Source: Geothrix sp. SG200 (lineage in GTDB: Bacteria > Acidobacteriota > Holophagae > Holophagales > Holophagaceae). From it: 64,000 bases of DNA. This document shows, in pieces, positions 1-64,000 of this stretch (positions within the stretch are counted from its first letter, which is position 1; the number at the start of each line of letters is the position of its first letter). Location of the stretch: positions 1-64,000 of the forward strand of contig NZ_JAKZFR010000001.1 in the NCBI RefSeq assembly GCF_022808935.1, given 5' to 3'. A program made the translations under genes and the position numbers. Under the pieces are notes generated by a model that ran no database searches, was not told the origin of the DNA, and was given only the letters and a program-made list of their open reading frames with translations.

Positions 1-346
1 CCCGAGCCCATGCGCCACCACTGAATGCCTGGGCCGCCGCGGCCCTGCCTCTGCTCTTCCCTCCCTGCGGCCCGCCGGGCCGCCGGGAGGTGGGCCGTGC
101 CCTATCCACGCCTTCCTGCCCCCCCCGGGCCCCCCCCCGGGGGGGGGGCCGTGAGGTGGGGGGGGGGGGGGGCGGCCGGGGGGGGGGGGGGGGGGGGGGC
201 CCCCCCCCCCCCCCCCCCCCCATGACTTCCGGCGGAGCCGGAAGCGGCCTGCGGCCCCGCCCATGCGGAAAGCACCCTAGGCGCAATCAGCGCAATCAGC
301 GAAATCGGTGGCAAAAGAGCCTTTCGACCGGGCCCAGCCGAGCCGC
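1..346. other. Non-coding end of the window with homopolymer tracts
   Basis: No credible gene is seen here. Bases about 119-221 are almost only G and C in long runs (about 15 G at 158-172, then 22 G followed by 22 C). Beyond that there is a hairpin with an 8-bp stem (226-233 with 237-244), and near 280-300 a tandem CAATCAGCG repeat. The region follows the ctaB stop on the minus strand, so it may hold the end of the respiratory operon, but no U-rich intrinsic terminator is visible. Confidence 0.7.
178..221. repeat. Perfect G22-C22 palindromic homopolymer
   Basis: Twenty-two consecutive G (178-199) are followed at once by twenty-two consecutive C (200-221), giving a perfect 44-bp palindrome. 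Another run of about 15 G lies just upstream. Such a tract may be a real structure-forming element or, at least as likely, a sequencing or assembly artefact near a contig edge. Confidence 0.85.
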
Positions 347-1240
347 TCAGCGGCTGAAGAAGGGATCCAGGATGACGGCGGCGGTGAGGACGAGGGCGAA
401 GAGGTTGATGTTCATGAAGACGCGGCGGTAGAGGGGGGCATCCTGGCCTTCTCGCAGCAGCGGCAGCGACCCGGCGATGAGCCACGCCGCGCCCAGGCCC
501 AGCATGACCTCGGCGGGCCAGGAGACCAGCACCCGGAACATCGGCAGCAGGCCGCAGGCGGCGGCGGTGCCGCAGGTCCAGGTGAAGGTCAGCCGCGACA
601 GCCGGGGACGGCCGAAGACCGAGACCAGCGTGGGGAAGCCGGCCTTCTCGTAGCCCTCGGCGTGGAGGCCCACCAGCAGCCAGAAATGGGGGACCTGCCA
701 GATGAAGAAGACGAAGGCCAGGGCCAGGACCGAGGGATCCGCCACGCTGCCGCCGGCGGCGGTCCAGCCGATGGCCGGGGGCAGGGCCCCGATGAGGGAG
801 CCCGGCACCACGGCGAAGGCGCTCACGCGCTTCAGGGGCGTGTAGAAGCCGTTGTACCAGCCCAGCGCCAGGGCGCCGAGGAGGGCCGAGGTGAGGTTGT
901 GGGCGGCCCACAGGAGGCCGAATCCGGCCACGGCCAGGGTCACGGCGAGGACCGCGGCGGAACCGGCGGTGATGTCCCCGTGGGGGATGGGGCGCGAGGC
1001 GGTGCGGGGCATCATCGCGTCGTAGCGGCGCTCCTGCACCTCATTGAGGGCGCTGGAGCCCATGGCGAGGAGCAGGATGCCGATCAGCGTGGTGACCAGG
1101 CCCGCGTCCACGCCGCGCAGGAAGGCCACGTAGCCCGCCGCCGCCGTGAACGTGGAGGCCCCGGAGATGCGCAGCTTGGTCAGCTCGAGGAAGGTCGAGA
1201 CCGGGCTGGGCTTGGGAACGGGAATCGCGGCCACGCTCAA
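347..1240 (-). CDS. ctaB: Protoheme IX farnesyltransferase (heme O synthase)
   Basis: CtaB/CyoE of the UbiA prenyltransferase family transfers a farnesyl group to protoheme, making heme O, the precursor of the heme A used by the oxidase encoded next to it. The 297-residue protein is a typical length and is strongly hydrophobic, with about eight or nine membrane segments. The first conserved motif is seen around residue 65 as NEVQERRYDAMMPRT with SRPIP after it; the first aspartate of the usual N-x3-D-x3-D pattern is a glutamate here. The second loop carries YNGFYTPLKR. It is the last gene of the act-cox operon, 93 bp after coxB. No heme A synthase (CtaA) is present in the window. Identification is secure. 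Confidence 0.96.
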   Translation of the reverse strand: MSVAAIPVPKPSPVSTFLELTKLRISGASTFTAAAGYVAFLRGVDAGLVTTLIGILLLAMGSSALNEVQERRYDAMMPRTASRPIPHGDITAGSAAVLAVTLAVAGFGLLWAAHNLTSALLGALALGWYNGFYTPLKRVSAFAVVPGSLIGALPPAIGWTAAGGSVADPSVLALAFVFFIWQVPHFWLLVGLHAEGYEKAGFPTLVSVFGRPRLSRLTFTWTCGTAAACGLLPMFRVLVSWPAEVMLGLGAAWLIAGSLPLLREGQDAPLYRRVFMNINLFALVLTAAVILDPFFSR

Positions 1241-1333
1241 ATCATCGCTCCTGGTTCAGCCGGAGCCCAGCTTGGCTGGGCGAGGGCGCGGGGGTCCCGG
1301 GGGAGTAGGGCGCAAGCCCGGTCCCCCGGATCA

Positions 1334-2287
1334 TTAGAGGGTCTTGAGGTAGCGGACGACCTCGCTGAGCTCCTGCTCCGTCATCGGCGTCTGGGGCATG
1401 GCGGGCGGATAGCCGCGGACCACCTGCTCCATGGGGTTGGTGATGGCCCGGCGGACATAGGCCTCGTCCACGGTGACCTGGCGCATGGCGCCGGCCACGA
1501 GGACCTCCTGCTGCTTGCCGAAGAGGGCCTTGAGGGTGGGGCCCACCTTGGGCTTGCCGTCCACGGAGTGGCAGGCCAGGCAGCCCTTGGAGGTCAGTAC
1601 GGCCAGGCCCGGCGGCAGGTCCTTCAGGTCAGGATGGGCCTCGGCGGCTCGGATCGCCTTGCCGGGCTCGGGGGCATCCTCGCCGCCGAAGTACCAGGCC
1701 TTGAACTCGTCCTCGGGCACCACGATGACCTTGCTCAGCATGAGGCTGTGGTCCACGCCGCAGATGACCGTGCACTCGATGTCGTACGAGCCCAGCTTGG
1801 TGGCCTGGAACCAGGTGGTGTTGGTGCGGGCGGGCACGGCGTCGATCTTGAGGCGGAACGAGGGGATGAAGAAGCCATGCACCACGTCGGCGCTGTGGAC
1901 CTCCATCTTCATGGGCTTGTTGATGGGGGCGAAGAGCACCTTGCTCTTCTTGCCGTTGGGGTATTCGAAGGACCAGCTCCACTGGCGGGCGGTGACCTTC
2001 ACGGCCATGGCGTCCCGGGGGGCCTGGCGCATGTATTCGTAGTTGGTCCAGCCGTAGTAGAAGATCGAGAGGAACAGGACCAGGGGAATGGTGGTCCACA
2101 GGATCTCGAGGCCCGTGTGGCCTTCGATCTGCTCGGCCTTCGGGTGGCGCTTCTTGCTGTAGCGCACCACGAAGTAGATCATCAGCGCCGTGATGAAGAT
2201 GAGGAACGCGACGGAGAGGCCGAACACGTAGAAGAAGACCGCGTCGGACTTCTGGGCCGAGAGGGCGGCTTGGTTCATCCAGTCCAT
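1334..2287 (-). CDS. coxB: Cytochrome c oxidase subunit II with fused cytochrome c (caa3 type)
   Basis: This subunit accepts electrons and passes them through CuA to heme a of CoxA. Two membrane helices (about residues 17-42 and 60-80) precede a periplasmic cupredoxin domain and a C-terminal cytochrome c domain (CLACH at 236-240, likely axial Met in PAMP near 297), which makes this a caa3-type enzyme. CuA ligands are visible as His137, Cys172, Cys176, His180 and Met183. The residue between the cysteines that is normally glutamate (C-x-E-x-C) is Val174, an uncommon change at a position whose carbonyl binds CuA. The length of 317 residues suits the fused form. It starts 7 bp after the small subunit IV gene. 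Confidence 0.96.
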   Translation of the reverse strand: MDWMNQAALSAQKSDAVFFYVFGLSVAFLIFITALMIYFVVRYSKKRHPKAEQIEGHTGLEILWTTIPLVLFLSIFYYGWTNYEYMRQAPRDAMAVKVTARQWSWSFEYPNGKKSKVLFAPINKPMKMEVHSADVVHGFFIPSFRLKIDAVPARTNTTWFQATKLGSYDIECTVICGVDHSLMLSKVIVVPEDEFKAWYFGGEDAPEPGKAIRAAEAHPDLKDLPPGLAVLTSKGCLACHSVDGKPKVGPTLKALFGKQQEVLVAGAMRQVTVDEAYVRRAITNPMEQVVRGYPPAMPQTPMTEQELSEVVRYLKTL

Positions 2288-2294
2288 GGGTGCC

Positions 2295-2594
2295 TCAGTG
2301 GAAAGCGACGTCGGAGAAGAGCAGGGCGAAGAAGATCAGCAGCGTGCCCAGGGTGACCAGGACCACGATCTTGAGCAGCGGCCCCTCGTACTTCAGGTGC
2401 ATGAAGAAGTAGAAGACAAGGCCCGCCTTGAGGGGCGTCAGCGTGAGCAGGCCCCAGACGGCGTAGGTCTGACCCAGGTGGCTCACGCCCACCAGGGCGC
2501 CCGTGAGGATCAGCAGGGCCACCCAGACCTTGATGAAGGTGCCGTAGCCGGGGTGGTCGGCGTGCTCGAGGGAGTGTTCGGCGTGTTCGTTCAT
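2295..2594 (-). CDS. Cytochrome c oxidase subunit IV, bacterial type
   Basis: This is a 99-residue protein with a His/Glu-rich start and three hydrophobic segments (about 20-40, 45-68 and 73-95). The motif YFFMHLKYE near residue 63 is typical of the short prokaryotic subunit IV (COX4_pro, CoxD/CtaF) found beside coxC. It is a small structural subunit of the oxidase complex in the inner membrane. It lies 10 bp after coxC and 7 bp before coxB, in the usual order of such operons. Confidence 0.92.
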   Translation of the reverse strand: MNEHAEHSLEHADHPGYGTFIKVWVALLILTGALVGVSHLGQTYAVWGLLTLTPLKAGLVFYFFMHLKYEGPLLKIVVLVTLGTLLIFFALLFSDVAFH

Positions 2595-2604
2595 GGTCCT
2601 GCCC

Positions 2605-3207
2605 TTACGCGGCGAGGTAGAAAAGCGGGAGGAGGAAGATCCAGATCACGTCCACCAGGTGCCAGTAGAGGCCGCTGTTCTCCAAGTGGATGTAGCGGTC
2701 CGCGCGGATGCGATCCGTGGCCACCCACCAGAGCATGACGGAGAGGAGCGAGAGGCCGACGATGACGTGGAGCCCGTGGAGGCCCGTCATCGTGAAGTAG
2801 AGGCCGAAGAAGACCTGCTCCCCAGGCGGCAGCGTGCCCAGATGCGGGGCGTTGGGATAGAGGCCGTGGTGGAACTTGGCGGCCCATTCGAAGGACTTGA
2901 TGACCAGGAAGGTCAAACCCAGGGCCAGGGTGGTGCCCAGGAAGACCATGGCCTGCTTCTTCTCCGCCCGCTGGATGGCCACGATGGCGAGCACCACCGT
3001 GAGGCTGCTGGTGAGCAGCACCAGCGTGTTGATGACGCCCAGGGTGGCGTTCAGCTCGGCGCCGCCGTGGTGGAACTCGACGGGGTACTTGTACCGCATG
3101 TACGAATAGCCGATGAAGAGGCCGCCGAAGAGGACGATCTCCGTCACCAGGAACAGCCACATGCCGAGCCGGGCGCCGAAGTCGTCGCGGTGGACGTGCT
3201 CGCTCAT
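2605..3207 (-). CDS. coxC: Cytochrome c oxidase subunit III
   Basis: A 200-residue integral membrane protein with five predicted helices, the short form of subunit III. Family marks include the first helix (GMWLFLVTEIVLFGGLF), the conserved FEW near residue 107 and HGLHV near 147, and a final segment YWHLVDVIWIFLLPLFYL. The start at 3207 makes an ATGA overlap with the coxA stop, so translation is probably coupled. Longer readings upstream would run inside coxA in another frame and are not supported. Confidence 0.95.
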   Translation of the reverse strand: MSEHVHRDDFGARLGMWLFLVTEIVLFGGLFIGYSYMRYKYPVEFHHGGAELNATLGVINTLVLLTSSLTVVLAIVAIQRAEKKQAMVFLGTTLALGLTFLVIKSFEWAAKFHHGLYPNAPHLGTLPPGEQVFFGLYFTMTGLHGLHVIVGLSLLSVMLWWVATDRIRADRYIHLENSGLYWHLVDVIWIFLLPLFYLAA

Positions 3208-4841
3208 TGGGACTCCTGCTCGAAGTGGTAGGGGCCGTGAGTGATGGTGGGGATGGTCTCGAAGTTCTCCTGGGGGGGCGGGCTGGGGATGGTCCACTCC
3301 AGCGTCACGCCGCCCCAGGGGTTGTCCTCGGCCTTCGACCCCTTGAAGAGGGCGTAGATGAGCGTTCCGAAGAAGGCGAGGAGGCCCAGCACCAGGAACC
3401 AGCTGCCGACGGTCGCCACCACGTGCATGGTGTGGAACTGGGGCAGGTGGACGTAGTAGCGGCGGGGCATGCCCATCATGCCGAGGATCAGCATGCCGAA
3501 GTAGAGCATGTTGAAGCCGATGAACATGGGGAACCAGGAGGCGTAGATGGCCTTCTTGGAATACATCTTCCCGGACATCTTGGGGAACCAGTAGAGCAGG
3601 GCCGCGAAGAAGGCGAAGCCGGTGCCGCCGAACATCACGTAGTGGAAGTGGCCCACGATGAAGTAGGTGTCGTGGATATGCACATTGATGGCCAGGGCCC
3701 CCTGCATGACGCCCGTGAGGCCGCCGATGGCGAAGAGGAAGATGAAGGTCAGGGCGAAGAGCAGGGGCGGCTGGAAGTCGATGCTGCCCTTGTAGAGGGT
3801 GCTCACCCAGTTGAAGACCTTGATGGCGCTGGGCACGGCCACGACCATCGTCAGCAGGGAGAAGAGCAGCGTGGCCAGGCTGCTCATGCCCGACGTGAAC
3901 ATGTGGTGGGCCCACACCAGGCTGCCCACGCCGGCGATGGCCATGCTGGAGAAGGCGATGGCCTTGTAGCCGAAGATGGTGCGCTTGGCGAAGGTGGGGA
4001 TGATCTCGGTGATGGCGCCCATGGCCGGCAGGATCATGATGTAGACCGCCGGGTGGGAGTAGATCCAGAACAGGTGCTGGTAGAGCAGGGGATCGCCGCC
4101 CTTCGCGGGATCGAAGATGCCGATGCCGAAGAACCGTTCCAGGATGACCAGCACCAGGGTGATGGCCAGGATGGGCGTGGCCAGGAGCTGGATCCAGGAT
4201 GTGGAGTACAGGGCCCAGCACATGAGCGGCATGCGGAACCACTTCATGCCCGGCGCCCGCAGGCGGTGGATGGTGGTGATGAAGTTGATGCCCGTCAGCA
4301 TGGACGAGAAGCCCAGGATGAAGGCGCCGAACACCGCCAGGCTCACGTTGGTGCCGGTCTTCAGGCTGAAGGGTGCGTAGAAGGTCCACCCGGTGTCGGG
4401 CGCGCCGCCTCCAGTGAAGAGCGAGAGCACCGCGAGGATGGCCCCTGCCATGAAGAAGTACCAGGAGGCCAGGTTCAGCCGCGGGAAGGCCACGTCCTTG
4501 GCGCCGATCAGGATCGGCAGGAAGAAGTTTCCGAAGACGGCGGGCAGGCCCGGGATGACGAACAGGAAGATCATGATCACGCCATGGACCGTGAACAGGG
4601 CGTTGTAGGTCCGGGCGGTGATCAGGTGCTGGAAGGGCGTCAGCTGCACCAGGCGCATGAGGAAGCCGATGCCCACGCCGACGAAGAAGAAGCTGATCAT
4701 CGAGTAGAGGTAGAGCACCCCGACCCGCTTGTGGTCCGTGGAGGTCAGCCAGGCCAGGAGGCCCTTGCGGGAGCCCGTGTCCACGAGGTAGCTCGGCTGG
4801 GCCGTGGGATAGCCAGGCTGGGCGGTTGCGTGGGTGGTCAT
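3204..4841 (-). CDS. coxA: Cytochrome c oxidase subunit I (heme-copper oxidase, A2 subtype)
   Basis: The catalytic subunit reduces oxygen to water and pumps protons. The 545 residues span about twelve helices. Ligands visible are His86 (heme a), His263 and the cross-linked Tyr267 (CuB), His312/His313 (CuB), His398 (heme a3) and His400 (heme a). The helix VI motif reads YSHPAVY instead of GHPEVY: the proton-channel glutamate is absent and a Tyr-Ser pair precedes the CuB histidine. This YSHP signature defines the A2 class of heme-copper oxidases, which is known in caa3 enzymes of Thermus and Rhodothermus. The gene overlaps sco upstream and coxC downstream by 4 bp each. Confidence 0.98.
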   Translation of the reverse strand: MTTHATAQPGYPTAQPSYLVDTGSRKGLLAWLTSTDHKRVGVLYLYSMISFFFVGVGIGFLMRLVQLTPFQHLITARTYNALFTVHGVIMIFLFVIPGLPAVFGNFFLPILIGAKDVAFPRLNLASWYFFMAGAILAVLSLFTGGGAPDTGWTFYAPFSLKTGTNVSLAVFGAFILGFSSMLTGINFITTIHRLRAPGMKWFRMPLMCWALYSTSWIQLLATPILAITLVLVILERFFGIGIFDPAKGGDPLLYQHLFWIYSHPAVYIMILPAMGAITEIIPTFAKRTIFGYKAIAFSSMAIAGVGSLVWAHHMFTSGMSSLATLLFSLLTMVVAVPSAIKVFNWVSTLYKGSIDFQPPLLFALTFIFLFAIGGLTGVMQGALAINVHIHDTYFIVGHFHYVMFGGTGFAFFAALLYWFPKMSGKMYSKKAIYASWFPMFIGFNMLYFGMLILGMMGMPRRYYVHLPQFHTMHVVATVGSWFLVLGLLAFFGTLIYALFKGSKAEDNPWGGVTLEWTIPSPPPQENFETIPTITHGPYHFEQESQ

Positions 4842-5704
4842 TCAGCCTCCTCGGACTTGGTCTTGCGGCCCCGGCGGATGAGGACGAACACGAAGATCAG
4901 GGCCGCCAGGATGGTGACGGTGGCGCTGATGGCCGTGGTGTTCAGGACGTATTTCCGTCCCGCGGGGTCATAGCTGAAGCAGAACTTCAGGAACTTGTTG
5001 ATGGTGGGCTGAGCCTCGCCGCGCCCGGCCTCCTGGGCCGCCAGCTGGAGGTCCGCGGGCAGGTAGGTGACGCCGTACATGTAGCGCGTGACCTTGCCCT
5101 GGGGGCTGATGAAGATGATGGCCGCGGCATGGACGAAGTCGTCGCCCACCTGCTTGTACCGGAAGCCCACGGCGTCGGCCAGGGCGCGGCTGGCGGTGGC
5201 GGGACCCGTCAGGAAGCGCCAGGCCGCCGGCGGGAAGGGCCGGGTGAGCTCGCCCAGGTAGTTGGTGCGCTTCTGCGCGGCCATCTCGGGCGTGTCCCGC
5301 TCGTCGAAGCTGACCGTGAGGACCTGGAAGTCCTTGCCGGGGATGGCCTCGGTGCGGTTCAGCACCTCGACCACCCCGTTGAGCTGGGGCGTGCAGATGC
5401 CGGCGCAGCGGAAGTAGTTCAAGGTCAGGATGGTGGGCTTGTCGATGAGCTGGCGCAGGGTGACGGGCTGGCCGTCCTCCCCCTTGAAGGCCAGGTCCAG
5501 CGGCAGGGTGGCGCCGAGCTTCTCGTCAATGCCCACTTCCTGGGGCGTGAAGGCGGGGGCCGCTGGGCCTTCAACGGCCGCAGGCGCCGGGGCCGGGGTG
5601 GGCGCCGGCGTGGACTTGGCCGCCTGGGCTCCGGCCGGGAGGCACAGGAGCGCCGCGGCGAGGATCAGAACGGAGAATGAGGCGTGGAGGGGGCGGAGGG
5701 TCAT
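4838..5704 (-). CDS. SCO1/SenC-family copper chaperone
   Basis: This protein probably delivers copper to the CuA site of the neighbouring CoxB. The N-terminus is a signal peptide (residues 1-28) followed by an Ala/Pro-rich linker. The thioredoxin-like domain has the metal-binding CAGIC pair at Cys100 and Cys104 and the conserved His192. Unlike many short Sco proteins it ends in a membrane helix (about 255-277) with a basic tail, so the domain is tethered at its C-terminus. It overlaps the upstream cytochrome c gene and the downstream coxA by 4 bp each. Confidence 0.94.
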   Translation of the reverse strand: MTLRPLHASFSVLILAAALLCLPAGAQAAKSTPAPTPAPAPAAVEGPAAPAFTPQEVGIDEKLGATLPLDLAFKGEDGQPVTLRQLIDKPTILTLNYFRCAGICTPQLNGVVEVLNRTEAIPGKDFQVLTVSFDERDTPEMAAQKRTNYLGELTRPFPPAAWRFLTGPATASRALADAVGFRYKQVGDDFVHAAAIIFISPQGKVTRYMYGVTYLPADLQLAAQEAGRGEAQPTINKFLKFCFSYDPAGRKYVLNTTAISATVTILAALIFVFVLIRRGRKTKSEEAE

Positions 5705-6393
5705 GGTCGGCCTTGGGGATGGGCCTCGGCGTACTCCCGGCAGAGGATGTCCACGGCGCGGGAGACGGGGATGCGGTTGGGGATGACTTCACCGGCGCTG
5801 GCGAAGAGCTTCTCCAGCGCGGCGGTGGCCTTCGGATCGCTCGCGCCATGGTCGAAGGCGCCCAGCGACTGCACCACGTGGACGAGGGCCATGCGGTCCC
5901 GCTTGGAGAGGTCCGTGTAGGCCACCATGGAGCTGCCCTTGATGCCTTCGTTCAGGGTCTTGTAGATGTCCTCGACACGGGTGCCGTTCTTCCAGCCCGC
6001 GCTCTGGGTGAAGTTGCGGGGCGCCGGGTTGAGGCCCTTCCCCGCCGGGCCGTCGCCCTTGCCCTCGGGGCCATGGCAGCTGGCGCAGGTCTGCGCGAAG
6101 ATCGCCTTGCCCCGGGCCATGAGCTCGGGATTGGGCGTCATGACCGTCTTGGGGTCGATGGGCGGGATGACCTGCCGGGCCTGGGCCGGGTAGTCCGTGG
6201 GGTCCAGCCAGCCGGTCTCGCCCTGCACCGCCTGGACGGGCACGGCATCGGGCTGCGTGTGGGCCTGGTAGCGCAGGCCGGGCAGCACGGTGAAACCGAA
6301 GAAGGCGGCGATGAAGATGAAGCAGATCACCACCAGCAGGGCGGACAGCAGGCGCTTCAGCTCGTCCGGGGAGAGGTAGTCTTGGATCTTCAT
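5701..6393 (-). CDS. Membrane-anchored monoheme cytochrome c
   Basis: A 230-residue protein with one N-terminal membrane helix (about 14-38) and a cytochrome c domain with CASCH near residue 108; the sequence after it (GPEGKGDGPAG) is that of small class I cytochromes of ACIII operons. Because actE is already fused to actD in this operon, this is an additional heme protein. It could shuttle electrons from ACIII to the caa3 oxidase. The start at 6393 overlaps the actF stop (ATGA), and its stop overlaps sco. Confidence 0.9.
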   Translation of the reverse strand: MKIQDYLSPDELKRLLSALLVVICFIFIAAFFGFTVLPGLRYQAHTQPDAVPVQAVQGETGWLDPTDYPAQARQVIPPIDPKTVMTPNPELMARGKAIFAQTCASCHGPEGKGDGPAGKGLNPAPRNFTQSAGWKNGTRVEDIYKTLNEGIKGSSMVAYTDLSKRDRMALVHVVQSLGAFDHGASDPKATAALEKLFASAGEVIPNRIPVSRAVDILCREYAEAHPQGRP

Positions 6394-7550
6394 AGCCGGA
6401 ACTCCAGGCCCTCGCGGAGGAAGGGATCGCCGACGGGCATGTCCTCGCCTTTCTGCATGGCGCCGCGGACCCAGAGGAGGATCCCGCCCAGGAAGAAGAG
6501 GGCGAAGCTGAGCTCGGGCCAGGAGAACCTGGGGCTGGCGCCGAGGATGGGGAAGATGAGCCAGTAGATGTCGAGCACGTGCGCTCCGAGCATCAGGTAG
6601 GCCACGCGGCGCAGGCGCCGGGGGTCCTTCTTCGAGTCCCGGGTCACCAGGGCGAAGAAGGGCAGCACGAAATGCAGGCCCGCCAGTACCAGCGTGATGA
6701 GGTGCCAGGCGCCCTGGAGGCGCACCTTGTACCAGATGACCTCGTCCGGCAGGTTCGCGTACCACATGAGCATGTACTGGGCGAAGCCGATGTAGGACCA
6801 GAACACCGTGAAGGCGAAGAGGAAGCCGCCCAGGTTGTAGAGGTGGTCGCCCCGCACGCCCTCCAGCCGGCCCTGGTCCTGGAGGTGCAGGACCGCCAGG
6901 GCCGTGGCCGCGAGACCGCTGAGGAAGGCACCGGCGAAGACATAAACGCCGAAGATGTCGCTGTACCACTCGGGCGTGAGGCCGGAGATCCAGTCGAAGG
7001 CCACCAGCGTCACCACCAGCGCGAAGATCGCCATGAAAGCGGGGGCGAACTTGCGGGCCCGGAAGTTGAAAGCCGGGTCCTTCGTGGCGTCCTGCTTGAG
7101 CGAGCCGCCCACCAGCACCCAGAGGCCCAGGAGGCAGAGGGCCAGGGCCACGATGGTGCGCGCGGAGAAGAATGGCAGGCTCAGCCAGAAGGCCTTGCCG
7201 GCCAGGAGGGGATGGTGGGCCGCCTCGGGCCGGGCCCCGGGATAGAGCACCGGGATGGCGCCCAGGGCGATGAGGCCGACGGGGATCGAGGGGATCAGCA
7301 GGGTGGCCAGGCGCTCGGGGATGCGCCGGATGGGCACGCTCCACTTGGCGTTGACCAGGTGCTCCAGGGCCACGATGAACAGCGAGCCCAGGCCCAGCGT
7401 GAAGAGGAGCACGAACCAGAAGACCCAGTTGGCCCAGAAGCGCTCGGGGCCTGCGGCGGCGTAGCTGCCGAGGACGCCCAGGGCGCCCAGGGCCACGGCG
7501 CCCCAGAGCCAGGAGGCGGGGAGGTTGGAGGCGTTCTTGTCCTGGCTCAT
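6390..7550 (-). CDS. actF: Alternative complex III subunit ActF (NrfD/PsrC-like)
   Basis: ActF is the second polytopic subunit of ACIII, a quinol:electron acceptor oxidoreductase that replaces the bc1 complex. The 386-residue protein has about ten hydrophobic helices. The conserved segment from about 215 to 260 (FDWISGLTPEW, then VFAGAF) and the later FWSYIGFAQYMLMWYANLPDE stretch are typical. The start at 7550 overlaps the actDE stop by 4 bp (ATGA). Confidence 0.94.
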   Translation of the reverse strand: MSQDKNASNLPASWLWGAVALGALGVLGSYAAAGPERFWANWVFWFVLLFTLGLGSLFIVALEHLVNAKWSVPIRRIPERLATLLIPSIPVGLIALGAIPVLYPGARPEAAHHPLLAGKAFWLSLPFFSARTIVALALCLLGLWVLVGGSLKQDATKDPAFNFRARKFAPAFMAIFALVVTLVAFDWISGLTPEWYSDIFGVYVFAGAFLSGLAATALAVLHLQDQGRLEGVRGDHLYNLGGFLFAFTVFWSYIGFAQYMLMWYANLPDEVIWYKVRLQGAWHLITLVLAGLHFVLPFFALVTRDSKKDPRRLRRVAYLMLGAHVLDIYWLIFPILGASPRFSWPELSFALFFLGGILLWVRGAMQKGEDMPVGDPFLREGLEFRL

Positions 7551-8689
7551 CGCGTGGCCACCTTCAGATCCTCGTCCTTGGCGTTCTGGGCGCGCTGGAG
7601 GGCGCGCACGTAATCCACCACGGCCCACCGCTCCCGCTCGGAGAGGTAGGGGGCGTGGGAGGGCATGGCGTTCTTGCCGTTCACGATGGCCCAGTAGATC
7701 TTGCCGTCCGGGTAGTCCAGGAACTGCTGGGCCTGCAGGTTGGCGGGCTTGGCCCCGTAGGCGGCCGTCAGGCTGCCCACGCCGTTGCCGACGGCGCCGT
7801 GGCACACTTCGCAGCGGTTGGTGTAGACCTTCTTCCCGAGGGCGAAGACCTCCGGCGTGCGCGGCAGCGGGTTCACCAGGGAAGCGGCTTCCTCCTGGGT
7901 GCCCGTGGCCGTGGGCAGGTAGCCCCGAGCCACGGTGCCCGCCACCGGCAGCTGCATCCCGTGGCCGTCCTTGAAGAAGCTGGAGGCCTTCTGGGCGTTC
8001 AGGCGGGGCTGCTCCTGCATGTATTTCATGGGTGCCAGCACGGGGAACCACTTGGTGGCGAAGTACATCGCCATGCCCGCCACCACGCAGGCGGTGAAGA
8101 TGCCGCCGAGGGTGCGGAGGACGTAGTCGCTGGTGAGGAAGGGGCTGCGGTCCGGGGCGGGCAGGGCCTCGACCTCGATGGCGCCGGCGGCCTGGAGGGC
8201 CCGGGCGGCGGCGGTACTGTCGAAGGCTTCGCTCTCGGCCTCCAGGGCCAGGACGTAGCGGTCCCGCGTGATGCCCTTGATGGACTTGGACGAGAGCACG
8301 GGGTGGCCGAAGAAGGGCAGCTTGTTCAGGAGGAACAGCATCCCCAGGCCCGCGGTGAAGGTGGCGAAGAGCACCGTCACTTCGAACATGATGGGGATGA
8401 AGGCTTCCCAGGAGCCCGCGCCCTTGCCGCCGGTGATGATCGGGTAGTCGACGGCGCTGATCCAGTACTGGAAGCCGAAGGCAGTGATGGCGCCCAGGAT
8501 GCCCATGACCAGCACCATGCCGCCCAGGGGCGACTTGCGGAGACCCAGGGCCTCCTCGATGCCGTGGATCGCGTAGGGCGTATAGGCCTCCACCGCGCCG
8601 AGCTTGGCGGCGCGCACCTGGGGGATGGCCTTCATGAGGGCGTCGGGCGTCTCGAAGACGCCGAGGACGGCGTAGGACGTCTCAGGCAT
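7547..8689 (-). CDS. Fused ActD-ActE: ACIII membrane subunit plus monoheme cytochrome c
   Basis: Residues 1 to about 170 match ActD (DUF3341): the opening YAVLGVFETPDALMKAI and two helices (about 58-80 and 95-118). The second half is an ActE-like monoheme cytochrome c with CEVCH near residue 290, anchored by another helix near 200-220, and with MPSHAPYL as a likely axial-Met region. In most ACIII operons actD and actE are separate genes, so this is a fusion. The start at 8689 is chosen because GGAG lies 9 nt before it; another ATG at 8704 has no such site. The gene overlaps the actC end. Confidence 0.92.
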   Translation of the reverse strand: MPETSYAVLGVFETPDALMKAIPQVRAAKLGAVEAYTPYAIHGIEEALGLRKSPLGGMVLVMGILGAITAFGFQYWISAVDYPIITGGKGAGSWEAFIPIMFEVTVLFATFTAGLGMLFLLNKLPFFGHPVLSSKSIKGITRDRYVLALEAESEAFDSTAAARALQAAGAIEVEALPAPDRSPFLTSDYVLRTLGGIFTACVVAGMAMYFATKWFPVLAPMKYMQEQPRLNAQKASSFFKDGHGMQLPVAGTVARGYLPTATGTQEEAASLVNPLPRTPEVFALGKKVYTNRCEVCHGAVGNGVGSLTAAYGAKPANLQAQQFLDYPDGKIYWAIVNGKNAMPSHAPYLSERERWAVVDYVRALQRAQNAKDEDLKVATR

Positions 8690-10088
8690 GGTGGTCGTCT
8701 CCATGGTGAGAGGGCTGGGCGCCGGGCAGGATCGCCTTCACCTCGGTGGTGGCGATGACCGGCAGGACCCGGGCGAAGAGCAGCACCAGGGTGAAGAAGA
8801 TGCCGAAGGTGCCCAGGAGGACGCCAAAGTCGATCATGGTCGGCTTGTAGATGCGCCAGGCGGAGGGCAGGTAGTCCTGGTGCAGCGAGATCACGATGAT
8901 CACGAAGCGCTCGAACCACATGCCGATGGTCACGCCGATGGCCACGAGGATCATCCAGAAGTAGCTGGCGCGGGCCTTCTTGAACCAGAGGATCTGCGGA
9001 ATGAGGATGTTGCAGCTGATGGTCACCCAGCCGGCCCAGCCATAGGTGCCACTGATGATGTTCATGAAGCCGTGGTGGAGGTACTCGTTCATGGAGTACC
9101 AGGCCGTGAAGCCCTCCATCATGTAGCTGTAGCCCATGATGCAGCTCATGGCGAGGATCACCTTGTTCATCACGTCCAGGTGGCGCATGGTGATCAGGTT
9201 CTTGAGCTGCATGGTCTCGCGCACGACCACCAGCACCATCACCACCATGGCGAAGCCGGCGAAGATGGCGCCCGCCACGAAGTAGGGCGGGAAGATGGTC
9301 ATGTGCCAGCCCGGCACCACCGACGTGGCGAAGTCGAAGCTCACCACCGAGTGCACGGAGAGCACCAGGCCCGTGGCCAGGCCCGCCAGCAGCAGGTAGG
9401 CCTTCTCGTAGTGCTGCCAGTGGGAGGCCGCCCCGCGCCAGCCCATGGCCAGCACGGTGTAGAGGACCTTCCGGATCTTGCTCGTCGTCCGGTCGCGCAT
9501 GGAGGCGATGTCGGGGATGAGGCCCAGGTACCAGAACATCAGGGACACGGAGAAGTAGGTGTTCACCGCGAAGACGTCCCACAGCAGCGGCGACCGGAAG
9601 TTGGTCCACAGGGCGCGCTGGTTCGGATAGGGGAAGAGCCAGTAGGCCAGCCAGGGACGGCCCACGTGGATGAGGGGGAAGATCACGGCGCAGATGACCG
9701 CGAAGATGGTCATGGCCTCGGCGAACCGCGCGATGGCGTTGCGCCAGCGCTTGCGGAAGAGGAAGAGGATGGCCGAGATCAGCGTGCCGGCGTGGCCGAT
9801 GCCCACCCAGAACACGAAGTTGATGATGTCGAAGGCCCAGAACACAGGGCTGGTGTTGCCCCAGGCGCCGATGCCGGTGACGAAGACGTAGCCGATGCAG
9901 CCGACGCCGATGAGGAGAGCCGTGAGGGTGACGGCCAGGCCGAGGTACCACTGCTTCGGGGGCTTCATTTCGGGGAAGGCCAGGACCTGGTCGTCCAGGC
10001 TGCCGGGAGTGACCACGCCCACGGTGAGCGCGGGCTCGATCAGGGCCTCCGGGATGTCGCCGGCGGACGTGGCGGCATCAAGCTTCAT
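8682..10088 (-). CDS. actC: Alternative complex III subunit ActC (NrfD/PsrC-like quinol-binding)
   Basis: ActC is the membrane subunit that in solved ACIII structures contains the quinol site. The protein has 468 residues, ten predicted helices and a His-rich C-terminus. Motifs of the NrfD family are seen, such as NFVFWVGIGHAGTLISAILF (about 90-110) and FPLIHVGRP near 145. The start lies 11 bp inside the actB end, so the two are probably translated together. Confidence 0.95.
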   Translation of the reverse strand: MKLDAATSAGDIPEALIEPALTVGVVTPGSLDDQVLAFPEMKPPKQWYLGLAVTLTALLIGVGCIGYVFVTGIGAWGNTSPVFWAFDIINFVFWVGIGHAGTLISAILFLFRKRWRNAIARFAEAMTIFAVICAVIFPLIHVGRPWLAYWLFPYPNQRALWTNFRSPLLWDVFAVNTYFSVSLMFWYLGLIPDIASMRDRTTSKIRKVLYTVLAMGWRGAASHWQHYEKAYLLLAGLATGLVLSVHSVVSFDFATSVVPGWHMTIFPPYFVAGAIFAGFAMVVMVLVVVRETMQLKNLITMRHLDVMNKVILAMSCIMGYSYMMEGFTAWYSMNEYLHHGFMNIISGTYGWAGWVTISCNILIPQILWFKKARASYFWMILVAIGVTIGMWFERFVIIVISLHQDYLPSAWRIYKPTMIDFGVLLGTFGIFFTLVLLFARVLPVIATTEVKAILPGAQPSHHGDDHHA

Positions 10089-13000
10089 GGTGACCTCCCT
10101 CGGTCGAGGCCATAGGCATGGCGGGATTCTTCAGGTCGGCCAGGTAGGTGATGGCGGGCTTGACGCCCAGCTCCTCCAGCACGCGGTAGGCGCGGCTGGC
10201 CGCCACCAACTGGGAGACCTTGCTCTTGGGGTCCTTCAGGTCGCCGAAGACGATGGCATCCGAGGGACATCCGGCCATGCAGGCGGTGGTGATCTCACCG
10301 TCGAGGATGGCGCGGCCATCTCCCTTGGCGCGGATCTTCACGTCGTTGATGCGCTGCACGCAGAAGGAGCACTTCTCCATGACGCCGCGGGGGCGGACCG
10401 TGACCTCGGGGTTGTAGGCCAGGGTCTCAGGCTCGGTCTTGTAGGCGGTGTACTCGAGGAAGTTGAAGCGGCGCACCTTGTAGGGGCAGTTGTTGGCGCA
10501 GTACCGGGTGCCCACGCAGCGGTTGTAGGCCATCTGGTTCAGGCCTTCGGGGCTGTGGTTGGTGGCGTTCACCGGGCACACGTTCTCGCAGGGCGCGTTG
10601 TCGCAGTGCTGGCACAGCATGGGCTGGTGGACGACCTTCGGATTCTCCAGCTCGCCCTCGTAGTAGCGGTCGATGCGGATCCAGTGCATCTCGCGGCCCC
10701 GGGCCACCTGCTCGGGCCCCACGGTGGCCACGTTGTTCTCGGACTGGCAGGCCACCATGCAGGCTGAGCAGCCGGTGCAGGCCGCCAGGTCGATGACCAT
10801 GCCCCACTTGTGGTCCGGGAATTTCTGGTCCTCGTAGAGGGTCACCAGCTCGGGCATGTGGTGGTGCCCCTGGGGGTTGTGGGCGAACTCGTCCATGGTG
10901 AGGGAGCGGACGAGGTCGCGGCCCTCCATGCGGTGGTGGCTCTGAGTGCGGGAGAGCTCCTTCCGGCCGCCGGCCTTGGCCAGCTTCGCGCCGCCGCGGG
11001 CGTGGGCGCTGGCGGGATCCAGACCCACAAGTGGGAAGGCGTTGACGCCCATGCCCTTGGCCACGCCGCCGGTGGTGCGACCGTAGCCCAGCGCCAGGGC
11101 CAGCACGCCGGGCGCCTGGCCGGGCTGGATCACGGCGGGCAGCTTGAGGGTGGCGCCATCGAGGGCGAGGGTGACCCAGTCGCCCTCTTCGAGGCCCAGG
11201 GCCTTGGCGTCCTGCACAGAGACAGCCACGGGGTTGTCCCAGGTCATCTTGGTGATGGGATCCGGCGTTTCCTGCAGCCAGCTGTTGTTGGCGTGGCGGC
11301 CGTCGTGCGTGGCGAAGCCGGGGAAGAGCACCAGCTCGAGTCCGTCAGCTTTCGCGGCAACGGCCTTCTTGGCCGCGGCGGCCACGGAGGCGCCCTTGAA
11401 GACGGGGGCCGAGGTCTTGGTCTCGCCCTTCACCAGGCCGTCGTGCAGGGCCTGCTCGAAGGAGGTGCCGAAGGGCAGCTCCTTCTTCCAGCGGGCCTGC
11501 AGGTAGGCGTGGTAGCCGTCCGGAACGGTCGCGCCCATGGCCTTCAGGACGCCCAGGAGGATGTCCTCGCCCTGGCGGGTGTCGTAGAGGGCCCCGATGG
11601 CGGGCTGCTGGAGCACGGCCGCGCCGGGCGTGGCGTAGTCGCCCCAGCTCTCCAGCCAGTGGTTCTCCGGCAGCAGCAGCTGGCACTGGGCGGACGTCTC
11701 GTCCTCCACCTGGCCGATCCAGGCCCGGAAGGGCACCTTGGTCACGGCCTCCTTCCAGGCGGCTGCCTTGGGGTAGGTGTAGGCGGGGTTCACGTCCCAG
11801 AAGAGGACGGCGGCATAGGCGCCGGAAGCCATCTTCTGCGCGGCGGCCTCCAGGTCCTTCACCGTGGCCAGGGGCTCGGCGGCGCGGAGGGCCACGGCCT
11901 CGGAGCCCAGCATGGCGTTGAGCAGGTGGGCGGCCTGGTGGGCTTCGGCGGGCATCTGGGCCCCGCAGAGCACCACGGCGTTCCGGCCGGCAGCCCGGAG
12001 GTCCTTCACCAGGCTGGACCAGACGGCTGCCGGGATGTCCGCGGGCGCGCCCGCGGACATCCCGGACAGATCCGTGCCGGTTGGCAGCGCCACGCCCTTG
12101 GCCGCCAGTTCCTTCGCCAGAGCGAAGGCCACGGCGCCGAGGCGGGAGGGGGAAACAGGCACGCGCTGATCGGCGTTGGTGCCGGTCAGCGTGAGGGGGC
12201 CTTCCAGCACCCAGAGACGGTTGATGGCCTCCTGCGCGTTCTTCAACCTCCGCTTGGCGCCCCAGGCGGCCTGGGCCTCGGGATCCTCGCCGTTCAGGAA
12301 GTCCGCGCCGAGCGACAGGATGACCTTGGCCTTGTCCAGGCGGGGCTGGAGGTCCACGGCTTGGCCGAAGCTGGCCAGGGCGGCCACCTCCGCGGCGTCG
12401 CCCGCGGCGGGCTCATAGGCCAGGTGCTCCAGGGTGGGCAGGGCGGTCTTGAGGTCCGCCAGCAGGGCCTTGCGGCTGGGCGAGACCACGGCCCCGGAGA
12501 TCAGGAGCACGGGCTTGCCCGCGGCCTTGGCACCCCGGAGCGCTCCGTGGAACTGGGCTTCCGCGTCCGCCCAGCTCGCCACATGGCCCTGGGCCTTGGG
12601 TGCGCGGAGGCGGTCGGGGTCGTAGAGGCGCAGCACGTCGGCCATGACGCGGGGGCTGGTCTTGCCCTTCACGCCGGGGTGCTCGTCGTTGCCGGTGAGG
12701 TGGATGGGGCGGCCTTCGCGGGTCTTCACCAGCACGGGGTAGACGCGGCGGCCCTCGTGCGTGGCGCTGGCGTAGTAGTTGGCCACGCCGGGGATCACCT
12801 CCACGGGGCGCTTGGTGTAGGGCACCACAGTGCCCTGGCCCTTGCGGTCGCAGGCCACGGTGGCAGCGAGCGCGGCGGCGGCGCTCACCAGGCCCAGGAA
12901 GTCGCGGCGGGAGACGCCGCTCTGGGGCGGCAGGCCATGGACGTCGTCGTAGTCCGGGCCGGCCGGAATGGTGCCGGGGAGGAACTCGTCGTGGGCGGCC

Positions 13001-13092
13001 CGCTGGGCCTCGGGCGTCTCGATGCGCTCCTCGAGGGTGCGCCAGAAGCGCGGGGTCTCGAGGGGGCCGTGTTCGGGAAGTCGTGTCTTCAT
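10078..13092 (-). CDS. actB: Alternative complex III subunit ActB (molybdopterin-oxidoreductase-like plus iron-sulfur domain)
   Basis: ActB is the large periplasm-facing iron-sulfur subunit of ACIII. The 1004 residues begin with a cytoplasmic stretch and a Tat motif (SRRDFLGL at 61-68) followed by a lipobox-like ATVAC ending at Cys81. Residues about 90-740 resemble a molybdopterin oxidoreductase A-type domain that in this family carries no molybdenum. About 765-945 form an NrfC-like domain with four cysteine motifs: CTGCSACMVAC, CQHCDNAPCENVC, CVGTRYCANNC and CSFC with CMAGC. A perfect 36-bp palindrome lies in the coding sequence near residues 343-354. It starts 4 bp after a small upstream gene. 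Confidence 0.96.
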   Translation of the reverse strand: MKTRLPEHGPLETPRFWRTLEERIETPEAQRAAHDEFLPGTIPAGPDYDDVHGLPPQSGVSRRDFLGLVSAAAALAATVACDRKGQGTVVPYTKRPVEVIPGVANYYASATHEGRRVYPVLVKTREGRPIHLTGNDEHPGVKGKTSPRVMADVLRLYDPDRLRAPKAQGHVASWADAEAQFHGALRGAKAAGKPVLLISGAVVSPSRKALLADLKTALPTLEHLAYEPAAGDAAEVAALASFGQAVDLQPRLDKAKVILSLGADFLNGEDPEAQAAWGAKRRLKNAQEAINRLWVLEGPLTLTGTNADQRVPVSPSRLGAVAFALAKELAAKGVALPTGTDLSGMSAGAPADIPAAVWSSLVKDLRAAGRNAVVLCGAQMPAEAHQAAHLLNAMLGSEAVALRAAEPLATVKDLEAAAQKMASGAYAAVLFWDVNPAYTYPKAAAWKEAVTKVPFRAWIGQVEDETSAQCQLLLPENHWLESWGDYATPGAAVLQQPAIGALYDTRQGEDILLGVLKAMGATVPDGYHAYLQARWKKELPFGTSFEQALHDGLVKGETKTSAPVFKGASVAAAAKKAVAAKADGLELVLFPGFATHDGRHANNSWLQETPDPITKMTWDNPVAVSVQDAKALGLEEGDWVTLALDGATLKLPAVIQPGQAPGVLALALGYGRTTGGVAKGMGVNAFPLVGLDPASAHARGGAKLAKAGGRKELSRTQSHHRMEGRDLVRSLTMDEFAHNPQGHHHMPELVTLYEDQKFPDHKWGMVIDLAACTGCSACMVACQSENNVATVGPEQVARGREMHWIRIDRYYEGELENPKVVHQPMLCQHCDNAPCENVCPVNATNHSPEGLNQMAYNRCVGTRYCANNCPYKVRRFNFLEYTAYKTEPETLAYNPEVTVRPRGVMEKCSFCVQRINDVKIRAKGDGRAILDGEITTACMAGCPSDAIVFGDLKDPKSKVSQLVAASRAYRVLEELGVKPAITYLADLKNPAMPMASTEGGHHEA
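12030..12065. repeat. Perfect 36-bp palindrome inside actB
   Basis: The two 18-base halves (12030-12047 and 12048-12065) are exact reverse complements with no loop. The half begins CCGGGATGTCC and ends GCGGGCG. It stays in frame in actB, coding for a short Ala/Gly/Pro-rich stretch (SGMSAGAPADIPA) in what looks like a surface loop of the oxidoreductase-like domain. Confidence 0.9.
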
Positions 13093-13096
13093 GAGG

Positions 13097-13291
13097 TCAT
13101 CCGCGGCGCTTGATGGCGTGTTCGGGGGGCGTGATGGGGATGCGGAGCGGAACCGCTTCCGGCGGCGTCTCCGGAGGGGCCTCGCGGTCCGGCCTGAAGA
13201 CCAGGCCCAGGGCCTCCCGGCCCAGGAGGAGCGGCCCCGCCACCAGGGCGGCGGCGCGGTCGAGCAGCGGCTTGCGGGTCTCGTCAGCCAT
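13097..13291 (-). CDS. Small conserved-position protein between actA and actB, function unknown
   Basis: A 64-residue open frame lies between actA and actB. AGGAG is 8 nt before the ATG and overlaps the actA stop (TAGGAG), a strong sign that it is translated. The first half is amphipathic to hydrophobic (LLDRAAALVAGPLLLGREAL), the second is Pro/Glu-rich and ends in a basic ERG-like tail (HAIKRRG). No family is recognised. Its place suggests a small ACIII subunit or assembly protein. The stop is 4 bp before the actB start. Confidence 0.72.
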   Translation of the reverse strand: MADETRKPLLDRAAALVAGPLLLGREALGLVFRPDREAPPETPPEAVPLRIPITPPEHAIKRRG

Positions 13292-13302
13292 CGTCGGAGC
13301 TC

Positions 13303-13866
13303 CTAGCGGTGGCAGGCGGCGCAGTTCTCGGCGCCCCGGGTGATCTTGGATCCGGCGGGCAGGGCGGCGTGGGGGTCGCGGTGGCAGGCCAGGCAATTGC
13401 CCATGCGCATGCCCATCTCGCGGGTGACCACCTTCATGGTCTGCACCTCGCCGTGGCAGCTCTGGCAGGTGATGCCGGCGTTCACGTGGGGCCGGTGGTC
13501 GAAGAAGACGTGATCCGGAAGGGTGTGGACCCGCTGCCAGAGGATGGGCTGGCCGGCGTTGGCGATCTGGGTCAGCTTCTGGATGGCGGGCCGGTCGGTC
13601 CGGGTCACTTTGTGGCAGCCCATGCAGAGGTCCACGCTGGGAATGCCCGCCACCCGGGATTTGTCCACGCCGGAATGGCAGTACTGACACTGCATGCGGA
13701 GGGTGCCGGCGTGCAGCTCGTGGGAGAAGGGGATGGGCTGCTCGGGGGCGTAGCCCTTGGCGAAGCGGTCCGGCTGGGTGAACCAGCCCACGGTGAGCAC
13801 CGTGAGAAGGACCGCCACGGCCCCGGCCGGCAGGACGAAGCGGAACGCTCGGTCGAATTGGTGCAT
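13303..13866 (-). CDS. actA: Alternative complex III subunit ActA, pentaheme cytochrome c
   Basis: ActA collects electrons from ActB in the periplasm. The protein of 187 residues has an N-terminal signal anchor (about 9-30) and five CxxCH heme sites: CQYCH at 60, CMGCH at 81, CQSCH at 134, CLACH at 158 and CAACH at 182, with further histidines for bis-His ligation. The start at 13866 is preferred because AGGGG lies 6 nt upstream; an in-frame ATG at 13896 would add ten residues with no clear ribosome site. It is the first gene of the operon, about 260 nt downstream of a predicted promoter. Confidence 0.95.
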   Translation of the reverse strand: MHQFDRAFRFVLPAGAVAVLLTVLTVGWFTQPDRFAKGYAPEQPIPFSHELHAGTLRMQCQYCHSGVDKSRVAGIPSVDLCMGCHKVTRTDRPAIQKLTQIANAGQPILWQRVHTLPDHVFFDHRPHVNAGITCQSCHGEVQTMKVVTREMGMRMGNCLACHRDPHAALPAGSKITRGAENCAACHR

Positions 13867-14093
13867 GCACAACCCCTGGAAAGTTCGGATCCGCACAGTG
13901 GCCGGAGCCAGCGGGGACTGAAGGGACGGTTGGACGCGGGACGGATCAGAGGTGATGGCCAGGGATTCTGGCAGGTGCCGGGCGAGCCGGAAGGGATTCC
14001 TTCCGGGCGTCGGCGTCTCCGTCCAGAGAATGTCGGCCGAGCGGCGTCAGAGGTAAGACGACACTCATGTCCAGAGGACTTGGTCACACTGGG

Positions 14094-14118
14094 GCGACAT
14101 TCGGCAAATTTGTGTCGC
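14094..14118. promoter_or_regulatory. Inverted repeat GCGACA...TGTCGC near the act transcription start
   Basis: GCGACA (14094-14099) and TGTCGC (14113-14118) form an inverted repeat with 13 bases between. A further CGACA half-site lies at 14059-14063. The repeat begins 8 bases downstream of the predicted -10 box, a position suited to a repressor or activator of the respiratory operon. The regulator is not known. Confidence 0.4.
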
Positions 14119-14126
14119 AAGTCACC

Positions 14127-14155
14127 ATCATAGATCAGTGCCACAGGATTGTTTA
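14127..14155 (-). promoter_or_regulatory. Predicted promoter of the act-cox operon
   Basis: On the minus strand TAAACA (14150-14155) and TATGAT (14127-14132) are 17 bases apart; the -10 box has one mismatch to TATAAT and the -35 box two to TTGACA. Transcription would start near 14120 and leave a leader of about 250 nt before actA. Confidence 0.5.
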
Positions 14156-14354
14156 TCCCTTTTTTCTGAGGCAGATCCAGCGACTAAGGGGATTATCCGG
14201 TGTTCTATTTAGCCACTCGTGAAGGTGGCGATTTCCTCCAGGCCAGAGGCCGTCGAGACGAGGCCGGCTCAGCCTCCGCACCCAGGGCGGCGCATAACCT
14301 CCCGGAACCTCTTCTTTGTCAGGGGTTTGGGATTTTTCGCGAGGTCTGACCACC

Positions 14355-14978
14355 CTACCTGGGGAAGCCCATCCAGGGTTTCAGGAGTCCCAGCTGGAGG
14401 AAGAGGGCGCCCATGCGCTCCACGGGCAGGCCCATGACCGTGGAGAAGCTGCCCTCGACCCCCTCGATGAACAGGGCCCCGATGCCCTGGATGGCGTACG
14501 AGCCCGCTTTGTCCATGGGCTCGTGGGTGCCGATGTACCAGCGGATCTGGGCCTCGGTGAGGGGGCGGAAGACCACCTGGGCCGTGTCCACGAAGCTGTG
14601 GACCTGATCGTTCCGCTGGAGGCAGAAGCCGGTGTGCACCTGGTGGGCGCGGCCCTGGATCAGGCTCAGCATCCGGACGGCGTCCTCCGCGTCCAGGGGC
14701 TTGTTGAGCGTGTGATGGTCCACGGCCACGGTGGTGTCCGCGGCCATGACCCAGCGGTCGGGGTTGCGGCCGGCCACCACCTCAGCCTTCAGCTCCGCCA
14801 GGCGCAGCACCAGGTCGCCGGGCTCCTCGTCCAGCAGGGGCGTCTCGTCCACCTCGGGCGCCTGGATCTCGAAGGGGATGCGCATGGCCTCCAGCCAATG
14901 GCGTCGGCGCGGGCTACTGCTGGCCAGGATCAAGGGCTTCAGGGCGGCCTCGGGAAGGCCGGGGAGGGTCTCGCTCAC
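14355..14978 (-). CDS. maf: Maf-family nucleoside triphosphate pyrophosphatase
   Basis: Maf proteins hydrolyse nucleoside triphosphates, mainly non-canonical or specific pyrimidine nucleotides, to monophosphates. The 207-residue protein shows the family motif LASSSPRRRHWLE near residue 17, VDETP near 43 and AADTTVAVD near 80. It starts with GTG at 14978, and GTGA overlaps the stop of the acetyltransferase gene, so coupling is likely. The last gene of a maf-GNAT-lnt-methyltransferase run. Confidence 0.93.
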   Translation of the reverse strand: MSETLPGLPEAALKPLILASSSPRRRHWLEAMRIPFEIQAPEVDETPLLDEEPGDLVLRLAELKAEVVAGRNPDRWVMAADTTVAVDHHTLNKPLDAEDAVRMLSLIQGRAHQVHTGFCLQRNDQVHSFVDTAQVVFRPLTEAQIRWYIGTHEPMDKAGSYAIQGIGALFIEGVEGSFSTVMGLPVERMGALFLQLGLLKPWMGFPR

Positions 14979-15475
14979 CGCAGGCCCCGCTGCTCGAGCT
15001 CGGCGATGCCCACCCGCATGTGGTAGCTGTCGACCTCCTGGCCCAGGCGGAAGCCGAAGCGGGGGTAGAAGTTGGCCGCGTCCCGGGTCTCCAGGACGAA
15101 CCGCTGCACCTCGCCCGCCCAGGGGTGCCGCAGGGCCCACTTCACCAGCTCGGTGGCGATGCCCTGGCCCATCAGATCCTGCGCCGTCACCACGTCGTAG
15201 AGCTTGGCTTCGTAGGCGTGATCCGACCAGAGCCGGGTGGCGCCCACCAGGCGGCCGCCCCGGTGGCCCTCGGGCACCAGGCGGGCCGTCAGCAGGCGCG
15301 AGCAGGCCAGCAGCCGCCGCCACTGCTCGATGGTGCGGTCCGCGGTCCAGTAGACCTCTTCCGCCTGGAAGAAGATCTGGAGCTCGCGGGGGTCCACGCT
15401 CCAGGTCTCGTCGAAGAAGGCCACGGTGCCGTGCGGGGTTGAAAGCGGCTCGGGTACGAGGAGATCGCGGTCCAT
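14975..15475 (-). CDS. GNAT-family N-acetyltransferase
   Basis: A 166-residue cytoplasmic protein with the GNAT fold: LVGATRLWSDHAYEAKLYDVV in the central strands, an acetyl-CoA loop around DLMGQGIATELV (about 105-116), and the C-terminal ETRDAANFYPRFGF signature (about 135-150). The substrate cannot be told from the sequence. Its ATG shares one base with the lnt stop (TGATG). Confidence 0.88.
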   Translation of the reverse strand: MDRDLLVPEPLSTPHGTVAFFDETWSVDPRELQIFFQAEEVYWTADRTIEQWRRLLACSRLLTARLVPEGHRGGRLVGATRLWSDHAYEAKLYDVVTAQDLMGQGIATELVKWALRHPWAGEVQRFVLETRDAANFYPRFGFRLGQEVDSYHMRVGIAELEQRGLR

Positions 15476-16983
15476 CAGGCCTTCCGGGCTAGGGCTCTCC
15501 AGCCTAGCAGTACCGTTCCGAGCGCCAGTCCCGCCATCAGCCCCGGCAGCAGCCAGGCGGAACGGGCGGGGGTGTGCACTGGCCGCCAGGTCAACGCCAC
15601 GGCGAAGGCTCCTTCGCTGAGAGGCTCTCCCCAAAGCTCGAAGTGGCCGTCCTCCCGGAATACGCCGGACTTCCCCGTGAGCGTGGCCCGCAGCAGGGGG
15701 ACACCCAGTTCCGTGGCGCGGAGGCGGATCTGGGCCGCGTGCAGGTCCGTGGCGATGCTGCGGTCGAACCAGCCGTCGTTGGTGTGGTTGCTCAGCAGGT
15801 CCGCGTGGCCCAGCTCGAAGCCCTGGCGGGTGCGCTGGGTCAGGAGGGCTTCGCTGCAGACGAGCGGGTGCACGTGCAGGTCGCCGGCGGGGGTGGGCAC
15901 GGCGAAGGCGCAGCCCTCCTTGAGTTCCCCGGCCTCCTGGGACACGAAGCCCATCTTCCCGTCCAGCCACCGCCGGAAGGCCTCGGGGCCGGGCGTGCGC
16001 TCGCCGAAGGGCATGGGCTCCGTCTTCGCGAAGACGAAGGGTGGCCGGCCGGCCGCCTCGCCCCGCACCAGGTTGTAGGGGCCCCCCTCGGTGCCGAAGA
16101 GCCAGGCCACGCCCCGGGACACGGCCTCGGCGGAAAGCCGCAGGTCCGGGTGGCGGTCGTCCCGGCCCAGCACCGAGCTCTCGGGCCAGAGCAGCAGGGT
16201 GGCGCGCCCCGCCCTCGGCCAGCCCCGGGCCTTCAGCAGCGCGTCGCTGCGCCGCCACATCTCCGCTTCCATCCCCGGCCAGCGAACCCCGGCGGGGAAG
16301 TTGGGCTGGATCATGGCCACGTCGAGGGTCCGTTCCCCCTCCCGGGGCAGCAGGTGCCAGGCGCCCCCCAGCAGGAGCATCAGGCCCACGGCGAAGCCCG
16401 GCCCCGCCAGGATCCGCCGGGGAGAGGCACCCTGGGCCAGGTGGGCGGCGGTCCAGGCCCCGGCGCCCCAGGCCAGGGCCGACAGGCCCGAGGCGCCCAG
16501 GAAGGCGGCCGAGCGCGCGGGCCAGGGCAGGGAACCGAAGGCGGCGCCCCAGGTCCAGGGATAGACATGGAAGCCCCAGGTCTCCCAGCCCATCAGGAGG
16601 AAGGCGGCCACGCAGGCGGCGGCCAGGGGCCCGATGCGGCGGAAGGCCCAACGCGACCCCAGGACCACCAGCCAGAGCCCCGTGGCTTCCCAGAGGCTCA
16701 GCAGGACCATCCCCAGGAGGGCCAGGCCGAAGGGCAGCCCGCCCTTGGAGGCCAGAGTCTGGGGCACCCACTGGTAGAGGAGGAGGAGGCCGCCCAGGAG
16801 CGCCGTCCAGGTCCAGACCGCGTGGCGCCCCTTGAACAGGCCTTCCAGCAGCAGCACGGGGAAGAGCAGCGCCAAGACCGGTTCCAGCCAGCCCCCCAGG
16901 GCGCCGGGGAAGCGGAAGGCGAGCATGAAGATGCAAGCCAGCACGGCGGTTTCGAGGGGACGGAGGAGCCAGCCGCGGGTCAT
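15475..16983 (-). CDS. lnt: Apolipoprotein N-acyltransferase
   Basis: Lnt adds the third acyl chain to lipoproteins in the inner membrane, needed for Lol-dependent sorting to the outer membrane. The 502-residue protein has about seven N-terminal helices, a nitrilase-like periplasmic domain and a final helix. Catalytic residues fit the family: Glu in LLWPESSV, Lys in AKTEPMPFGERTP and Cys in HPLVCSEALL (YE of the usual CYE is replaced by SE). The window also encodes LolC/LolD and a lipoprotein. The start overlaps the upstream methyltransferase stop by 4 bp. Confidence 0.93.
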   Translation of the reverse strand: MTRGWLLRPLETAVLACIFMLAFRFPGALGGWLEPVLALLFPVLLLEGLFKGRHAVWTWTALLGGLLLLYQWVPQTLASKGGLPFGLALLGMVLLSLWEATGLWLVVLGSRWAFRRIGPLAAACVAAFLLMGWETWGFHVYPWTWGAAFGSLPWPARSAAFLGASGLSALAWGAGAWTAAHLAQGASPRRILAGPGFAVGLMLLLGGAWHLLPREGERTLDVAMIQPNFPAGVRWPGMEAEMWRRSDALLKARGWPRAGRATLLLWPESSVLGRDDRHPDLRLSAEAVSRGVAWLFGTEGGPYNLVRGEAAGRPPFVFAKTEPMPFGERTPGPEAFRRWLDGKMGFVSQEAGELKEGCAFAVPTPAGDLHVHPLVCSEALLTQRTRQGFELGHADLLSNHTNDGWFDRSIATDLHAAQIRLRATELGVPLLRATLTGKSGVFREDGHFELWGEPLSEGAFAVALTWRPVHTPARSAWLLPGLMAGLALGTVLLGWRALARKA

Positions 16984-17777
16984 CGCCCTGATCCCCGGCC
17001 CTGCCTCCGCGCCACTTCGTAGCACGCGATGCCCGCGGCCACGGCGGCGTTGAGGCTCTCCACGCCCTGGATGGGGATGGCCAGGCGACGCACGGCCGGG
17101 GGCAGGTCGACTCCCTGCCAGCCATGGCCTTCGCTGCCCACCCAGAGCCGCAGGGGCCCTGAGAGATCGGCCTCCGCCAGGGGCACGGCGCCGGGGCCGC
17201 CGTCCAGGGCGTACCAGCGGCCCCCGTCCGGCTCCAGGCTCGCCGCCCGGCGCAGGGGCATCAGGAAGGCGGCGCCCATGCTGCCGCGCAGGGCCCTGGG
17301 ATGGAAGGGGTCCGCGCAACCCGGCCCCAGTAGGGCCTCCTGGAAGCCGAAGGCGGCGGCGCTGCGGAGGAGCGCGCCGAGGTTGCCGGGATCCTGGATG
17401 CCCCAGGCGCCGATGACGCGCTCGGCCAGGGGCCCGGCGGGCTCGGGGCCCAGGTCCATCAGCAGGGCGTGCTCGGGCGGACTGCCCGCATCGGCCAGCT
17501 CCCGCATGAGGGCTTCGCCGAGCACCTGCGCATCCAGGCCCAGGGCGGATTCCAGCGGGTGGGGGACGGCCTGCTCGAGCCTCAGCCAGAGGGCCGGCGC
17601 GAGCCGTTTACCGGCGGGCGTCCGCCGGGCTTCGGCCCAGGCCTCGATGAGCTTCGCGCCCAGCAGGAGCGTCGCCTCGCGGCGGGCGCCGCCCGGGCGG
17701 AGGCGGGCCAGGAGCTCCTTGAAGCGCGGATTGGCTTTGCTGGTGAGGGTGGGCATGGGGACCGGGTCCGGGGACAT
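16980..17777 (-). CDS. TrmH/SpoU-family RNA 2'-O-methyltransferase
   Basis: This protein probably methylates a ribose 2'-OH in rRNA or tRNA with S-adenosylmethionine. The SPOUT-fold motifs are clear: IQDPGNLGALLRSAAAFG (about 127-144), WVGSEGHGW (about 213) and IPIQGVESLNAAVAAGI (about 234-250). The N-terminal part starts with LTSKANPRFKELLARL, the substrate-binding segment of 23S rRNA guanosine methyltransferases. The start is unsure: ATG at 17777 or at 17756 (MPTLTSK). The exact RNA target is not determined. Confidence 0.9.
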   Translation of the reverse strand: MSPDPVPMPTLTSKANPRFKELLARLRPGGARREATLLLGAKLIEAWAEARRTPAGKRLAPALWLRLEQAVPHPLESALGLDAQVLGEALMRELADAGSPPEHALLMDLGPEPAGPLAERVIGAWGIQDPGNLGALLRSAAAFGFQEALLGPGCADPFHPRALRGSMGAAFLMPLRRAASLEPDGGRWYALDGGPGAVPLAEADLSGPLRLWVGSEGHGWQGVDLPPAVRRLAIPIQGVESLNAAVAAGIACYEVARRQGRGSGR

Positions 17778-17876
17778 CGCGGGGACGCCCCCACCTTGGG
17801 GATGGCAGCGCCAACATGAGCATCATGCCAGGGAGCCGGGCCGCCCCATTTGAAGAAGGCCATGGCCGCGCCGGGA

Positions 17877-17882
17877 TACCCT
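17877..17882 (+). promoter_or_regulatory. TACCCT -10 box 6 nt before the DMT transporter start
   Basis: TACCCT is followed by six bases and then ATG at 17889. The spacing predicts a transcript beginning at or next to the start codon. No good -35 box is seen. Confidence 0.4.
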
Positions 17883-17888
17883 GGCGAG

Positions 17889-18815
17889 ATGGACGACGAC
17901 GCGAAGGACCCGGCCCCCGGGGGATCAGGCACGGGCCGGGGGCTGGGCTTCCTGCTGGTGGCCGTCTCGGGGGTCTGCTTCGGCCTCCTGCCCATCTTCA
18001 ACCGCCAGGCGGCGGCCCTGGGCCTGGGGCTTCCCACCTTCCTGGCGGTGCGCTTCCTCGTGGCCGGAGGCGCCCTCTGGCTGTGGCTGCTCCTGCGGGG
18101 GATCCGCTTCGCCCTCACGCCGGCCCAGATCGCCGGCTTCGTGGGCATGGGCGCCCTCTATGTGGTGGAGAGCGGCCTCTATTTCGCCAGCTCCCGCCGG
18201 ATCCCCGTGGCCCTGACCGCCCTGCTCCTCTACCTCTACCCCGCCATGGTGGCCCTGTGGGAGGTTCTGGCCGGGCGGCACCACCTGGCGGGCCGAGACC
18301 TGATCGCCCTCCTCGCGTCGCTGCTGGGAACGGCCCTGGCGGTGGGCGCGCCGGGCCGGGGCACGGATGTCCTGGGCCTCGTCATGGGGCTCGCCACGGC
18401 CTTTGGCTACACCGCCTACATTCTGCTGGGCGCGCGCCTCCAGAAGGGGGTGCCCTCGCTGGTCGCCAGCGCCTGGATCATGTCCAGCGCGGGACTCATG
18501 TACCTGATTCTGGCCCTGGGTTCGCACCAGTGGGAGCCGGCGCTGGCCCTCCGCGCCCGGAAGCCCCTGCTGGGGCTGGCCGTGGTCGGCACCCTGCTGC
18601 CCATCCCCCTCCTGCTGGCGGGCATGGCCCGGGTGGGTGCCGCCCGGGCCTCGGTCGTCAGCACCCTGGAGCCGCTGGCCGCCTGCCTGTTCGGGGCCCT
18701 CTTCCTCCGCGAGATCCTGCTGCCCTGGCAGGGGGTGGGCGCGGCCCTGATCCTCGGGGCGGTGATCCTCCTCTCCGTGGAGCGCCGGCCGGACGAACCC
18801 CTGGCGGAGCGGTGA
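17889..18815 (+). CDS. EamA/DMT-superfamily transporter
   Basis: A 308-residue membrane protein with ten predicted helices arranged as two EamA repeats, the fold of drug/metabolite exporters. The first repeat begins LVAVSGVCFGLLPIFNR and ends in ALLLYLYPAMVAL; the second ends ASVVSTLEPLAACLFGALFL with the typical EP pair. The substrate is unknown. ATG at 17889 is chosen because the hydrophobic part follows soon after and a TACCCT box stands 6 nt before it; starts at 17850 (TTG) and 17862 are possible. Confidence 0.88.
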   Translation: MDDDAKDPAPGGSGTGRGLGFLLVAVSGVCFGLLPIFNRQAAALGLGLPTFLAVRFLVAGGALWLWLLLRGIRFALTPAQIAGFVGMGALYVVESGLYFASSRRIPVALTALLLYLYPAMVALWEVLAGRHHLAGRDLIALLASLLGTALAVGAPGRGTDVLGLVMGLATAFGYTAYILLGARLQKGVPSLVASAWIMSSAGLMYLILALGSHQWEPALALRARKPLLGLAVVGTLLPIPLLLAGMARVGAARASVVSTLEPLAACLFGALFLREILLPWQGVGAALILGAVILLSVERRPDEPLAER

Positions 18816-19042
18816 CCGGGATCCGGATTCCCGCCAGGATGTGGGCCAGTGGTCTGTCGGTCCCTCTCCGGGCGGGATGAGAAGCGCGTTTTTCCGGGGT
18901 CGTCTGCCGGGAGGCGGTCCTCCGGGGCGCCCGGGAGCCCGGATCCCCCGCGGGATCTGGGAAGGATCAAACAGCGATGTATTAGACTATCCGCTCCATC
19001 CGACCTTTCTTTCCATCCCTCTGCGCCTTTCCAGGAGCACCG

Positions 19043-21157
19043 ATGCAACCTTTTGTCCCCTCTGACCAGAACCTGCGGGAGTTCTCCCTGCGGGCGGTGC
19101 TCATCGGCCTCGTCATGGCCGTGGTGCTGGGTTCCGCCAACGCCTACCTCGGCCTGAAGGCCGGCATGACCATCGCCGCCACCTACCCCGCGGCGGTCAT
19201 CGGCATGGCCCTCATCAAGCTGATGAAGGGCACCATCCTGGAAGAGAACATGGCCCGGACCGTGGGCAGCATCGGCGAGTCCGTGGCCGCCGGCGCCATC
19301 TTCACCATCCCGGCCTTCGCCATCAGCGGCATCTGGCCGAAGTTCTTCACGGCCGGGCACTACGTCACCAGCTCGCTGATCATGTTCGGCGGCGGCGTGC
19401 TGGGCATCATGTTCGTGGCCCTCCTCCGCCGCGTGATGGTGGAGGACGCCGAGCTGCCCTACCCCGAGAGCGTGGCCGCCGCCGAGATCCACAAGGCCGG
19501 CGCCCGCGGGGGCAGCGGCACGAAGTTCCTCTTCGGCGCGATGGGCCTCGGCGCCGGCATCCAGGCCCTGGTGCAGATCTCCATCTTCGCTAGCACCTGG
19601 GAGCGGTTCGTGGCCTTCAAGACCACCACCATCAACCTTGTCGGCACCTGGAAGGCCAAGGTGGCGGGCGGCATGCTGCTCAGCTCCCCCGGCATCAGCC
19701 CCGCCTACATGGGCGTGGGCTACATCATCGGGCCCAAGCTCGGCGCCCTGAACTTCTCCGGCGGCATCATCGCCTGGGGCCTGCTGGTGCCCATCATCAC
19801 CTACTTCCTGGCGCCCGGCGTCCTGCCTGAGGGCGCCTCCCAGGGCGACTGGATCGCCCTGTCCTACTCGGTGTGGAAGTTCATCGTCCGCCCCATCGCC
19901 ATCGGCGGCATGCTCGTGGGCGCCGGCTTCACCCTCTTCAAGATGCGCAAGAGCCTGGCCACGGGCCTGACCCGCTCAGTTTCCGACATGAAGAAGGCCG
20001 CTGCCGGCGAGCACGTGGTGGACCGCGTCAACAAGGACCTGCCCTTCACCAACGTCCTCTTCGGTCTCGGGTTCGCGGCCCTGGTCACCTTCTTCATCAC
20101 CTGGCGCATCTTCCAGGTGAGCCCGCTGGTCTCCTTCGTGGCGGCCCTGGTGGTGGTGATCCTGGGCTTCTTCTTCGCGGCCATCAGCGGCTACCTGGTG
20201 GGCATCATGGGCTCGAGCAACAACCCGATCTCCGGCCTGACCCTGACGGCCCTGGTGATCACGGCCCTCGTGATGGTGCTCCTCGGCGTGAAGGGCCAGG
20301 AAGGCGTCGCCGCGGTGCTGGGTGTGGCGGCCATCGTCTGCGTCTCCGCCGCCGTGGCCGGCGAGATGCTGCAGGACCTCAAGGCCGGGCACATCCTCGG
20401 CGGCACCCCCTGGCGCATGGAGATGGGCGACCTCATCGGTGTGGCCCTGGCCTCCGTGGTGCTGTTCATCCCCCTCATGGTGCTGCACGAAGGCGACATC
20501 TCCGCCCAGGGCACCAAGCGCATCGCCGAGCTGACCGCCCAGCAGGTGCAGGTCGTCACCGCCCCTGATGGCAAGAGCTACACCCTGGACGAAGTGAAGA
20601 AGCTGCCCGCGGACCAGAAGAAGGCCGTGCTCTCCCTGGACGCCGGCTTCGGCTCCAAGCAGCTGGCGGCGCCCCAGGCGGGCCTCATGGCCCTGCTCAG
20701 CAAGGGCATCGTGGAAGGCAAGATGGCGTGGCCGCTGATCATCGTCGGCATGATGATGGGCTTCGCCTTCATCCTCATGCAGGTCAAGAGCCCCATGCTG
20801 GTGTCGGTGGGCATGTACCTGCCCCTGGAGACAACCTTCGCCATCTTCCTGGGCGGCCTCATCAAGGGCGCCGTGGAGATGATCGGCGCCAGGCGCGGCC
20901 TGAACGAAGCCCAGAAGGTGCGCGTGGAGAACAACGGCGTGCTGCTGGCCGCGGGTCTCATCGCCGGCGAGGCCCTGGTGGGCCTGCTCTTCGCGTCCTT
21001 CGCCTTCTTCGAGGTGAAGTACAAGGTCTTCGCCGACCCCGGCATGTTCTGGATCAGCCTGCTGATCCTGGCTGGCATCGCCGTCTACCTGGTGAGGGTG
21101 CCCCTGGCCAACGCCGGCGAAGCTGACGAGCCCGCGCCACCGAGTGCCAATTTCTGA
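19043..21157 (+). CDS. OPT-family oligopeptide transporter
   Basis: A 704-residue polytopic protein of the oligopeptide transporter superfamily, which imports peptides or metal chelates with protons. Recognised segments are AYLGLKAGMTIAATYPAAVIG (about 33-54), the SVAAGAIFTIPAF region and GIMGSSNNPISGLTLTALVI (about 390-410). A soluble stretch of about 70 residues (485-555) interrupts the second half. AGGAG lies 5 nt before the ATG, and TAGACT at 18983-18988 is a candidate -10 box. Substrate unknown. Confidence 0.92.
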   Translation: MQPFVPSDQNLREFSLRAVLIGLVMAVVLGSANAYLGLKAGMTIAATYPAAVIGMALIKLMKGTILEENMARTVGSIGESVAAGAIFTIPAFAISGIWPKFFTAGHYVTSSLIMFGGGVLGIMFVALLRRVMVEDAELPYPESVAAAEIHKAGARGGSGTKFLFGAMGLGAGIQALVQISIFASTWERFVAFKTTTINLVGTWKAKVAGGMLLSSPGISPAYMGVGYIIGPKLGALNFSGGIIAWGLLVPIITYFLAPGVLPEGASQGDWIALSYSVWKFIVRPIAIGGMLVGAGFTLFKMRKSLATGLTRSVSDMKKAAAGEHVVDRVNKDLPFTNVLFGLGFAALVTFFITWRIFQVSPLVSFVAALVVVILGFFFAAISGYLVGIMGSSNNPISGLTLTALVITALVMVLLGVKGQEGVAAVLGVAAIVCVSAAVAGEMLQDLKAGHILGGTPWRMEMGDLIGVALASVVLFIPLMVLHEGDISAQGTKRIAELTAQQVQVVTAPDGKSYTLDEVKKLPADQKKAVLSLDAGFGSKQLAAPQAGLMALLSKGIVEGKMAWPLIIVGMMMGFAFILMQVKSPMLVSVGMYLPLETTFAIFLGGLIKGAVEMIGARRGLNEAQKVRVENNGVLLAAGLIAGEALVGLLFASFAFFEVKYKVFADPGMFWISLLILAGIAVYLVRVPLANAGEADEPAPPSANF

Positions 21158-21204
21158 TGCTGTCCGGGGGTTCCTCGCTGACGCGAACACCCCCGGGCCC
21201 CCGC

Positions 21205-21240
21205 GAGAAGGCCCGGCAAAGCCGGGCCTTCTCTATCCTC
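21205..21240 (+). terminator. Rho-independent terminator-like hairpin after the OPT gene
   Basis: A perfect 13-bp stem (21205-21217 with 21221-21233, AAA loop) begins GAGAAGGCCC. The run after it is pyrimidine-rich (TATCCTCCCCCTT) but not a pure T tract, so it may be a weak intrinsic terminator. It stands 48 bp after the OPT stop. Confidence 0.6.
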
Positions 21241-21263
21241 CCCCTTGAGATGTATGGATCCCC

Positions 21264-21605
21264 ATGAGCACCTTCCCCGATGAATCCTTCCTGGCCCTCG
21301 TGCCGGTCCAGGCCTTGGCGGCCGAGCCCGGTGAGGGGGACACGCTGGTCTTGATTCGGCCCAAGATCCTCTCCCCGCGCTGGGGCTGGGTGCTGAAGCT
21401 GATGCGAAAGCCCGTCTTCCGCGTGAAACTCGACGCCCGCGGCACGGCCCTGTGGCAAGCCTGCGACGGGACGCGCACCGTGGCGCAGGTGATGGAGGCC
21501 ATGGCCCAGGCCCAACCCGGTGAGCCCGATGCCGGCTTCCGGGCGGCCCTGTTCATCCGGGAGTTGGCCCGGGGCGGGTTCGTGCGGCTCAATCAGCTAT
21601 CCTGA
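21264..21605 (+). CDS. PqqD-like small protein
   Basis: A 113-residue cytoplasmic protein. The middle, FRVKLDARGTALWQACDGTRTVAQVMEAM (written here in parts: FRVKLDARGTALW at about 53, then CDGTRTVAQV), matches the PqqD wing-helix family, whose members bind peptides for radical SAM or other modifying enzymes. No PQQ or RiPP genes are nearby. Instead it stands 19 bp before clpS, so it could present a substrate to that pathway or be unrelated. It has no clear ribosome site. Confidence 0.72.
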   Translation: MSTFPDESFLALVPVQALAAEPGEGDTLVLIRPKILSPRWGWVLKLMRKPVFRVKLDARGTALWQACDGTRTVAQVMEAMAQAQPGEPDAGFRAALFIRELARGGFVRLNQLS

Positions 21606-21624
21606 TGCCCCGGAGGCGTCATCC

Positions 21625-21934
21625 ATGGCCAGGCAGTCGAAGGAGGCGGGCCAGGTCCTCACCCGCCAGCGGGCGAAGGTGAAGGAGCCCGGGCTGTGGA
21701 AGGTGCTCCTCCACAACGACGACTACACCACGCAGGAGTTCGTGGTGTGGCTGCTGAAGACGGTCTTCCGCAAGGCGGAGCCCGAGGCCACGGCCATCAT
21801 GCTGGCGGTGCACCGGGCCGGCGTGGGCGTGGCGGGCGTCTACACCAAGGACGTGGCCGAGACCCGCGCCGAGCGGGGGCGGCAGCTGGCGGAGCGCGAG
21901 GGGTTTCCCCTGCTGCTGACGGTGGAGGCGGAAG

Positions 21935-21942
<8 letters not shown>
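21625..21942 (+). CDS. clpS: ATP-dependent Clp protease adaptor ClpS
   Basis: ClpS binds proteins with N-terminal Leu, Phe, Tyr or Trp and hands them to ClpAP. The 105-residue protein has LLHNDDYTTQEFVVWLL (about 28-44) with the conserved HNDD that binds the N-terminal residue, then MLAVHRAGVGVAGVYTKDVAE (last helix and the loop for ClpA). CGGAGG lies 8 nt upstream of the ATG. It overlaps clpA by 8 bp. Confidence 0.96.
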
Positions 21943-24168
<2,226 letters not shown>

Positions 24169-24187
<19 letters not shown>

Positions 24188-24849
24188 CGAAGGCCCTGGT
24201 TTTCCCGGACCCGGAGCTGGCGGAGGACGGCCTGCTGGCCATCGGCGGCGACCTCAGCGAGGCGCGTCTCCTCCTGGCTTACCGCAGCGGCATCTTCCCC
24301 TGGTACGGCGAGGGCGATCCGTTGCTCTGGTGGTCGCCAACCGAGCGGGCCCTGCTGCGCCCTGGCCACCTGCACCTGTCGGCTCGTACCCGCCGCAGCC
24401 TGCGCCACCGCCCCTTCGAGATCCGCTTCGACACGGCCTTCGAACAGGTCATCGGCCACTGCTCCGCCGTACCGCGCCCCGGCCAGGACGGCACCTGGAT
24501 CACGGCGGACATGCAGGAGGCCTACGTCGCACTCCACCGCGCCGGCCACGCCCACAGCGTGGAGGCCTGGCGGGGTGGCGAGCTGCTAGGCGGTTTGTAC
24601 GGCGTATCGCTCGGCCGGGCCTTCTTCGGCGAGAGCATGTTCAGCCTCGAGCCCGAGGCCAGCCGTGCCGCCCTCCAGGCCCTGGACGAGCGACTGAAGG
24701 CCTGGGACTTCGCCATGATCGACGGCCAGCTGCCCCACGAGGGGTTGAGGGGCTACGGCTTCCAGGTCGTGCCCCGCGCCCTGTTCCTGGAGGAGCTGGC
24801 GGAGGCGCTCCGGGCGGAAGGCCGGCCCGGTTCCTGGTCAGGCGCCTGA
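24169..24849 (+). CDS. aat: Leucyl/phenylalanyl-tRNA--protein transferase
   Basis: Aat puts Leu or Phe from aminoacyl-tRNA on proteins with N-terminal Lys or Arg, making them ClpS/ClpAP substrates. The 226-residue protein has the family marks FPDPELAEDGLLAIGGDLS (about 12-30), YRSGIFPWYGEGDPLLWWSP and the acyltransferase core GLYGVSLGRAFFGESMFS. It starts with GTG at 24169, inside the last 19 bp of clpA. It converges on the next gene with an overlap of 12 bp. Confidence 0.95.
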
Positions 24850-25944
24850 CCGGAGCCCCTCCGGAGAAGGCTCCGCCGACCGCAGGCGGATCAGGCTGAT
24901 CTCGCCCCGCCGCCACAGGCGCATGCGCGGCCCCCAGGTGCCCGTGCCGCGGCTGACGATCAGGGTCATGTCCCCCACCTGGACCCGTCCGGCCAAGGCG
25001 GGATAGACCCTCGCCACGAGGTGCCCGAAGGGCCAGATCTGGCCGGCGTGCGTGTGGCCGGAGAGCATGAGCCCCACGCCCGAGCGGGCGGCCGCCTCCA
25101 GCTGCGTGGGGCGGTGTGACAGCAGCACCAGGGCGCCGGCCGGGCGCTCCCGCGGAACGGCCCACACGGCCTGGCTGCGGCTCCGGCCCGCGTCCGCTCG
25201 GCCGGCCAGGACCAGGCCGGGCGCGGGGCTGGCGAGGGCGTCCCGCAGGACCCGCACCCCCGCCGCCTCCAGGGGGGCCCCGGCGACACCGTAGTGCTCA
25301 TGGTTGCCGTCCACCCCCCAGACGCCCAGCGGGGCCCGCAGGCCCTCGAGGGCCCGGATCGCGCGAGGGTCGGGTCGGCCGTGCCCCTCGAAGACATCTC
25401 CCAGCAGTACCACCAGGTCCGGCCTCAGGGCCTGGACCTGCGCCACCCGCGCCGCCAGCCAGTCCGGCCCCAGGATGGCGCCGATATGGAGGTCCGAAAG
25501 GGCCGCCACCACGAGGCCGTCCCGCTCCGGCGGCAGGCCGCGCAGGTCCACCTCGTAGGCCACGATCTCGGGCGGGCGCAGGCCCTGGACGGTCGCGACG
25601 GCGGCCAACCCCAGGCTGGCGAGGAGGGCCCACCCGCGCAGGCGGGGCGCCGTGGCGCGGAGCCACAGGCCGAACCCCGTGGCCAGGTCCACGGCCAACA
25701 GGCAGGCGAAAGCGAGGAAGAGGAGGCCCAGCACGGTCATGCCCGCGAGGGCCGCCCCGCCCGCGCCGGGAAAGGCGGCCTCGTGTCCCAGGAGCCCCCC
25801 GACCACCATCAGGCCCCAGGCCCCCGCGAAGGCGACCCCGAGGCGGCGCCGCGGCCAGCGGGCGAACCAGGGAACCGAGGCGGTGCGCCAGGCCACGTAG
25901 GCCAGCACCAGGGCCGAGGCCAGGAGGAGGAGGCCGATGAACAT
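24838..25944 (-). CDS. Membrane-bound metallophosphoesterase
   Basis: The 368-residue protein has three or four N-terminal helices and a calcineurin-like phosphoesterase domain. Metal-site motifs appear in order: SDLHIGA (about 148), GDVFEGHG (about 181), GNHEHYG (about 213), SHRP and GHTHAGQIWPFG (about 295). It resembles YkuE/YaeI-type enzymes proposed to act on membrane lipid phosphates; the substrate is not known here. It ends 12 bp inside aat on the other strand, and starts 3 bp after the P-type ATPase stop. Confidence 0.9.
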   Translation of the reverse strand: MFIGLLLLASALVLAYVAWRTASVPWFARWPRRRLGVAFAGAWGLMVVGGLLGHEAAFPGAGGAALAGMTVLGLLFLAFACLLAVDLATGFGLWLRATAPRLRGWALLASLGLAAVATVQGLRPPEIVAYEVDLRGLPPERDGLVVAALSDLHIGAILGPDWLAARVAQVQALRPDLVVLLGDVFEGHGRPDPRAIRALEGLRAPLGVWGVDGNHEHYGVAGAPLEAAGVRVLRDALASPAPGLVLAGRADAGRSRSQAVWAVPRERPAGALVLLSHRPTQLEAAARSGVGLMLSGHTHAGQIWPFGHLVARVYPALAGRVQVGDMTLIVSRGTGTWGPRMRLWRRGEISLIRLRSAEPSPEGLRSGA

Positions 25945-25947
25945 GGC

Positions 25948-28533
25948 TCAGCCTCCGGCCGGGGCGGCCCGGCGGCGCAGGAGCTTGAAGGCCTCGAACC
26001 AGAGGATGCTGGCGAAGCCCACCCCCAGGGCCAGCGGGACATCCAGGCCGTGCAGCGGGGCGAAGTGGAAGAGGCGCTGGGCCACGGGCCAGGCGAGCAC
26101 CAGGGTCAGGCAGGCGGTGGTGCCGCCCAGCACCCACCAGAGGGCGGGGTTGGGGCTTCTCAGGCTTCCGAGGATGCTCCGCGACCAGGACCGGTTGGCC
26201 AGGATGATGGCCAGGAACGAGGCCACGAGGCCCGCGAAGGTGAGGGCGCGCGCCGCGTCGTGGCCATGGGTGGGCCGGGCCAGGAGGTAGACCGCCACGC
26301 AGGCAGCCAGGGCGGTGATCCCCTGGAGCACGGCCAGCCCGGTGGCCCTCAGGCTGAACAGGCGCTCCTGGGGGTCTCTGGGCGGGCGGCGCATGACGTC
26401 GGGCTCCGCCGCCTCGGCCTCGAAGATCAGGGTGCAGGAGGGATCGATCACCAGCTCCAGGAAGACGATGTGGACCGGCAGCAGCAGCAGCGGCCAGCCA
26501 AGGAAGACCGGCAGCAGGGACAGCCCGGCGATGGGGATGTGCACGGCCAGGATGAAGGCCACGGCCTTGCGGATGTTGTCGAAGATGCGCCGGCCCATCC
26601 GGACGGCGGCCACGATGGAGGAGAAGTCGTCGTCCAGCAGCACCAGGTCGGCGGCCTCCCGGGCCACGTCCGTGCCCCTTCCCCCCATGGCCACGCCGAT
26701 GTGGGCGGCCTTGAGGGCGGGGGCGTCGTTCACGCCGTCGCCCGTCATGGCCACCACCTCGCGGTTTGCCTTGAGGGCGGCGACAAGGCGCAGCTTCTGC
26801 TCGGGCACCACCCGGGCGAAGACGTTCACCTCCCGGATCCGCGCCGCGAGATCCGCGTCGCTCATCCGGTTCAGCTCGGGCCCGGTGAGGACCCGCTCGG
26901 GGTGGGGCAGGCCCGCCTGCCGGGCGATGCTGACCGCGGTGGCGGGGTAGTCGCCGGTGATCATCACCACCCGGATGCCCGCGGTGCGGCACTCCGCCAC
27001 GGCGGCGGGGACACTGGATCGCACGGGGTCCTCCAGCCCCAGCAGGCCCACGAAGTCGAGGTCCAGGTCGTGGTGGCCCTCCGGCAGGTCGGCGGCGCCG
27101 TAGCGGCCCCGGGCGACGCCCAGGACGCGCAGGCCGTGGGAGGCCAGCTCCGCCACCCGCGCCTCCACCCGGGCCTGGCGGTCCACGGGCAGGTGGCAGA
27201 GGTCCATGACGGCCTCAGGGGCGCCCTTGGTGGCGACCGCGACCTGGTCATCGCCACAGCTCCAGGCGTGGGTGACGGCCAGCAGGCCCGGCGTCAGCGG
27301 GTACTCCCTGGCCAGGGACCAGTCCGGGTGCAGGTGCTCGGTCTCCATCAGCCAGCTCTTGCCGGCGGCGTGGAGGGCCCGCTCCATGGGGTCGAAGGGA
27401 TCCTTCCGGCTGGCCAGGATGGCGTACTCCATCAGCTCGTGGACCGGCTCGGGAAGCTCCGGCCCGGTCGTCGACAGATCCTGGGCGTGCCCCGCCACGT
27501 CCAGCCGCCGGAGGGTCATCTGGTTGAGGGTCAGGGTCCCGGTCTTGTCCACGCACAGGACGGTGGCCGCGCCGAGGGTCTCGATGGCGGGCATGCGCCG
27601 GGTGAGGACCCGGTGGCGGGAGATGCGCCAGGCGCCCAGGGCCAGAAAGACCGTGAGCACCACGGGGAATTCCTCGGGGAGGGTGGCCATGGCGAGGGCG
27701 ATGCCGGCCAGCAGGCCCTCCTTCCACACCTCGAAATCGCCGCCCCGGGTCAGCGCGTAGAGGACCACCACCGTCACGCAGGCGCCCAGGCTGAGCAGGG
27801 CGAAGGTGCGCACCAGCCGGCCCGTCTCCCGCTGGAGGAAGGTGGCTTCCGTCCCCACCTGCTGCAGGGCCCGGCCGATCCGGCCGAGCTCCGTCCGGGG
27901 GCCGGTGGCCAGGACCTCGGCCACGCCCTGGCCCGCAGTCACCAGCGTGCCTGAGAACACGGAGGGCAGGTCGTCTCCGCCCGGGGGCGCCATGGCGCGG
28001 GCTTCGGCGGAGACGGCCTTGCGCACGGGCACGGATTCGCCGGTGAGCAGGGACTCGTCCACGGACAGGTGGACGCCGGCGCGCAGGAGGCCGTCCGCGG
28101 GCACCCGGTCCCCCTCGGCCAGGACCAGGATGTCCCCGGGCGCCACCTCGCGGCCCGGAATGCGGCGCTGCCGGCCGTCCCGGATCACCAGGGCCCGGGG
28201 GCTGGAGAGGTCCCGCAGGGCCTCCAGCGCGTGTTCCGTGCGCCGCTCCTGGACGATGGTGATGCCCATGACCACGAAGACGAAGCCGAGCAGCATCGCG
28301 GCGTCCCCGCGCTCGCCCATCAGCAGGTACAGCGCACCCGCCGCGACGAGCATGATGAACATGGGCTCCCGGGCTACCTCCCAGGCGATGGCCAGAAAGC
28401 CGCGCCGGTCCCGGGAGGGCAGCTCGTTGGGGCCTTCGCGCGCCAGGCGAAGCTGCGCCTCGGCTTCGGAGAGGCCGGCAAAGCCCTCCAGGTCGAGGCC
28501 GGACGGTCGATGGATGCGAGCTTCGGCGGTCAT
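25948..28533 (-). CDS. Cation-transporting P-type ATPase (P2-like) with atypical ion site
   Basis: An 861-residue P-type ATPase with an N-terminal cation ATPase domain, actuator motif LTGESVPV, phosphorylation site CVDKTGTLT (Asp about 328), KGAPEAV nucleotide region and hinge TGDGVNDAPALK. It looks like calcium-type pumps overall. However the M4 motif is PEEFPVV in place of PEGLP, and M6 reads IDPSCTLIFE in place of the usual NxxTDxxPA pattern, so ion specificity cannot be assigned. The ATG at 28533 is preferred to a GTG at 28572. Confidence 0.9.
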   Translation of the reverse strand: MTAEARIHRPSGLDLEGFAGLSEAEAQLRLAREGPNELPSRDRRGFLAIAWEVAREPMFIMLVAAGALYLLMGERGDAAMLLGFVFVVMGITIVQERRTEHALEALRDLSSPRALVIRDGRQRRIPGREVAPGDILVLAEGDRVPADGLLRAGVHLSVDESLLTGESVPVRKAVSAEARAMAPPGGDDLPSVFSGTLVTAGQGVAEVLATGPRTELGRIGRALQQVGTEATFLQRETGRLVRTFALLSLGACVTVVVLYALTRGGDFEVWKEGLLAGIALAMATLPEEFPVVLTVFLALGAWRISRHRVLTRRMPAIETLGAATVLCVDKTGTLTLNQMTLRRLDVAGHAQDLSTTGPELPEPVHELMEYAILASRKDPFDPMERALHAAGKSWLMETEHLHPDWSLAREYPLTPGLLAVTHAWSCGDDQVAVATKGAPEAVMDLCHLPVDRQARVEARVAELASHGLRVLGVARGRYGAADLPEGHHDLDLDFVGLLGLEDPVRSSVPAAVAECRTAGIRVVMITGDYPATAVSIARQAGLPHPERVLTGPELNRMSDADLAARIREVNVFARVVPEQKLRLVAALKANREVVAMTGDGVNDAPALKAAHIGVAMGGRGTDVAREAADLVLLDDDFSSIVAAVRMGRRIFDNIRKAVAFILAVHIPIAGLSLLPVFLGWPLLLLPVHIVFLELVIDPSCTLIFEAEAAEPDVMRRPPRDPQERLFSLRATGLAVLQGITALAACVAVYLLARPTHGHDAARALTFAGLVASFLAIILANRSWSRSILGSLRSPNPALWWVLGGTTACLTLVLAWPVAQRLFHFAPLHGLDVPLALGVGFASILWFEAFKLLRRRAAPAGG

Positions 28534-28655
28534 GGGATCCCCGCGGATCCGCTGGGCCCATGCCTTGAGCACGGGCCGATCCCCATCACCTTAGTCCCGC
28601 TCCGGCGTGGACGACGAGGGAAAATCGCTTCCCGACAGCCTCGGCGGCCCGTACG

Positions 28656-28747
28656 GCCATTCGATGGGCGGCCGCGCCGTCATTCAATGGGCAGTCGCAC
28701 TGTCATTCAATGGGCTGCCCCGCTGTCACTCGATGGGCAGGCGCCCT
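28656..28747 (-). repeat. Four 23-bp tandem repeats spanning the ftsZ stop codon
   Basis: Units at 28656-28678, 28679-28701, 28702-28724 and 28725-28747 share GTCATTCAATGGGC on the plus strand. The last unit contains the final codons and TGA stop of ftsZ (PIE and stop). The other three repeat the same sense downstream, each with its own CCCATYGA then TGA or TGG. The rest of the gap up to the ATPase start shows nothing else. Confidence 0.9.
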
Positions 28748-29991
28748 TGGCCCAGCCGGATGATGGCGGGCACGTGGAGGTCGTCGTTGCCGCCGGGCAG
28801 CTCGCCGCTGGGCGTGGGAGCCTGGGGCAGGAGGCGGGTGGGGGTGGGCCCCTGCTCGCTGGCGGGCACCTCGCCGTAGACCCGGCCGCTGGGGCCGTTC
28901 ACGGGCAGGACGGCCTGGCCGTCCACAGGCTGGATCCCGGCGGCGACCAGCGTCGGCGCGGCGGCCTCCGCGGCTCCGGCCAGGTTCAGGCTGTGGCGGC
29001 GATCCTGCAGGAGCTTGTCCTCGCCGTCGAAGCCGCTGGCCAGGACGGTGACCAGCACGCGGTCCTCCATGCCCTCGCCCTCCACGGTGCAGGCCTTGAT
29101 GTCGGGACGGCCGTTGTAGTGCTCCTGCAGGTAGTTCATGGCCGTCTCGATGGCCGAGGCCTCCATGACCTCCCAGTCGGCGGTGATGGACACCATGACG
29201 TTGGCAGCGGCGCCCGTTTGGGCGCGCTCCAGCAGGGGGCAGGCCAGGGCCTTCTTGAGGGCGTCCATGACGGCCTCTTCGCCGCGGCCCGCGCCGGTGC
29301 CGATGAGGGCCTCGCCGCCATCCCGCAGCACGGCCTCCACGTCCGCGAAGTCGCCGTTGATGATGCCGGGCTTGAGAATGAGGTCCGCGATGCCGCGCAC
29401 GCCCTGGATGAGCACGCCGTCGGCCACGCGGAAGGCCTCCTTCATGGTCACGCGGGCATCGCAGACGGCCTTCAGGCGCTCATTGCTCACGACGATGACG
29501 GTGTCGGCGGTCTCCCGCAGGTTCGACAGGCCCTGGAGGGCCAGGTCGCCCTTCTTGCGGCCCTCCCAGGCGAAGGGCGTGAGCACCACGGCCACGGTGA
29601 GGGCGCCCAGCTCCCGGGCGAAGCTGGCCAGCACTGGTGCCGCGCCCGTGCCCGTGCCGCCGCCCATGCCGCCGGTGATGAAGACCATGTCGGCGCCCTG
29701 GAGGGCCGCCAGCACCTCCTCGCGGCTCTCCTCGGCGGCCACGGCGCCGCGCTCGGCGCTCCCGCCTGCGCCCAGGCCCCGGCTGCTCTGGGGGCCCAGG
29801 GGCAGCTTCAGGTGGGCCTTGCTCAGGGAGAGGCTCTGCTGGTCCGTGTTCATGGCGATGAACTGCACGCCGGTGACGCCGCTCTCGATCATGCGGTTGA
29901 TGGCGTTGCAGCCCGCGCCGCCCACGCCCAGCACCTTGATGTTGGCGCCGGGAAGGCTGTGGGGGCAGGGGAGGAAGGGGATCTCGGACAT
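28726..29991 (-). CDS. ftsZ: Cell division protein FtsZ
   Basis: The tubulin-like GTPase that forms the division ring. The 421-residue protein has VLGVGGAGCNAINRMI (about 20-35), the GTP loop GGMGGGTGTGAAP (about 106-118), the catalytic T7 loop NGDFADVEAVL and a Pro-rich linker. The end DDLHVPAIIRLGQGRLPIE contains the short peptide (VPAIIR) that binds FtsA. Its last codons are part of a 23-bp tandem repeat. It follows ftsA by 22 bp. Confidence 0.97.
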   Translation of the reverse strand: MSEIPFLPCPHSLPGANIKVLGVGGAGCNAINRMIESGVTGVQFIAMNTDQQSLSLSKAHLKLPLGPQSSRGLGAGGSAERGAVAAEESREEVLAALQGADMVFITGGMGGGTGTGAAPVLASFARELGALTVAVVLTPFAWEGRKKGDLALQGLSNLRETADTVIVVSNERLKAVCDARVTMKEAFRVADGVLIQGVRGIADLILKPGIINGDFADVEAVLRDGGEALIGTGAGRGEEAVMDALKKALACPLLERAQTGAAANVMVSITADWEVMEASAIETAMNYLQEHYNGRPDIKACTVEGEGMEDRVLVTVLASGFDGEDKLLQDRRHSLNLAGAAEAAAPTLVAAGIQPVDGQAVLPVNGPSGRVYGEVPASEQGPTPTRLLPQAPTPSGELPGGNDDLHVPAIIRLGQGRLPIE

Positions 29992-30013
29992 CGGGGCTCC
30001 CGGAGGGGTGGTG

Positions 30014-31228
30014 CTAGAACAGCTTCTTGAAGCGGCCGAGGAAACCGTCTCCCCGGTCCTGCTTGCCGCGGGTCTCGCTCATGTCCCGGGCGAGGGACTT
30101 CACCGCGCCCAGGGCGTTCACGAAGTAGGGGTTGCCGGTGGCCTGGGGCAGGCCGGAGACGCCGATGATGCGGCCCAGGACGACGCGCGGCCGCCCGAGG
30201 ATGGTCTGGGCGAGGATGGCGAGGTGGGTGAGGAGGGCGCCGCCGCCCACCAGGTGCACGCCCCCGTGGATTTCGTGCATGAGGCCCGTGCGGCCCATCT
30301 CGGCCAGCACCAGGTTGAGCAGCTCCGCCGCCCGGGCCTGGAGCACCTCCGCGATCTCGCGGCGGGAGACCAGGCGGCCCTCCTCTTCGAGCTCGATGGA
30401 CTCCTCCGCCGGCACGTGGTTGTGCAGCACGGTGCCGAAGCGAATTTTGATGCGCTCGGAAGCCGCGATGCCGCCCAGGTGCTTGGTGATCTCCAGGTCG
30501 CGGGTGAAGTGCATGCCGCCGATGGGGATCACGGCCGAGTGGAACAGGGTGCCGTGCAGGAAGATGCCCAGGTGGGTCAGGTGCTCGCCGATGTCCACCA
30601 CCACGGCGCCGTTCTCGCGGTCCTCGCGGCTCAGCACGGCCTCGGCGCTGGCCAGGGGCGAGTACATCAGCTCCGCGCCGTGCAGGCCGGCGTTCTTCAG
30701 GGCCAGCTGGATGTTCATGATGACGGGGCTGGGGGCCACGATGATGCGGACCTCGGCCTCTAGCGATTCGCCGAACATGCCCACGGGGTTGCGGATGTCC
30801 CGCTGGCCCTTGATGTGGAACATCTGGGGGATGCGGTGGAGGACCAGCTCCTCCTTGGCCAGCTTGCAGCCGTTGGTGGCCTGTTCCAGCACGCGGTCGC
30901 GGTCCGAGGCGGTGATGATCTTGTCGCTGCTGCTGATGGTGATGGAGTCGCGGAGGTTCTCGCCCTTGAACTGGATGCCGTCCACGGCCACGCGGATGCC
31001 GTCCACCTTGGTCTGGCCGGCCGTGTTCATGGCCTCCTCCACGGCGCGCACGACGGCGCGGGTGCAGAGGTCCATGTCCGTGATCTGGCCCTGCGTGAAG
31101 CCGCCCTGGGGGGAGGCCTGCCCGGTGCCTGTCACGTTCAGCGTCCCGTCTTCCTCCTGGACGGCCACCACCGCCACCACTTTGCTTGCACCGAGGTCGA
31201 GGCCTAGGAGAACGGCACGTTGAGGCAT
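30014..31228 (-). CDS. ftsA: Cell division protein FtsA
   Basis: An actin-like ATPase that tethers FtsZ to the membrane. The 404 residues show the phosphate-1 motif LGLDLGASKVVAVVA at the start, SHS2-type 1C domain, VVVDIGEHLTHLGIF (phosphate 2) and LVGGGALL (adenosine motif). The C-terminal GFLGRFKKLF is the amphipathic membrane-targeting helix. The start at 31228 (MPQRA) has AGGA 5 nt upstream. It is 93 bp after ftsQ. Confidence 0.96.
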   Translation of the reverse strand: MPQRAVLLGLDLGASKVVAVVAVQEEDGTLNVTGTGQASPQGGFTQGQITDMDLCTRAVVRAVEEAMNTAGQTKVDGIRVAVDGIQFKGENLRDSITISSSDKIITASDRDRVLEQATNGCKLAKEELVLHRIPQMFHIKGQRDIRNPVGMFGESLEAEVRIIVAPSPVIMNIQLALKNAGLHGAELMYSPLASAEAVLSREDRENGAVVVDIGEHLTHLGIFLHGTLFHSAVIPIGGMHFTRDLEITKHLGGIAASERIKIRFGTVLHNHVPAEESIELEEEGRLVSRREIAEVLQARAAELLNLVLAEMGRTGLMHEIHGGVHLVGGGALLTHLAILAQTILGRPRVVLGRIIGVSGLPQATGNPYFVNALGAVKSLARDMSETRGKQDRGDGFLGRFKKLF

Positions 31229-31321
31229 GAAGATCCTTTTCCTTGCTCTAGGTTTACACCACTTCCGTGCCGGGTTCGAGCCTTTGCACACGGAAAAAAC
31301 GCCGCTTTCTTCCCCTGCGGG

Positions 31322-32110
31322 TCAGCGTGGTGTCTTGACGCCGGCCGGGGCATCCTCGGGTTCCCCCACGGCGACCTCCTCGTCCCAGCGCAGGTCGATG
31401 TACCGGAGCCGGGCCAGATCCGGCCGCTGGGACAGGCGGTCGACGAACAAACCCTGGAAATTGGGCACGTTTTTCGTCACATCCTGGCGGGACAGGTAGA
31501 TCGGGGCCGGAAGGCCCTCGATGTAGGCCACGGGCCCCTTGGGGCTCCAGCGGAACTCGGTCACCCGGTCGTAAAACCCGGCCTGCTTTTCCCTCAAAAC
31601 CCGTGCGGCGCTCACGAGTCGGGCCAGACCCTGGTCCGTCTGGCTGGCGGGATCCACCACGACGGGAATGGGACTTAGGTTCGCCTGGTTGACACGATCC
31701 AGGAGGATGCCGTCGTCGGATACAAGGAACACGCCGTTGCTCCGCACCAGCCAGAGCACGGGCCGCCGCTCCTCCACCACCAGACTGAGGCGGTCCGGCG
31801 GGTCCTTGCGGATCTGGAGGTTCCGCACCCAGCGCTTGGCCTCGATCCGAGACCGGAGCTCCTCCGCGTCCAGCCAGAAGAGGGGCTTGCCCAGCGCCAG
31901 CTTCTCCGCCAGGGCCTGGATCTCCGCCTGGCGCTCGCCCCGGCAGCCGCTCACGTTCACCTGCTCAATGGTGAGCTTCTGGAGCCCGAGGTACCGTGTG
32001 CCCAGCTCCATCAGGGCCCAGGCCCCGCCCCCCAGCACCACCAGCGTGATCCCCGCCCGCACCCAGGGGAACCAGGGGCGCTTGGGGCGGGTGCGGGGGA
32101 GCATGGACAT
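31322..32110 (-). CDS. ftsQ: Cell division protein FtsQ (POTRA domain)
   Basis: FtsQ links early and late division proteins in the periplasm. The 262-residue protein has a basic start, one helix (about 18-38), a POTRA domain (LTIEQVNVSGCRGERQAEI onward) and an FtsQ/DivIB beta domain (VVEERRPVLWLVRSNGVFLVS). It ends with a short acidic tail. ATG at 32110 has no ribosome site; TAGACT stands 7 nt before it, so the message may be leaderless. Confidence 0.92.
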   Translation of the reverse strand: MSMLPRTRPKRPWFPWVRAGITLVVLGGGAWALMELGTRYLGLQKLTIEQVNVSGCRGERQAEIQALAEKLALGKPLFWLDAEELRSRIEAKRWVRNLQIRKDPPDRLSLVVEERRPVLWLVRSNGVFLVSDDGILLDRVNQANLSPIPVVVDPASQTDQGLARLVSAARVLREKQAGFYDRVTEFRWSPKGPVAYIEGLPAPIYLSRQDVTKNVPNFQGLFVDRLSQRPDLARLRYIDLRWDEEVAVGEPEDAPAGVKTPR

Positions 32111-32117
32111 GGGGGTC

Positions 32118-32123
32118 AGTCTA
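32118..32123 (-). promoter_or_regulatory. TAGACT -10 box 7 nt before ftsQ
   Basis: On the minus strand TAGACT is followed by seven bases and the ATG of ftsQ. This predicts an own, leaderless promoter for ftsQAZ, which is needed because murB is separated from it by the sigma-factor cassette. Confidence 0.45.
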
Positions 32124-32192
32124 CCGCCTGGAGGCTGCGGCCTGGATGGCCTGGAAGCCTTCCATATCCTCGAGGGTCTGGGAGGATGCCCC

Positions 32193-33440
32193 ATGGCTTC
32201 CATCGCCCCCGGCGGCATTCCGGATTTCCTCGATTCCCTCTTCCGTTCGGAATCGCGGCGGATCCTTGCCTCCCTGATCCGGCTGCTCGGTGACTTCGAC
32301 CTGGCGGAAGACGGCATGCACGATGCGTTTGCGGCTGCCCTGGAGGCCTGGCCCAGGGACGGGGTGCCGGACCATCCCCGCGCCTGGCTGGTGTCCACGG
32401 GACGCTTCAAGGCCATCGACCGCCTGCGGCGATCCGCCCGGTTCAGCACCTCGCTCGAGACTCTGGCGGAGCTGCCCGACGAGGGGCCGTCAGGATGGGT
32501 CGAGGAGGAGGGCGTCGAGGACGACCGCCTCCGGCTCATCTTCACCTGCTGCCATCCGGCTTTGCCCCTGGAGGCCTGCACGGCGCTGACGCTCCGGGAG
32601 GTGTGCGGCCTGACGACGGAGGCCATCGCCCGGGCCTTCCTCACCGCCCCGTCGACGCTGGCCCAGCGGATCGTCCGGGCCAAGGCGAAGCTCCGCGACG
32701 CGGGCATTCCCTTCGAGATCCCCGCCCGGGCCGACCTGCCGGGCCGGCTGGAGGCCGTGCTGAAGGTCGTCTACCTGGTGTTCAACGAAGGCTACTCCGC
32801 CTCCTCCGGGGAAGCGCTGACGCGTCCGGACCTCTCGGGCGAGGCGATCCGCCTGGGACGGCTGCTCCTCGAGCTGCTGCCGGACCCTGAGGTGAAGGGC
32901 CTCCTCGCCCTCATGCTGCTGCAGGAGTCCCGGAGGGCCGCGCGGGTCTCGCCGGAGGGGGACCTGGTGCTGCTGGAGGATCAGGACCGCTCCCGGTGGG
33001 ACCGGGCCCTGATGGCCGAGGGGAAGGCCCTGGTGGACCAGGCGCTGGCCTCTCGCCGGGTGGGGGCCTACACGCTCCAGGCCGCCATCGCCGCCGTCCA
33101 CGCGGAGGCGGCCGAGGCCCCGGCCACGGACTGGGGCCGGATCCTCGGGCTGTACACCCTCCTGGCCCGGGTGGCGCCTTCGCCCGTGGTGGAGCTCAAC
33201 CGGGCGGTGGCGGTGGCCATGCGGGACGGCCCCCAGGCCGGGCTGGACCTCACCGACGCCCTCCTGGCCCGCCGCGACATGGCGGAGTACCACCTGGCGC
33301 ACGCGGTCCGCGCGGACCTCTGCCGTCGCCTGGGACGAACGGAAGAGGCCCTCGTCTCCTACCGCCAGGCCCTCGGGCTGGTCCAGCAGGGGCCCGAGCG
33401 GCGGTTCCTCGAGCGACGGGTGGCGGAGCTTCAAACATAG
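32193..33440 (+). CDS. ECF42-type RNA polymerase sigma factor with C-terminal TPR-like extension
   Basis: A 415-residue sigma factor. Region 2 is at about 18-85 (DFDLAEDGMHDAFAAALEAW, then DHPRAWLVSTGRFKAIDRLRR) and region 4 at about 125-175 (LTLREVCGLTTEAIARAFL). A long helical C-terminal domain follows, with VFNEGYSASSG, RPDLSGEAIRLGRLL and DRSRWDRALMAEG, the pattern of ECF42 proteins (COG4941). In that group the extension is needed for activity and no anti-sigma is used. GGAGG is 7 nt before the ATG. The downstream DGPF-type gene and its promoter fit a target. Confidence 0.93.
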   Translation: MASIAPGGIPDFLDSLFRSESRRILASLIRLLGDFDLAEDGMHDAFAAALEAWPRDGVPDHPRAWLVSTGRFKAIDRLRRSARFSTSLETLAELPDEGPSGWVEEEGVEDDRLRLIFTCCHPALPLEACTALTLREVCGLTTEAIARAFLTAPSTLAQRIVRAKAKLRDAGIPFEIPARADLPGRLEAVLKVVYLVFNEGYSASSGEALTRPDLSGEAIRLGRLLLELLPDPEVKGLLALMLLQESRRAARVSPEGDLVLLEDQDRSRWDRALMAEGKALVDQALASRRVGAYTLQAAIAAVHAEAAEAPATDWGRILGLYTLLARVAPSPVVELNRAVAVAMRDGPQAGLDLTDALLARRDMAEYHLAHAVRADLCRRLGRTEEALVSYRQALGLVQQGPERRFLERRVAELQT

Positions 33441-33541
33441 TTCCAGCCGTGGGGTTACCCCCGCCTGGAATGATCGAACCGCGAATGACGCGAATCGCCC
33501 TGCGGGCGCGCGAATGGCGCCCTTTCTCGTCATTCGCGGTT
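33441..33541. repeat. Two nested inverted repeats after the sigma-factor gene
   Basis: Directly after the sigma stop is an imperfect hairpin (33441-33470, TTCCAG...CTGGAA outer stem). Then AACCGCGAATGACG (33477-33490) and its exact reverse complement (33528-33541) enclose a second small hairpin (33496-33508). GCGAATG is repeated inside. It looks like a mobile intergenic palindrome and may also end transcription. Confidence 0.65.
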
Positions 33542-33593
33542 TCTTGCTTTTCTGGCTGAGTCAGGCCGATCACCAAAAAAATCTTCGGTTCCC

Positions 33594-33620
33594 TGTCGAA
33601 ACAGCCCCTCCCCGAACGAC
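33594..33620 (+). promoter_or_regulatory. Likely ECF42-dependent promoter of the YCII/DGPF gene
   Basis: TGTCGA (33594-33599) and CGAC (33617-33620) stand 17 bases apart, about 46 bp before the gene. They fit the promoter reported for ECF42 sigma factors (TGTCGA at -35, CGA/TC at -10), as I recall it. This links the sigma factor just upstream to its neighbour. Confidence 0.6.
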
Positions 33621-33665
33621 CAGGGGGTGAAGGCGGTCAGGACGACCCCCCAAAAGGAGCCACCC

Positions 33666-34058
33666 ATGAAATACATCTGCTTCGGGTACCTCGACGTCCA
33701 GCAGTGGGCGACCCTCTCCCAGGACAAGCAGAACGCCATGATCGACGCGTGCTTCGCCTACGACGAAGGCTTGAAGAAGGACGGCCACTGGGCCGGCGGG
33801 GAGGGGCTGCAGGGCCCGGACACCGCCGTCATGGTGCGCCTCGAGCAGGGCAAGGTGTCCGTGACAGACGGTCCCTATGCCGAGACCAAGGAGCTGCTGG
33901 GCGGCCTCCTGATCCTGGAGGCCCGGGACCTCAACCACGCCATCCACCTGATCTCGAACCACCCGGGTCTGAAGATGGGGCCCTGGGAGATCCGGCCGGC
34001 GGCGGACCTCGACCAGATGATCCGCGACAGCGAGCGCCGGCGGTCCGTGTCCAAGTAG
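33666..34058 (+). CDS. YCII-related DGPF-type protein
   Basis: A 130-residue dimeric alpha-beta barrel-like protein of the YCII/DGPF family. It has MKYICFGY at the start and VTDGPYAETKELLGG (about 72-86), a form of the DGPFAET motif. Such genes are the regular neighbours and targets of ECF42 sigma factors. The biochemical role is unknown. AAGGAG is 7 nt before the ATG. Confidence 0.9.
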   Translation: MKYICFGYLDVQQWATLSQDKQNAMIDACFAYDEGLKKDGHWAGGEGLQGPDTAVMVRLEQGKVSVTDGPYAETKELLGGLLILEARDLNHAIHLISNHPGLKMGPWEIRPAADLDQMIRDSERRRSVSK

Positions 34059-34089
34059 ACCGGCCAGGCTCAGGCGGGGGTCCCCAGGC

Positions 34090-34977
34090 TCAGCCCCGCC
34101 AGATCTCCACTTCCGGCTCCAGGGCCACGCCCCAGCGCTCCAGCACCACGGCCCGCACCCGGTCCATCAGCTCCGCGAACTCGGCGGCGGTGGCGCGGCC
34201 GTGGTTCACGAGGAAGTTGGCGTGCTCGGGGCTCACCTCGGCGTCGCCCACCCGCAGGCCCTTGAGGCCCGCCTGGTCGATGAGTCGCCCCGCGCTCTGG
34301 CCCGGCGGGTTCTTGAAGATGCAGCCGGCGTTGCGCTTCGACAGGGGCTGGCTGGTGCCGCGCCTGGCCCTGTACTCGGCCACCTGGATGCGAATGGCGG
34401 CCGGATCGCCCACCGCGAGCTGGGCTGTGGCAGAGAGCACCACGCGGCCCCCGGTGAGGAAGCTCCAGCGGTACTTGAACTCGCCGGGTTCCGGTGCCTT
34501 CTCCACCAGCTCGCCCTCGGGCGTGAGGAAGCGGTAGCGCGTGAGTACGTCCACCCACTCGCGGCCGTAGGCGCCCGCGTTCATGCGGATGGCCCCGCCC
34601 AGCGAGCCCGGGATGCCGCTCGCGAACTCCAGGCCCGACAGCCCTGCGGCCGCGGCGGCCTCCGCCAGGGCGATGTGGCCATGGCTGGCCGGCGCCGTGA
34701 GCCGCCTGCCGTCGACCTGGACCACCTTCGGCAGGGCGAGCCGCAGCACGGGCACGTCGATGTCGCCCAGCACCACGAGGTTCGACCCGCCCCCCAGCAC
34801 CCGCCAGGGCAGTCCCTCCCGGGCGCAGGCCCGCACGAAGGCCTGGGCCTCAACCTCCGTCGTGGGCTCGAAGAGCCAGCGGCAGAGCCCACCCACGCCC
34901 AGTGTGGTGAGCCGGGCGAAGGGCACCTCGCGGCGGTGCGGGACCTTCAGCAGATCATCGGGGAGGGGGCGCGTCAT
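34090..34977 (-). CDS. murB: UDP-N-acetylenolpyruvoylglucosamine reductase
   Basis: MurB reduces the enolpyruvyl ether with NADPH and FAD to make UDP-MurNAc for peptidoglycan. The 295-residue protein has the FAD-binding part TTLGVGGLCRWLFEP and VLGGGSNLVV (about 60-69), the FAD site SGIPGSLGGAIRMNAGAYG (about 119-137), and the active-site segment RNAGCIFKNPPG where Cys replaces the usual Ser, a common variant. Glu in SPEHANFLVN completes the site. CATACT is 7 nt before the ATG. Confidence 0.95.
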   Translation of the reverse strand: MTRPLPDDLLKVPHRREVPFARLTTLGVGGLCRWLFEPTTEVEAQAFVRACAREGLPWRVLGGGSNLVVLGDIDVPVLRLALPKVVQVDGRRLTAPASHGHIALAEAAAAAGLSGLEFASGIPGSLGGAIRMNAGAYGREWVDVLTRYRFLTPEGELVEKAPEPGEFKYRWSFLTGGRVVLSATAQLAVGDPAAIRIQVAEYRARRGTSQPLSKRNAGCIFKNPPGQSAGRLIDQAGLKGLRVGDAEVSPEHANFLVNHGRATAAEFAELMDRVRAVVLERWGVALEPEVEIWRG

Positions 34978-34984
34978 CGATTCC

Positions 34985-34990
34985 AGTATG
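34985..34990 (-). promoter_or_regulatory. CATACT -10-like box 7 nt before murB
   Basis: The minus strand reads CATACT, seven bases, then the murB ATG. It keeps the essential A2 and T6 of a -10 box and fits the leaderless spacing seen at other genes of the window. Confidence 0.3.
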
Positions 34991-35001
34991 GACGAACCGG
35001 C

Positions 35002-35583
35002 TCAGCTCCCGGCTTCCGGCGCGGGCTGGAGGGAAGCCAGCACCATCTCCAGCAGGCCGTCGATCATGGCGCGGAGTTCGTCGGCGTCCTTGGCGGATTC
35101 CTTGAAGCCGTGGACGGCGCGGGTGAGGACGCGGGCGATCTGGCCGGGGGGAAGGGCCTTCGCAGGGGCGCTCGCGCTCAAGGGGGCGAGGATGCCCACC
35201 AGCTCGGCCTCGAAGGCCGCCACGGCCTCGTCGATGGCCCCCTTGGCGAAGGCGAGGCCCCCGTGAAGGGGTTCCCGCAGCTCGGGCGAGGCTTCGAAGA
35301 ACCCGAAAGGGCGCACGGCCCATAGGTCGAAGGCGAAGCGCAGCTTCTCCAGGGGGGTGGGGCGGGCCTCCAGGCCCTGGCGGACCTCCTCCAGCGTGCG
35401 GGCGGTGAAGGCCCGGAGGACGGCCTCGAAGGCCTCCTCCTTGTTGCAGAAGACCAGGTAGAGGGCCGGTCGGGACATGCCCGCGGCGGCGGCGAGGTCA
35501 CCCATGGTGGTCCGCCGGTAGCCGAAGCGGAGGAACACGGATTCGGCGGCCTCCAGGACCCGGGCCTTCTTCTCGTTTCCCAT
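35002..35583 (-). CDS. TetR-family transcriptional regulator
   Basis: A 193-residue protein with an N-terminal TetR helix-turn-helix (LEAAESVFLRFGYRRTTMGDLAAAAGMSRPALYLVF, residues about 10-45, cited here by its ends LEAAESVF and ALYLVF). The C-terminal ligand domain is not specific. It is divergent from a short-chain dehydrogenase gene, and the shared region is full of TGACA half-sites, so it probably represses itself and that gene. A TTGACA/AATACT promoter ends 6 nt before its ATG. Confidence 0.93.
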   Translation of the reverse strand: MGNEKKARVLEAAESVFLRFGYRRTTMGDLAAAAGMSRPALYLVFCNKEEAFEAVLRAFTARTLEEVRQGLEARPTPLEKLRFAFDLWAVRPFGFFEASPELREPLHGGLAFAKGAIDEAVAAFEAELVGILAPLSASAPAKALPPGQIARVLTRAVHGFKESAKDADELRAMIDGLLEMVLASLQPAPEAGS

Positions 35584-35589
35584 GAAAAG

Positions 35590-35656
35590 AGTATTGACAA
35601 AATTTGTCCAAATGTCAACACTGGCTATCTGACATTATTCGTCATAGTGTCAATTC
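35590..35656. promoter_or_regulatory. Divergent promoter and operator region of tetR and the SDR gene
   Basis: On the minus strand TTGACA (35613-35618), 17 bases, AATACT (35590-35595), six bases and the tetR ATG give a near-ideal leaderless promoter. On the plus strand TTGACA (35594-35599) with AACACT 17 bases later serves the SDR gene. Six TGACA/TGTCA half-sites occur, including TTGACA-N13-TGTCAA and TGAC-N7-GTCA, and the near-palindrome GACAAAATTTGTC. The region is A+T-rich unlike its surroundings. Confidence 0.7.
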
Positions 35657-35672
35657 GTCCATGGAGCGCAAC

Positions 35673-36590
35673 ATGACCCTGGAATCTTGGACCTGGGCCC
35701 AGGTGCCCGATCAGCGCGGCCGGGTGGCCGTGGTCACCGGGGCCACCTCCGGCACCGGCTTCGAGGCGGCCCGCATGCTGGCGGCCTGCGGGGCCACCGT
35801 GGTCCTGGCCTGCCGTAACCTGCCCAAGGCCAAGGCTGTGGCGCAGCGCATCCAGGCGCTGCATCCCGGGGCACGGGTGGAAGTCCAGGCCCTGAACCTG
35901 GCGTCCCTGACCTCCGTGCGGAGCACCGCCGCGGACCTCCTGGCCCGCTTCGACCGCCTGGACCTGCTGCTCAACAACGCCGGTGTGATGGTTCCGCCCT
36001 ACGGCAGGACCGAGGACGGGTTCGAGCTGCAGCTCGGCACGAACCACTTCGGTCCCTTCGCGCTGACCGGCCTCCTGCTGACGCGCCTGATGGCCACGCC
36101 GGGTTCCCGGGTGGTGACCATGAGCAGCAATGCCCACCGGATGGGCCGCATCTACGCAGACGATCTGGACTTCGAGCGCGGCTACCGGGCCTGGGCCGCC
36201 TATGGCCAGTCCAAGCTGGCCAACCTCCTCTTCGCCTTCGAGCTGCAGCGCCGCCTGGAGGCGGCCGGAGCGACGACGCGTTCCCTGGCCGCGCACCCCG
36301 GCTGGGCAAGGACGGAGCTGCAGCGCCACGCGGGCTGGATCCGCTGGCTGCGAACCGTGGGCCTGGAGGCCCTCCTGAGCCAGGATGCCTTTGGTGGTGC
36401 CCAGCCGCTGCTGCGGGCCGCCACGGATCCCGAGGCAGAAGGCGGGGCGTACTACGGTCCCTCAGGTTTCCAGGAGATGAAGGGAGCCCCCGTGCCGGTG
36501 CGGTCAGACGCCCGCTCGCGGGACGAGGGTCTTCAGCGCTGGATGTGGCGCCTCTCCGAGCGCCGCACGGGGGTGGTCTATCCGATCTGA
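35673..36590 (+). CDS. Short-chain dehydrogenase/reductase, retinol-dehydrogenase-like
   Basis: A 305-residue NAD(P)-dependent oxidoreductase. Cofactor motif TGATSGTGFEAARML (about 22-36), NNAGVM (about 98), catalytic Ser in VVTMSSNAHRMG and YGQSK (about 179-183). The sequence style is that of the retinol dehydrogenase/WW-domain oxidoreductase group; the substrate is unknown. ATG at 35673 has GGAG 6 nt upstream; an earlier ATG at 35661 is also in frame. Probably controlled by the divergent TetR protein. Confidence 0.92.
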   Translation: MTLESWTWAQVPDQRGRVAVVTGATSGTGFEAARMLAACGATVVLACRNLPKAKAVAQRIQALHPGARVEVQALNLASLTSVRSTAADLLARFDRLDLLLNNAGVMVPPYGRTEDGFELQLGTNHFGPFALTGLLLTRLMATPGSRVVTMSSNAHRMGRIYADDLDFERGYRAWAAYGQSKLANLLFAFELQRRLEAAGATTRSLAAHPGWARTELQRHAGWIRWLRTVGLEALLSQDAFGGAQPLLRAATDPEAEGGAYYGPSGFQEMKGAPVPVRSDARSRDEGLQRWMWRLSERRTGVVYPI

Positions 36591-36699
36591 CCGTTTCAGC
36601 CGCCGCCTCCGGAAGGCCGGAGCCCTGCTCGTCGCCGCGACGGTGGCGGGGGGCTTCTGGGCCGCCGGCTCCTCTCCCGATGTCTTCAGGAGTCCCCGC

Positions 36700-37755
36700 A
36701 TGAACCAATCCCCGCAGTGGCGCGATGGGCGCTTCCGGAACCCCCAGCCCCTCTGGAACGACACCTGGGGGGCCCTCTCCGCCATGGTTCGGCGGGACCC
36801 GAACGCCAACCCACAAGCCCCGCTCCCCGTGGTCCATCCCACCGGGGCCGACCTGGTCGCAGAGGCGCCCTCGGGCCTGCGGGCCACCTGGCTGGGCCAC
36901 TCCACCGTGTACCTGGAGGTGGACGGCACCCGCATTCTCACGGACCCCGTGTGGGGACTCCGGGCCTCGCCCTTCGGCTGGGCCGGGCCACGGCGCTTCT
37001 ACGCGCCCCTCATCCCCCTGGAGGAGGTGCCGGTCCCGCAGGTGGTGGCCATTTCCCACGACCACTACGACCACCTGGACGAGGGCACCCTGCGCCGCCT
37101 GAAGGACTGGGACACGCACTTCGTGACGCCCCTGGGCGTGGGGGCGCGCCTGGTGCGCTGGGGCGTGCCCGCGGCCCGCATCACAGAGCTGGACTGGTGG
37201 GAATCGGTGCAGGTGGGCGGCCTGGAGGTGGTCCTCACCCCGGCCCGGCACGCCTCGGGCCGGGGCCTGCGGGACAAGGACCGGACGCTCTGGGGCGGCT
37301 TCGCCTTCCGGGGTCCCCGGCACCGGGTCTACTTCTCCGGCGACACGGGCCTGTTCCAGGGCCTGGCCGACATCGGCGAGCGCCTGGGGCCCTTCGACCT
37401 GGCGATGATCGAGGCCGGCGCCTACAACCCCGCCTGGCCCGACTGGCACCTGGGTCCCGAGCAGGCCGTGCAGACCTTCGGGATGGTGCGGGGACGGGTG
37501 CTCCTGCCCATCCACTGGGGCCTCTTCAACCTGGCGGCCCACGGCTGGACGGAGCCCGTGGAGCGGGTGCTGGCGGCAGCCGGCCCCCAGGGGATCGCCG
37601 TGGCCCTGCCGCGGCCCGGCGAAGGCTTCGAGCCCGGCGGATCCTTGCCGACCCAGCGCTGGTGGCCCGTGCTGCCCTGGAAGACGGCGGCAGAGGTGCC
37701 CGTCCGTGCCAGGCTGAATGGACAACCCATGCTTCCAGAAGGAGGCCTCCCATGA
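36700..37755 (+). CDS. MBL-fold metallohydrolase, NAPE-PLD/UlaG-like
   Basis: A 351-residue protein with a beta-lactamase fold: LGHSTVYLEVDGTRILTDP (about 67-85), metal motif SHDHYDHLD (about 114-122), TPARHASGRG, FSGDTG (about 213) and the C-terminal IHWGLF. It resembles phospholipase D-like MBL proteins. AGGAG lies 7 nt before ATG 36700. Upstream in the same frame a reading of about 35 codons (RRLRKAGALLVAATVAGG) looks like a membrane anchor, but has no start codon except GTG at 36643. It overlaps the next gene by 4 bp. Confidence 0.88.
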   Translation: MNQSPQWRDGRFRNPQPLWNDTWGALSAMVRRDPNANPQAPLPVVHPTGADLVAEAPSGLRATWLGHSTVYLEVDGTRILTDPVWGLRASPFGWAGPRRFYAPLIPLEEVPVPQVVAISHDHYDHLDEGTLRRLKDWDTHFVTPLGVGARLVRWGVPAARITELDWWESVQVGGLEVVLTPARHASGRGLRDKDRTLWGGFAFRGPRHRVYFSGDTGLFQGLADIGERLGPFDLAMIEAGAYNPAWPDWHLGPEQAVQTFGMVRGRVLLPIHWGLFNLAAHGWTEPVERVLAAAGPQGIAVALPRPGEGFEPGGSLPTQRWWPVLPWKTAAEVPVRARLNGQPMLPEGGLP

Positions 37756-38441
37756 AGGTCCTGATCTTCGGCGCCACGGGCATGGTGGGGCAGGGCGTCC
37801 TGCGCGAGTGCCTGCGGGACCCCGGGGTCACGGAGGTGGTGGCCCTCGTGCGGCGGGCTTCCCTTCCCGCGCACCCCAAGCTGCGCGAAGTCGTCCACGG
37901 GGACTTCTTCGACTACCGGGCGGTGGAAGCCGACCTCGCGGGGCTGGACGCCTGCTTCTTCTGCCTGGGCGTGTCGTCGGCGGGCCTGCCGGAGGCCGAG
38001 TACCGGCGCCTGACCTTCGACCTGACCCTGGCGGCGGCGGGGACGCTGACCCGCCTCAACCCGGCCCTGACCTTCGTCTACGTGTCCGGTGCCGGGACCG
38101 ACAGCACCGAGCGGGGCCGCACCATGTGGGCGCGGGTGAAGGGGGAGACCGAGAACGCCCTGCGGCATCTGCCCTTCAAGGCGGTGTATCTCTTCCGCCC
38201 CGGCCTCATCCAGCCCCTCCATGGCATCCGCTCGCGCACGGGCTGGTACCAGGCCGCCTACACCCTGATGAATCCCGCCCTCCCTCTGCTGCGGCGGCTC
38301 TTTCCCAATTCCATCCTCACCACGGAGGCGCTGGGTCGGGCCATGCTCCGCGCGGCACGGGACGGAGCGCCGAAGGCCGTGCTGGAGGCCGCGGACCTCA
38401 TCGCCCTGGGGGCGCCTCCAGGGCCAGCAGGCGCGCCTTGA
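37752..38441 (+). CDS. NAD(P)-binding atypical SDR (epimerase-like)
   Basis: A 229-residue protein with an N-terminal Rossmann motif VLIFGATGMVGQGVLREC (about 3-20) and LVRR near 34. The later VYVSGAGTDSTERGR and WARVKGETENAL fit the HTATIP2/YbjT-like atypical SDR group, where TyrxxxLys is replaced. The substrate is unknown. GGAGG is 6 nt upstream of the ATG, which overlaps the stop of the hydrolase gene (ATGA). The end converges with the methyltransferase gene by 44 bp. Confidence 0.87.
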   Translation: MKVLIFGATGMVGQGVLRECLRDPGVTEVVALVRRASLPAHPKLREVVHGDFFDYRAVEADLAGLDACFFCLGVSSAGLPEAEYRRLTFDLTLAAAGTLTRLNPALTFVYVSGAGTDSTERGRTMWARVKGETENALRHLPFKAVYLFRPGLIQPLHGIRSRTGWYQAAYTLMNPALPLLRRLFPNSILTTEALGRAMLRAARDGAPKAVLEAADLIALGAPPGPAGAP

Positions 38442-38922
38442 CCTCGGGCGATCCGAAGGCGCTCCAGCCGCCGGGGCCGATTGCGGCCACCACGCGGTGG
38501 CAGGGCACGAGGATCAGGATGGGGTTCGCCTTCACGGCCTGGCCCACGGCCCGGGCCGCGCCGGGCCGGCCCGCCAGGAGGGCCACCTCGCCGTAGGTGA
38601 GGGTCTGGCCGGGGGCCGTGGCCCGCAGCACCTCGGCCACGCAGCGCTGGAAGGGCGTGAGGCCGGACAGGTCCACGGGAAGGTGGGTCAGGTCCTGCGG
38701 GCATCCTGCCAGGTGGGCCATGAGGCGCCGCACGGCCTCCAGCACCCAGGCCGGCGCCTCCCGGGCCTCCTCGCGGTCCAGCCTGTCCGTGAAGCGCAGG
38801 AGGCAGATCCCCTCCGCCGTCCAGCCCAGGCGGATCCGGCCCAGGGCCGTGGCGAAGGTGAGGGAGGAAGGCCCGGCCAGATTCGCCCGGGGCAGGAGAA
38901 AGGTCATGGCCTTCCGGGTCAT
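38398..38922 (-). CDS. Methylated-DNA--protein-cysteine methyltransferase (MGMT)
   Basis: This suicide enzyme removes O6-alkyl groups from guanine in DNA. The 174-residue protein has an RNase H-like N-terminal domain and a C-terminal domain with TPFQRCVAEVL, YGEVALLAGRPGAARAVGQA (about 110-129) and the acceptor site ILVPCHRVV (Cys about 140). The start is 38922 (overlapping the lipoprotein stop by 4 bp) or the inner ATG at 38907. An ogt-type protein, with no AdaA regulator domain. Confidence 0.94.
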   Translation of the reverse strand: MTRKAMTFLLPRANLAGPSSLTFATALGRIRLGWTAEGICLLRFTDRLDREEAREAPAWVLEAVRRLMAHLAGCPQDLTHLPVDLSGLTPFQRCVAEVLRATAPGQTLTYGEVALLAGRPGAARAVGQAVKANPILILVPCHRVVAAIGPGGWSAFGSPEVKARLLALEAPPGR

Positions 38923-40967
38923 TGGGTCCGAGCGGTGAGGTCTATGCGGAAGGACCCGATCTCAGGATCGTTACAGCTGAAGAACATCACGCCGTGGTAG
39001 TTGCCGACTGGAATCGAGCCATCGGCCACCTTCACAGGCGTGAACTCCACGCGAATGGTCTTGGAAGCCCCGGGTGTGAGCCTGAACGTATAAGTGCCGT
39101 CCATCTTCGTCTGGATGGACGGGTCGCCGTAGATATACGGCGTATGGAAGGTAGGCACAAGGCTGTTGACGCCCCAGGGGAAGGTTCCGTCGAGGTCGAT
39201 GCCGGCAGAAAAGGCGTTCCCGTTGATGACCAGGTCCACCTCACCGGTGTTCTGGAAGAACAGGTCTTGCACCACCGCCGATCCATTCTGGCTAGCGGTT
39301 TGGAAGACAAGCGCCTCCCGGAACTCCTGGTGGTGGCGTTTCTCCTGCAGGACCAGCCAGGGCCGGGGGGCCGCCAGGTCTGCAACCCTGAGGGTGATGG
39401 TGGGATCGCCCAGGAAATGACCGGGAGAGCCGGAGTAGGTTGTGGTGTAACTCTGCATGTAGGAGCGGCCGACGCCCAGGGCCATGTCGAGCCCGCTGGC
39501 CTCCCGGGCGAAGGCGCTATCGGTGTAGAGGGTCACCGCTGGGTTGGCCCTGACCAGGAGCACACTGCTGTCAGCGCCGAAGAGAATCTGCCCCGCGAGG
39601 TAGCCTGGGGTGGTGAAATCCCCCGTCGAGCAACTAGCCAGGCTGACGACCTTGGCCCGGGTGGCCACGCTCCCGAATTCCGGTGCATCCATGGAAAGGG
39701 AATCTCCGCTTTGTCCCTGGAATAGCACCGAAAGAGGCGCCCCGTGCAGGTTGGCCTCGCAGTGTTCCTTGCCCGCGGTCAGCGCATCGAGGAATCCTTG
39801 CTTCAGGGCTGCAGCCGAGGTATTGCCCAGGAAAGTCACCTCACCATTTCCGTACAGCGTATGGTTTTGGTAGGCCTCCAGGAACTTGGTGCCATCCACG
39901 CCGCTGTCGGTGGCGGCTGAGATGAAGGCCATTCCCCTGGAATAGCGGTTCCGGTCGCCTCGCACCAGCAGGTTCCGGTCGAGGTACCGCCGGATGTCCC
40001 CGAGTTGGCTGGTGGGTGACAGCCCCTTGATCCGCGCCACGGCGATGGTGGGACAGGAGTTGACTAGGAGGTAGCTGAACGTCTGCACATCCACCACGAA
40101 CCTGCCAGCGGCATCCAGGGAAGGTGTGTCGTAGGGGTAGTCTAGAGCGCGGTAATAGTGATCACTTACATTCAGATAGGTTCCGTAGGGCGAGATGTTC
40201 CGCTCGATGAGGGCCGGAATGTCACCAATCAGGAAGGCCATTCGGAGGCTGCCACCCTGCTCCTTGAGGAGGGCCCGGAGGGCGGCAGGCTCCGCTGGAG
40301 ACTGGATCAGAACACTCTCGCAGCCGGTATCGGCAGCCACTGCGTTCATGAAGGATTGAATCAGGGTGGGCATATCCGCCAGAACATCCGGTGCAACCAC
40401 ATAGGCGATCTTCCCTGCCTGTGTGGGAATGTCTATGGCCGCGTTGAACTGGACGACACCGTCCGAGGTCACAGGGCCCGTCGTGTAGGTCAGGCCGGTC
40501 AGAGCGCCGTTGCATCCGGAAGCGGTCGCCATGACGAATCCCGCGTCGAGGCTCAGGGTGAACGTCGCGGTCTTGCCGTACTCGACGGTGGCAGCCGTGG
40601 GACTGGCATGGACCCCCGTGCCAACGTTGGCGGTGACTGTATAGAGGCAGGGCTTGGCCTTAACCGTCACCACGCCATCGGCATGGATGGGCGCCGTGGT
40701 GTAGACGTTGTCCTTCAGGGTCCCGCCGCATCCCGTGACCGAATCGATCTGGTAGCCCTGATCCGCAGCGATGTGGATGGCAAGCGTCTTGCCTGCCTCC
40801 ACTTGGGAGGAGGTCGGATTGGCCTGTACCCCCGCCTCGGTTACCACGGTGATGGTGTAGAGCGTCAGAGGTTGAGGTGGAGGTGGGGTATTGGTTGAGC
40901 CGCCGCCTCCACAGGCCATCAGGACAGCCATCACGAGTGAGGTGGCGAGGCGGGCGAGGAGCTTCAT
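38919..40967 (-). CDS. Large lipoprotein with InlB-like repeats and a C25/caspase-like domain
   Basis: A 682-residue exported protein. The signal ends in a lipobox (VLMAC, Cys19) followed by GGGG and a Pro-rich stretch. Two repeats of about 80 residues follow (YTITVVTEAGVQANPTSSQV, YTVTANVGTGVHASPTAATV), like divergent InlB B-repeats. The centre (about 210-510) resembles the gingipain/C25 fold: FLIGDIPALIE, a His in NLHGAPLS (about 407) and a Cys in VVSLASCSTGDF (about 446). A beta-rich end follows. It is more A+T-rich than its neighbours, a sign of transfer. Protease activity is a guess. Confidence 0.75.
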   Translation of the reverse strand: MKLLARLATSLVMAVLMACGGGGSTNTPPPPQPLTLYTITVVTEAGVQANPTSSQVEAGKTLAIHIAADQGYQIDSVTGCGGTLKDNVYTTAPIHADGVVTVKAKPCLYTVTANVGTGVHASPTAATVEYGKTATFTLSLDAGFVMATASGCNGALTGLTYTTGPVTSDGVVQFNAAIDIPTQAGKIAYVVAPDVLADMPTLIQSFMNAVAADTGCESVLIQSPAEPAALRALLKEQGGSLRMAFLIGDIPALIERNISPYGTYLNVSDHYYRALDYPYDTPSLDAAGRFVVDVQTFSYLLVNSCPTIAVARIKGLSPTSQLGDIRRYLDRNLLVRGDRNRYSRGMAFISAATDSGVDGTKFLEAYQNHTLYGNGEVTFLGNTSAAALKQGFLDALTAGKEHCEANLHGAPLSVLFQGQSGDSLSMDAPEFGSVATRAKVVSLASCSTGDFTTPGYLAGQILFGADSSVLLVRANPAVTLYTDSAFAREASGLDMALGVGRSYMQSYTTTYSGSPGHFLGDPTITLRVADLAAPRPWLVLQEKRHHQEFREALVFQTASQNGSAVVQDLFFQNTGEVDLVINGNAFSAGIDLDGTFPWGVNSLVPTFHTPYIYGDPSIQTKMDGTYTFRLTPGASKTIRVEFTPVKVADGSIPVGNYHGVMFFSCNDPEIGSFRIDLTARTQ

Positions 40968-41258
40968 GGAGACCTCAGTTGCAGATCGACACAATGACGA
41001 AGAGATAGATTTGGAAAGCCCAATTCTGGTTGGGGCCAGCATTCGGATCAACCAAAAAGGATCCACCATTCATCTATGTTTCCGCGTCGTCCCTTTCTCC
41101 ACGTGCGGGCCACAGTTGCGCGCCTGCACCAAGTCCAGAGGCCCTGCTTCGTCAGTCGCAGTGCGCTCAGGCTGCCGCCGAAGCCTGAGCGGACGATGAT
41201 GAAGTCCCGCTCCAGGAAGGGTTCCTGGGAGGTCCAGGGTCCCGATACGCTTGAGGTC
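40968..41258. other. Intergenic region between the lipoprotein and ruvX
   Basis: The 291 bases hold the divergent starts of both genes. The first 100 bases are A+T-rich like the lipoprotein gene and probably contain its promoter, but no clear -35/-10 pair stands out. No gene or RNA was recognised; an in-frame upward extension of ruvX to 41076 has no protein-like features. Confidence 0.5.
41246..41251 (+). promoter_or_regulatory. TACGCT -10 box 7 nt before ruvX
   Basis: TACGCT, seven bases and the ATG at 41259 follow each other. This agrees with leaderless initiation and supports the short ruvX start. Confidence 0.4.
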
Positions 41259-41696
41259 ATGCGCTGGCTCGCCATCGACCACGGCACGAAGAAGCTCGGC
41301 CTCGCCTTCTCGGACGAGCTGGAGATCCTGGCCTCGCCCTTCGAGGTCTGGCCCCAGGAGGAGGCGCGCACCCTGGATCGCCTGGCGCGGCTCTGCAAGG
41401 AGGAGGGCGTGCAGGCCCTCTGCGTGGGCCTGCCCCGGCACAAGGACGGCGCCGAGAGCGCCACGGCTCCGGCGGCCAGGGCCTTCGGCGAGGCTCTCGC
41501 GGCACGCGCGGGACTGCCCCTGCGCTTCGTGAACGAGCACCTCACCAGCGCCGAGGCCGACCGCCTGCTGCGGGAGCGGGGCGTGAGAGCCGACAAGCGG
41601 AAGCTCCTGCTGGACGCCGCCGCGGCGGCGGTCATCCTGAACGAGCTGCTGGAGGACCGGCGGGCCAAGGGGATCCCCGCCAGTCGTCTGGATTGA
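41259..41696 (+). CDS. ruvX: Putative pre-16S rRNA nuclease / Holliday junction resolvase YqgF
   Basis: RuvX/YqgF has an RNase H-like fold and takes part in 5' maturation of 16S rRNA. The 145-residue protein shows the metal residues Asp in LAIDHGTKKLGLAFSD (start), Glu in VNEHLTSAEAD (about 86) and Asp in LLLDAAAAAVIL (about 119). The length is typical. Start at MRWLAIDHG is set by homology and the preceding -10 box. Confidence 0.93.
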   Translation: MRWLAIDHGTKKLGLAFSDELEILASPFEVWPQEEARTLDRLARLCKEEGVQALCVGLPRHKDGAESATAPAARAFGEALAARAGLPLRFVNEHLTSAEADRLLRERGVRADKRKLLLDAAAAAVILNELLEDRRAKGIPASRLD

Positions 41697-41716
41697 TCCC
41701 CTGACGGGAGGGAGCC

Positions 41717-42595
41717 ATGCGCATCGCATTCCTGGGCCTGGGTCGGATGGGTGATCCCATGGCGCGCCGGCTGGTGGGCGCCTTCGAGCTGACGGTCTTC
41801 AACCGGGACATGGCCCGGGCCCGGCCCTTCGGGGCGCTGGGGGCGCAGGTGGCGGGCTCCGTGCGGGAGGCCGTGGCGGGGGCGGAGGTCGCCATCACCA
41901 TGCTCTCGGACGACGCCGCGGAAGAGGCCATCACCTTCGGTCCTGGTGGCCTGCTGGAGGTCCTTGCCCCGGAGGCCATCCACGTCTCCATGAGCACCAT
42001 CGGCATCGCCACCTCCGCCCGCCTGGGGGAAGCCCACGCCGAAGCCGGGCAGGGCTTCGTGGCGGCGCCGGTCTTCGGTCGCCCGCCCGCGGCGGCCTCG
42101 GGCCAGCTCTGGATCCTGGCCGCCGGTCCCGATGACCAGGTGGCCCGGTGCCAGCCCCTGTTCCAGGCCCTGGGCCAGGGGACCTTCCCGCTGGGGGGGC
42201 GGGCCTCCACGGCCCACGCCATGAAGCTGGCGGGCAACAGTCTCCTCGTCACCGCCGTGGAGGCCCTCAGCGAGGCCTTCGCCTACGGTGAGAAGGCGGG
42301 GGTCGCGCCGGAGACCACCCTCAAGATCCTCAATACGGCCTTGCTGAAGTCCCCCTTGGCAGATGCCTACGGGGGCGCCGTGGTGCGGGGCGACTTCGAG
42401 CCCGCGGGTTTCGCCCTGCGCCTGGGGCTGAAGGACGTGAGCCTGGCCCTCCGCGCTGCCGAGGCCTACCAGGCCCCCCTGCCCATCGCCAGCCTCCTGC
42501 GGGACCGCCTCCTGTCCGCCGTGGCCAAGGGCTACGGCGAGCAGGATCTGGCCGCCCTCTCCCGCCTCAGCCGGGAGGATGCGGGGTTGGCTTGA
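41717..42595 (+). CDS. 3-hydroxyisobutyrate dehydrogenase-family oxidoreductase
   Basis: A 292-residue NAD(P)-dependent beta-hydroxyacid dehydrogenase. The Rossmann motif IAFLGLGRMGDPMARRL (about 3-19), substrate loop and catalytic Lys in AMKLAGNSLL (about 172) are present. Members act on 3-hydroxyisobutyrate, tartronate semialdehyde, glyoxylate or succinic semialdehyde; the sequence resembles glyoxylate/succinic-semialdehyde reductases somewhat more, but this cannot be fixed. GGGAGGGAG is 4 nt before the ATG. 20 bp after ruvX. Confidence 0.9.
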   Translation: MRIAFLGLGRMGDPMARRLVGAFELTVFNRDMARARPFGALGAQVAGSVREAVAGAEVAITMLSDDAAEEAITFGPGGLLEVLAPEAIHVSMSTIGIATSARLGEAHAEAGQGFVAAPVFGRPPAAASGQLWILAAGPDDQVARCQPLFQALGQGTFPLGGRASTAHAMKLAGNSLLVTAVEALSEAFAYGEKAGVAPETTLKILNTALLKSPLADAYGGAVVRGDFEPAGFALRLGLKDVSLALRAAEAYQAPLPIASLLRDRLLSAVAKGYGEQDLAALSRLSREDAGLA

Positions 42596-42600
42596 AGGGG

Positions 42601-42626
42601 GGCGACTCCAGGTTGCCTCTTTTTTT
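42601..42626 (+). terminator. Intrinsic terminator after the dehydrogenase gene
   Basis: GGCGAC (42601-42606) pairs with GTTGCC (42612-42617, one G-T pair) over a 5-base loop, followed by TCTTTTTTT. It starts 5 bp after the stop codon. Confidence 0.75.
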
Positions 42627-42853
42627 GCCGACCTGGATTCATGGGAATCGAGAACTTTCTTGAGGTTGTAGCAGGTCAAACCGATGCATGATGGGTCGCG
42701 AGGAGCTGGCCTCCGGGTCGCTCCAAAGGCCGTCCTCTCCGACTCCAGGGGTCCAGGCATGGCAGGTTCCCTCCGATCTCTCCATCCAGCCTTCCGCAAG
42801 GCAGGCGCCGTCCGCGGACTCCTGGCGACGGGGACTCCGGAAGGATCCCGGCC

Positions 42854-45157
42854 GTGGGCCTGAAGGAGGCTCAGGGGCCGGACGACGCCTCCTCCGGCGA
42901 TGCCCGGTCCGAGGAGCGGCGCGGCCGGCGGTTCGAGGACGCCATCACCAGCTTCCTGCCCCGCATCGGGCGGATGGCCAAGGTGGGGGGCTGGAGCTTC
43001 GAAGTGGATTCAGGCGAGGGTTGGTGGACAGAAGAGGTGGCCCGCATCCACGACCTCGATCCCTCGACGCCGACCTCCGCCGCCCTGGGCCTGAACTTCT
43101 ACACGGCCCAGTCCCGGCCCCTGATCGAGCGGGCCATCCAGGAGGCCATCGAGAAGGGGCGTCCCTACGACCTGGAACTGGAGCTGGTGAGCGCCACAGG
43201 GGCGCGCAAGTGGGTGTGGACCCAGGGCCAGCCGGTGGTCGTGGGAGGGCGGGTGGTCCGCATCCAGGGCACCTTCCAGGACATCACCGAGCGCAAACGT
43301 ACGGAACTGGCCCTCCGCGAGAGCCAGGAGCGCCTGCAGATGCTCATCGACCACGCCCCGGCGGCCCTGGCGATGTTCGACCGGGAGATGCGGTACCTCG
43401 CGGTGAGCCGGCGCTGGCTCAGCGACTTCCACCTGGGCGAGCAGGCCATCCTGGGGCGCTCCCACTACGACATCTTCCCGGAGATCCCCGAGGCCTGGCG
43501 GGAGGCCCACCGGCGGGGATTGGCGGGCGAGGTCCTGCACTCGGACGAGGACCGGTTCGTCCGGCAGGACGGGACGGTGTACTGGCGGCGCTGGGAACTC
43601 CGGCCCTGGCATGCCGCCGACGGGACCGTGGGCGGCATCGTGATCTTTTCGGAGGACATCACTGAGCGGGTGGAGGCGCTTCAGGCCCTGCGCGAGAGCG
43701 AGCAGCGCTTCCGCCTGGCCCTGCGGAATGCGCCCGTGTCGGTGGCCGTCCAGGATCGGGACCTGCGCTACGTATGGGCCTACAACCAGCGGACCGCAAG
43801 GCCCGAGGACATGGTGGGCCGACGCGACGCCGACCTGTTCCCCCCCGACCAGGCGGCCCGGCTGGATGAGCTGAAGCGGAGGGTGCTGGAGGAGGGCGCG
43901 GAGATCCATCAGCAGATGTGGCTGGACCGCCCGGGACGTCGCCTGTTCCTGGATTTCTACTGCGAGCCTGTGCGGGACGCAGAGGGACGGATCACCGGCG
44001 TGGGCACCGCGACCGTCGACCTGACGCCGGTCCGCGAGGCCGAGGAGGAGCGGCGGCGGCTCGAGGCCGAGGTCGCCCACGGGCAGAAGCTGGAGTCCCT
44101 CGGCGCCTTGGCGGGAGGCGTCTCCCACGACATGAACAACGTGCTGGCGGCCATCATGGCGGTGGCGTCCATGCTCAGGGAGAAGCGCCCGGACGATCCG
44201 GACCTGGTGAAGTCCATGGACACCCTGCTCCATGCCGCAGGCCGGGGCCGGGACCTGGTGAAGGGGCTGACCGACTTCGCCCGAAAGGACCTCCCCGAAC
44301 CCCAGCCCCTGGACCTCAACGAGGTGGTCCGGAAGGAGGCCGCCCTCCTCCAGCGGACCACGCTGCAGAAGGTGGGCGTGGAGCTGGCGCTGGCCGAGGG
44401 CCTTCCCCTGGTGATGGGCGATCCCAGCGCCATCTCCAACGCCCTCATGAACCTCTGCGTCAACGCCCTGGATGCCATGCCCGAGGGGGGCCGCCTGCGC
44501 CTCGCCACCCGTTCCGGAACGGGCGGAACCGCGGAGCTCGTCGTGGAGGACTCGGGCCACGGCATGGCGCCGGAAGTGCTGGCCCGCGCCCTGGAGCCCT
44601 TCTTCACCACGAAGCCGGCGGGCAAGGGCACCGGCCTGGGCCTGGCCCTGGTCTATGGCGTGATGAAGGCCCATGGCGGTCGCGTGGACCTCCGCAGCGC
44701 GCCGGGCCAGGGCACGGAGATCACCCTCGTCTTCCCGACGTACCAGGCCGACCTTCCCTTCGAGGTGGGAATCCCCCCGGCGGACGAAGCGAGGGGTCGC
44801 CGCCTCCGCATCCTGCTGGTGGACGATGACGAGCTCGTCCGTGGCACCGTGCCGGTCATGCTCGAGGCCCTGGGGCACCAGGTGCTGGCCACGGCCGGGG
44901 GAGCCCAGGCCCTGGAGCGGCTGGAGGCGGGCTACGACCCGGATCTCGTGATCCTGGATCTCAGCATGCCGGGCATGGACGGCGAGGAGACCCTGAGGCG
45001 GCTCCGGATCCTGCGGCCTGACCTGCCGGTCCTGCTGGCCACGGGCTACCGGGACGAGCGGGGCGACCGGATCCTCGAGCAGGGCGCCCACGTGGGACTG
45101 ATCCTGAAGCCCTTCACGCTCATGGACCTCAAGCTGAAGCTGGGGCAGATGGCCTGA
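42854..45157 (+). CDS. PAS-domain hybrid sensor histidine kinase
   Basis: A 767-residue soluble two-component protein without membrane segments. Three PAS domains (about 35-150, 155-275, 280-400; note the FQDITERKRTEL and FSEDITERVEAL linkers) lead to a HisKA-type phosphoacceptor GGVSHDMNNVLAAI (His about 425), HATPase with NALDAMPEGG and GTGLGLALVYGVMKAHGG, and a C-terminal receiver (Asp about 702 in LVILDLSMPGMDG). The HDMNN box is typical of kinases with PAS sensors. It starts with GTG after GGAAGGA. No separate regulator gene is adjacent. Confidence 0.93.
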   Translation: MGLKEAQGPDDASSGDARSEERRGRRFEDAITSFLPRIGRMAKVGGWSFEVDSGEGWWTEEVARIHDLDPSTPTSAALGLNFYTAQSRPLIERAIQEAIEKGRPYDLELELVSATGARKWVWTQGQPVVVGGRVVRIQGTFQDITERKRTELALRESQERLQMLIDHAPAALAMFDREMRYLAVSRRWLSDFHLGEQAILGRSHYDIFPEIPEAWREAHRRGLAGEVLHSDEDRFVRQDGTVYWRRWELRPWHAADGTVGGIVIFSEDITERVEALQALRESEQRFRLALRNAPVSVAVQDRDLRYVWAYNQRTARPEDMVGRRDADLFPPDQAARLDELKRRVLEEGAEIHQQMWLDRPGRRLFLDFYCEPVRDAEGRITGVGTATVDLTPVREAEEERRRLEAEVAHGQKLESLGALAGGVSHDMNNVLAAIMAVASMLREKRPDDPDLVKSMDTLLHAAGRGRDLVKGLTDFARKDLPEPQPLDLNEVVRKEAALLQRTTLQKVGVELALAEGLPLVMGDPSAISNALMNLCVNALDAMPEGGRLRLATRSGTGGTAELVVEDSGHGMAPEVLARALEPFFTTKPAGKGTGLGLALVYGVMKAHGGRVDLRSAPGQGTEITLVFPTYQADLPFEVGIPPADEARGRRLRILLVDDDELVRGTVPVMLEALGHQVLATAGGAQALERLEAGYDPDLVILDLSMPGMDGEETLRRLRILRPDLPVLLATGYRDERGDRILEQGAHVGLILKPFTLMDLKLKLGQMA

Positions 45158-45169
45158 GCCCGCCTCGGC

Positions 45170-45820
45170 TCACCCGAGCCGCACCGTCCGCATGCAGCGT
45201 TCCGCCAGGCCCGGGTTGTGGGTGACGAGCAGGGTGGTGGGTCGCAGCTCGGCATGGAGGTCCATCAGGAAGCCAAAGACCTCCTCGGCCGTGGCGGGAT
45301 CCAGGTTGCCCGTGGGCTCGTCCAGCAGCCAGAGGGCGGGCTTGCGCACCAGGGCGCGGGCCAAGCCTGCCCGGGCGGCCTGACCGCCGGAGAGCTGGCC
45401 GGGCAGCCGCTCGCCGAGATCGCCCAGGCCCACGGTGGATAGCAGCTGTCCGATCCAGGCCTCGGCCTCGGCCGAGCCGTCGCCATCGATGAGCAGGGGC
45501 ATGCGGAGGTTCTCCCGCACCGTGAACTCCGGCAGCAGGTGGGGCTGCTGGAAGGCCAGGCCCACCCGGCGGCGGCGGTAGAGGGCCCGGGCCTCGGCGC
45601 CTGCGGGCACGGGGCCGCCGCCCACGGCGATGCTGCCGCCCTCCCAGTGATCCAAGCCGGCCACGCAGTTCAGGAGTGTGGTCTTGCCCACGCCGGAGAC
45701 GCCCACCACGGCGCAGAGGCTGCCGGCTTCGACGTCGAGGGAGAAGCCGTCGAAGACCGGATGGGCGTTGCCGGGGTAGGTCTTGTGCAGGTCCCGGATG
45801 GAAAGGGGTTCTCCGATCAT
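45170..45820 (-). CDS. lolD: ABC transporter ATP-binding protein, LolD/MacB-like
   Basis: The ATPase of an ABC system of the LolCDE or MacB kind. The 216-residue protein has Walker A GVSGVGKTT (about 40-48), Q-loop AFQQPHLLPEFTVRENL, signature LSGGQAARAGLARAL (about 143) and Walker B LWLLDEPTGNLD (about 163). Its ATG overlaps the permease stop (ATGA), so the two make one transporter. With lnt in the window, lipoprotein release is the likely role. Confidence 0.9.
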   Translation of the reverse strand: MIGEPLSIRDLHKTYPGNAHPVFDGFSLDVEAGSLCAVVGVSGVGKTTLLNCVAGLDHWEGGSIAVGGGPVPAGAEARALYRRRRVGLAFQQPHLLPEFTVRENLRMPLLIDGDGSAEAEAWIGQLLSTVGLGDLGERLPGQLSGGQAARAGLARALVRKPALWLLDEPTGNLDPATAEEVFGFLMDLHAELRPTTLLVTHNPGLAERCMRTVRLG

Positions 45821-47043
45821 TCGGCCCTCAGCGCGTCGACGGGGTCCAGGGCCGCGGCCTTCTTGGCGGGGTAGCGCGCGGCCAGCCAGGAGACCAGCAG
45901 GGGGAAGACGGCCACCAGCACGACATCCAGCACCTTGAGCCGGAAGGGCATGTAGGTGATGAAGTCGTAGACCGCGGCGGGCAGCTTCAGGAGCCTCCAG
46001 TGGTCAAGGATGAGGCACAGCGGCACGCTGACGCCCAGGCCCCAGGCGGTGCCAACGGCCCCGATGCGCAGGCCCTGCAGCTCGAAGAGCCGCTGGATCT
46101 GCTGCGGCGTGGCGCCCAGGGCCAGCAGCACGCCCAGGTCCCGGCGCTTCTCCGTCACCAGGAGGACCAGGGAGGCCACGATGTTGAAGGCCGCCACCAG
46201 CACGATGAGGCCGAATACGGCGGCGAATCCCCATTTCTCTAATGCCAGCGCGGCAAAAAGTGTCTTATTGGACTCCCTCAGATCGGTGGCCATGTAGCCA
46301 GGGCCCAGGGTCTCGAGCACTCGGGTTTTCACTTCATCGATGAGGTTGATGCCTTGGGCACGCACTTCGATCATCTCGGCCCGGCCATCGGACCGGGCGA
46401 TCCGCATGGAGTCCGCCAGGTGGATGAAGGCCCAGGCCTTGTCGTATTCGGAGCTGTGGCTGTAGAAGGTGCCCGCAACTCGGAAGGCCGCCACCTTGGG
46501 CTGCTGGCCGCCTAGTCCAAGTTCCAAGCGAAAGAAAGCCAGGGCCACCGTGTCGCCGACTTTCAGGCTGAGGCGCTGGGCCAGCTCTTTGCCCAGAACG
46601 ATCTCGCCCTCCTTCAACTGCTCTACCGGGATGGGCTTCATGGAATCGAAGATGCTTGAAGTCCCGTGGGCTGTTGCGGGATCCACGGCCTTGATGATTA
46701 CGGGCTCCGGAGGCATATCGCTGTCCGTGCGCCGCAGCAGGCCCTTCTCCAACCGGATGGGTGAGACGGCCTGGACGCCGGGCACCGCACGGATGGTCCT
46801 CAAGGCCCCCTCGGTGTCAGGTATATCACCGGCCAGGTGGTACACCGTGAAGTGGGCCGTAGCGCTGTAGAGGGTGGCCTGGATCTCCTCGCGGATGCCG
46901 TTCATCAGGGCCAGGGTCACCACCATGGCGAAGACGCCCAGGGCTGTCCCGAAGCGGGTGAGGATGACCATGATCCGCACGAAGGCCCCCTTCCGGTGGG
47001 TCTTCAGGTAGCGGTCGGCGATGGTGCGTTCGAACAGGGCCAT
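45817..47043 (-). CDS. FtsX-family permease, LolC/LolE-like
   Basis: A 408-residue protein with the LolC/E plan: one N-terminal helix (about 20-48, RIMVILTRFGTALGVFAMVV), a large periplasmic MacB-PCD domain (about 50-265) and three C-terminal helices in the FtsX domain (FNIVASLVLLVTEKRRDLGVLLALGAT). Only one such permease is here, so it may work as a homodimer, the LolF form. ATG at 47043 follows a TACCCT box by 6 nt. Confidence 0.9.
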   Translation of the reverse strand: MALFERTIADRYLKTHRKGAFVRIMVILTRFGTALGVFAMVVTLALMNGIREEIQATLYSATAHFTVYHLAGDIPDTEGALRTIRAVPGVQAVSPIRLEKGLLRRTDSDMPPEPVIIKAVDPATAHGTSSIFDSMKPIPVEQLKEGEIVLGKELAQRLSLKVGDTVALAFFRLELGLGGQQPKVAAFRVAGTFYSHSSEYDKAWAFIHLADSMRIARSDGRAEMIEVRAQGINLIDEVKTRVLETLGPGYMATDLRESNKTLFAALALEKWGFAAVFGLIVLVAAFNIVASLVLLVTEKRRDLGVLLALGATPQQIQRLFELQGLRIGAVGTAWGLGVSVPLCLILDHWRLLKLPAAVYDFITYMPFRLKVLDVVLVAVFPLLVSWLAARYPAKKAAALDPVDALRAE

Positions 47044-47049
47044 GCCACC

Positions 47050-47055
47050 AGGGTA
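47050..47055 (-). promoter_or_regulatory. TACCCT -10 box 6 nt before the LolC-like gene
   Basis: The minus strand reads TACCCT, six bases, then ATG. The same arrangement stands before the DMT transporter gene. It lies in the 55-bp divergent gap to hflX. Confidence 0.4.
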
Positions 47056-47098
47056 GCCGGGACTTGAATCTTGCCTCCGGGCACGGCAGCTTTGGCTC

Positions 47099-48289
47099 AT
47101 GGCCGAAACCCCGCCCCGCTGTCTGCTCATCGCCCGCCAGGGCCCCGAGGACCGGGAGGACCGCATTGAGGACCACCTGCTGGAGCTGGTGGAGCTGGCC
47201 CGCAGCTGCGGCTTCGAGGTCTGGGCCCACCGCCGCCTGAAGCGCCCCCAGATCGCCCCCCGCACCTTCTACGGCTCCGGCCAGCTCCAGGCCCTGGCGG
47301 ACGAGGCCGCCCGACAGGGGGTGCGGCACCTCATCTGCGACGACGAACTGAGCGGCAGCCAGGTGAACGCCATCGAGAAGCTCACGAACCTCACCTGCCT
47401 CGACCGCACGGGACTCATCCTCAGCATCTTCGAGCAGCGGGCCCAGACCCGGGAGGCCAAGGCCCAGGTGGAGCTGGCCCGGCTGGAGTATGAGCTGCCC
47501 CGCCTCAAGGGGGCCTGGACCCACCTGGAGCGCCAGGTGGGCGGCGTGGGCGTCCGCGGGGGCCCCGGCGAGACCCAGATCGAGGTGGACCGCCGCATGA
47601 TCCGCACCCGCATCAGCCAGCTCAAGCGCGAGCTCACCCACCTGGAGCAGGTGCGGGAGACCCAGCGCCAGGGCCGGCCCCAGGGCCTGCCCCGGGTGGC
47701 CCTGGTGGGCTACACCAACGCCGGCAAGACCACCCTCCTGAAGGCGCTGACGGGCGAAGGCGAGCCGCGGGACCTGCTCTTCGCCACCCTCGACACCACC
47801 ACCCGCAAGGCCTGGCTGGGCCAGGATTTCGACCCCGGGACCGGGGAGGGCAGCCTGGAACCCAAGCACTGCCTGGTGGCGGACACCGTGGGCTTCATCC
47901 GCAAGCTGCCCCACCAGCTGGTGGCGGCCTTCCGCAGCACCCTGGGCGAGGTCCGCACGGCGGACGCCCTGCTGGTGGTGGCCGACGCCGCCCACCCCGA
48001 CCTGGAGGATCACCTCAAGGTGGTGGGCGCCACCCTGCGGGAGATCGGCTGCGCCCCCGAAGACGGTGACGCCCAGCCCCGCCTGCTGGTGCTGAACCAG
48101 GTGGACCGCCTGCACCGGCCCCAGAAGCTGGACCTGAAGAAGCGGCACCCGGGGGCCGTCCAGGCTTGCGCCCTCCACAGCACAGGGATTCCCGAGATCC
48201 GCGCCTGGCTCCGGGAGCTGATCCCCGGGCCGCCCAAGCCCCGGGAGCTGGAGGACTGGGAGCTGCCGGATCCCGCTCCGGCGGTCTGA
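47099..48289 (+). CDS. hflX: GTPase HflX
   Basis: HflX is a ribosome-associated GTPase that splits stalled ribosomes. The 396-residue protein has the N-terminal HflX domain (FYGSGQLQALADEA, then LTCLDRTGLILSIFEQRA), the glycine-rich linker GGVGVRGGPGETQIEVDRR (about 155-173) and the G domain with GYTNAGKTTLLKAL (G1), DTVGFIRKLP (G3) and LNQVD (G4). It is divergent from the LolC-like gene with a 55-bp gap. Confidence 0.95.
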   Translation: MAETPPRCLLIARQGPEDREDRIEDHLLELVELARSCGFEVWAHRRLKRPQIAPRTFYGSGQLQALADEAARQGVRHLICDDELSGSQVNAIEKLTNLTCLDRTGLILSIFEQRAQTREAKAQVELARLEYELPRLKGAWTHLERQVGGVGVRGGPGETQIEVDRRMIRTRISQLKRELTHLEQVRETQRQGRPQGLPRVALVGYTNAGKTTLLKALTGEGEPRDLLFATLDTTTRKAWLGQDFDPGTGEGSLEPKHCLVADTVGFIRKLPHQLVAAFRSTLGEVRTADALLVVADAAHPDLEDHLKVVGATLREIGCAPEDGDAQPRLLVLNQVDRLHRPQKLDLKKRHPGAVQACALHSTGIPEIRAWLRELIPGPPKPRELEDWELPDPAPAV

Positions 48290-48448
48290 TTCAAGGTTGC
48301 GTTCAGTTCCAAAGGAAGCCGAAAGGCCAACGCGAAGCGTGCGAAGGGGTGTCCGGGATGAGTCGAGTTCCCTTCGCGTATGTCACGTTCCTCTTTTGTG
48401 GTTGAGGTCTGCCGTTCATCAGGCGATCTCATTCTTTGAACGCAGAAG

Positions 48449-48726
48449 CGCCGGATCCGCACCCTGCTGGTAGAGGCGCCCTCGACAACCGGGACCGGGC
48501 CTTCCTGGCGGGAGGCTTCGTCCATGTGGCGCTGAAGGTGGCCGCCGCGAGCCGCTTCGCGGTGCCTGCCGAGGCCCTGGCCCTGCGGGAGGGCAACCCC
48601 TTGGCGGCCGTGGCGCAGGCCGATGGCCGGGTGCGCTTCCAGGCCCTCCACCCTTGGGGCATGGTGGTGCTGAATCCGCCCCTAGGCCTGAAGGATGGGG
48701 ACCGCGTTCAGGCCGAGGGGGCCTGA
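48449..48726 (+). pseudogene. Truncated, frameshifted C-terminal fragment of an RND efflux periplasmic adaptor
   Basis: The reading from 48481 (LDNRDRAFLAGGFVHVALKV) to the stop at 48724-48726 (VPAEALALREG, then LGLKDGDRVQAEGA) looks like the last quarter of a HlyD/AcrA-type membrane-fusion protein. Just before it, RRIRTLLVEA (48449-48478) matches the preceding part of such proteins but in another frame, so one base seems lost. No N-terminal part and no pump gene is present. An ATG at 48436 gives a 96-codon frame, but it is out of family sense. Its end overlaps the next gene. Confidence 0.62.
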
Positions 48727-49229
48727 CCCTTCCGGGGGAGCATCCCCACGGTGGCCGCCAGGCCCAGGGCCAGGAGGATGCGCAGGAAGAAGAGGTTGCG
48801 GCTGAGGCTGTGGGCCTTGTTGTAGGCCACGCGGTCCGCATGCTCCGGCGCCAGCGTCTCGATGGGCGCGTCGATGCGGGCCCGGATGGCCCGGACCTTG
48901 GGCGTCACCACGAAGGTGCTGGCCAGGCACATGAGCATGGCCACCAGCCAGGCGGCGCTCCAGAGGCGGATGGGGCCGATGAGGTCCTCCTTCACCTCGG
49001 CGATCCACCGGGCGCCCCAGCTCAGCCCCGCCAGGCCGAAGACCGTCCAGGCCGCCCAGTCCAGGCGGCCGAGAATGAGGCCGGCGATGTGGCCCGCCAC
49101 GTCGCGGCTGGGCAGCTCGCGGAAGAAGACCGGCGCGGAGAACACGCCGAAGCCCAGCGCGGCGCCCGCCCAGAGCAGCAGGAGGGCTGTGGTGATGCGG
49201 TCGAGGCGGTGCAGGGTGCTGGGGCTCAT
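48708..49229 (-). CDS. DUF4149-type membrane protein
   Basis: A 173-residue protein with four predicted helices (about 12-30, 50-68, 88-108, 143-165). ALGFGVFSAPVFFRELPSRDVAG is the start of a DUF4149/TMEM205-like domain, and the loop TPKVRAIRARIDAPIETL fits it. The function of this family is not known. It overlaps the end of the adaptor fragment by 19 bp. Confidence 0.82.
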   Translation of the reverse strand: MSPSTLHRLDRITTALLLLWAGAALGFGVFSAPVFFRELPSRDVAGHIAGLILGRLDWAAWTVFGLAGLSWGARWIAEVKEDLIGPIRLWSAAWLVAMLMCLASTFVVTPKVRAIRARIDAPIETLAPEHADRVAYNKAHSLSRNLFFLRILLALGLAATVGMLPRKGQAPSA

Positions 49230-49280
49230 GGGTTCCCGGGCTGGAAGCTGAGGACTGAGGACTGGAGCCTGAGGATTCCC

Positions 49281-49685
49281 CTACCACTCGTTGTAGGGGA
49301 TCTGGTTGGTGGGGCTCTTGTCGGCGGAGCCGCTTCGGACGCGCCACACGCCCAGGTCGGCATCAGGGTTATCGGGATCCGGGGGCTCTGTTTCGAGCTG
49401 CCAGGTGTCCCGGGACTGGGTCATGGGATCCCAGGGGATGTCCCGCAGGTAGCCCAGCTCCCGGAGAGGCGCGAGGCTCGAGGGGTACTTGCCGCGATCC
49501 GCCCGGTACTGCTCGAGGGCGTGGTTGATCTGGAACAGGTTCTCCTTGAGGACGGCCTCACGGGCCACCGTCGTCTTGTACCGGTAGCCCACCAGACCGA
49601 TCGTGGCCAGGAGGGCCAGGATGGTCATGACGACCAGCAGTTCCATCAGGGTGAACCCGCGCTGGCGGGAGGGGACGAGGCGCAT
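49281..49685 (-). CDS. GspG-like type II pseudopilin
   Basis: A 134-residue prepilin-like protein. A short basic leader ending in RG is followed by FTLMELLVVMTILALLATIG, the PilD cleavage and N-methylation site. The later LEQYRADRGKYPSSLAPLRE and DPMTQSRDTWQL match the GspG/major-pseudopilin pattern. No other secretion genes are next to it, so it may work with a system elsewhere. TAAGGT is 6 nt before the ATG. Confidence 0.9.
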   Translation of the reverse strand: MRLVPSRQRGFTLMELLVVMTILALLATIGLVGYRYKTTVAREAVLKENLFQINHALEQYRADRGKYPSSLAPLRELGYLRDIPWDPMTQSRDTWQLETEPPDPDNPDADLGVWRVRSGSADKSPTNQIPYNEW

Positions 49686-49691
49686 GGCATT

Positions 49692-49697
49692 ACCTTA
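49692..49697 (-). promoter_or_regulatory. TAAGGT -10 box 6 nt before the pseudopilin gene
   Basis: The minus strand reads TAAGGT, six bases, then ATG at 49685. There is no ribosome site in between, which suits a leaderless message. Confidence 0.4.
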
Positions 49698-49790
49698 GCG
49701 CAGCCCAGGCCGGCCGGGGGGCGGTTGCGGGATTGCCCGGGCCCGGACGGCTGGATCGACGTATGCTGGGCCCGTCCGGAAGGGGGCCCC

Positions 49791-50804
49791 ATGCCCGAAA
49801 CCGCCATCACCTTCGACGACGTTCTCCTCATTCCGGCCTACAACCATCACGAATCCCGGCGGATCGTGGACATCAGCATGACCGACAAGACCGGGAGGCT
49901 CCGGCTGGAGCTGCCCGTCCTGACGGCGAACATGGACACGGTGACCGAGGAGGCCATGGCCGACTTCATCGGCGAGCGGGGCGGCATGGGCGTCCTCCAC
50001 CGGTTCATGTCCGTGGAGGAGAACGTCGCCATGTTCCGGCGCTGCCGTTTCCCCACCTTCGTCTCCGTGGGCACGGCCGATGCGGAGATGGAGCGGGTGG
50101 AGGCCCTCCGGGACGCGGGGGCCCAGTACTTTTGCGTGGACGTGGCCCACGGCCATGCCAAGTACGTCGGCAAGATGGTCAAGCGGATGCGGGCGATCCT
50201 GCCGAACGAATGCATCATGGCGGGGAACGTGGCCACCTACGCGGGGGCGGACTACCTGGCCAGCGTGAAGGCCGACATCGTGAAGGTGGGCATCGGCCCG
50301 GGCAGCGTCTGCACCACGCGCATCAAGACCGGCTTCGGCGTGCCCCAGCTCACGGCCATCAAGGAGTGTTCCCGGGCGGACCGCTCCATTGTGGCCGACG
50401 GGGGCATCCGCACCCCGGGAGACGTCGTGAAGGCCCTGGCCTTCGGCGCCGACTTCGTGATGATCGGCGGCATGCTGGCCGGCACGCGGCCCACGCCGGG
50501 AGAGCCGCTCAGGGACGACGCCGGGTCGCCCACCCGCAAGGTGTACCGGGGCATGGCCAGCCAGGAGGTGGCCGACGACCACCTGGGCGGGCTCACGGGC
50601 TGGAAGACGGCCGAAGGGGTGTCCACGGAGGTCCCCTACCGCGAAGACGAGGAGGAGATCCTCGCCGACATTGTCGGCGGCCTGCGCTCGGGCCTGACCT
50701 ATGCTGGCGCGAACACCATCCGTGAGCTCCAGCGCAAGCTCAACTACGTGCAGGTCTCCCCCGCCGGATGGATCGAAGGCCTGCCCCACAAGACGCTGCG
50801 TTAG
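49791..50804 (+). CDS. guaC: GMP reductase (IMP dehydrogenase/GMP reductase family)
   Basis: This enzyme reduces GMP to IMP with NADPH in purine salvage. The 337-residue TIM barrel has no CBS domains. [17 protein letters not shown] opens it, the loop [20 protein letters not shown] (about 165-184) carries the catalytic Cys, and [10 protein letters not shown] and the [25 protein letters not shown] end are of the GMP reductase type, not the IMP dehydrogenase type. AAGGGGG is 4 nt before the ATG; TATGCT stands further upstream. Its stop lies inside a copy of the hpd end. Confidence 0.88.
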
Positions 50805-51038
50805 AGCACGCCCCTCTTTTTCTGGTCGAGCTCGATGGTCGCGACCGCCGGATGGCGTAGCGGGCTCCGGCGGAGGCTGCGGAGCCGAGACCCGGCGAGG
50901 AGCGAATCAGGAAGGGAGGATTACAGAACGCCCCTCTTCTTCTGGTCCAATTCAATGGAGTCGTACAAGGCCTGGAAGTTGCCCTCGCCGAAGCCCATGG
51001 CGCGACCGGCCATCGGAGGCTCCGGTGGAGCCTCCGAT
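50801..51038 (-). repeat. Two extra degenerate copies of the hpd 3' end with hairpins
   Basis: The last codons and stop of hpd (51098 onward) recur at 50921-51003 (83 bp, with the same stop position and MGFGEGNFQALYDSIELDQ sense) and, shorter, at 50801-50841. Between them stand GC-rich hairpins: ATCGGAGGCTCC with its complement (51012-51023/51027-51038) and a looser one at 50863-50885, followed by GACCCGGCGAGGAG at 50889-50902. The third copy forms the guaC stop. No gene lies in 50805-51097. Confidence 0.9.
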
Positions 51039-51097
51039 AGGGAGCGCATGAACCAGGGTCGCATTGCGGCCCCGGTTCGAGGGGAACAGGGGCGGGG

Positions 51098-52207
51098 TTA
51101 GAGAACGCCCCTCTTCTTCTGATCCAGTTCAATGGAGTCGTACAGCGCCTGGAAGTTGCCCTCGCCGAAGCCCATGTTCCCCCGCCGCTGGATGATCTCG
51201 AAGAACAGCGGACCGATCTGGTCCTCGGTGAAGATCTGCAGGAGGTAGCCAGTCTCGTCGCCGTCGATCTGTACGCCCAGTTCCTGCACGGTGGCCAGAT
51301 CCTCCCGCACGGTGTAGCCGTTCGCCGCGATGCGCCCCGGCAGCAGCTCGTAGTAGGTGTCGGGAACCCGCAGGAACTTGAACCCCTGGTCTCGCAGGGT
51401 GCGCAGGGTGTGGAAGATGTCGTTGGTGGAGAGGGCGATGTGCTGCACGCCCTGGCCCTTGTGGCGGTTCACGTACTCCTGGACCTGGCTCTTCTCGTCC
51501 GTGGGCTGGTTGATGGGGATGATCACCTGGTTGTTGGCGCTCTGGACCACCTTGGAGTCGAGGCCCGTGCCCAGGGCACCGCGGATGTGGAACTCGCGGG
51601 TGACGACGAAGCCGTAGACGCGCTCGTAGAAGTCCACCAGGGCATCCATCTCGGCCGGGCCCACGTTGTTGGTGAGGTGATCGACGCGCACCAGGCCGGG
51701 ATCGCAGAAGGCCGGGGCCGGGTCGGGCGCGAGGCCGGGCCAGAAGGAGGCCAGGACGCCTGTCCGTTCCACCAGGAAGTTCCAGACGTCGCCCACGCCC
51801 TGGATGGCCGCGAAGCGGAGCGTGCCGTCGCCCAGGGCGTGCGTCTCGGGCTCCCGCATGACGCGGGCGCCCTGGGCGCGGGCCTGGGCCATGGCCACGT
51901 CGAGGTCGTCCACCAGGAAATTCAGCGCGCAGACGCCTTCTCCGTGGGTCTGGGCGTAGCGGCCGGCCGGATGAGAAGCCATGGCCTCGAAGATGAGGAT
52001 GTCCATGCGCTGCTGGCGCAGGTGGACCATCCGGCCCCAGGCGTGGGATCCGCTGGCCACGCGGGCGAACCCCAGGCCGCGGTAGAGGGGCTCCAGGCGC
52101 TCGACGGAGCCGGTCAGCTGGAAGTGGTCGATGCGCTGCAGCCCCATGGGATTGCCGCCGGGCTTCCGGTTGGAGGGGGCGGTCAGGGCGAAGCTGGGAG
52201 CGGACAT
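51098..52207 (-). CDS. hpd: 4-hydroxyphenylpyruvate dioxygenase
   Basis: This iron enzyme makes homogentisate from 4-hydroxyphenylpyruvate in tyrosine breakdown. The 369-residue protein has two vicinal-oxygen-chelate domains. Iron ligands are in the C-terminal half: His in RVDHLTNNV (about 176), His in GVQHIALSTND (about 254) and Glu in PLFFEIIQRRG (about 335). GFGEGNFQALYDSIELDQ is the conserved end. GAGG is 5 nt before the ATG. With the pterin dehydratase at 59.7 kb it suggests phenylalanine/tyrosine use. Confidence 0.96.
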   Translation of the reverse strand: MSAPSFALTAPSNRKPGGNPMGLQRIDHFQLTGSVERLEPLYRGLGFARVASGSHAWGRMVHLRQQRMDILIFEAMASHPAGRYAQTHGEGVCALNFLVDDLDVAMAQARAQGARVMREPETHALGDGTLRFAAIQGVGDVWNFLVERTGVLASFWPGLAPDPAPAFCDPGLVRVDHLTNNVGPAEMDALVDFYERVYGFVVTREFHIRGALGTGLDSKVVQSANNQVIIPINQPTDEKSQVQEYVNRHKGQGVQHIALSTNDIFHTLRTLRDQGFKFLRVPDTYYELLPGRIAANGYTVREDLATVQELGVQIDGDETGYLLQIFTEDQIGPLFFEIIQRRGNMGFGEGNFQALYDSIELDQKKRGVL

Positions 52208-52331
52208 GGAAACCTCATCGGAGCAGACCGCCCAGTCTGGGCCCGAGGGGACGTGACGGGGGTCACATGAATGATGTTTACACCAATGTATTCAATATTT
52301 AAACACCATTGAGTCAATTATGAAAATCAAT
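52208..52331 (-). promoter_or_regulatory. A+T-rich upstream region of hpd
   Basis: From about 52266 to 52336 the sequence is strongly A+T-rich for this genome. The minus strand has TTGACT as a possible -35 box and direct copies of TGGTGTTTAAA/TGGTGTAAACA, with CAATG/CATTG inverted around them. This looks like a regulated promoter; the regulator is not known and the -10 box is not certain. Confidence 0.4.
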
Positions 52332-52360
52332 AAAAACGGGCCCGCAAAGCGGGCCCGTTT
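52332..52360 (-). terminator. Intrinsic terminator of the rimP-nusA-infB operon
   Basis: AAACGGGCCCGC (52334-52345) and its exact complement (52349-52360) form a 12-bp stem with a 3-base loop; on the minus strand it is followed by a run of T (52332-52336). It starts 27 bp after the infB stop. Confidence 0.9.
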
Positions 52361-52386
52361 CCGATCTGCGCGAAGCGCGGATTGCC

Positions 52387-55300
52387 TCAACTCAGTGACG
52401 TCGCGATCACCTTCTCCTTGCTGAAGAACTCGAGGATGTCCCCTTCCTTCAGCTCGTCGAAGCCGTCGAGGGAGATGCCGCAGTCGAGGCCGTTCTTCAC
52501 CTCGGTCACGTCCTCCTTGAAGCGCTTGAGGTTCTTGATGCCGCCCTCGAAGAGGACCTCCTCACCGCGCTTCACGCGGACCTTGTTCGCCTTCTGGACC
52601 TTGCCCTCGGTGACGAAGGAGCCGGCGATGACGGCCTTGCCAATCTTGAAGAGCTGGCGCACCTCGGCCTGGCCGTGGACGGTCTCCTTCTCGGTGGCGT
52701 CCAGCATGCCAACCATGGCCTGTTCGACTTCTTCCGTGACCTTGTAGATGATGTCGTGGAAGCGAAGGTCCACGCCCTCCTCGTGGGCGAGCTCCTCGGT
52801 CTTCTTCTCGGCCCGGGTCTGGAAGCCGATGATGGTGGCCTTGGAGGCCTCGGCGAGGAGCACGTCGTTCTCGGTGACGGTGCCAGCGGCGCTGTGGATG
52901 ATGCGCACCCGAACCTTCTCGGTGCTGAGGCGCTCCAGCTGGCCCACCAGCGATTCGACCGAGCCCTGGGTGTCCGCCTTGATGATCAGGGGCAGTTCCT
53001 TGACCTGGCCGTCCTTGAGGGTGCTGAACAGGGTCTCCAGCGTGGCGCGCTGCTTCTGCTGGGCCGCCTGCTTGGCCTTCTCCTGGCGGAAGGAGACGAT
53101 GGTGCGGGCCTTGCCTTCGTCCTCCACCACCTGGAAGTTGTCGCCGGCGCTGGGCACTTCCTCGAAGCCGAGGATCTGCACCGCGGTGGACGGCTCGGCC
53201 TCGGTGACGCGCTGGCCCAGGTAGTCGAACATGGCGCGGACGCGGCCCATGGTGGCGCCGGCCACGAAGATGTCGCCGGCCTTCAGAGTGCCGCGCTGCA
53301 CGAGGACCGTGGCCACGGGGCCGCGGCCCCGATCCAGGCGGCCTTCGATGATGGACCCGGCGGCCGGGCAGTCGTAGACGGCCTTCAGCTCCTTGAGGTC
53401 CGCCACGAGGAGCAGCGTCTCGAGCAGGTCGTCGAGGCCCTGCTGGGTCTTGGCGCTGACGAGGACGGCCGGCACGTCGCCGCCGTAGGCCTCGGTCTGG
53501 ACGCCGTACTGGAGCAGGCCCTGCTGGACCTTGTCCGGATTGGCGCCGGGCTTGTCGATCTTGTTGATGGCGACGACCAGGGGGACGTCCGCGGCCTTGG
53601 CGTGGTTGATGGACTCCACGGTCTGGGGCATGACGCCGTCGTCGGCGGCCACCACCAGGACGGCGATGTCCGTGACCTTGGCGCCCCGGGCGCGCATCTT
53701 GGTGAACGCCTCGTGACCCGGCGTGTCGAGGAAGACCACCTTGCGCTTCTCGCCGGTGTTCGGGTCCTTCACGGCCACGTGGTAGGCCCCCACGTGCTGC
53801 GTGATGCCGCCGGCTTCGCCCGCGGCCACCTTGGTCTTGCGGATGGCGTCCAGCAGCGAGGTCTTGCCGTGGTCGACGTGGCCCATGATGGTGACGACCG
53901 GGGGACGGGACAGCTTCTCGCCCGCCACCTCTCCGGACTCATCCGCGGCGATCTGCACGTCCTCCTCGAAGGAGACGATGTCGGCCAGGTAGCCGAACTC
54001 GCGGGCGATGTCCTTGGCCATCTCGGTGTCGAGGGGCTGGTTGATGGTGGCGAAGATGCCCCGATGGAGCAGCTTGGCGACCACATCCTTGGCGGGCCGA
54101 TTGCACTTCTCGGCGAGTTCCTTGACCGTCACGCCCTCGGAGAGCATGACGATGCCGATCTCCTCCTCGATGTACTCGCTGGCGACCTGCTGGGCGCGGG
54201 AGCGGGGCTGGCGGAGCTTGAGGTCGAGTTCCTCCTCCTTGCTCCGGACGTAGCCGCCCTTCTTCTTCTTGCCGCCCACGTGGGCGCCGCGACCGGGGCC
54301 CTTCTGGCTGTTGGGGTCGATGGGGCCCGAGGCCGGGATGGAGGGGCCGCGACCGGGGCCGCCGGGGCGGGAGCCCATGCCGGGACGGCCGGGGCCGCCG
54401 GGACGGGGACCCATGCCAGGACGGCCGGGGCCGCCGGGACGGCTGCCGGGGCCGCCCGGACGACCGCCGGGGCCGCTGGGGCGGCTGCCGGGCGCAGGGC
54501 GCGCCTGGGGCAGCTGGATGTAGCGGGCAGGTTCCGTGGACCGGGGCGCCGGGGCCGGGGTGTCCGAGGTCTTGATGCGGCTGAAGCCCTGGTCCGGGCG
54601 CAGCTCAGTGATGGCGGGCGGAATGTAGGGACGCCGGCTGGGGGTCACGGGGGCGGGGGCGTCGTGGCGCACCTCGCCGCGGCCCGTGTTGGTGGCCATC
54701 TGGAGAACGGCCTTCTCCTTCTGGGGCATGCCGGAGCGCTGGACGTCCCTAGGCGCGGGGGCCTGGCCGGGCCGCTGGACAATGGGCCGGGCGCCCGCTT
54801 CGGGGCGGGGACCGGAGCCCTGGGCCGCGGAGGGCTGGGCCGGACGCTGGGGCGCCGGGGCGCCCGCGGGCCGGGTGGGCGGAAGCTGGATGTAGCGGGC
54901 AGGCTTCTCTTCGCGGGGGGCGGGCGCGGCGCCCGTGGACACCTTCAGGCGGGAGAAGGTCTCCTTCGGCGCCTCTGCCTGGGCCGTCTGGGCCTCGGCC
55001 GGGGCTGGCGCGGCGGCCGGAGCCGTGGCGGCCGGAGCTGCGGGCGCAGCCGGAGCGGGCACCGGAGCCGGGGCGGGCTCGGTCGGCTTCGTCTGGGGAG
55101 CGGGCGTGGCCGCGGGGGCCGCCGCCTGCGGCTCGGGGCTCGGTTCGGGCTGGGGCTCGGGCCGGGCTTCAGGCTTGGGCTCGGCCTTCTTCACCAGCAC
55201 GGCGGGCGCGGCCTTGGGGGCCTCGACCGGGGGCTCGGGACGGGGGGAGACCGGAGCGGGCCCCTTCACCACCTTCACGGCGGCGGAGGGCTTGTGCAGC

Positions 55301-55488
55301 GCGAGGGGGGGCGCTTCGGTCTCCCCCTTGTGCTTGCCCTGGAAGGCTCGGCGCAGCTGGTCCGCCTGGTCATCGGTGAGGTTGGAGCTGTGGCTCTTCC
55401 CTTGGAGGCCCAGACGCTTCTCGCAGGCCTCGATGACCTCCTGGTTGGCGACTCCGAGCTCTTTGGCGAGTTGGTTGATACGCAGCAT
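52387..55488 (-). CDS. infB: Translation initiation factor IF-2
   Basis: IF-2 brings initiator tRNA to the 30S subunit. The 1033-residue protein is long because of a Pro/Ala/Gly-rich N-terminal region (about 60-400). IF2-N domains stand at 1-50 and about 430-480. The G domain has GHVDHGKTS (536-544), DTPGH and NKIDKP; domains 2-4 follow. The linker contains one module twice: FSRLKVSTG with [13 protein letters not shown] (178-208) and FSRIKTSDT with [13 protein letters not shown] (302-332), then GGPGRPGMG-like repeats. Last gene of the operon, 57 bp after nusA with no ylxR between. Confidence 0.97.
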
Positions 55489-55545
55489 GTAAGGGGATTA
55501 CCTCGGCCTGGGGGTGGGAAACGGGAAGGGCTGCAGGACTACAGC

Positions 55546-56874
55546 CTACTCCCCGAAGTACGCCTGCACGGCATCGATGAGACGGAAGGCCAGATCCTGA
55601 TCCATGCCTTCCACCTGCATGAGCTGCTCGGCAGTGACAGTGTAAAGGGATTTGGCATCGGAATAGCCCGCGGCGGCCAGTCGGTCGGCGAGGGCGGCGT
55701 CCAGCCCCTCGGCCTGGATCTCGTCCAGCAGGGTGGAGGCGGGGGCGGCGGCTTCGGCGGCGGGGGCCGCCTCGGCGCCCATCTCCGGGAGGGCCAGGCC
55801 CATGGCGACTTCGGCCTCGCGGCGCTTGTCGGCCTCGCTGCGGACGTCGATGTTCCAGCCCGTGAGCTTGGCGGCCAGGCGGACGTTCTGGCCCCGCTTG
55901 CCGATGGCGACGCTGAGCTGCTCGTCGTCCACGACCACCTCGACCCGGTGGGCCTCGGGGTCCACCAGGTTCACCCGGATGGACTTGGCGGGGTTCAGGG
56001 CGTTGGCGATGAACTGGGCCGCGTCATCCGAGAAGCGCACGATGTCGATCTTCTCGTTCTTCAGCTCGCGGATGATGGCCTGCACGCGGCTGCCCTTGAG
56101 GCCCACGCAGGCGCCCACGGGATCGACATCCGGATCGAGGCTGTGGACGGCCACCTTGGCCCGGTCGCCGGCCTCGCGCACGCAGTTGCGGATGACCACG
56201 GTGCCGTCGTGGATTTCGGGCACCTCGTTCTCGAAGAGCTTGATGAGCAGCCGCGGATCCGTGCGGCTGACCTGCACCTGGGGATCCTTGGCGCTGCGGT
56301 CGACGCTCACGATGACGACCTTGATGCGCTGGCCCTTGTCGAAGCGGTCGCCGCGCAGCGCCTCGGAGCGGCGCAGCATGGCCTCGACGCGGTCGATCTC
56401 GAGGATGATGGCGCTCTTCTCGAAGCGCTTGACCTCGGCCACCACCACCTCGCCGATGCGGTCGGCGAACTCGGTGAAGATGCGCTCGCGTTCGGCCTCG
56501 CGGACCTTCTGCACCAGCACCTGCTTGGCGGCCTGGGCGGCGATGCGGCCGAGCTGGCTGGTGTCCTGGGGCAGCCAGAGGGTGTCGCCCTCGGCCGCGT
56601 CCGGGTTCAGCGTCTGGGCTTCCGCCAGGCTGATCTCCAGGTCCTCCTCCTCGACCTCGGCCACCACCTGCTTCAGGGCGTAGACGTGGAACTCGCCGGT
56701 CTCCCGGTCCATCTGGGCCTGGAAGTTGCCGTAGAAATCCTGGGCATTGAAGAACTTGTCCGCGGCCTTGGCCAGGGCCTCCTCCACCGCCGCGAAGACA
56801 TCTTCCTCGTTGATGCCCTTCTCGGCGGCGATCATCTTCACGCTGTCGAAAAAGGTCGTTGCCACGTTCGCCAT
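55546..56874 (-). CDS. nusA: Transcription termination/antitermination protein NusA
   Basis: NusA binds RNA polymerase and nascent RNA. The 442-residue protein has the N-terminal polymerase-binding domain (1-125), S1 domain (about 130-195), KH1/KH2 ([18 protein letters not shown] about 258; [21 protein letters not shown] about 335) and an Ala-rich link to a C-terminal helix-hairpin-helix part ([17 protein letters not shown]). It lies 1 bp after rimP, as in most bacteria. Confidence 0.97.
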
Positions 56875-56875
56875 C

Positions 56876-57445
56876 TCAGGCCTCCTCGTCCTCGACGGCG
56901 CTTGTCTCTACGCCATCGGCATCGGGTACTTCAGTCAAACGGGCGGCCAGGTGCTTCGGCCGCGGGGTCTTGTCCTCATCGAAGGGCGCCAGGCGCGCCT
57001 TCTGGATGGACTCAAGGGGAATGCTCTTGAGGACGCCGTCCTCTTCCAGGGTGACGCTGGCGCCCTCCACGGGGCCGATCCAGCCCTTGAAGCGCTTCTG
57101 GCCGTTGATGGGCGCGGCGGTCTGAACGCGGCAGAGCCGGCCTGCGAAGCGGCGGAAGTGCTCGGCCTTGACCAGGGGGCGCTCCATGCCCGGGCTGCTG
57201 ACCTCGACGCCGAGCTTCTCCCGCAGGTCGGGGAACTCCACGTCCATCCAGAGCAGCAGGCCCTCGTGGGCGGCGGTGCAGTCGTCCAGGGTGACCCTGC
57301 GGCCGCTGGTGGCGCCATCCAGGTGGTCGATGTAGAGGCGCAGCACCTCGTCCCGGCCTTCGCGGGCCAGCTCCAGGTGCACCAGCTCATAGCCCAGCAG
57401 GGCCAGCTGACGCTCGAGGAGGGGTTGCGCTTTCTTCAGATCCAC
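56876..57445 (-). CDS. rimP: Ribosome maturation factor RimP
   Basis: RimP helps mature the 30S subunit. The 189-residue protein has the N-terminal domain (LGYELVHLELAREGRDEVLRLYID, cited by its ends LGYELVHL and LRLYID), the conserved LEVSSPG-like VEVSSPGMERPLVK (about 78-91) and the SH3-like second domain. The last 30 residues are acidic. It starts with GTG at 57445, with GGAG 5 nt upstream. Confidence 0.95.
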   Translation of the reverse strand: MDLKKAQPLLERQLALLGYELVHLELAREGRDEVLRLYIDHLDGATSGRRVTLDDCTAAHEGLLLWMDVEFPDLREKLGVEVSSPGMERPLVKAEHFRRFAGRLCRVQTAAPINGQKRFKGWIGPVEGASVTLEEDGVLKSIPLESIQKARLAPFDEDKTPRPKHLAARLTEVPDADGVETSAVEDEEA

Positions 57446-57465
57446 GAAGGCTCCGGGTCAACAAC

Positions 57466-57488
57466 AAAAAAGGTGGGCCGAACCCACC
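57466..57488 (-). terminator. Terminator-like hairpin in the rimP leader (possible attenuator)
   Basis: On the minus strand GGTGGG and CCCACC pair over a 5-base loop (TTCGG) and are followed by TTTTTTGTTGTT. It lies between the promoter and the rimP start, 20 bp before the GTG, and no gene precedes it. So it probably ends part of the operon transcripts early. Confidence 0.7.
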
Positions 57489-57535
57489 CAGTCTTGGCAC
57501 CCGAGTCCGGGAGGCCATGGCCGAATTGACCTATG

Positions 57536-57564
57536 AGTCTAGCGCGATGTGCAAGGGTTCTCAA
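57536..57564 (-). promoter_or_regulatory. Promoter of rimP-nusA-infB
   Basis: TTGAGA (57559-57564) and TAGACT (57536-57541) on the minus strand are exactly 17 bases apart, with one and two mismatches to consensus. Transcription would start near 57529, giving a leader of about 84 nt that contains the terminator-like hairpin. Confidence 0.65.
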
Positions 57565-57688
57565 GGCCGGGAACGCATCCGGGGGTGCCGGGCCCCGGCC
57601 CTCGGCGGGCCCGCCCTCGGAGGGCCGGGCCGGCTGGTAGGCTGGATTGGGGGCTGGCGGGTCCCCTTTTACCCGGGAAGGATGGCCC

Positions 57689-58603
57689 ATGGCTCAGGTG
57701 CTGGACGGCAAGGCGCATGCGGACCGCATGCTGGAGGTGGTTCGCCAGGGCGTGGAGGCCCGGCTGGCTGAAGGGAAGCGCGCCCCGGCCCTGGCCGTGG
57801 TGCTGGTGGGCGACGATCCCGCCAGCCACGTCTATGTGCGGAACAAGTCGGCGGCCTGTGCCAAGGTGGGCATCACCTCCCTGGAACACCGGCTGGCCGC
57901 GGACACGCCCCAGGCCGTGCTGGACGACCTCATCGACCGCCTGAACGCCGATCCCGGGGTGGACGGGATCCTGGTGCAGCTGCCCCTGCCCAAGGGCCTG
58001 GATTCCAAGCGGGCCCTGCACCGCATCAGTCCCGCCAAGGACGTGGACGGCTTCCACCCGGTGAACCAGGGCCTCCTGCTGGAGGGCCTGCCGGGCCTGC
58101 GCCCCTGCACGCCCAGCGCCTGCATGTCCCTCCTGGCCCACCATGGCCTGGAGCTGAAGGGCCTGCGGGCCGTGGTGCTGGGCCGCAGCGAGATCGTGGG
58201 CAAGCCCATGGCCCTCATGCTGCTCGAGAAGCACGCCACCGTGACCATCGCCCACAGCCGCACCAGGGACCTGCCCGCCGTCTGCCGCGAGGCGGACCTG
58301 CTGGTGGCCGCCGTGGGCAAGCCGGGCCTCGTGGAGGGCTCCTGGATCAAGCCGGGCGCTGTGGTGGTGGACGTGGGCATCAACCGCGTGGACGACCTCG
58401 TCCTGGGCGAGCGCATCTTCGCCGCCGAGCCCAAGAAGCTGGAGACACTGATGGCCAAGGGCGCCGTCCTCTGCGGCGACGTGCGCTACGGCGAGGCCAT
58501 GCAGGTGGCCTCCGCCGTGACGCCCGTCCCCGGCGGCGTCGGCCCCCTCACCATCGCGGGCCTGCTGACCAACACCCTCCAGGCGGCGAATCAGCCAGGC
58601 TGA
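57689..58603 (+). CDS. folD: Methylenetetrahydrofolate dehydrogenase/cyclohydrolase FolD
   Basis: FolD interconverts methylene-, methenyl- and formyl-tetrahydrofolate. The 304-residue protein has VGDDPASHVYVRNKSAACAKVGI (about 36-58, with catalytic Lys in the YVRNK motif), GILVQLPLPKGLD (about 95) and GRSEIVGKPMALMLL (about 170-184), the two family signatures, and VGINRV, TPVPGGVGPLTIAGLL near the end. ATG at 57689 has GGAAGG 8 nt upstream. Confidence 0.97.
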   Translation: MAQVLDGKAHADRMLEVVRQGVEARLAEGKRAPALAVVLVGDDPASHVYVRNKSAACAKVGITSLEHRLAADTPQAVLDDLIDRLNADPGVDGILVQLPLPKGLDSKRALHRISPAKDVDGFHPVNQGLLLEGLPGLRPCTPSACMSLLAHHGLELKGLRAVVLGRSEIVGKPMALMLLEKHATVTIAHSRTRDLPAVCREADLLVAAVGKPGLVEGSWIKPGAVVVDVGINRVDDLVLGERIFAAEPKKLETLMAKGAVLCGDVRYGEAMQVASAVTPVPGGVGPLTIAGLLTNTLQAANQPG

Positions 58604-58630
58604 GGGACGTGCTTCGCCCCTGACGGTCGT

Positions 58631-58905
58631 GTGGCATGACCTCCTCGCCGGGTCCCGACTTCGCAGGCTCCCCCGGAGCCTGTTCCGTTGCCCTGCGTTC
58701 CTGTGGCGTGACCTCCTCGCCGGGGCCCGACTCCGCAGGCTCCCCCGGAGCCTGCTCCGTTGCCCTGCGTTCCTGTGGCATGACCTCCTCGCGGGGTCCC
58801 GACTTCGCGGGCTCCCCCGGAGCCTGCTCTGTTGCTCCGTGTTCCTGTGGCGTGACCTCCTCGCCGGGGCCCGACTCCGCAGGCTCCCCCGGAGCCTGCT
58901 CCGTC
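58631..58905. repeat. Four 72-bp tandem repeats between folD and fabG
   Basis: Units begin at 58631, 58703, 58775 and 58847, exactly 72 bp apart; the last is cut at about 58905. Each holds GACCTCCTCGCCGGG and a hairpin CAGGCTCC-CCC-GGAGCCTG with an 8-bp stem. Alternate units are more alike (TCCCGACTTCG versus CCCGACTCCG), which suggests duplication of a pair. On the minus strand one unit equals 24 codons, but no start or ribosome site supports a gene. The 315 bases between the convergent genes hold nothing else. Confidence 0.93.
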
Positions 58906-58918
58906 ACCCGGCGGTCGG

Positions 58919-59677
58919 TCAGGGGCAGAGCCCGCCATCCACGTTGATGATCTGGCCGCTCATGTAGCTGGCCCAGTCGGAGCAGAGGAAGGCCACGACG
59001 CTGGCGACCTCCTCGGGCTCGCCTTCGCGCTTGAGGATGGTGGGGGCGAGGAGGTCGCGCTTGGCCTCCTCCGAGACGTCTGCCGTCAGCTCGGTGTGGA
59101 TGAACCCGGGATTCACGGCGTTCACCAGGACGCCGAAGGGGGCCACCTCGCGGGCCAGGCTCTTGGTGAGGGACATGACGGCACCCTTGCTGGCGCCGTA
59201 GTTGGTCTGGCCGGCCATGCCGATGATGCCGGTGGGGCTCACGATGTTGACGACGCGCCCCCACTTGCGGGCCATCATGCCCCGCACAAAGGCCTTGGTG
59301 GCGTACACGGTACCCCGGAGGTTCACGTCCATGACCTCCTCCCACTTCGCGTCGCCCATGAGGATGAAGGGGCCATCCTTCCGCGTCCCGGCGTTGTTCA
59401 CGAGGATGTCCACGGGTCCCAGTTCGGCCTTCACGCGGTCGGCGGCAGCTTCCAGCTCGGCCTTCGCGCGGACGTCGGCCAGCACGGCCATGGCCCGGCG
59501 GCCCATGCCGCGGACCTCCGCCGCCACGGCCTCTGCCAAGTCCTGGTTCTTCTGGGCGTGCACCACCACGTCCGCGCCCCATCGGGCCAGCTCCACGGCG
59601 ATGGCCCGGCCGATGCCCCGGGAGGAACCGGTGACGAAGGCGATGCGGCCGAGCAGGGGTGGCTGGTTGAAGGGCAT
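58919..59677 (-). CDS. fabG: 3-oxoacyl-ACP reductase-like SDR
   Basis: A 252-residue classical SDR. It has the TGxxxGIG cofactor motif (FVTGSSRGIGRAIA, about 14-27), NNAGT (about 93), catalytic Ser in NIVSPTGIIG, YGASK (about 158-162) and the C-terminal GQIINVDGGLCP end typical of FabG. It probably reduces a 3-oxoacyl thioester, but as it stands alone, apart from other fab genes, a secondary role is possible. The start at MPFNQPP is set by the family length. Confidence 0.87.
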   Translation of the reverse strand: MPFNQPPLLGRIAFVTGSSRGIGRAIAVELARWGADVVVHAQKNQDLAEAVAAEVRGMGRRAMAVLADVRAKAELEAAADRVKAELGPVDILVNNAGTRKDGPFILMGDAKWEEVMDVNLRGTVYATKAFVRGMMARKWGRVVNIVSPTGIIGMAGQTNYGASKGAVMSLTKSLAREVAPFGVLVNAVNPGFIHTELTADVSEEAKRDLLAPTILKREGEPEEVASVVAFLCSDWASYMSGQIINVDGGLCP

Positions 59678-59723
59678 GGCGCGATTCCAGGGCAACGGAT
59701 TAGGATGCCCCATGGGGGAAAGC

Positions 59724-60032
59724 ATGTCCAAGGATCTGGTCAGCCCTGACGCCATGGAGGCCTTCCTGAAGGCGCATCCCGACTGGGTCGCACAGGGGGA
59801 TGCCCATGGCCTGACCCTCCGGCGCCGCTATGTTTTCTCCGCCTACCCGCGAGGCCTGGGCTTCGTCATGGCCGCCGCGGAGCATGCCGAAAAGGTGAAT
59901 CACCACCCGGATCTGACCCTCGGTTACCGCTGGGTCGTGGCGGTCCTCACCACCCATGTGAGCCGCGGGGTCACCCAGCGGGACCTGGACTTGGCCGAGG
60001 CCCTGGACCGGATGTACCAGGAGCACATCTAG
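59724..60032 (+). CDS. phhB: 4a-hydroxytetrahydrobiopterin dehydratase (pterin-4a-carbinolamine dehydratase)
   Basis: This enzyme recycles the pterin cofactor of phenylalanine hydroxylase. The 102-residue protein has the family motif AEKVNHHPDLTLGYRWV (about 52-68) and LTTHVSRGVTQRDLDLA at the end; the three histidines are present. It agrees with the hpd gene in pointing to phenylalanine degradation, though phenylalanine hydroxylase itself is not in the window. An ATG at 59712 is also in frame and stands 5 nt after TAGGAT. Confidence 0.9.
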   Translation: MSKDLVSPDAMEAFLKAHPDWVAQGDAHGLTLRRRYVFSAYPRGLGFVMAAAEHAEKVNHHPDLTLGYRWVVAVLTTHVSRGVTQRDLDLAEALDRMYQEHI

Positions 60033-60047
60033 GCAGGAGACACGGTC

Positions 60048-60503
60048 TCACTGCGCCGGTGAGGTGCGGGGCGGTGGATTGAACCGCTCCTGCATGGACT
60101 GCACCTTGGTGAGGTCCAGCTGCTGGGGGTTCGAGGGATCCGACGCGACCAGCTCGCTCAATTCGATCTTCCCGTGGCTGGGCGGCGGGGCCGCAAAGGC
60201 CCGGACCAGGCGATCCCGCAAAGCCTTGAGCGTGAGGTTGAAGGCCTCGCGCCGAGGTGTGTCCTGGTAGGCCAGATCCCACACCTCCACCGTGGCCCCT
60301 GCGGGCCCCCCAGCGGTGCCCCGCTGGGGGGCCCGCAGGGGCCGGGGGGCTGCATGCAGGATCAGGCTGCCCCAGCACCCGGGCTGGACGAGGCGGAGAT
60401 GCACGATGGGATCGGTGCCCAGATCCGTGTGCAGATCCAGAGTTCCCACCTCCTGGGCCGCCAGGAAGGGCGTGAGGACGACACCGAGCCAGCAGAGGCG
60501 CAT
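60048..60503 (-). CDS. Small secreted protein of unknown function
   Basis: A 151-residue protein with a short signal peptide (MRLCWLGVVLTPFLAAQ). The mature part has a beta-like first half (VGTLDLHTDLGTDPIVHLRL) and a helical second half, and ends Pro-rich. No family is recognised. A perfect 23-bp inverted repeat lies in its middle, coding for RPLRAPQRGTAGGPAG-like residues that look out of place between two ordered halves. Its stop is 15 bp from the pterin dehydratase stop. Confidence 0.65.
   Translation of the reverse strand: MRLCWLGVVLTPFLAAQEVGTLDLHTDLGTDPIVHLRLVQPGCWGSLILHAAPRPLRAPQRGTAGGPAGATVEVWDLAYQDTPRREAFNLTLKALRDRLVRAFAAPPPSHGKIELSELVASDPSNPQQLDLTKVQSMQERFNPPPRTSPAQ
60294..60343. 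repeat. Perfect inverted repeat, 23-bp stem and 4-base loop, inside a coding gene
   Basis: Bases 60294-60316 (starting GGCCCCTGCGGG) are the exact reverse complement of 60321-60343; the loop is TGCC. All 23 pairs match. It is G+C-only apart from two A-T pairs and lies in the secreted-protein gene at 60048-60503. Confidence 0.92.
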
Positions 60504-60537
60504 GGAAGTGGGGTGAGCCGAGTCGGGATGCGGTTCC

Positions 60538-62358
60538 TCAGGACTTCCGGGGCTTGGGTTTCCCGGTACGCGGACCGGGCTTGCTTGCGGGGCGTCCACC
60601 GGGGCCTTCGCGGCGCGGGCCTGCCGGGCGGCTGGTGGCGCTGTAGCTGCGGCGCGGACGATCGTCGCCCTCGTCGCGGCGGGGCCGGGCTGGGCGGTCG
60701 CCGGGGGTGAAGGGCCGGTGGGGCCGCTCGTCGCTGTCGTCGCGCCGCGGGCGGGCGGGGCGCTCGGCGGAGCCGAAGCTGCGGCGCGGACGTTCGTCGC
60801 CCTCGTCACGGCGGGGCCGGGCCGGACGGTCGCCGGGGGTGAAGGGACGGCGGGGCCGCTCGTCGCTGTCGTCGCGCCGGGGGCGGGCGGGGCGCTCGGT
60901 GGAACCGAAGCTGCGGCGAGGACGTTCGTCACTCTCCTCGCGGCGAGGCCGGGCCGGGCGGTCGCCGGGGGTGAAGGGACGGCGGGGCCGCTCATCGCTG
61001 TCGTCGCGCCGCGGGCGGGCGGGGCGCTCGGTGGAACCGAAGCTGCGGCGAGGACGTTCGTCACTCTCCTCGCGGCGAGGCCGGGCCGGGCGGTCGCCGG
61101 GGGTGAAGGGACGGCGGGGCCGCTCGTCGCTGTCGTCGCGCCGCGGGCGGGCGGGGCGCTCGGTGGAGCCGAAGCTGCGGCGCGGACGTTCGTCGCCCTC
61201 GTCACGGCGGGGCCGGGCCGGGCGGTCGCCGGGGGTGAAGGGACGGCGGGGCCGCTCGTCGCCATTGATGGGGCGTGGACGTACGGGCGCTTCCCGCTCA
61301 TCGAACCGCTTGGCGCGGGCCACGCGCTTGAGCTTGTGGTCGCGGCTCTCGGTGGGCTGGAAGATGCCCTCCTCGCCCTTGGCGCCCGTGGCGGCGCGCT
61401 GCAGGCGGGCGGAATTCCGAAGGGCCTTGAGGGCCGCCTCCATGTCCGCGGGCATGGGGGCCGTCACCGTGACCTGCTCCTCGGTGACGGGATGCTTGAA
61501 GCCCAGCAGCTCGGCGTGGAGGGCCTGGCGATCCAGCAGGGGGCTCTCGGTGCCGTAGACCTGGTCGCCCAGCAGGGGGAAGCCGCGGTCCGCGAACTGC
61601 ACGCGGATCTGGTTGCGGCGGCCGGTCTCCAGGCGCACTTCCACCACGGTATGACCGGGCAGACGCTCGATCACGCGGTAGTGGGTGACGGCCTCCTTGG
61701 CGCCGGCGGGCATGCGTTTGCCGCCGCCGGGGCCCTTGCGGACCTTGGCCACGGACATCTTCAGGGACTTGGCGTGCTCGATGAGGTGACCCGCCAGGGT
61801 GCCGCTGTTCTCCGGCAGTTCGCCCACGAGGATGGCGAAGTAGACGCGCTGGAGGCGGTGCAGCTCGAAGTGCTTCTTGAGGCCGTGCAGGGCCTCGGGG
61901 GTCTTGGCGAAGACCAGCACGCCGCTGGTGAAGCGGTCGAGGCGGTGGACGATGAAGAGGTTGAACCGCTTGAAGCCGCGGCGGCGGTAGGACTCGGTGA
62001 TGGCTTCCGCCAGGCTGGGCTCTCCGCCTTGTTCAGCCGGCACCGTCAGCAGGCCCGCGGGCTTGAACACGAAGAGCAGGTGGTTGTCCTCCCACAGCGT
62101 CTCGTAGGGGCCGGAATTCAGCTTCCTCGGCGCCGGCAGCACCTCGTAGGTGAGCTCGGGATCGAAGACCACCTTCACCGTGTCCCCGGCCTTGAGCCGG
62201 TGGCCGTGCTTCTCGGCGGTCTCGCCGTTCACCGTCACGCAGCGCCCGTCGATGAAGCCCTTGGCCTGCCGGTGGCTGATGACCATCACCTTGTGCAGTT
62301 CTGAAGCCAGGGCCGCGCCCTCCTGCTCCGCCTGCCATTCCCGTTCGATGCGTGCCAT
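60538..62358 (-). CDS. RluA-family pseudouridine synthase with long repeated Arg-rich tail
   Basis: Residues 1 to about 330 are an S4 domain (ISHRQAKGFIDGRCVTVNG, about 27-45) and an RluA/RluD-type catalytic domain with HRLDRFTSG (Asp about 140) and GRRNQIRVQF. From about 365 the protein has ten 22-residue units of two alternating kinds, DERPRRPFTPGDRPARPRR and DERPRRSFGSTERPARPRR, then a basic end. Such Arg-rich disordered tails bind RNA in other proteins. The ATG at 62358 has GGAGG 8 nt upstream; 62376 is another start. The target uridine is unknown. Confidence 0.9.
   Translation of the reverse strand: MARIEREWQAEQEGAALASELHKVMVISHRQAKGFIDGRCVTVNGETAEKHGHRLKAGDTVKVVFDPELTYEVLPAPRKLNSGPYETLWEDNHLLFVFKPAGLLTVPAEQGGEPSLAEAITESYRRRGFKRFNLFIVHRLDRFTSGVLVFAKTPEALHGLKKHFELHRLQRVYFAILVGELPENSGTLAGHLIEHAKSLKMSVAKVRKGPGGGKRMPAGAKEAVTHYRVIERLPGHTVVEVRLETGRRNQIRVQFADRGFPLLGDQVYGTESPLLDRQALHAELLGFKHPVTEEQVTVTAPMPADMEAALKALRNSARLQRAATGAKGEEGIFQPTESRDHKLKRVARAKRFDEREAPVRPRPINGDERPRRPFTPGDRPARPRRDEGDERPRRSFGSTERPARPRRDDSDERPRRPFTPGDRPARPRREESDERPRRSFGSTERPARPRRDDSDERPRRPFTPGDRPARPRREESDERPRRSFGSTERPARPRRDDSDERPRRPFTPGDRPARPRRDEGDERPRRSFGSAERPARPRRDDSDERPHRPFTPGDRPARPRRDEGDDRPRRSYSATSRPAGPRREGPGGRPASKPGPRTGKPKPRKS
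60604..61266 (-). repeat. Ten alternating 66-bp units in the pseudouridine synthase tail
   Basis: The coding sequence has five pairs of 66-bp units (132-bp period). The middle pairs are almost identical at the DNA level, the outer ones differ more, and the last unit is degenerate. The pattern fits expansion by slipped or unequal recombination while keeping the frame. Confidence 0.92.
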
Positions 62359-62439
62359 GGCGACGCCCTCCGTCATCGCCCCCCGTCACTGTCAACGCCG
62401 AGCGGACATCCAGAAGACCATGAAACGCTTTCCCCACCT

Positions 62440-62477
62440 AGCAAAATGGGGAGCGGCTCGCCGCTCCCCATTTTGCT
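62440..62477 (-). terminator. Strong terminator hairpin after the M16 peptidase gene
   Basis: AGCAAAATGGGGAGCGG (62440-62456) and its exact complement (62461-62477) form a 17-bp stem with a 4-base loop; A and T tracts are inside the stem base, so it can act in both directions. It lies 14 bp after the peptidase stop and before the pseudouridine synthase. Confidence 0.85.
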
Positions 62478-62490
62478 GGCGCGGGGAAGA

Positions 62491-64000
62491 CTACTTCTTT
62501 GAAAAGTCTCCCGCCTTCACGATGACGAGCTTTGCGGGGTCCAGGTGCTTGCGGAGGGCGGCGTTGACCTCGTCGAGTCTGAGGGCCTGGACCTTGGCCT
62601 CCAGCTCCGCCTGGAAGCGCACGGGACGGTCCAGGTAGAGGGAGGTGTTCAGCCAGCCGGCGATCGCGCGGTCGTCCTGCCGCTCGGTCTGCTCGCCCTG
62701 CAGCCAGGTCTTGCGGGCGAAGTCCAGCTCCTCCTGGGTGAAGCCGTCCTTCAGGGCCTTCTGCAGTTCCTCCTGGAAGGCCGCCTCCAGCTTCGCTGCG
62801 TTCTGGGGCGCGTAGATGGCGTAGGCCTGCCAGGAGGTCACGGGATCCTGGCTGCTGACGTTGGCGTAGGATCCGGCCCCGTAGCTGAAGCCCTCCTTCT
62901 GGCGGAGGCGATCACCGAGGCGGTTCTTCAGGGTACCGCCCCCGAGGATCTGGTTGGCCATGAGGAAGGCCGGGTAGTCGGGGTCCGTGTCCTTCATGGC
63001 CCAGCGCTCCACGGCCAGGAAGATGGCCATCTGCTTGTCAGGCGTCTCAAGGACCTTGGACTGGCCGGGGACCTCCTTCATCCGCGCGGGGATGCGCGCG
63101 TAGGCCGAGGCGGATTTCCAGGCGCCGAAGAGGTCGGTCACGAGGGCCTGGAGCTCCTTGGCGTCGAAGTCGCCCGAGGCGGCGAAGGTGGCGTGGTCCG
63201 CGCCGTAGAAGGCGGCGTGGAAGGCCTTGAGGTCCTCCACCTTGGCCGCCTTCAGGTCCTGGATCCGGGTCTCCAGGGACCGGTAGGCCGAGGGGTGGCC
63301 GGCGGGGTAGGCGTCCAGGGTCTGGCCCAGGAACTCCATGGCCTTGGCCTGGGGCTCCTGGCGCTGGGACTCGATGCCCGTGGTCTGCTGCTTCACGAGG
63401 GTGTCCAGCTCGGAGGCGGGGAAGGCGGGTTCGCGCAGCACCTCGGCCACGAGCTTCAGCGTGGCGGCCAGGTTCTCCCGAGGCACCTTGATTCGGGCAT
63501 TGGCGGACGTGGCACTGCCCGTGACCATCACCTCCGCCTTCAGCCGGTCGAAGGCGTCGGCAAGCTCCTGGCGCGAGTGCTTGAGGGTGCCGCGCATGAG
63601 CATGGCGCCCGTGAGGTCCGGCACGGCCTGCTTCTCCCGCAGCGTGGACTCCTGCCCGAATCGCAGGGTGAGCTGCACCGAGGCCATGCTGCCCTTGGTC
63701 TTCTTGGACAGCAGGGCGCCCTTCAGGCCGTTGGGAGCGGTGAAGCGCAGCGTGCGGCGGTCCACGTTCTCCGGGGTGGCGTCGAAGGCCTCACCCTGGG
63801 CGATGGTCTGCTTGCCGGTGTAGCCCTTCACATCCGCCGCGACGTCGGGCACGCCGGGAACCTCGGTGCGGTCCGGCTTCTCCGTGGGGAGGTACTCCCC
63901 GAGGGTGCGGTTGCTGGGCTTGAAGTAGGTCACCGCGGCCTTCTGGACCTGCTCGAGGGTGGCGGACAGCGTGCGGTCGCGATCCAGGAACCACTCCCGC
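62491..64000 (-). CDS. M16-family zinc metallopeptidase-like protein (partial, runs past the window)
   Basis: The frame is open to the window end, so the start is outside. The first visible part ends in AAVTYFKPSNRTLGEYLP, the typical close of an M16 N-terminal half. Then follows a second M16 unit (GLKGALLSKKTKGSMASVQLTL, FGQESTLREKQAVPDLTGAMLM). The zinc motif HxxEH is missing in this half (LMRGTLKHSRQ instead), as in the inactive half of two-domain M16 proteins such as pitrilysins. RLRQKEGFSYGAGSY is the conserved R/Y substrate segment. Probably periplasmic; active site expected beyond 64000. Confidence 0.88.
   Translation of the reverse strand, partial: REWFLDRDRTLSATLEQVQKAAVTYFKPSNRTLGEYLPTEKPDRTEVPGVPDVAADVKGYTGKQTIAQGEAFDATPENVDRRTLRFTAPNGLKGALLSKKTKGSMASVQLTLRFGQESTLREKQAVPDLTGAMLMRGTLKHSRQELADAFDRLKAEVMVTGSATSANARIKVPRENLAATLKLVAEVLREPAFPASELDTLVKQQTTGIESQRQEPQAKAMEFLGQTLDAYPAGHPSAYRSLETRIQDLKAAKVEDLKAFHAAFYGADHATFAASGDFDAKELQALVTDLFGAWKSASAYARIPARMKEVPGQSKVLETPDKQMAIFLAVERWAMKDTDPDYPAFLMANQILGGGTLKNRLGDRLRQKEGFSYGAGSYANVSSQDPVTSWQAYAIYAPQNAAKLEAAFQEELQKALKDGFTQEELDFARKTWLQGEQTERQDDRAIAGWLNTSLYLDRPVRFQAELEAKVQALRLDEVNAALRKHLDPAKLVIVKAGDFSKK

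Follow-up and report, generated by a model that had tools for sequence, protein, structure and literature searches.

Our best explanation of the region upstream of tetR in Geothrix sp. SG200, which we hold with considerable confidence, is that a sigma-70-type promoter gives rise to a leaderless tetR message and that the same 25 bp probably serve as the operator for TetR, lying over both this promoter and a divergent one. The gene lies in a stretch of 64,000 nucleotides, referred to here as the window. Judged from its sequence, tetR is very likely transcribed without a leader, because its promoter ranks first among 442 genes, a genome-wide class of genes has the same 6-base distance, and the arrangement is conserved across 13 of 13 Geothrix genomes.

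Read directly on the minus strand, TTGACA (35618-35613), a 17-base spacer (35612-35596), AATACT (35595-35590), CTTTTC (35589-35584) and the ATG (35583-35581) follow each other, exactly as the original prediction of TTGACA-17-AATACT-6-ATG had it. As in sigma-70-type promoters, TTGACA stands 16-18 bases from a TATAAT-like, imperfect hexamer with A at position 2 and T at position 6. A promoter scan gave 10 of 12 matches, compared to 0.0 expected from shuffles of the region, and also returned a second, weak promoter-like match upstream, TGGACG-16-AATAAT. The earlier description of the promoter as strong holds for the perfect -35 element but not for the -10 element, since AATACT agrees with TATAAT at only four of six positions (two to four in the hexamers of relatives). 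Because the tetR hexamer begins with A, a pattern with TANNNT fixed had no match in the window. The -10 element ends about 6 bases before the start codon, as in leaderless genes, and a Shine-Dalgarno site is missing, in agreement with the claim that tetR has no ribosome-binding site: the 16 bases preceding the ATG contain no Shine-Dalgarno-like triplet, and GGA, GAG and AGG are likewise absent from the last 16 bases in all 13 orthologues. This had been called the clearest sign of leaderless expression in the window, which is accurate for a single promoter; however, three more window genes, at 17889 (+), 47043 (-) and 49685 (-), have TANNNT 6 bases before the ATG, with weak -35 elements.

The leaderless geometry depends on the start codon. 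Membership of the TetR family is indicated by the N-terminal TetR_N helix-turn-helix (HTH; PF00440, 48.4 bits with a cut-off of 24), which begins at residue 10. No in-frame ATG, GTG or TTG occurs in the 51 open bases upstream of the ATG, and a codon-usage gene caller that uses no upstream signal independently chose 35583. A later start had been raised as an alternative. It is unlikely, because the domain begins so early, no start lies upstream, the gene caller agrees, and the next in-frame candidates (a GTG in codon 17 and an ATG near 35505) fall inside the HTH. The features of the locus are collected in Table 1.

Table 1. Observed and proposed features of the tetR locus (window positions)
Feature	Position	Strand	Basis
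tetR-family regulator, 193 aa (TetR_N)	35002-35583	-	Pfam PF00440, 8.2e-13; orthologues in 12 further Geothrix genomes
Predicted transcription start, A of the tetR start codon	35583	-	6 bases past the -10 hexamer; genome-wide TANNNT peak at the same distance
-10 element AATACT of tetR	35590-35595	-	Sequence, promoter scan; relatives AACACT, AATCCT, or CAACAT at spacer 16 (two)
-35 element of tetR (TTGACA), doubling as the left arm of operator A	35613-35618	-	Sequence, promoter scan; 13/13 orthologues
Putative operator A, dyad TTGACA-N13-TGTCAA	35594-35618	.	Single occurrence in genome; both arms 13/13
Inner palindrome GACAAATTTTGTC, probable TetR core site	35596-35608	.	Sequence; GAC 13/13, GTC 13/13
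Putative operator B, weaker second copy TTGACA-N13-TGTCAG	35629-35653	.	35 bp upstream of A
Proposed -35 TTGACA of divergent SDR operon	35594-35599	+	Plus-strand dyad match; conservation
Proposed -10 AACACT of divergent operon	35617-35622	+	AATATT or AATACT in most relatives; start predicted near 35629
Shine-Dalgarno GGAG of SDR gene	35663-35666	+	Sequence; kept in most relatives
SDR oxidoreductase (PRK06197-like), Shine-Dalgarno-led, divergent	35673-36590	+	NF004846, 6.5e-123; 10/13 orthologous loci
Metallo-beta-lactamase-fold hydrolase	36643-37755	+	PF12706, 4.1e-49; 36643 may lie upstream of the true start
NAD(P)H-binding protein	37752-38441	+	PF13460, 3.3e-08

For a genome-wide view, genes were called across 864 kb of the contig that holds the window (the window plus 800 kb of stretches, L042-L081), and promoters were scored for the 442 genes that had 45 or more free bases upstream. 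Among these, tetR came first when -35 and -10 scores were combined at a distance of 6 bases (10 of 12). The distance from the end of TANNNT to the start codon was 6 bases in 20 genes, 5 in three and 7 in five, while distances of 8-14 bases accounted for three genes altogether. Of the 28 genes in which TANNNT stood 5-7 bases from the start codon, 11% were preceded by Shine-Dalgarno-like tetramers, vs 51% of the remaining genes. A 400-kb sample of a second Geothrix species went in the same direction, with TANNNT at 6 bases in three genes and in none at 0-5, 7 or 8, but the peak was small and the numbers were low. Together with the conservation in 13 species, this class of genes with the same geometry makes the proposed start on the A of the ATG the best reading of the sequence. 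Given the genome-wide 6-base peak, leaderless genes should be taken into account when start codons are annotated in Geothrix.

The pattern TTGACA-N16..18-NANNNT-N4..9-ATG matched ten times in the 3.36 Mb genome; its reversed control did not match at all. Seven of the ten matches precede an open frame of at least 96 aa, and five of those seven encode regulators: the tetR under study, a second TetR, a MarR, an HTH_34 protein and a response regulator, the last recognised by reading its sequence and not by family search. Because the set is small and was picked by the pattern, we take this excess of regulators as a lead and not as a test. The second TetR gene (L037/L087, G000:C6:157945-157981) has TTGACA-N16-TACACT-N6-ATG with the dyad AAGTAAGTACTTACTT inside the spacer region. 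The HTH_34 winged-helix regulator (L034, G000:C1:833060-833096) has TTGACA and, 6 bases before the ATG, NANNNT; its spacer contains the imperfect dyad GTTTGCGCTACAAAC. A third TetR gene (L093, G000:C7 near 14468) combines TATTTT at 6 bases from the ATG with the palindrome ACCGATCGTTCGGT. We also observed a divergent gene pair, 51 bases apart, with TANNNT 6 bases before both ATGs (G000:C1:648582-648634; L071 ~4582-4634); both genes are possibly leaderless from overlapping promoters.

Orthologues of tetR were compared in 13 Geothrix genomes, SG200 included, with identities of 56-100%; G. fermentans DSM 14018 carries one of them. Near-identical loci in Geothrix paludis, G. terrae, G. oryzisoli, G. 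campi, G. fuzhouensis and G. fermentans place the genome in the genus. Outside the genus, the relatives searched gave generic TetR similarity only. The TTGACA of the tetR promoter was kept in all 13 orthologues, and the hexamer at spacer 17 ended 6 bases before the ATG in 12 of them and 5 bases before it in one (L013). In 11 of the 13 species this hexamer is AATACT, AACACT or AATCCT, always with A2 and T6; in the remaining two, CAACAT at spacer 16 supplies A2 and T6.

These results supported the leaderless reading but also showed it to be incomplete. The perfect TTGACA doubles as one half-site of a previously missed dyad operator, which stretches across the promoter and probably acts on the divergent gene as well. 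Its sequence makes dyad A the likely TetR operator. A comparison of the two copies bears on what the conservation means. The full arms TTGACA and TGTCAA occur in 13/13 and 13/13 orthologues in copy A vs 8/13 and 3/13 in copy B, while neither copy varies at GAC (position 3) or GTC (position 21) in any orthologue; in operator B, GAC is kept in 13/13, a second GAC in 11/13 and GTC in 13/13. The simplest reading would be that GAC...GTC reflects what the repressor needs and that the complete arms of copy A additionally reflect what polymerase needs. Conservation of TTGACA may be owed in part to its operator role, because GAC is kept at the same place in operator B, where no tetR -35 element is needed. 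A perfect -35 element beside a repressor gene, then, can owe part of its perfection to an operator.

Because the arms of dyad A are symmetric, the plus strand also bears TTGACA-N17-NANNNT, and it does so in 12 of the 13 species, with a spacer of 16 in the other. These plus-strand elements are likely the promoter of the divergent SDR operon. With TTGACA-N17-NANNNT on both strands, the tetR promoter and the likely SDR-operon promoter would therefore overlap in one operator. Operator B was considered as the SDR promoter and rejected; its position-17 hexamer is without T6 in SG200 and in the relatives read. For the SDR gene itself, the ORF list points to starts at 35604 (TTG, longest ORF 35604-36590) or 35661, but these were rejected in favor of 35673, because relatives keep GGAG-N6-ATG but not the ATG at 35661. 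The locus shows an internal contrast, in which the SDR gene has GGAG at a normal distance whereas the divergent tetR has no Shine-Dalgarno site. Three species are missing the SDR gene, and there the hydrolase gene is directly divergent from tetR; the hydrolase is therefore the more constant partner of tetR. Downstream, the ATGA overlap at 37752-37755 (+) between the hydrolase and NAD(P)H-binding genes suggests translational coupling.

Other origins of the tetR message can be weighed against this evidence. Transcription might start a few nucleotides before the ATG, with the same translational consequences, and the 5-base gap at spacer 17 in L013 and the genomic occurrence of TANNNT at 5 and 7 bases are in keeping with such a near-leaderless transcript. 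We nevertheless consider it unlikely, given the sharp genome-wide peak at 6 bases and the distance of exactly 6 in 12 of 13 orthologues. It is more doubtful still that the message comes from the weak TGGACG-16-AATAAT over operator B, with a leader of ~44 nt lacking a Shine-Dalgarno site, leaving 35618-35590 mainly as an operator. The scan did return this match, its AATAAT is kept in most close relatives, and both copies of the operator retain the GAC arms. However, TGGACG is not kept in relatives, AATAAT is lost in four of them (L009, L010, L012 and L013), and the downstream promoter scores higher, with a complete TTGACA in 13/13 orthologues vs 8/13 in copy B. Moreover, such a leadered message would still have no Shine-Dalgarno site, although about half of the genome's genes have one.

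Finally, since the dyad arms themselves read TTGACA, TTGACA...AATACT could be a chance resemblance arising from a palindromic operator, with tetR expressed by read-through only. This is very improbable. The upstream neighbour is divergent, so no gene is available for read-through, and the A2 and T6 of the -10 element and its distance to the ATG lie at or beyond the edge of the dyad, where 11 of 13 species keep A2 and T6 at spacer 17 and the remaining two have them at spacer 16.

Under the leaderless reading with a shared operator, transcription would begin on the A of the tetR AUG, and the message would therefore have neither leader nor Shine-Dalgarno site. A TetR dimer on operator A would cover the tetR -35 element and spacer together with the overlapping promoter of the SDR/hydrolase operon; spanning both, it would shut off its own gene and the divergent target until a ligand binds, whereupon both promoters would open. 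Because the two promoters would overlap almost completely, only one polymerase at a time could occupy the site. The leaderless start probably keeps translation of the repressor low, as measured for acuR in Rhodobacter. More tentatively, and short of an even chance in our estimation, a near-symmetric 25-bp operator gives the -35 elements to two fully overlapping divergent promoters, of which the repressor side alone is leaderless. The repressor level would then be kept low by three effects together, namely competition between polymerases, self-repression and the weak translation of a leaderless message, and elements of the same design may recur at several autoregulators of the genus.

We found no mapped 5' ends or RNA data for Geothrix in the literature searched. 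In Acidobacteria, all three genomes examined by Zheng et al. (2011, PMC3160421) have 9.7-19.4% predicted leaderless genes, and tetR gives Acidobacteriota a clear, conserved example of predicted leaderless expression that is easy to test. The TA-led leaderless class of bacteria has a Pribnow-like TANNNT ~12 bp upstream of the start codon, counted from the first T (PMC3160421), which equals the 6 bases between hexamer and start in Geothrix tetR. Unlike that class, the tetR hexamer begins with A, and a perfect -35 element and a conserved operator are present besides. In bidirectional promoters, of which PacrA/acrR of E. coli is an example, the two directions share a -10 element, with starts 7-25 bp apart (PMC12825309, PMC10268837). 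The Geothrix locus would resemble PacrA/acrR in its divergent overlapping promoters, in pairing a TetR-family repressor with a target, and in possibly admitting one polymerase at a time. However, we rejected a promoter with a shared -10 element: the predicted Geothrix starts, 35583 and ~35629, are 46 bp apart, vs 7-25 bp by definition, and the symmetry lies in the -35/operator arms.

The sequence evidence makes Geothrix tetR most likely a well-conserved, newly found example of a known arrangement, the leaderless, self-repressing TetR-family gene. Classical leaderless repressor messages are those of tetR of Tn1721 and lambda cI (cited in PMC3017554), which likewise combine a self-regulating repressor with a leaderless message, in different hosts. 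In TetR-family acuR of Rhodobacter, the 5' end was mapped to the A of the AUG, an operator lies over the promoter and translation is weak (PMC3017554). Like acuR, Geothrix tetR would be leaderless, has no Shine-Dalgarno site and has an inverted-repeat candidate operator over its promoter; the reduced translation was measured for acuR. The two differ in that acuR lies in one operon with its targets and has a mapped 5' end, whereas the likely target of Geothrix tetR is divergent, its 5' end is predicted and its dyad has a different sequence.
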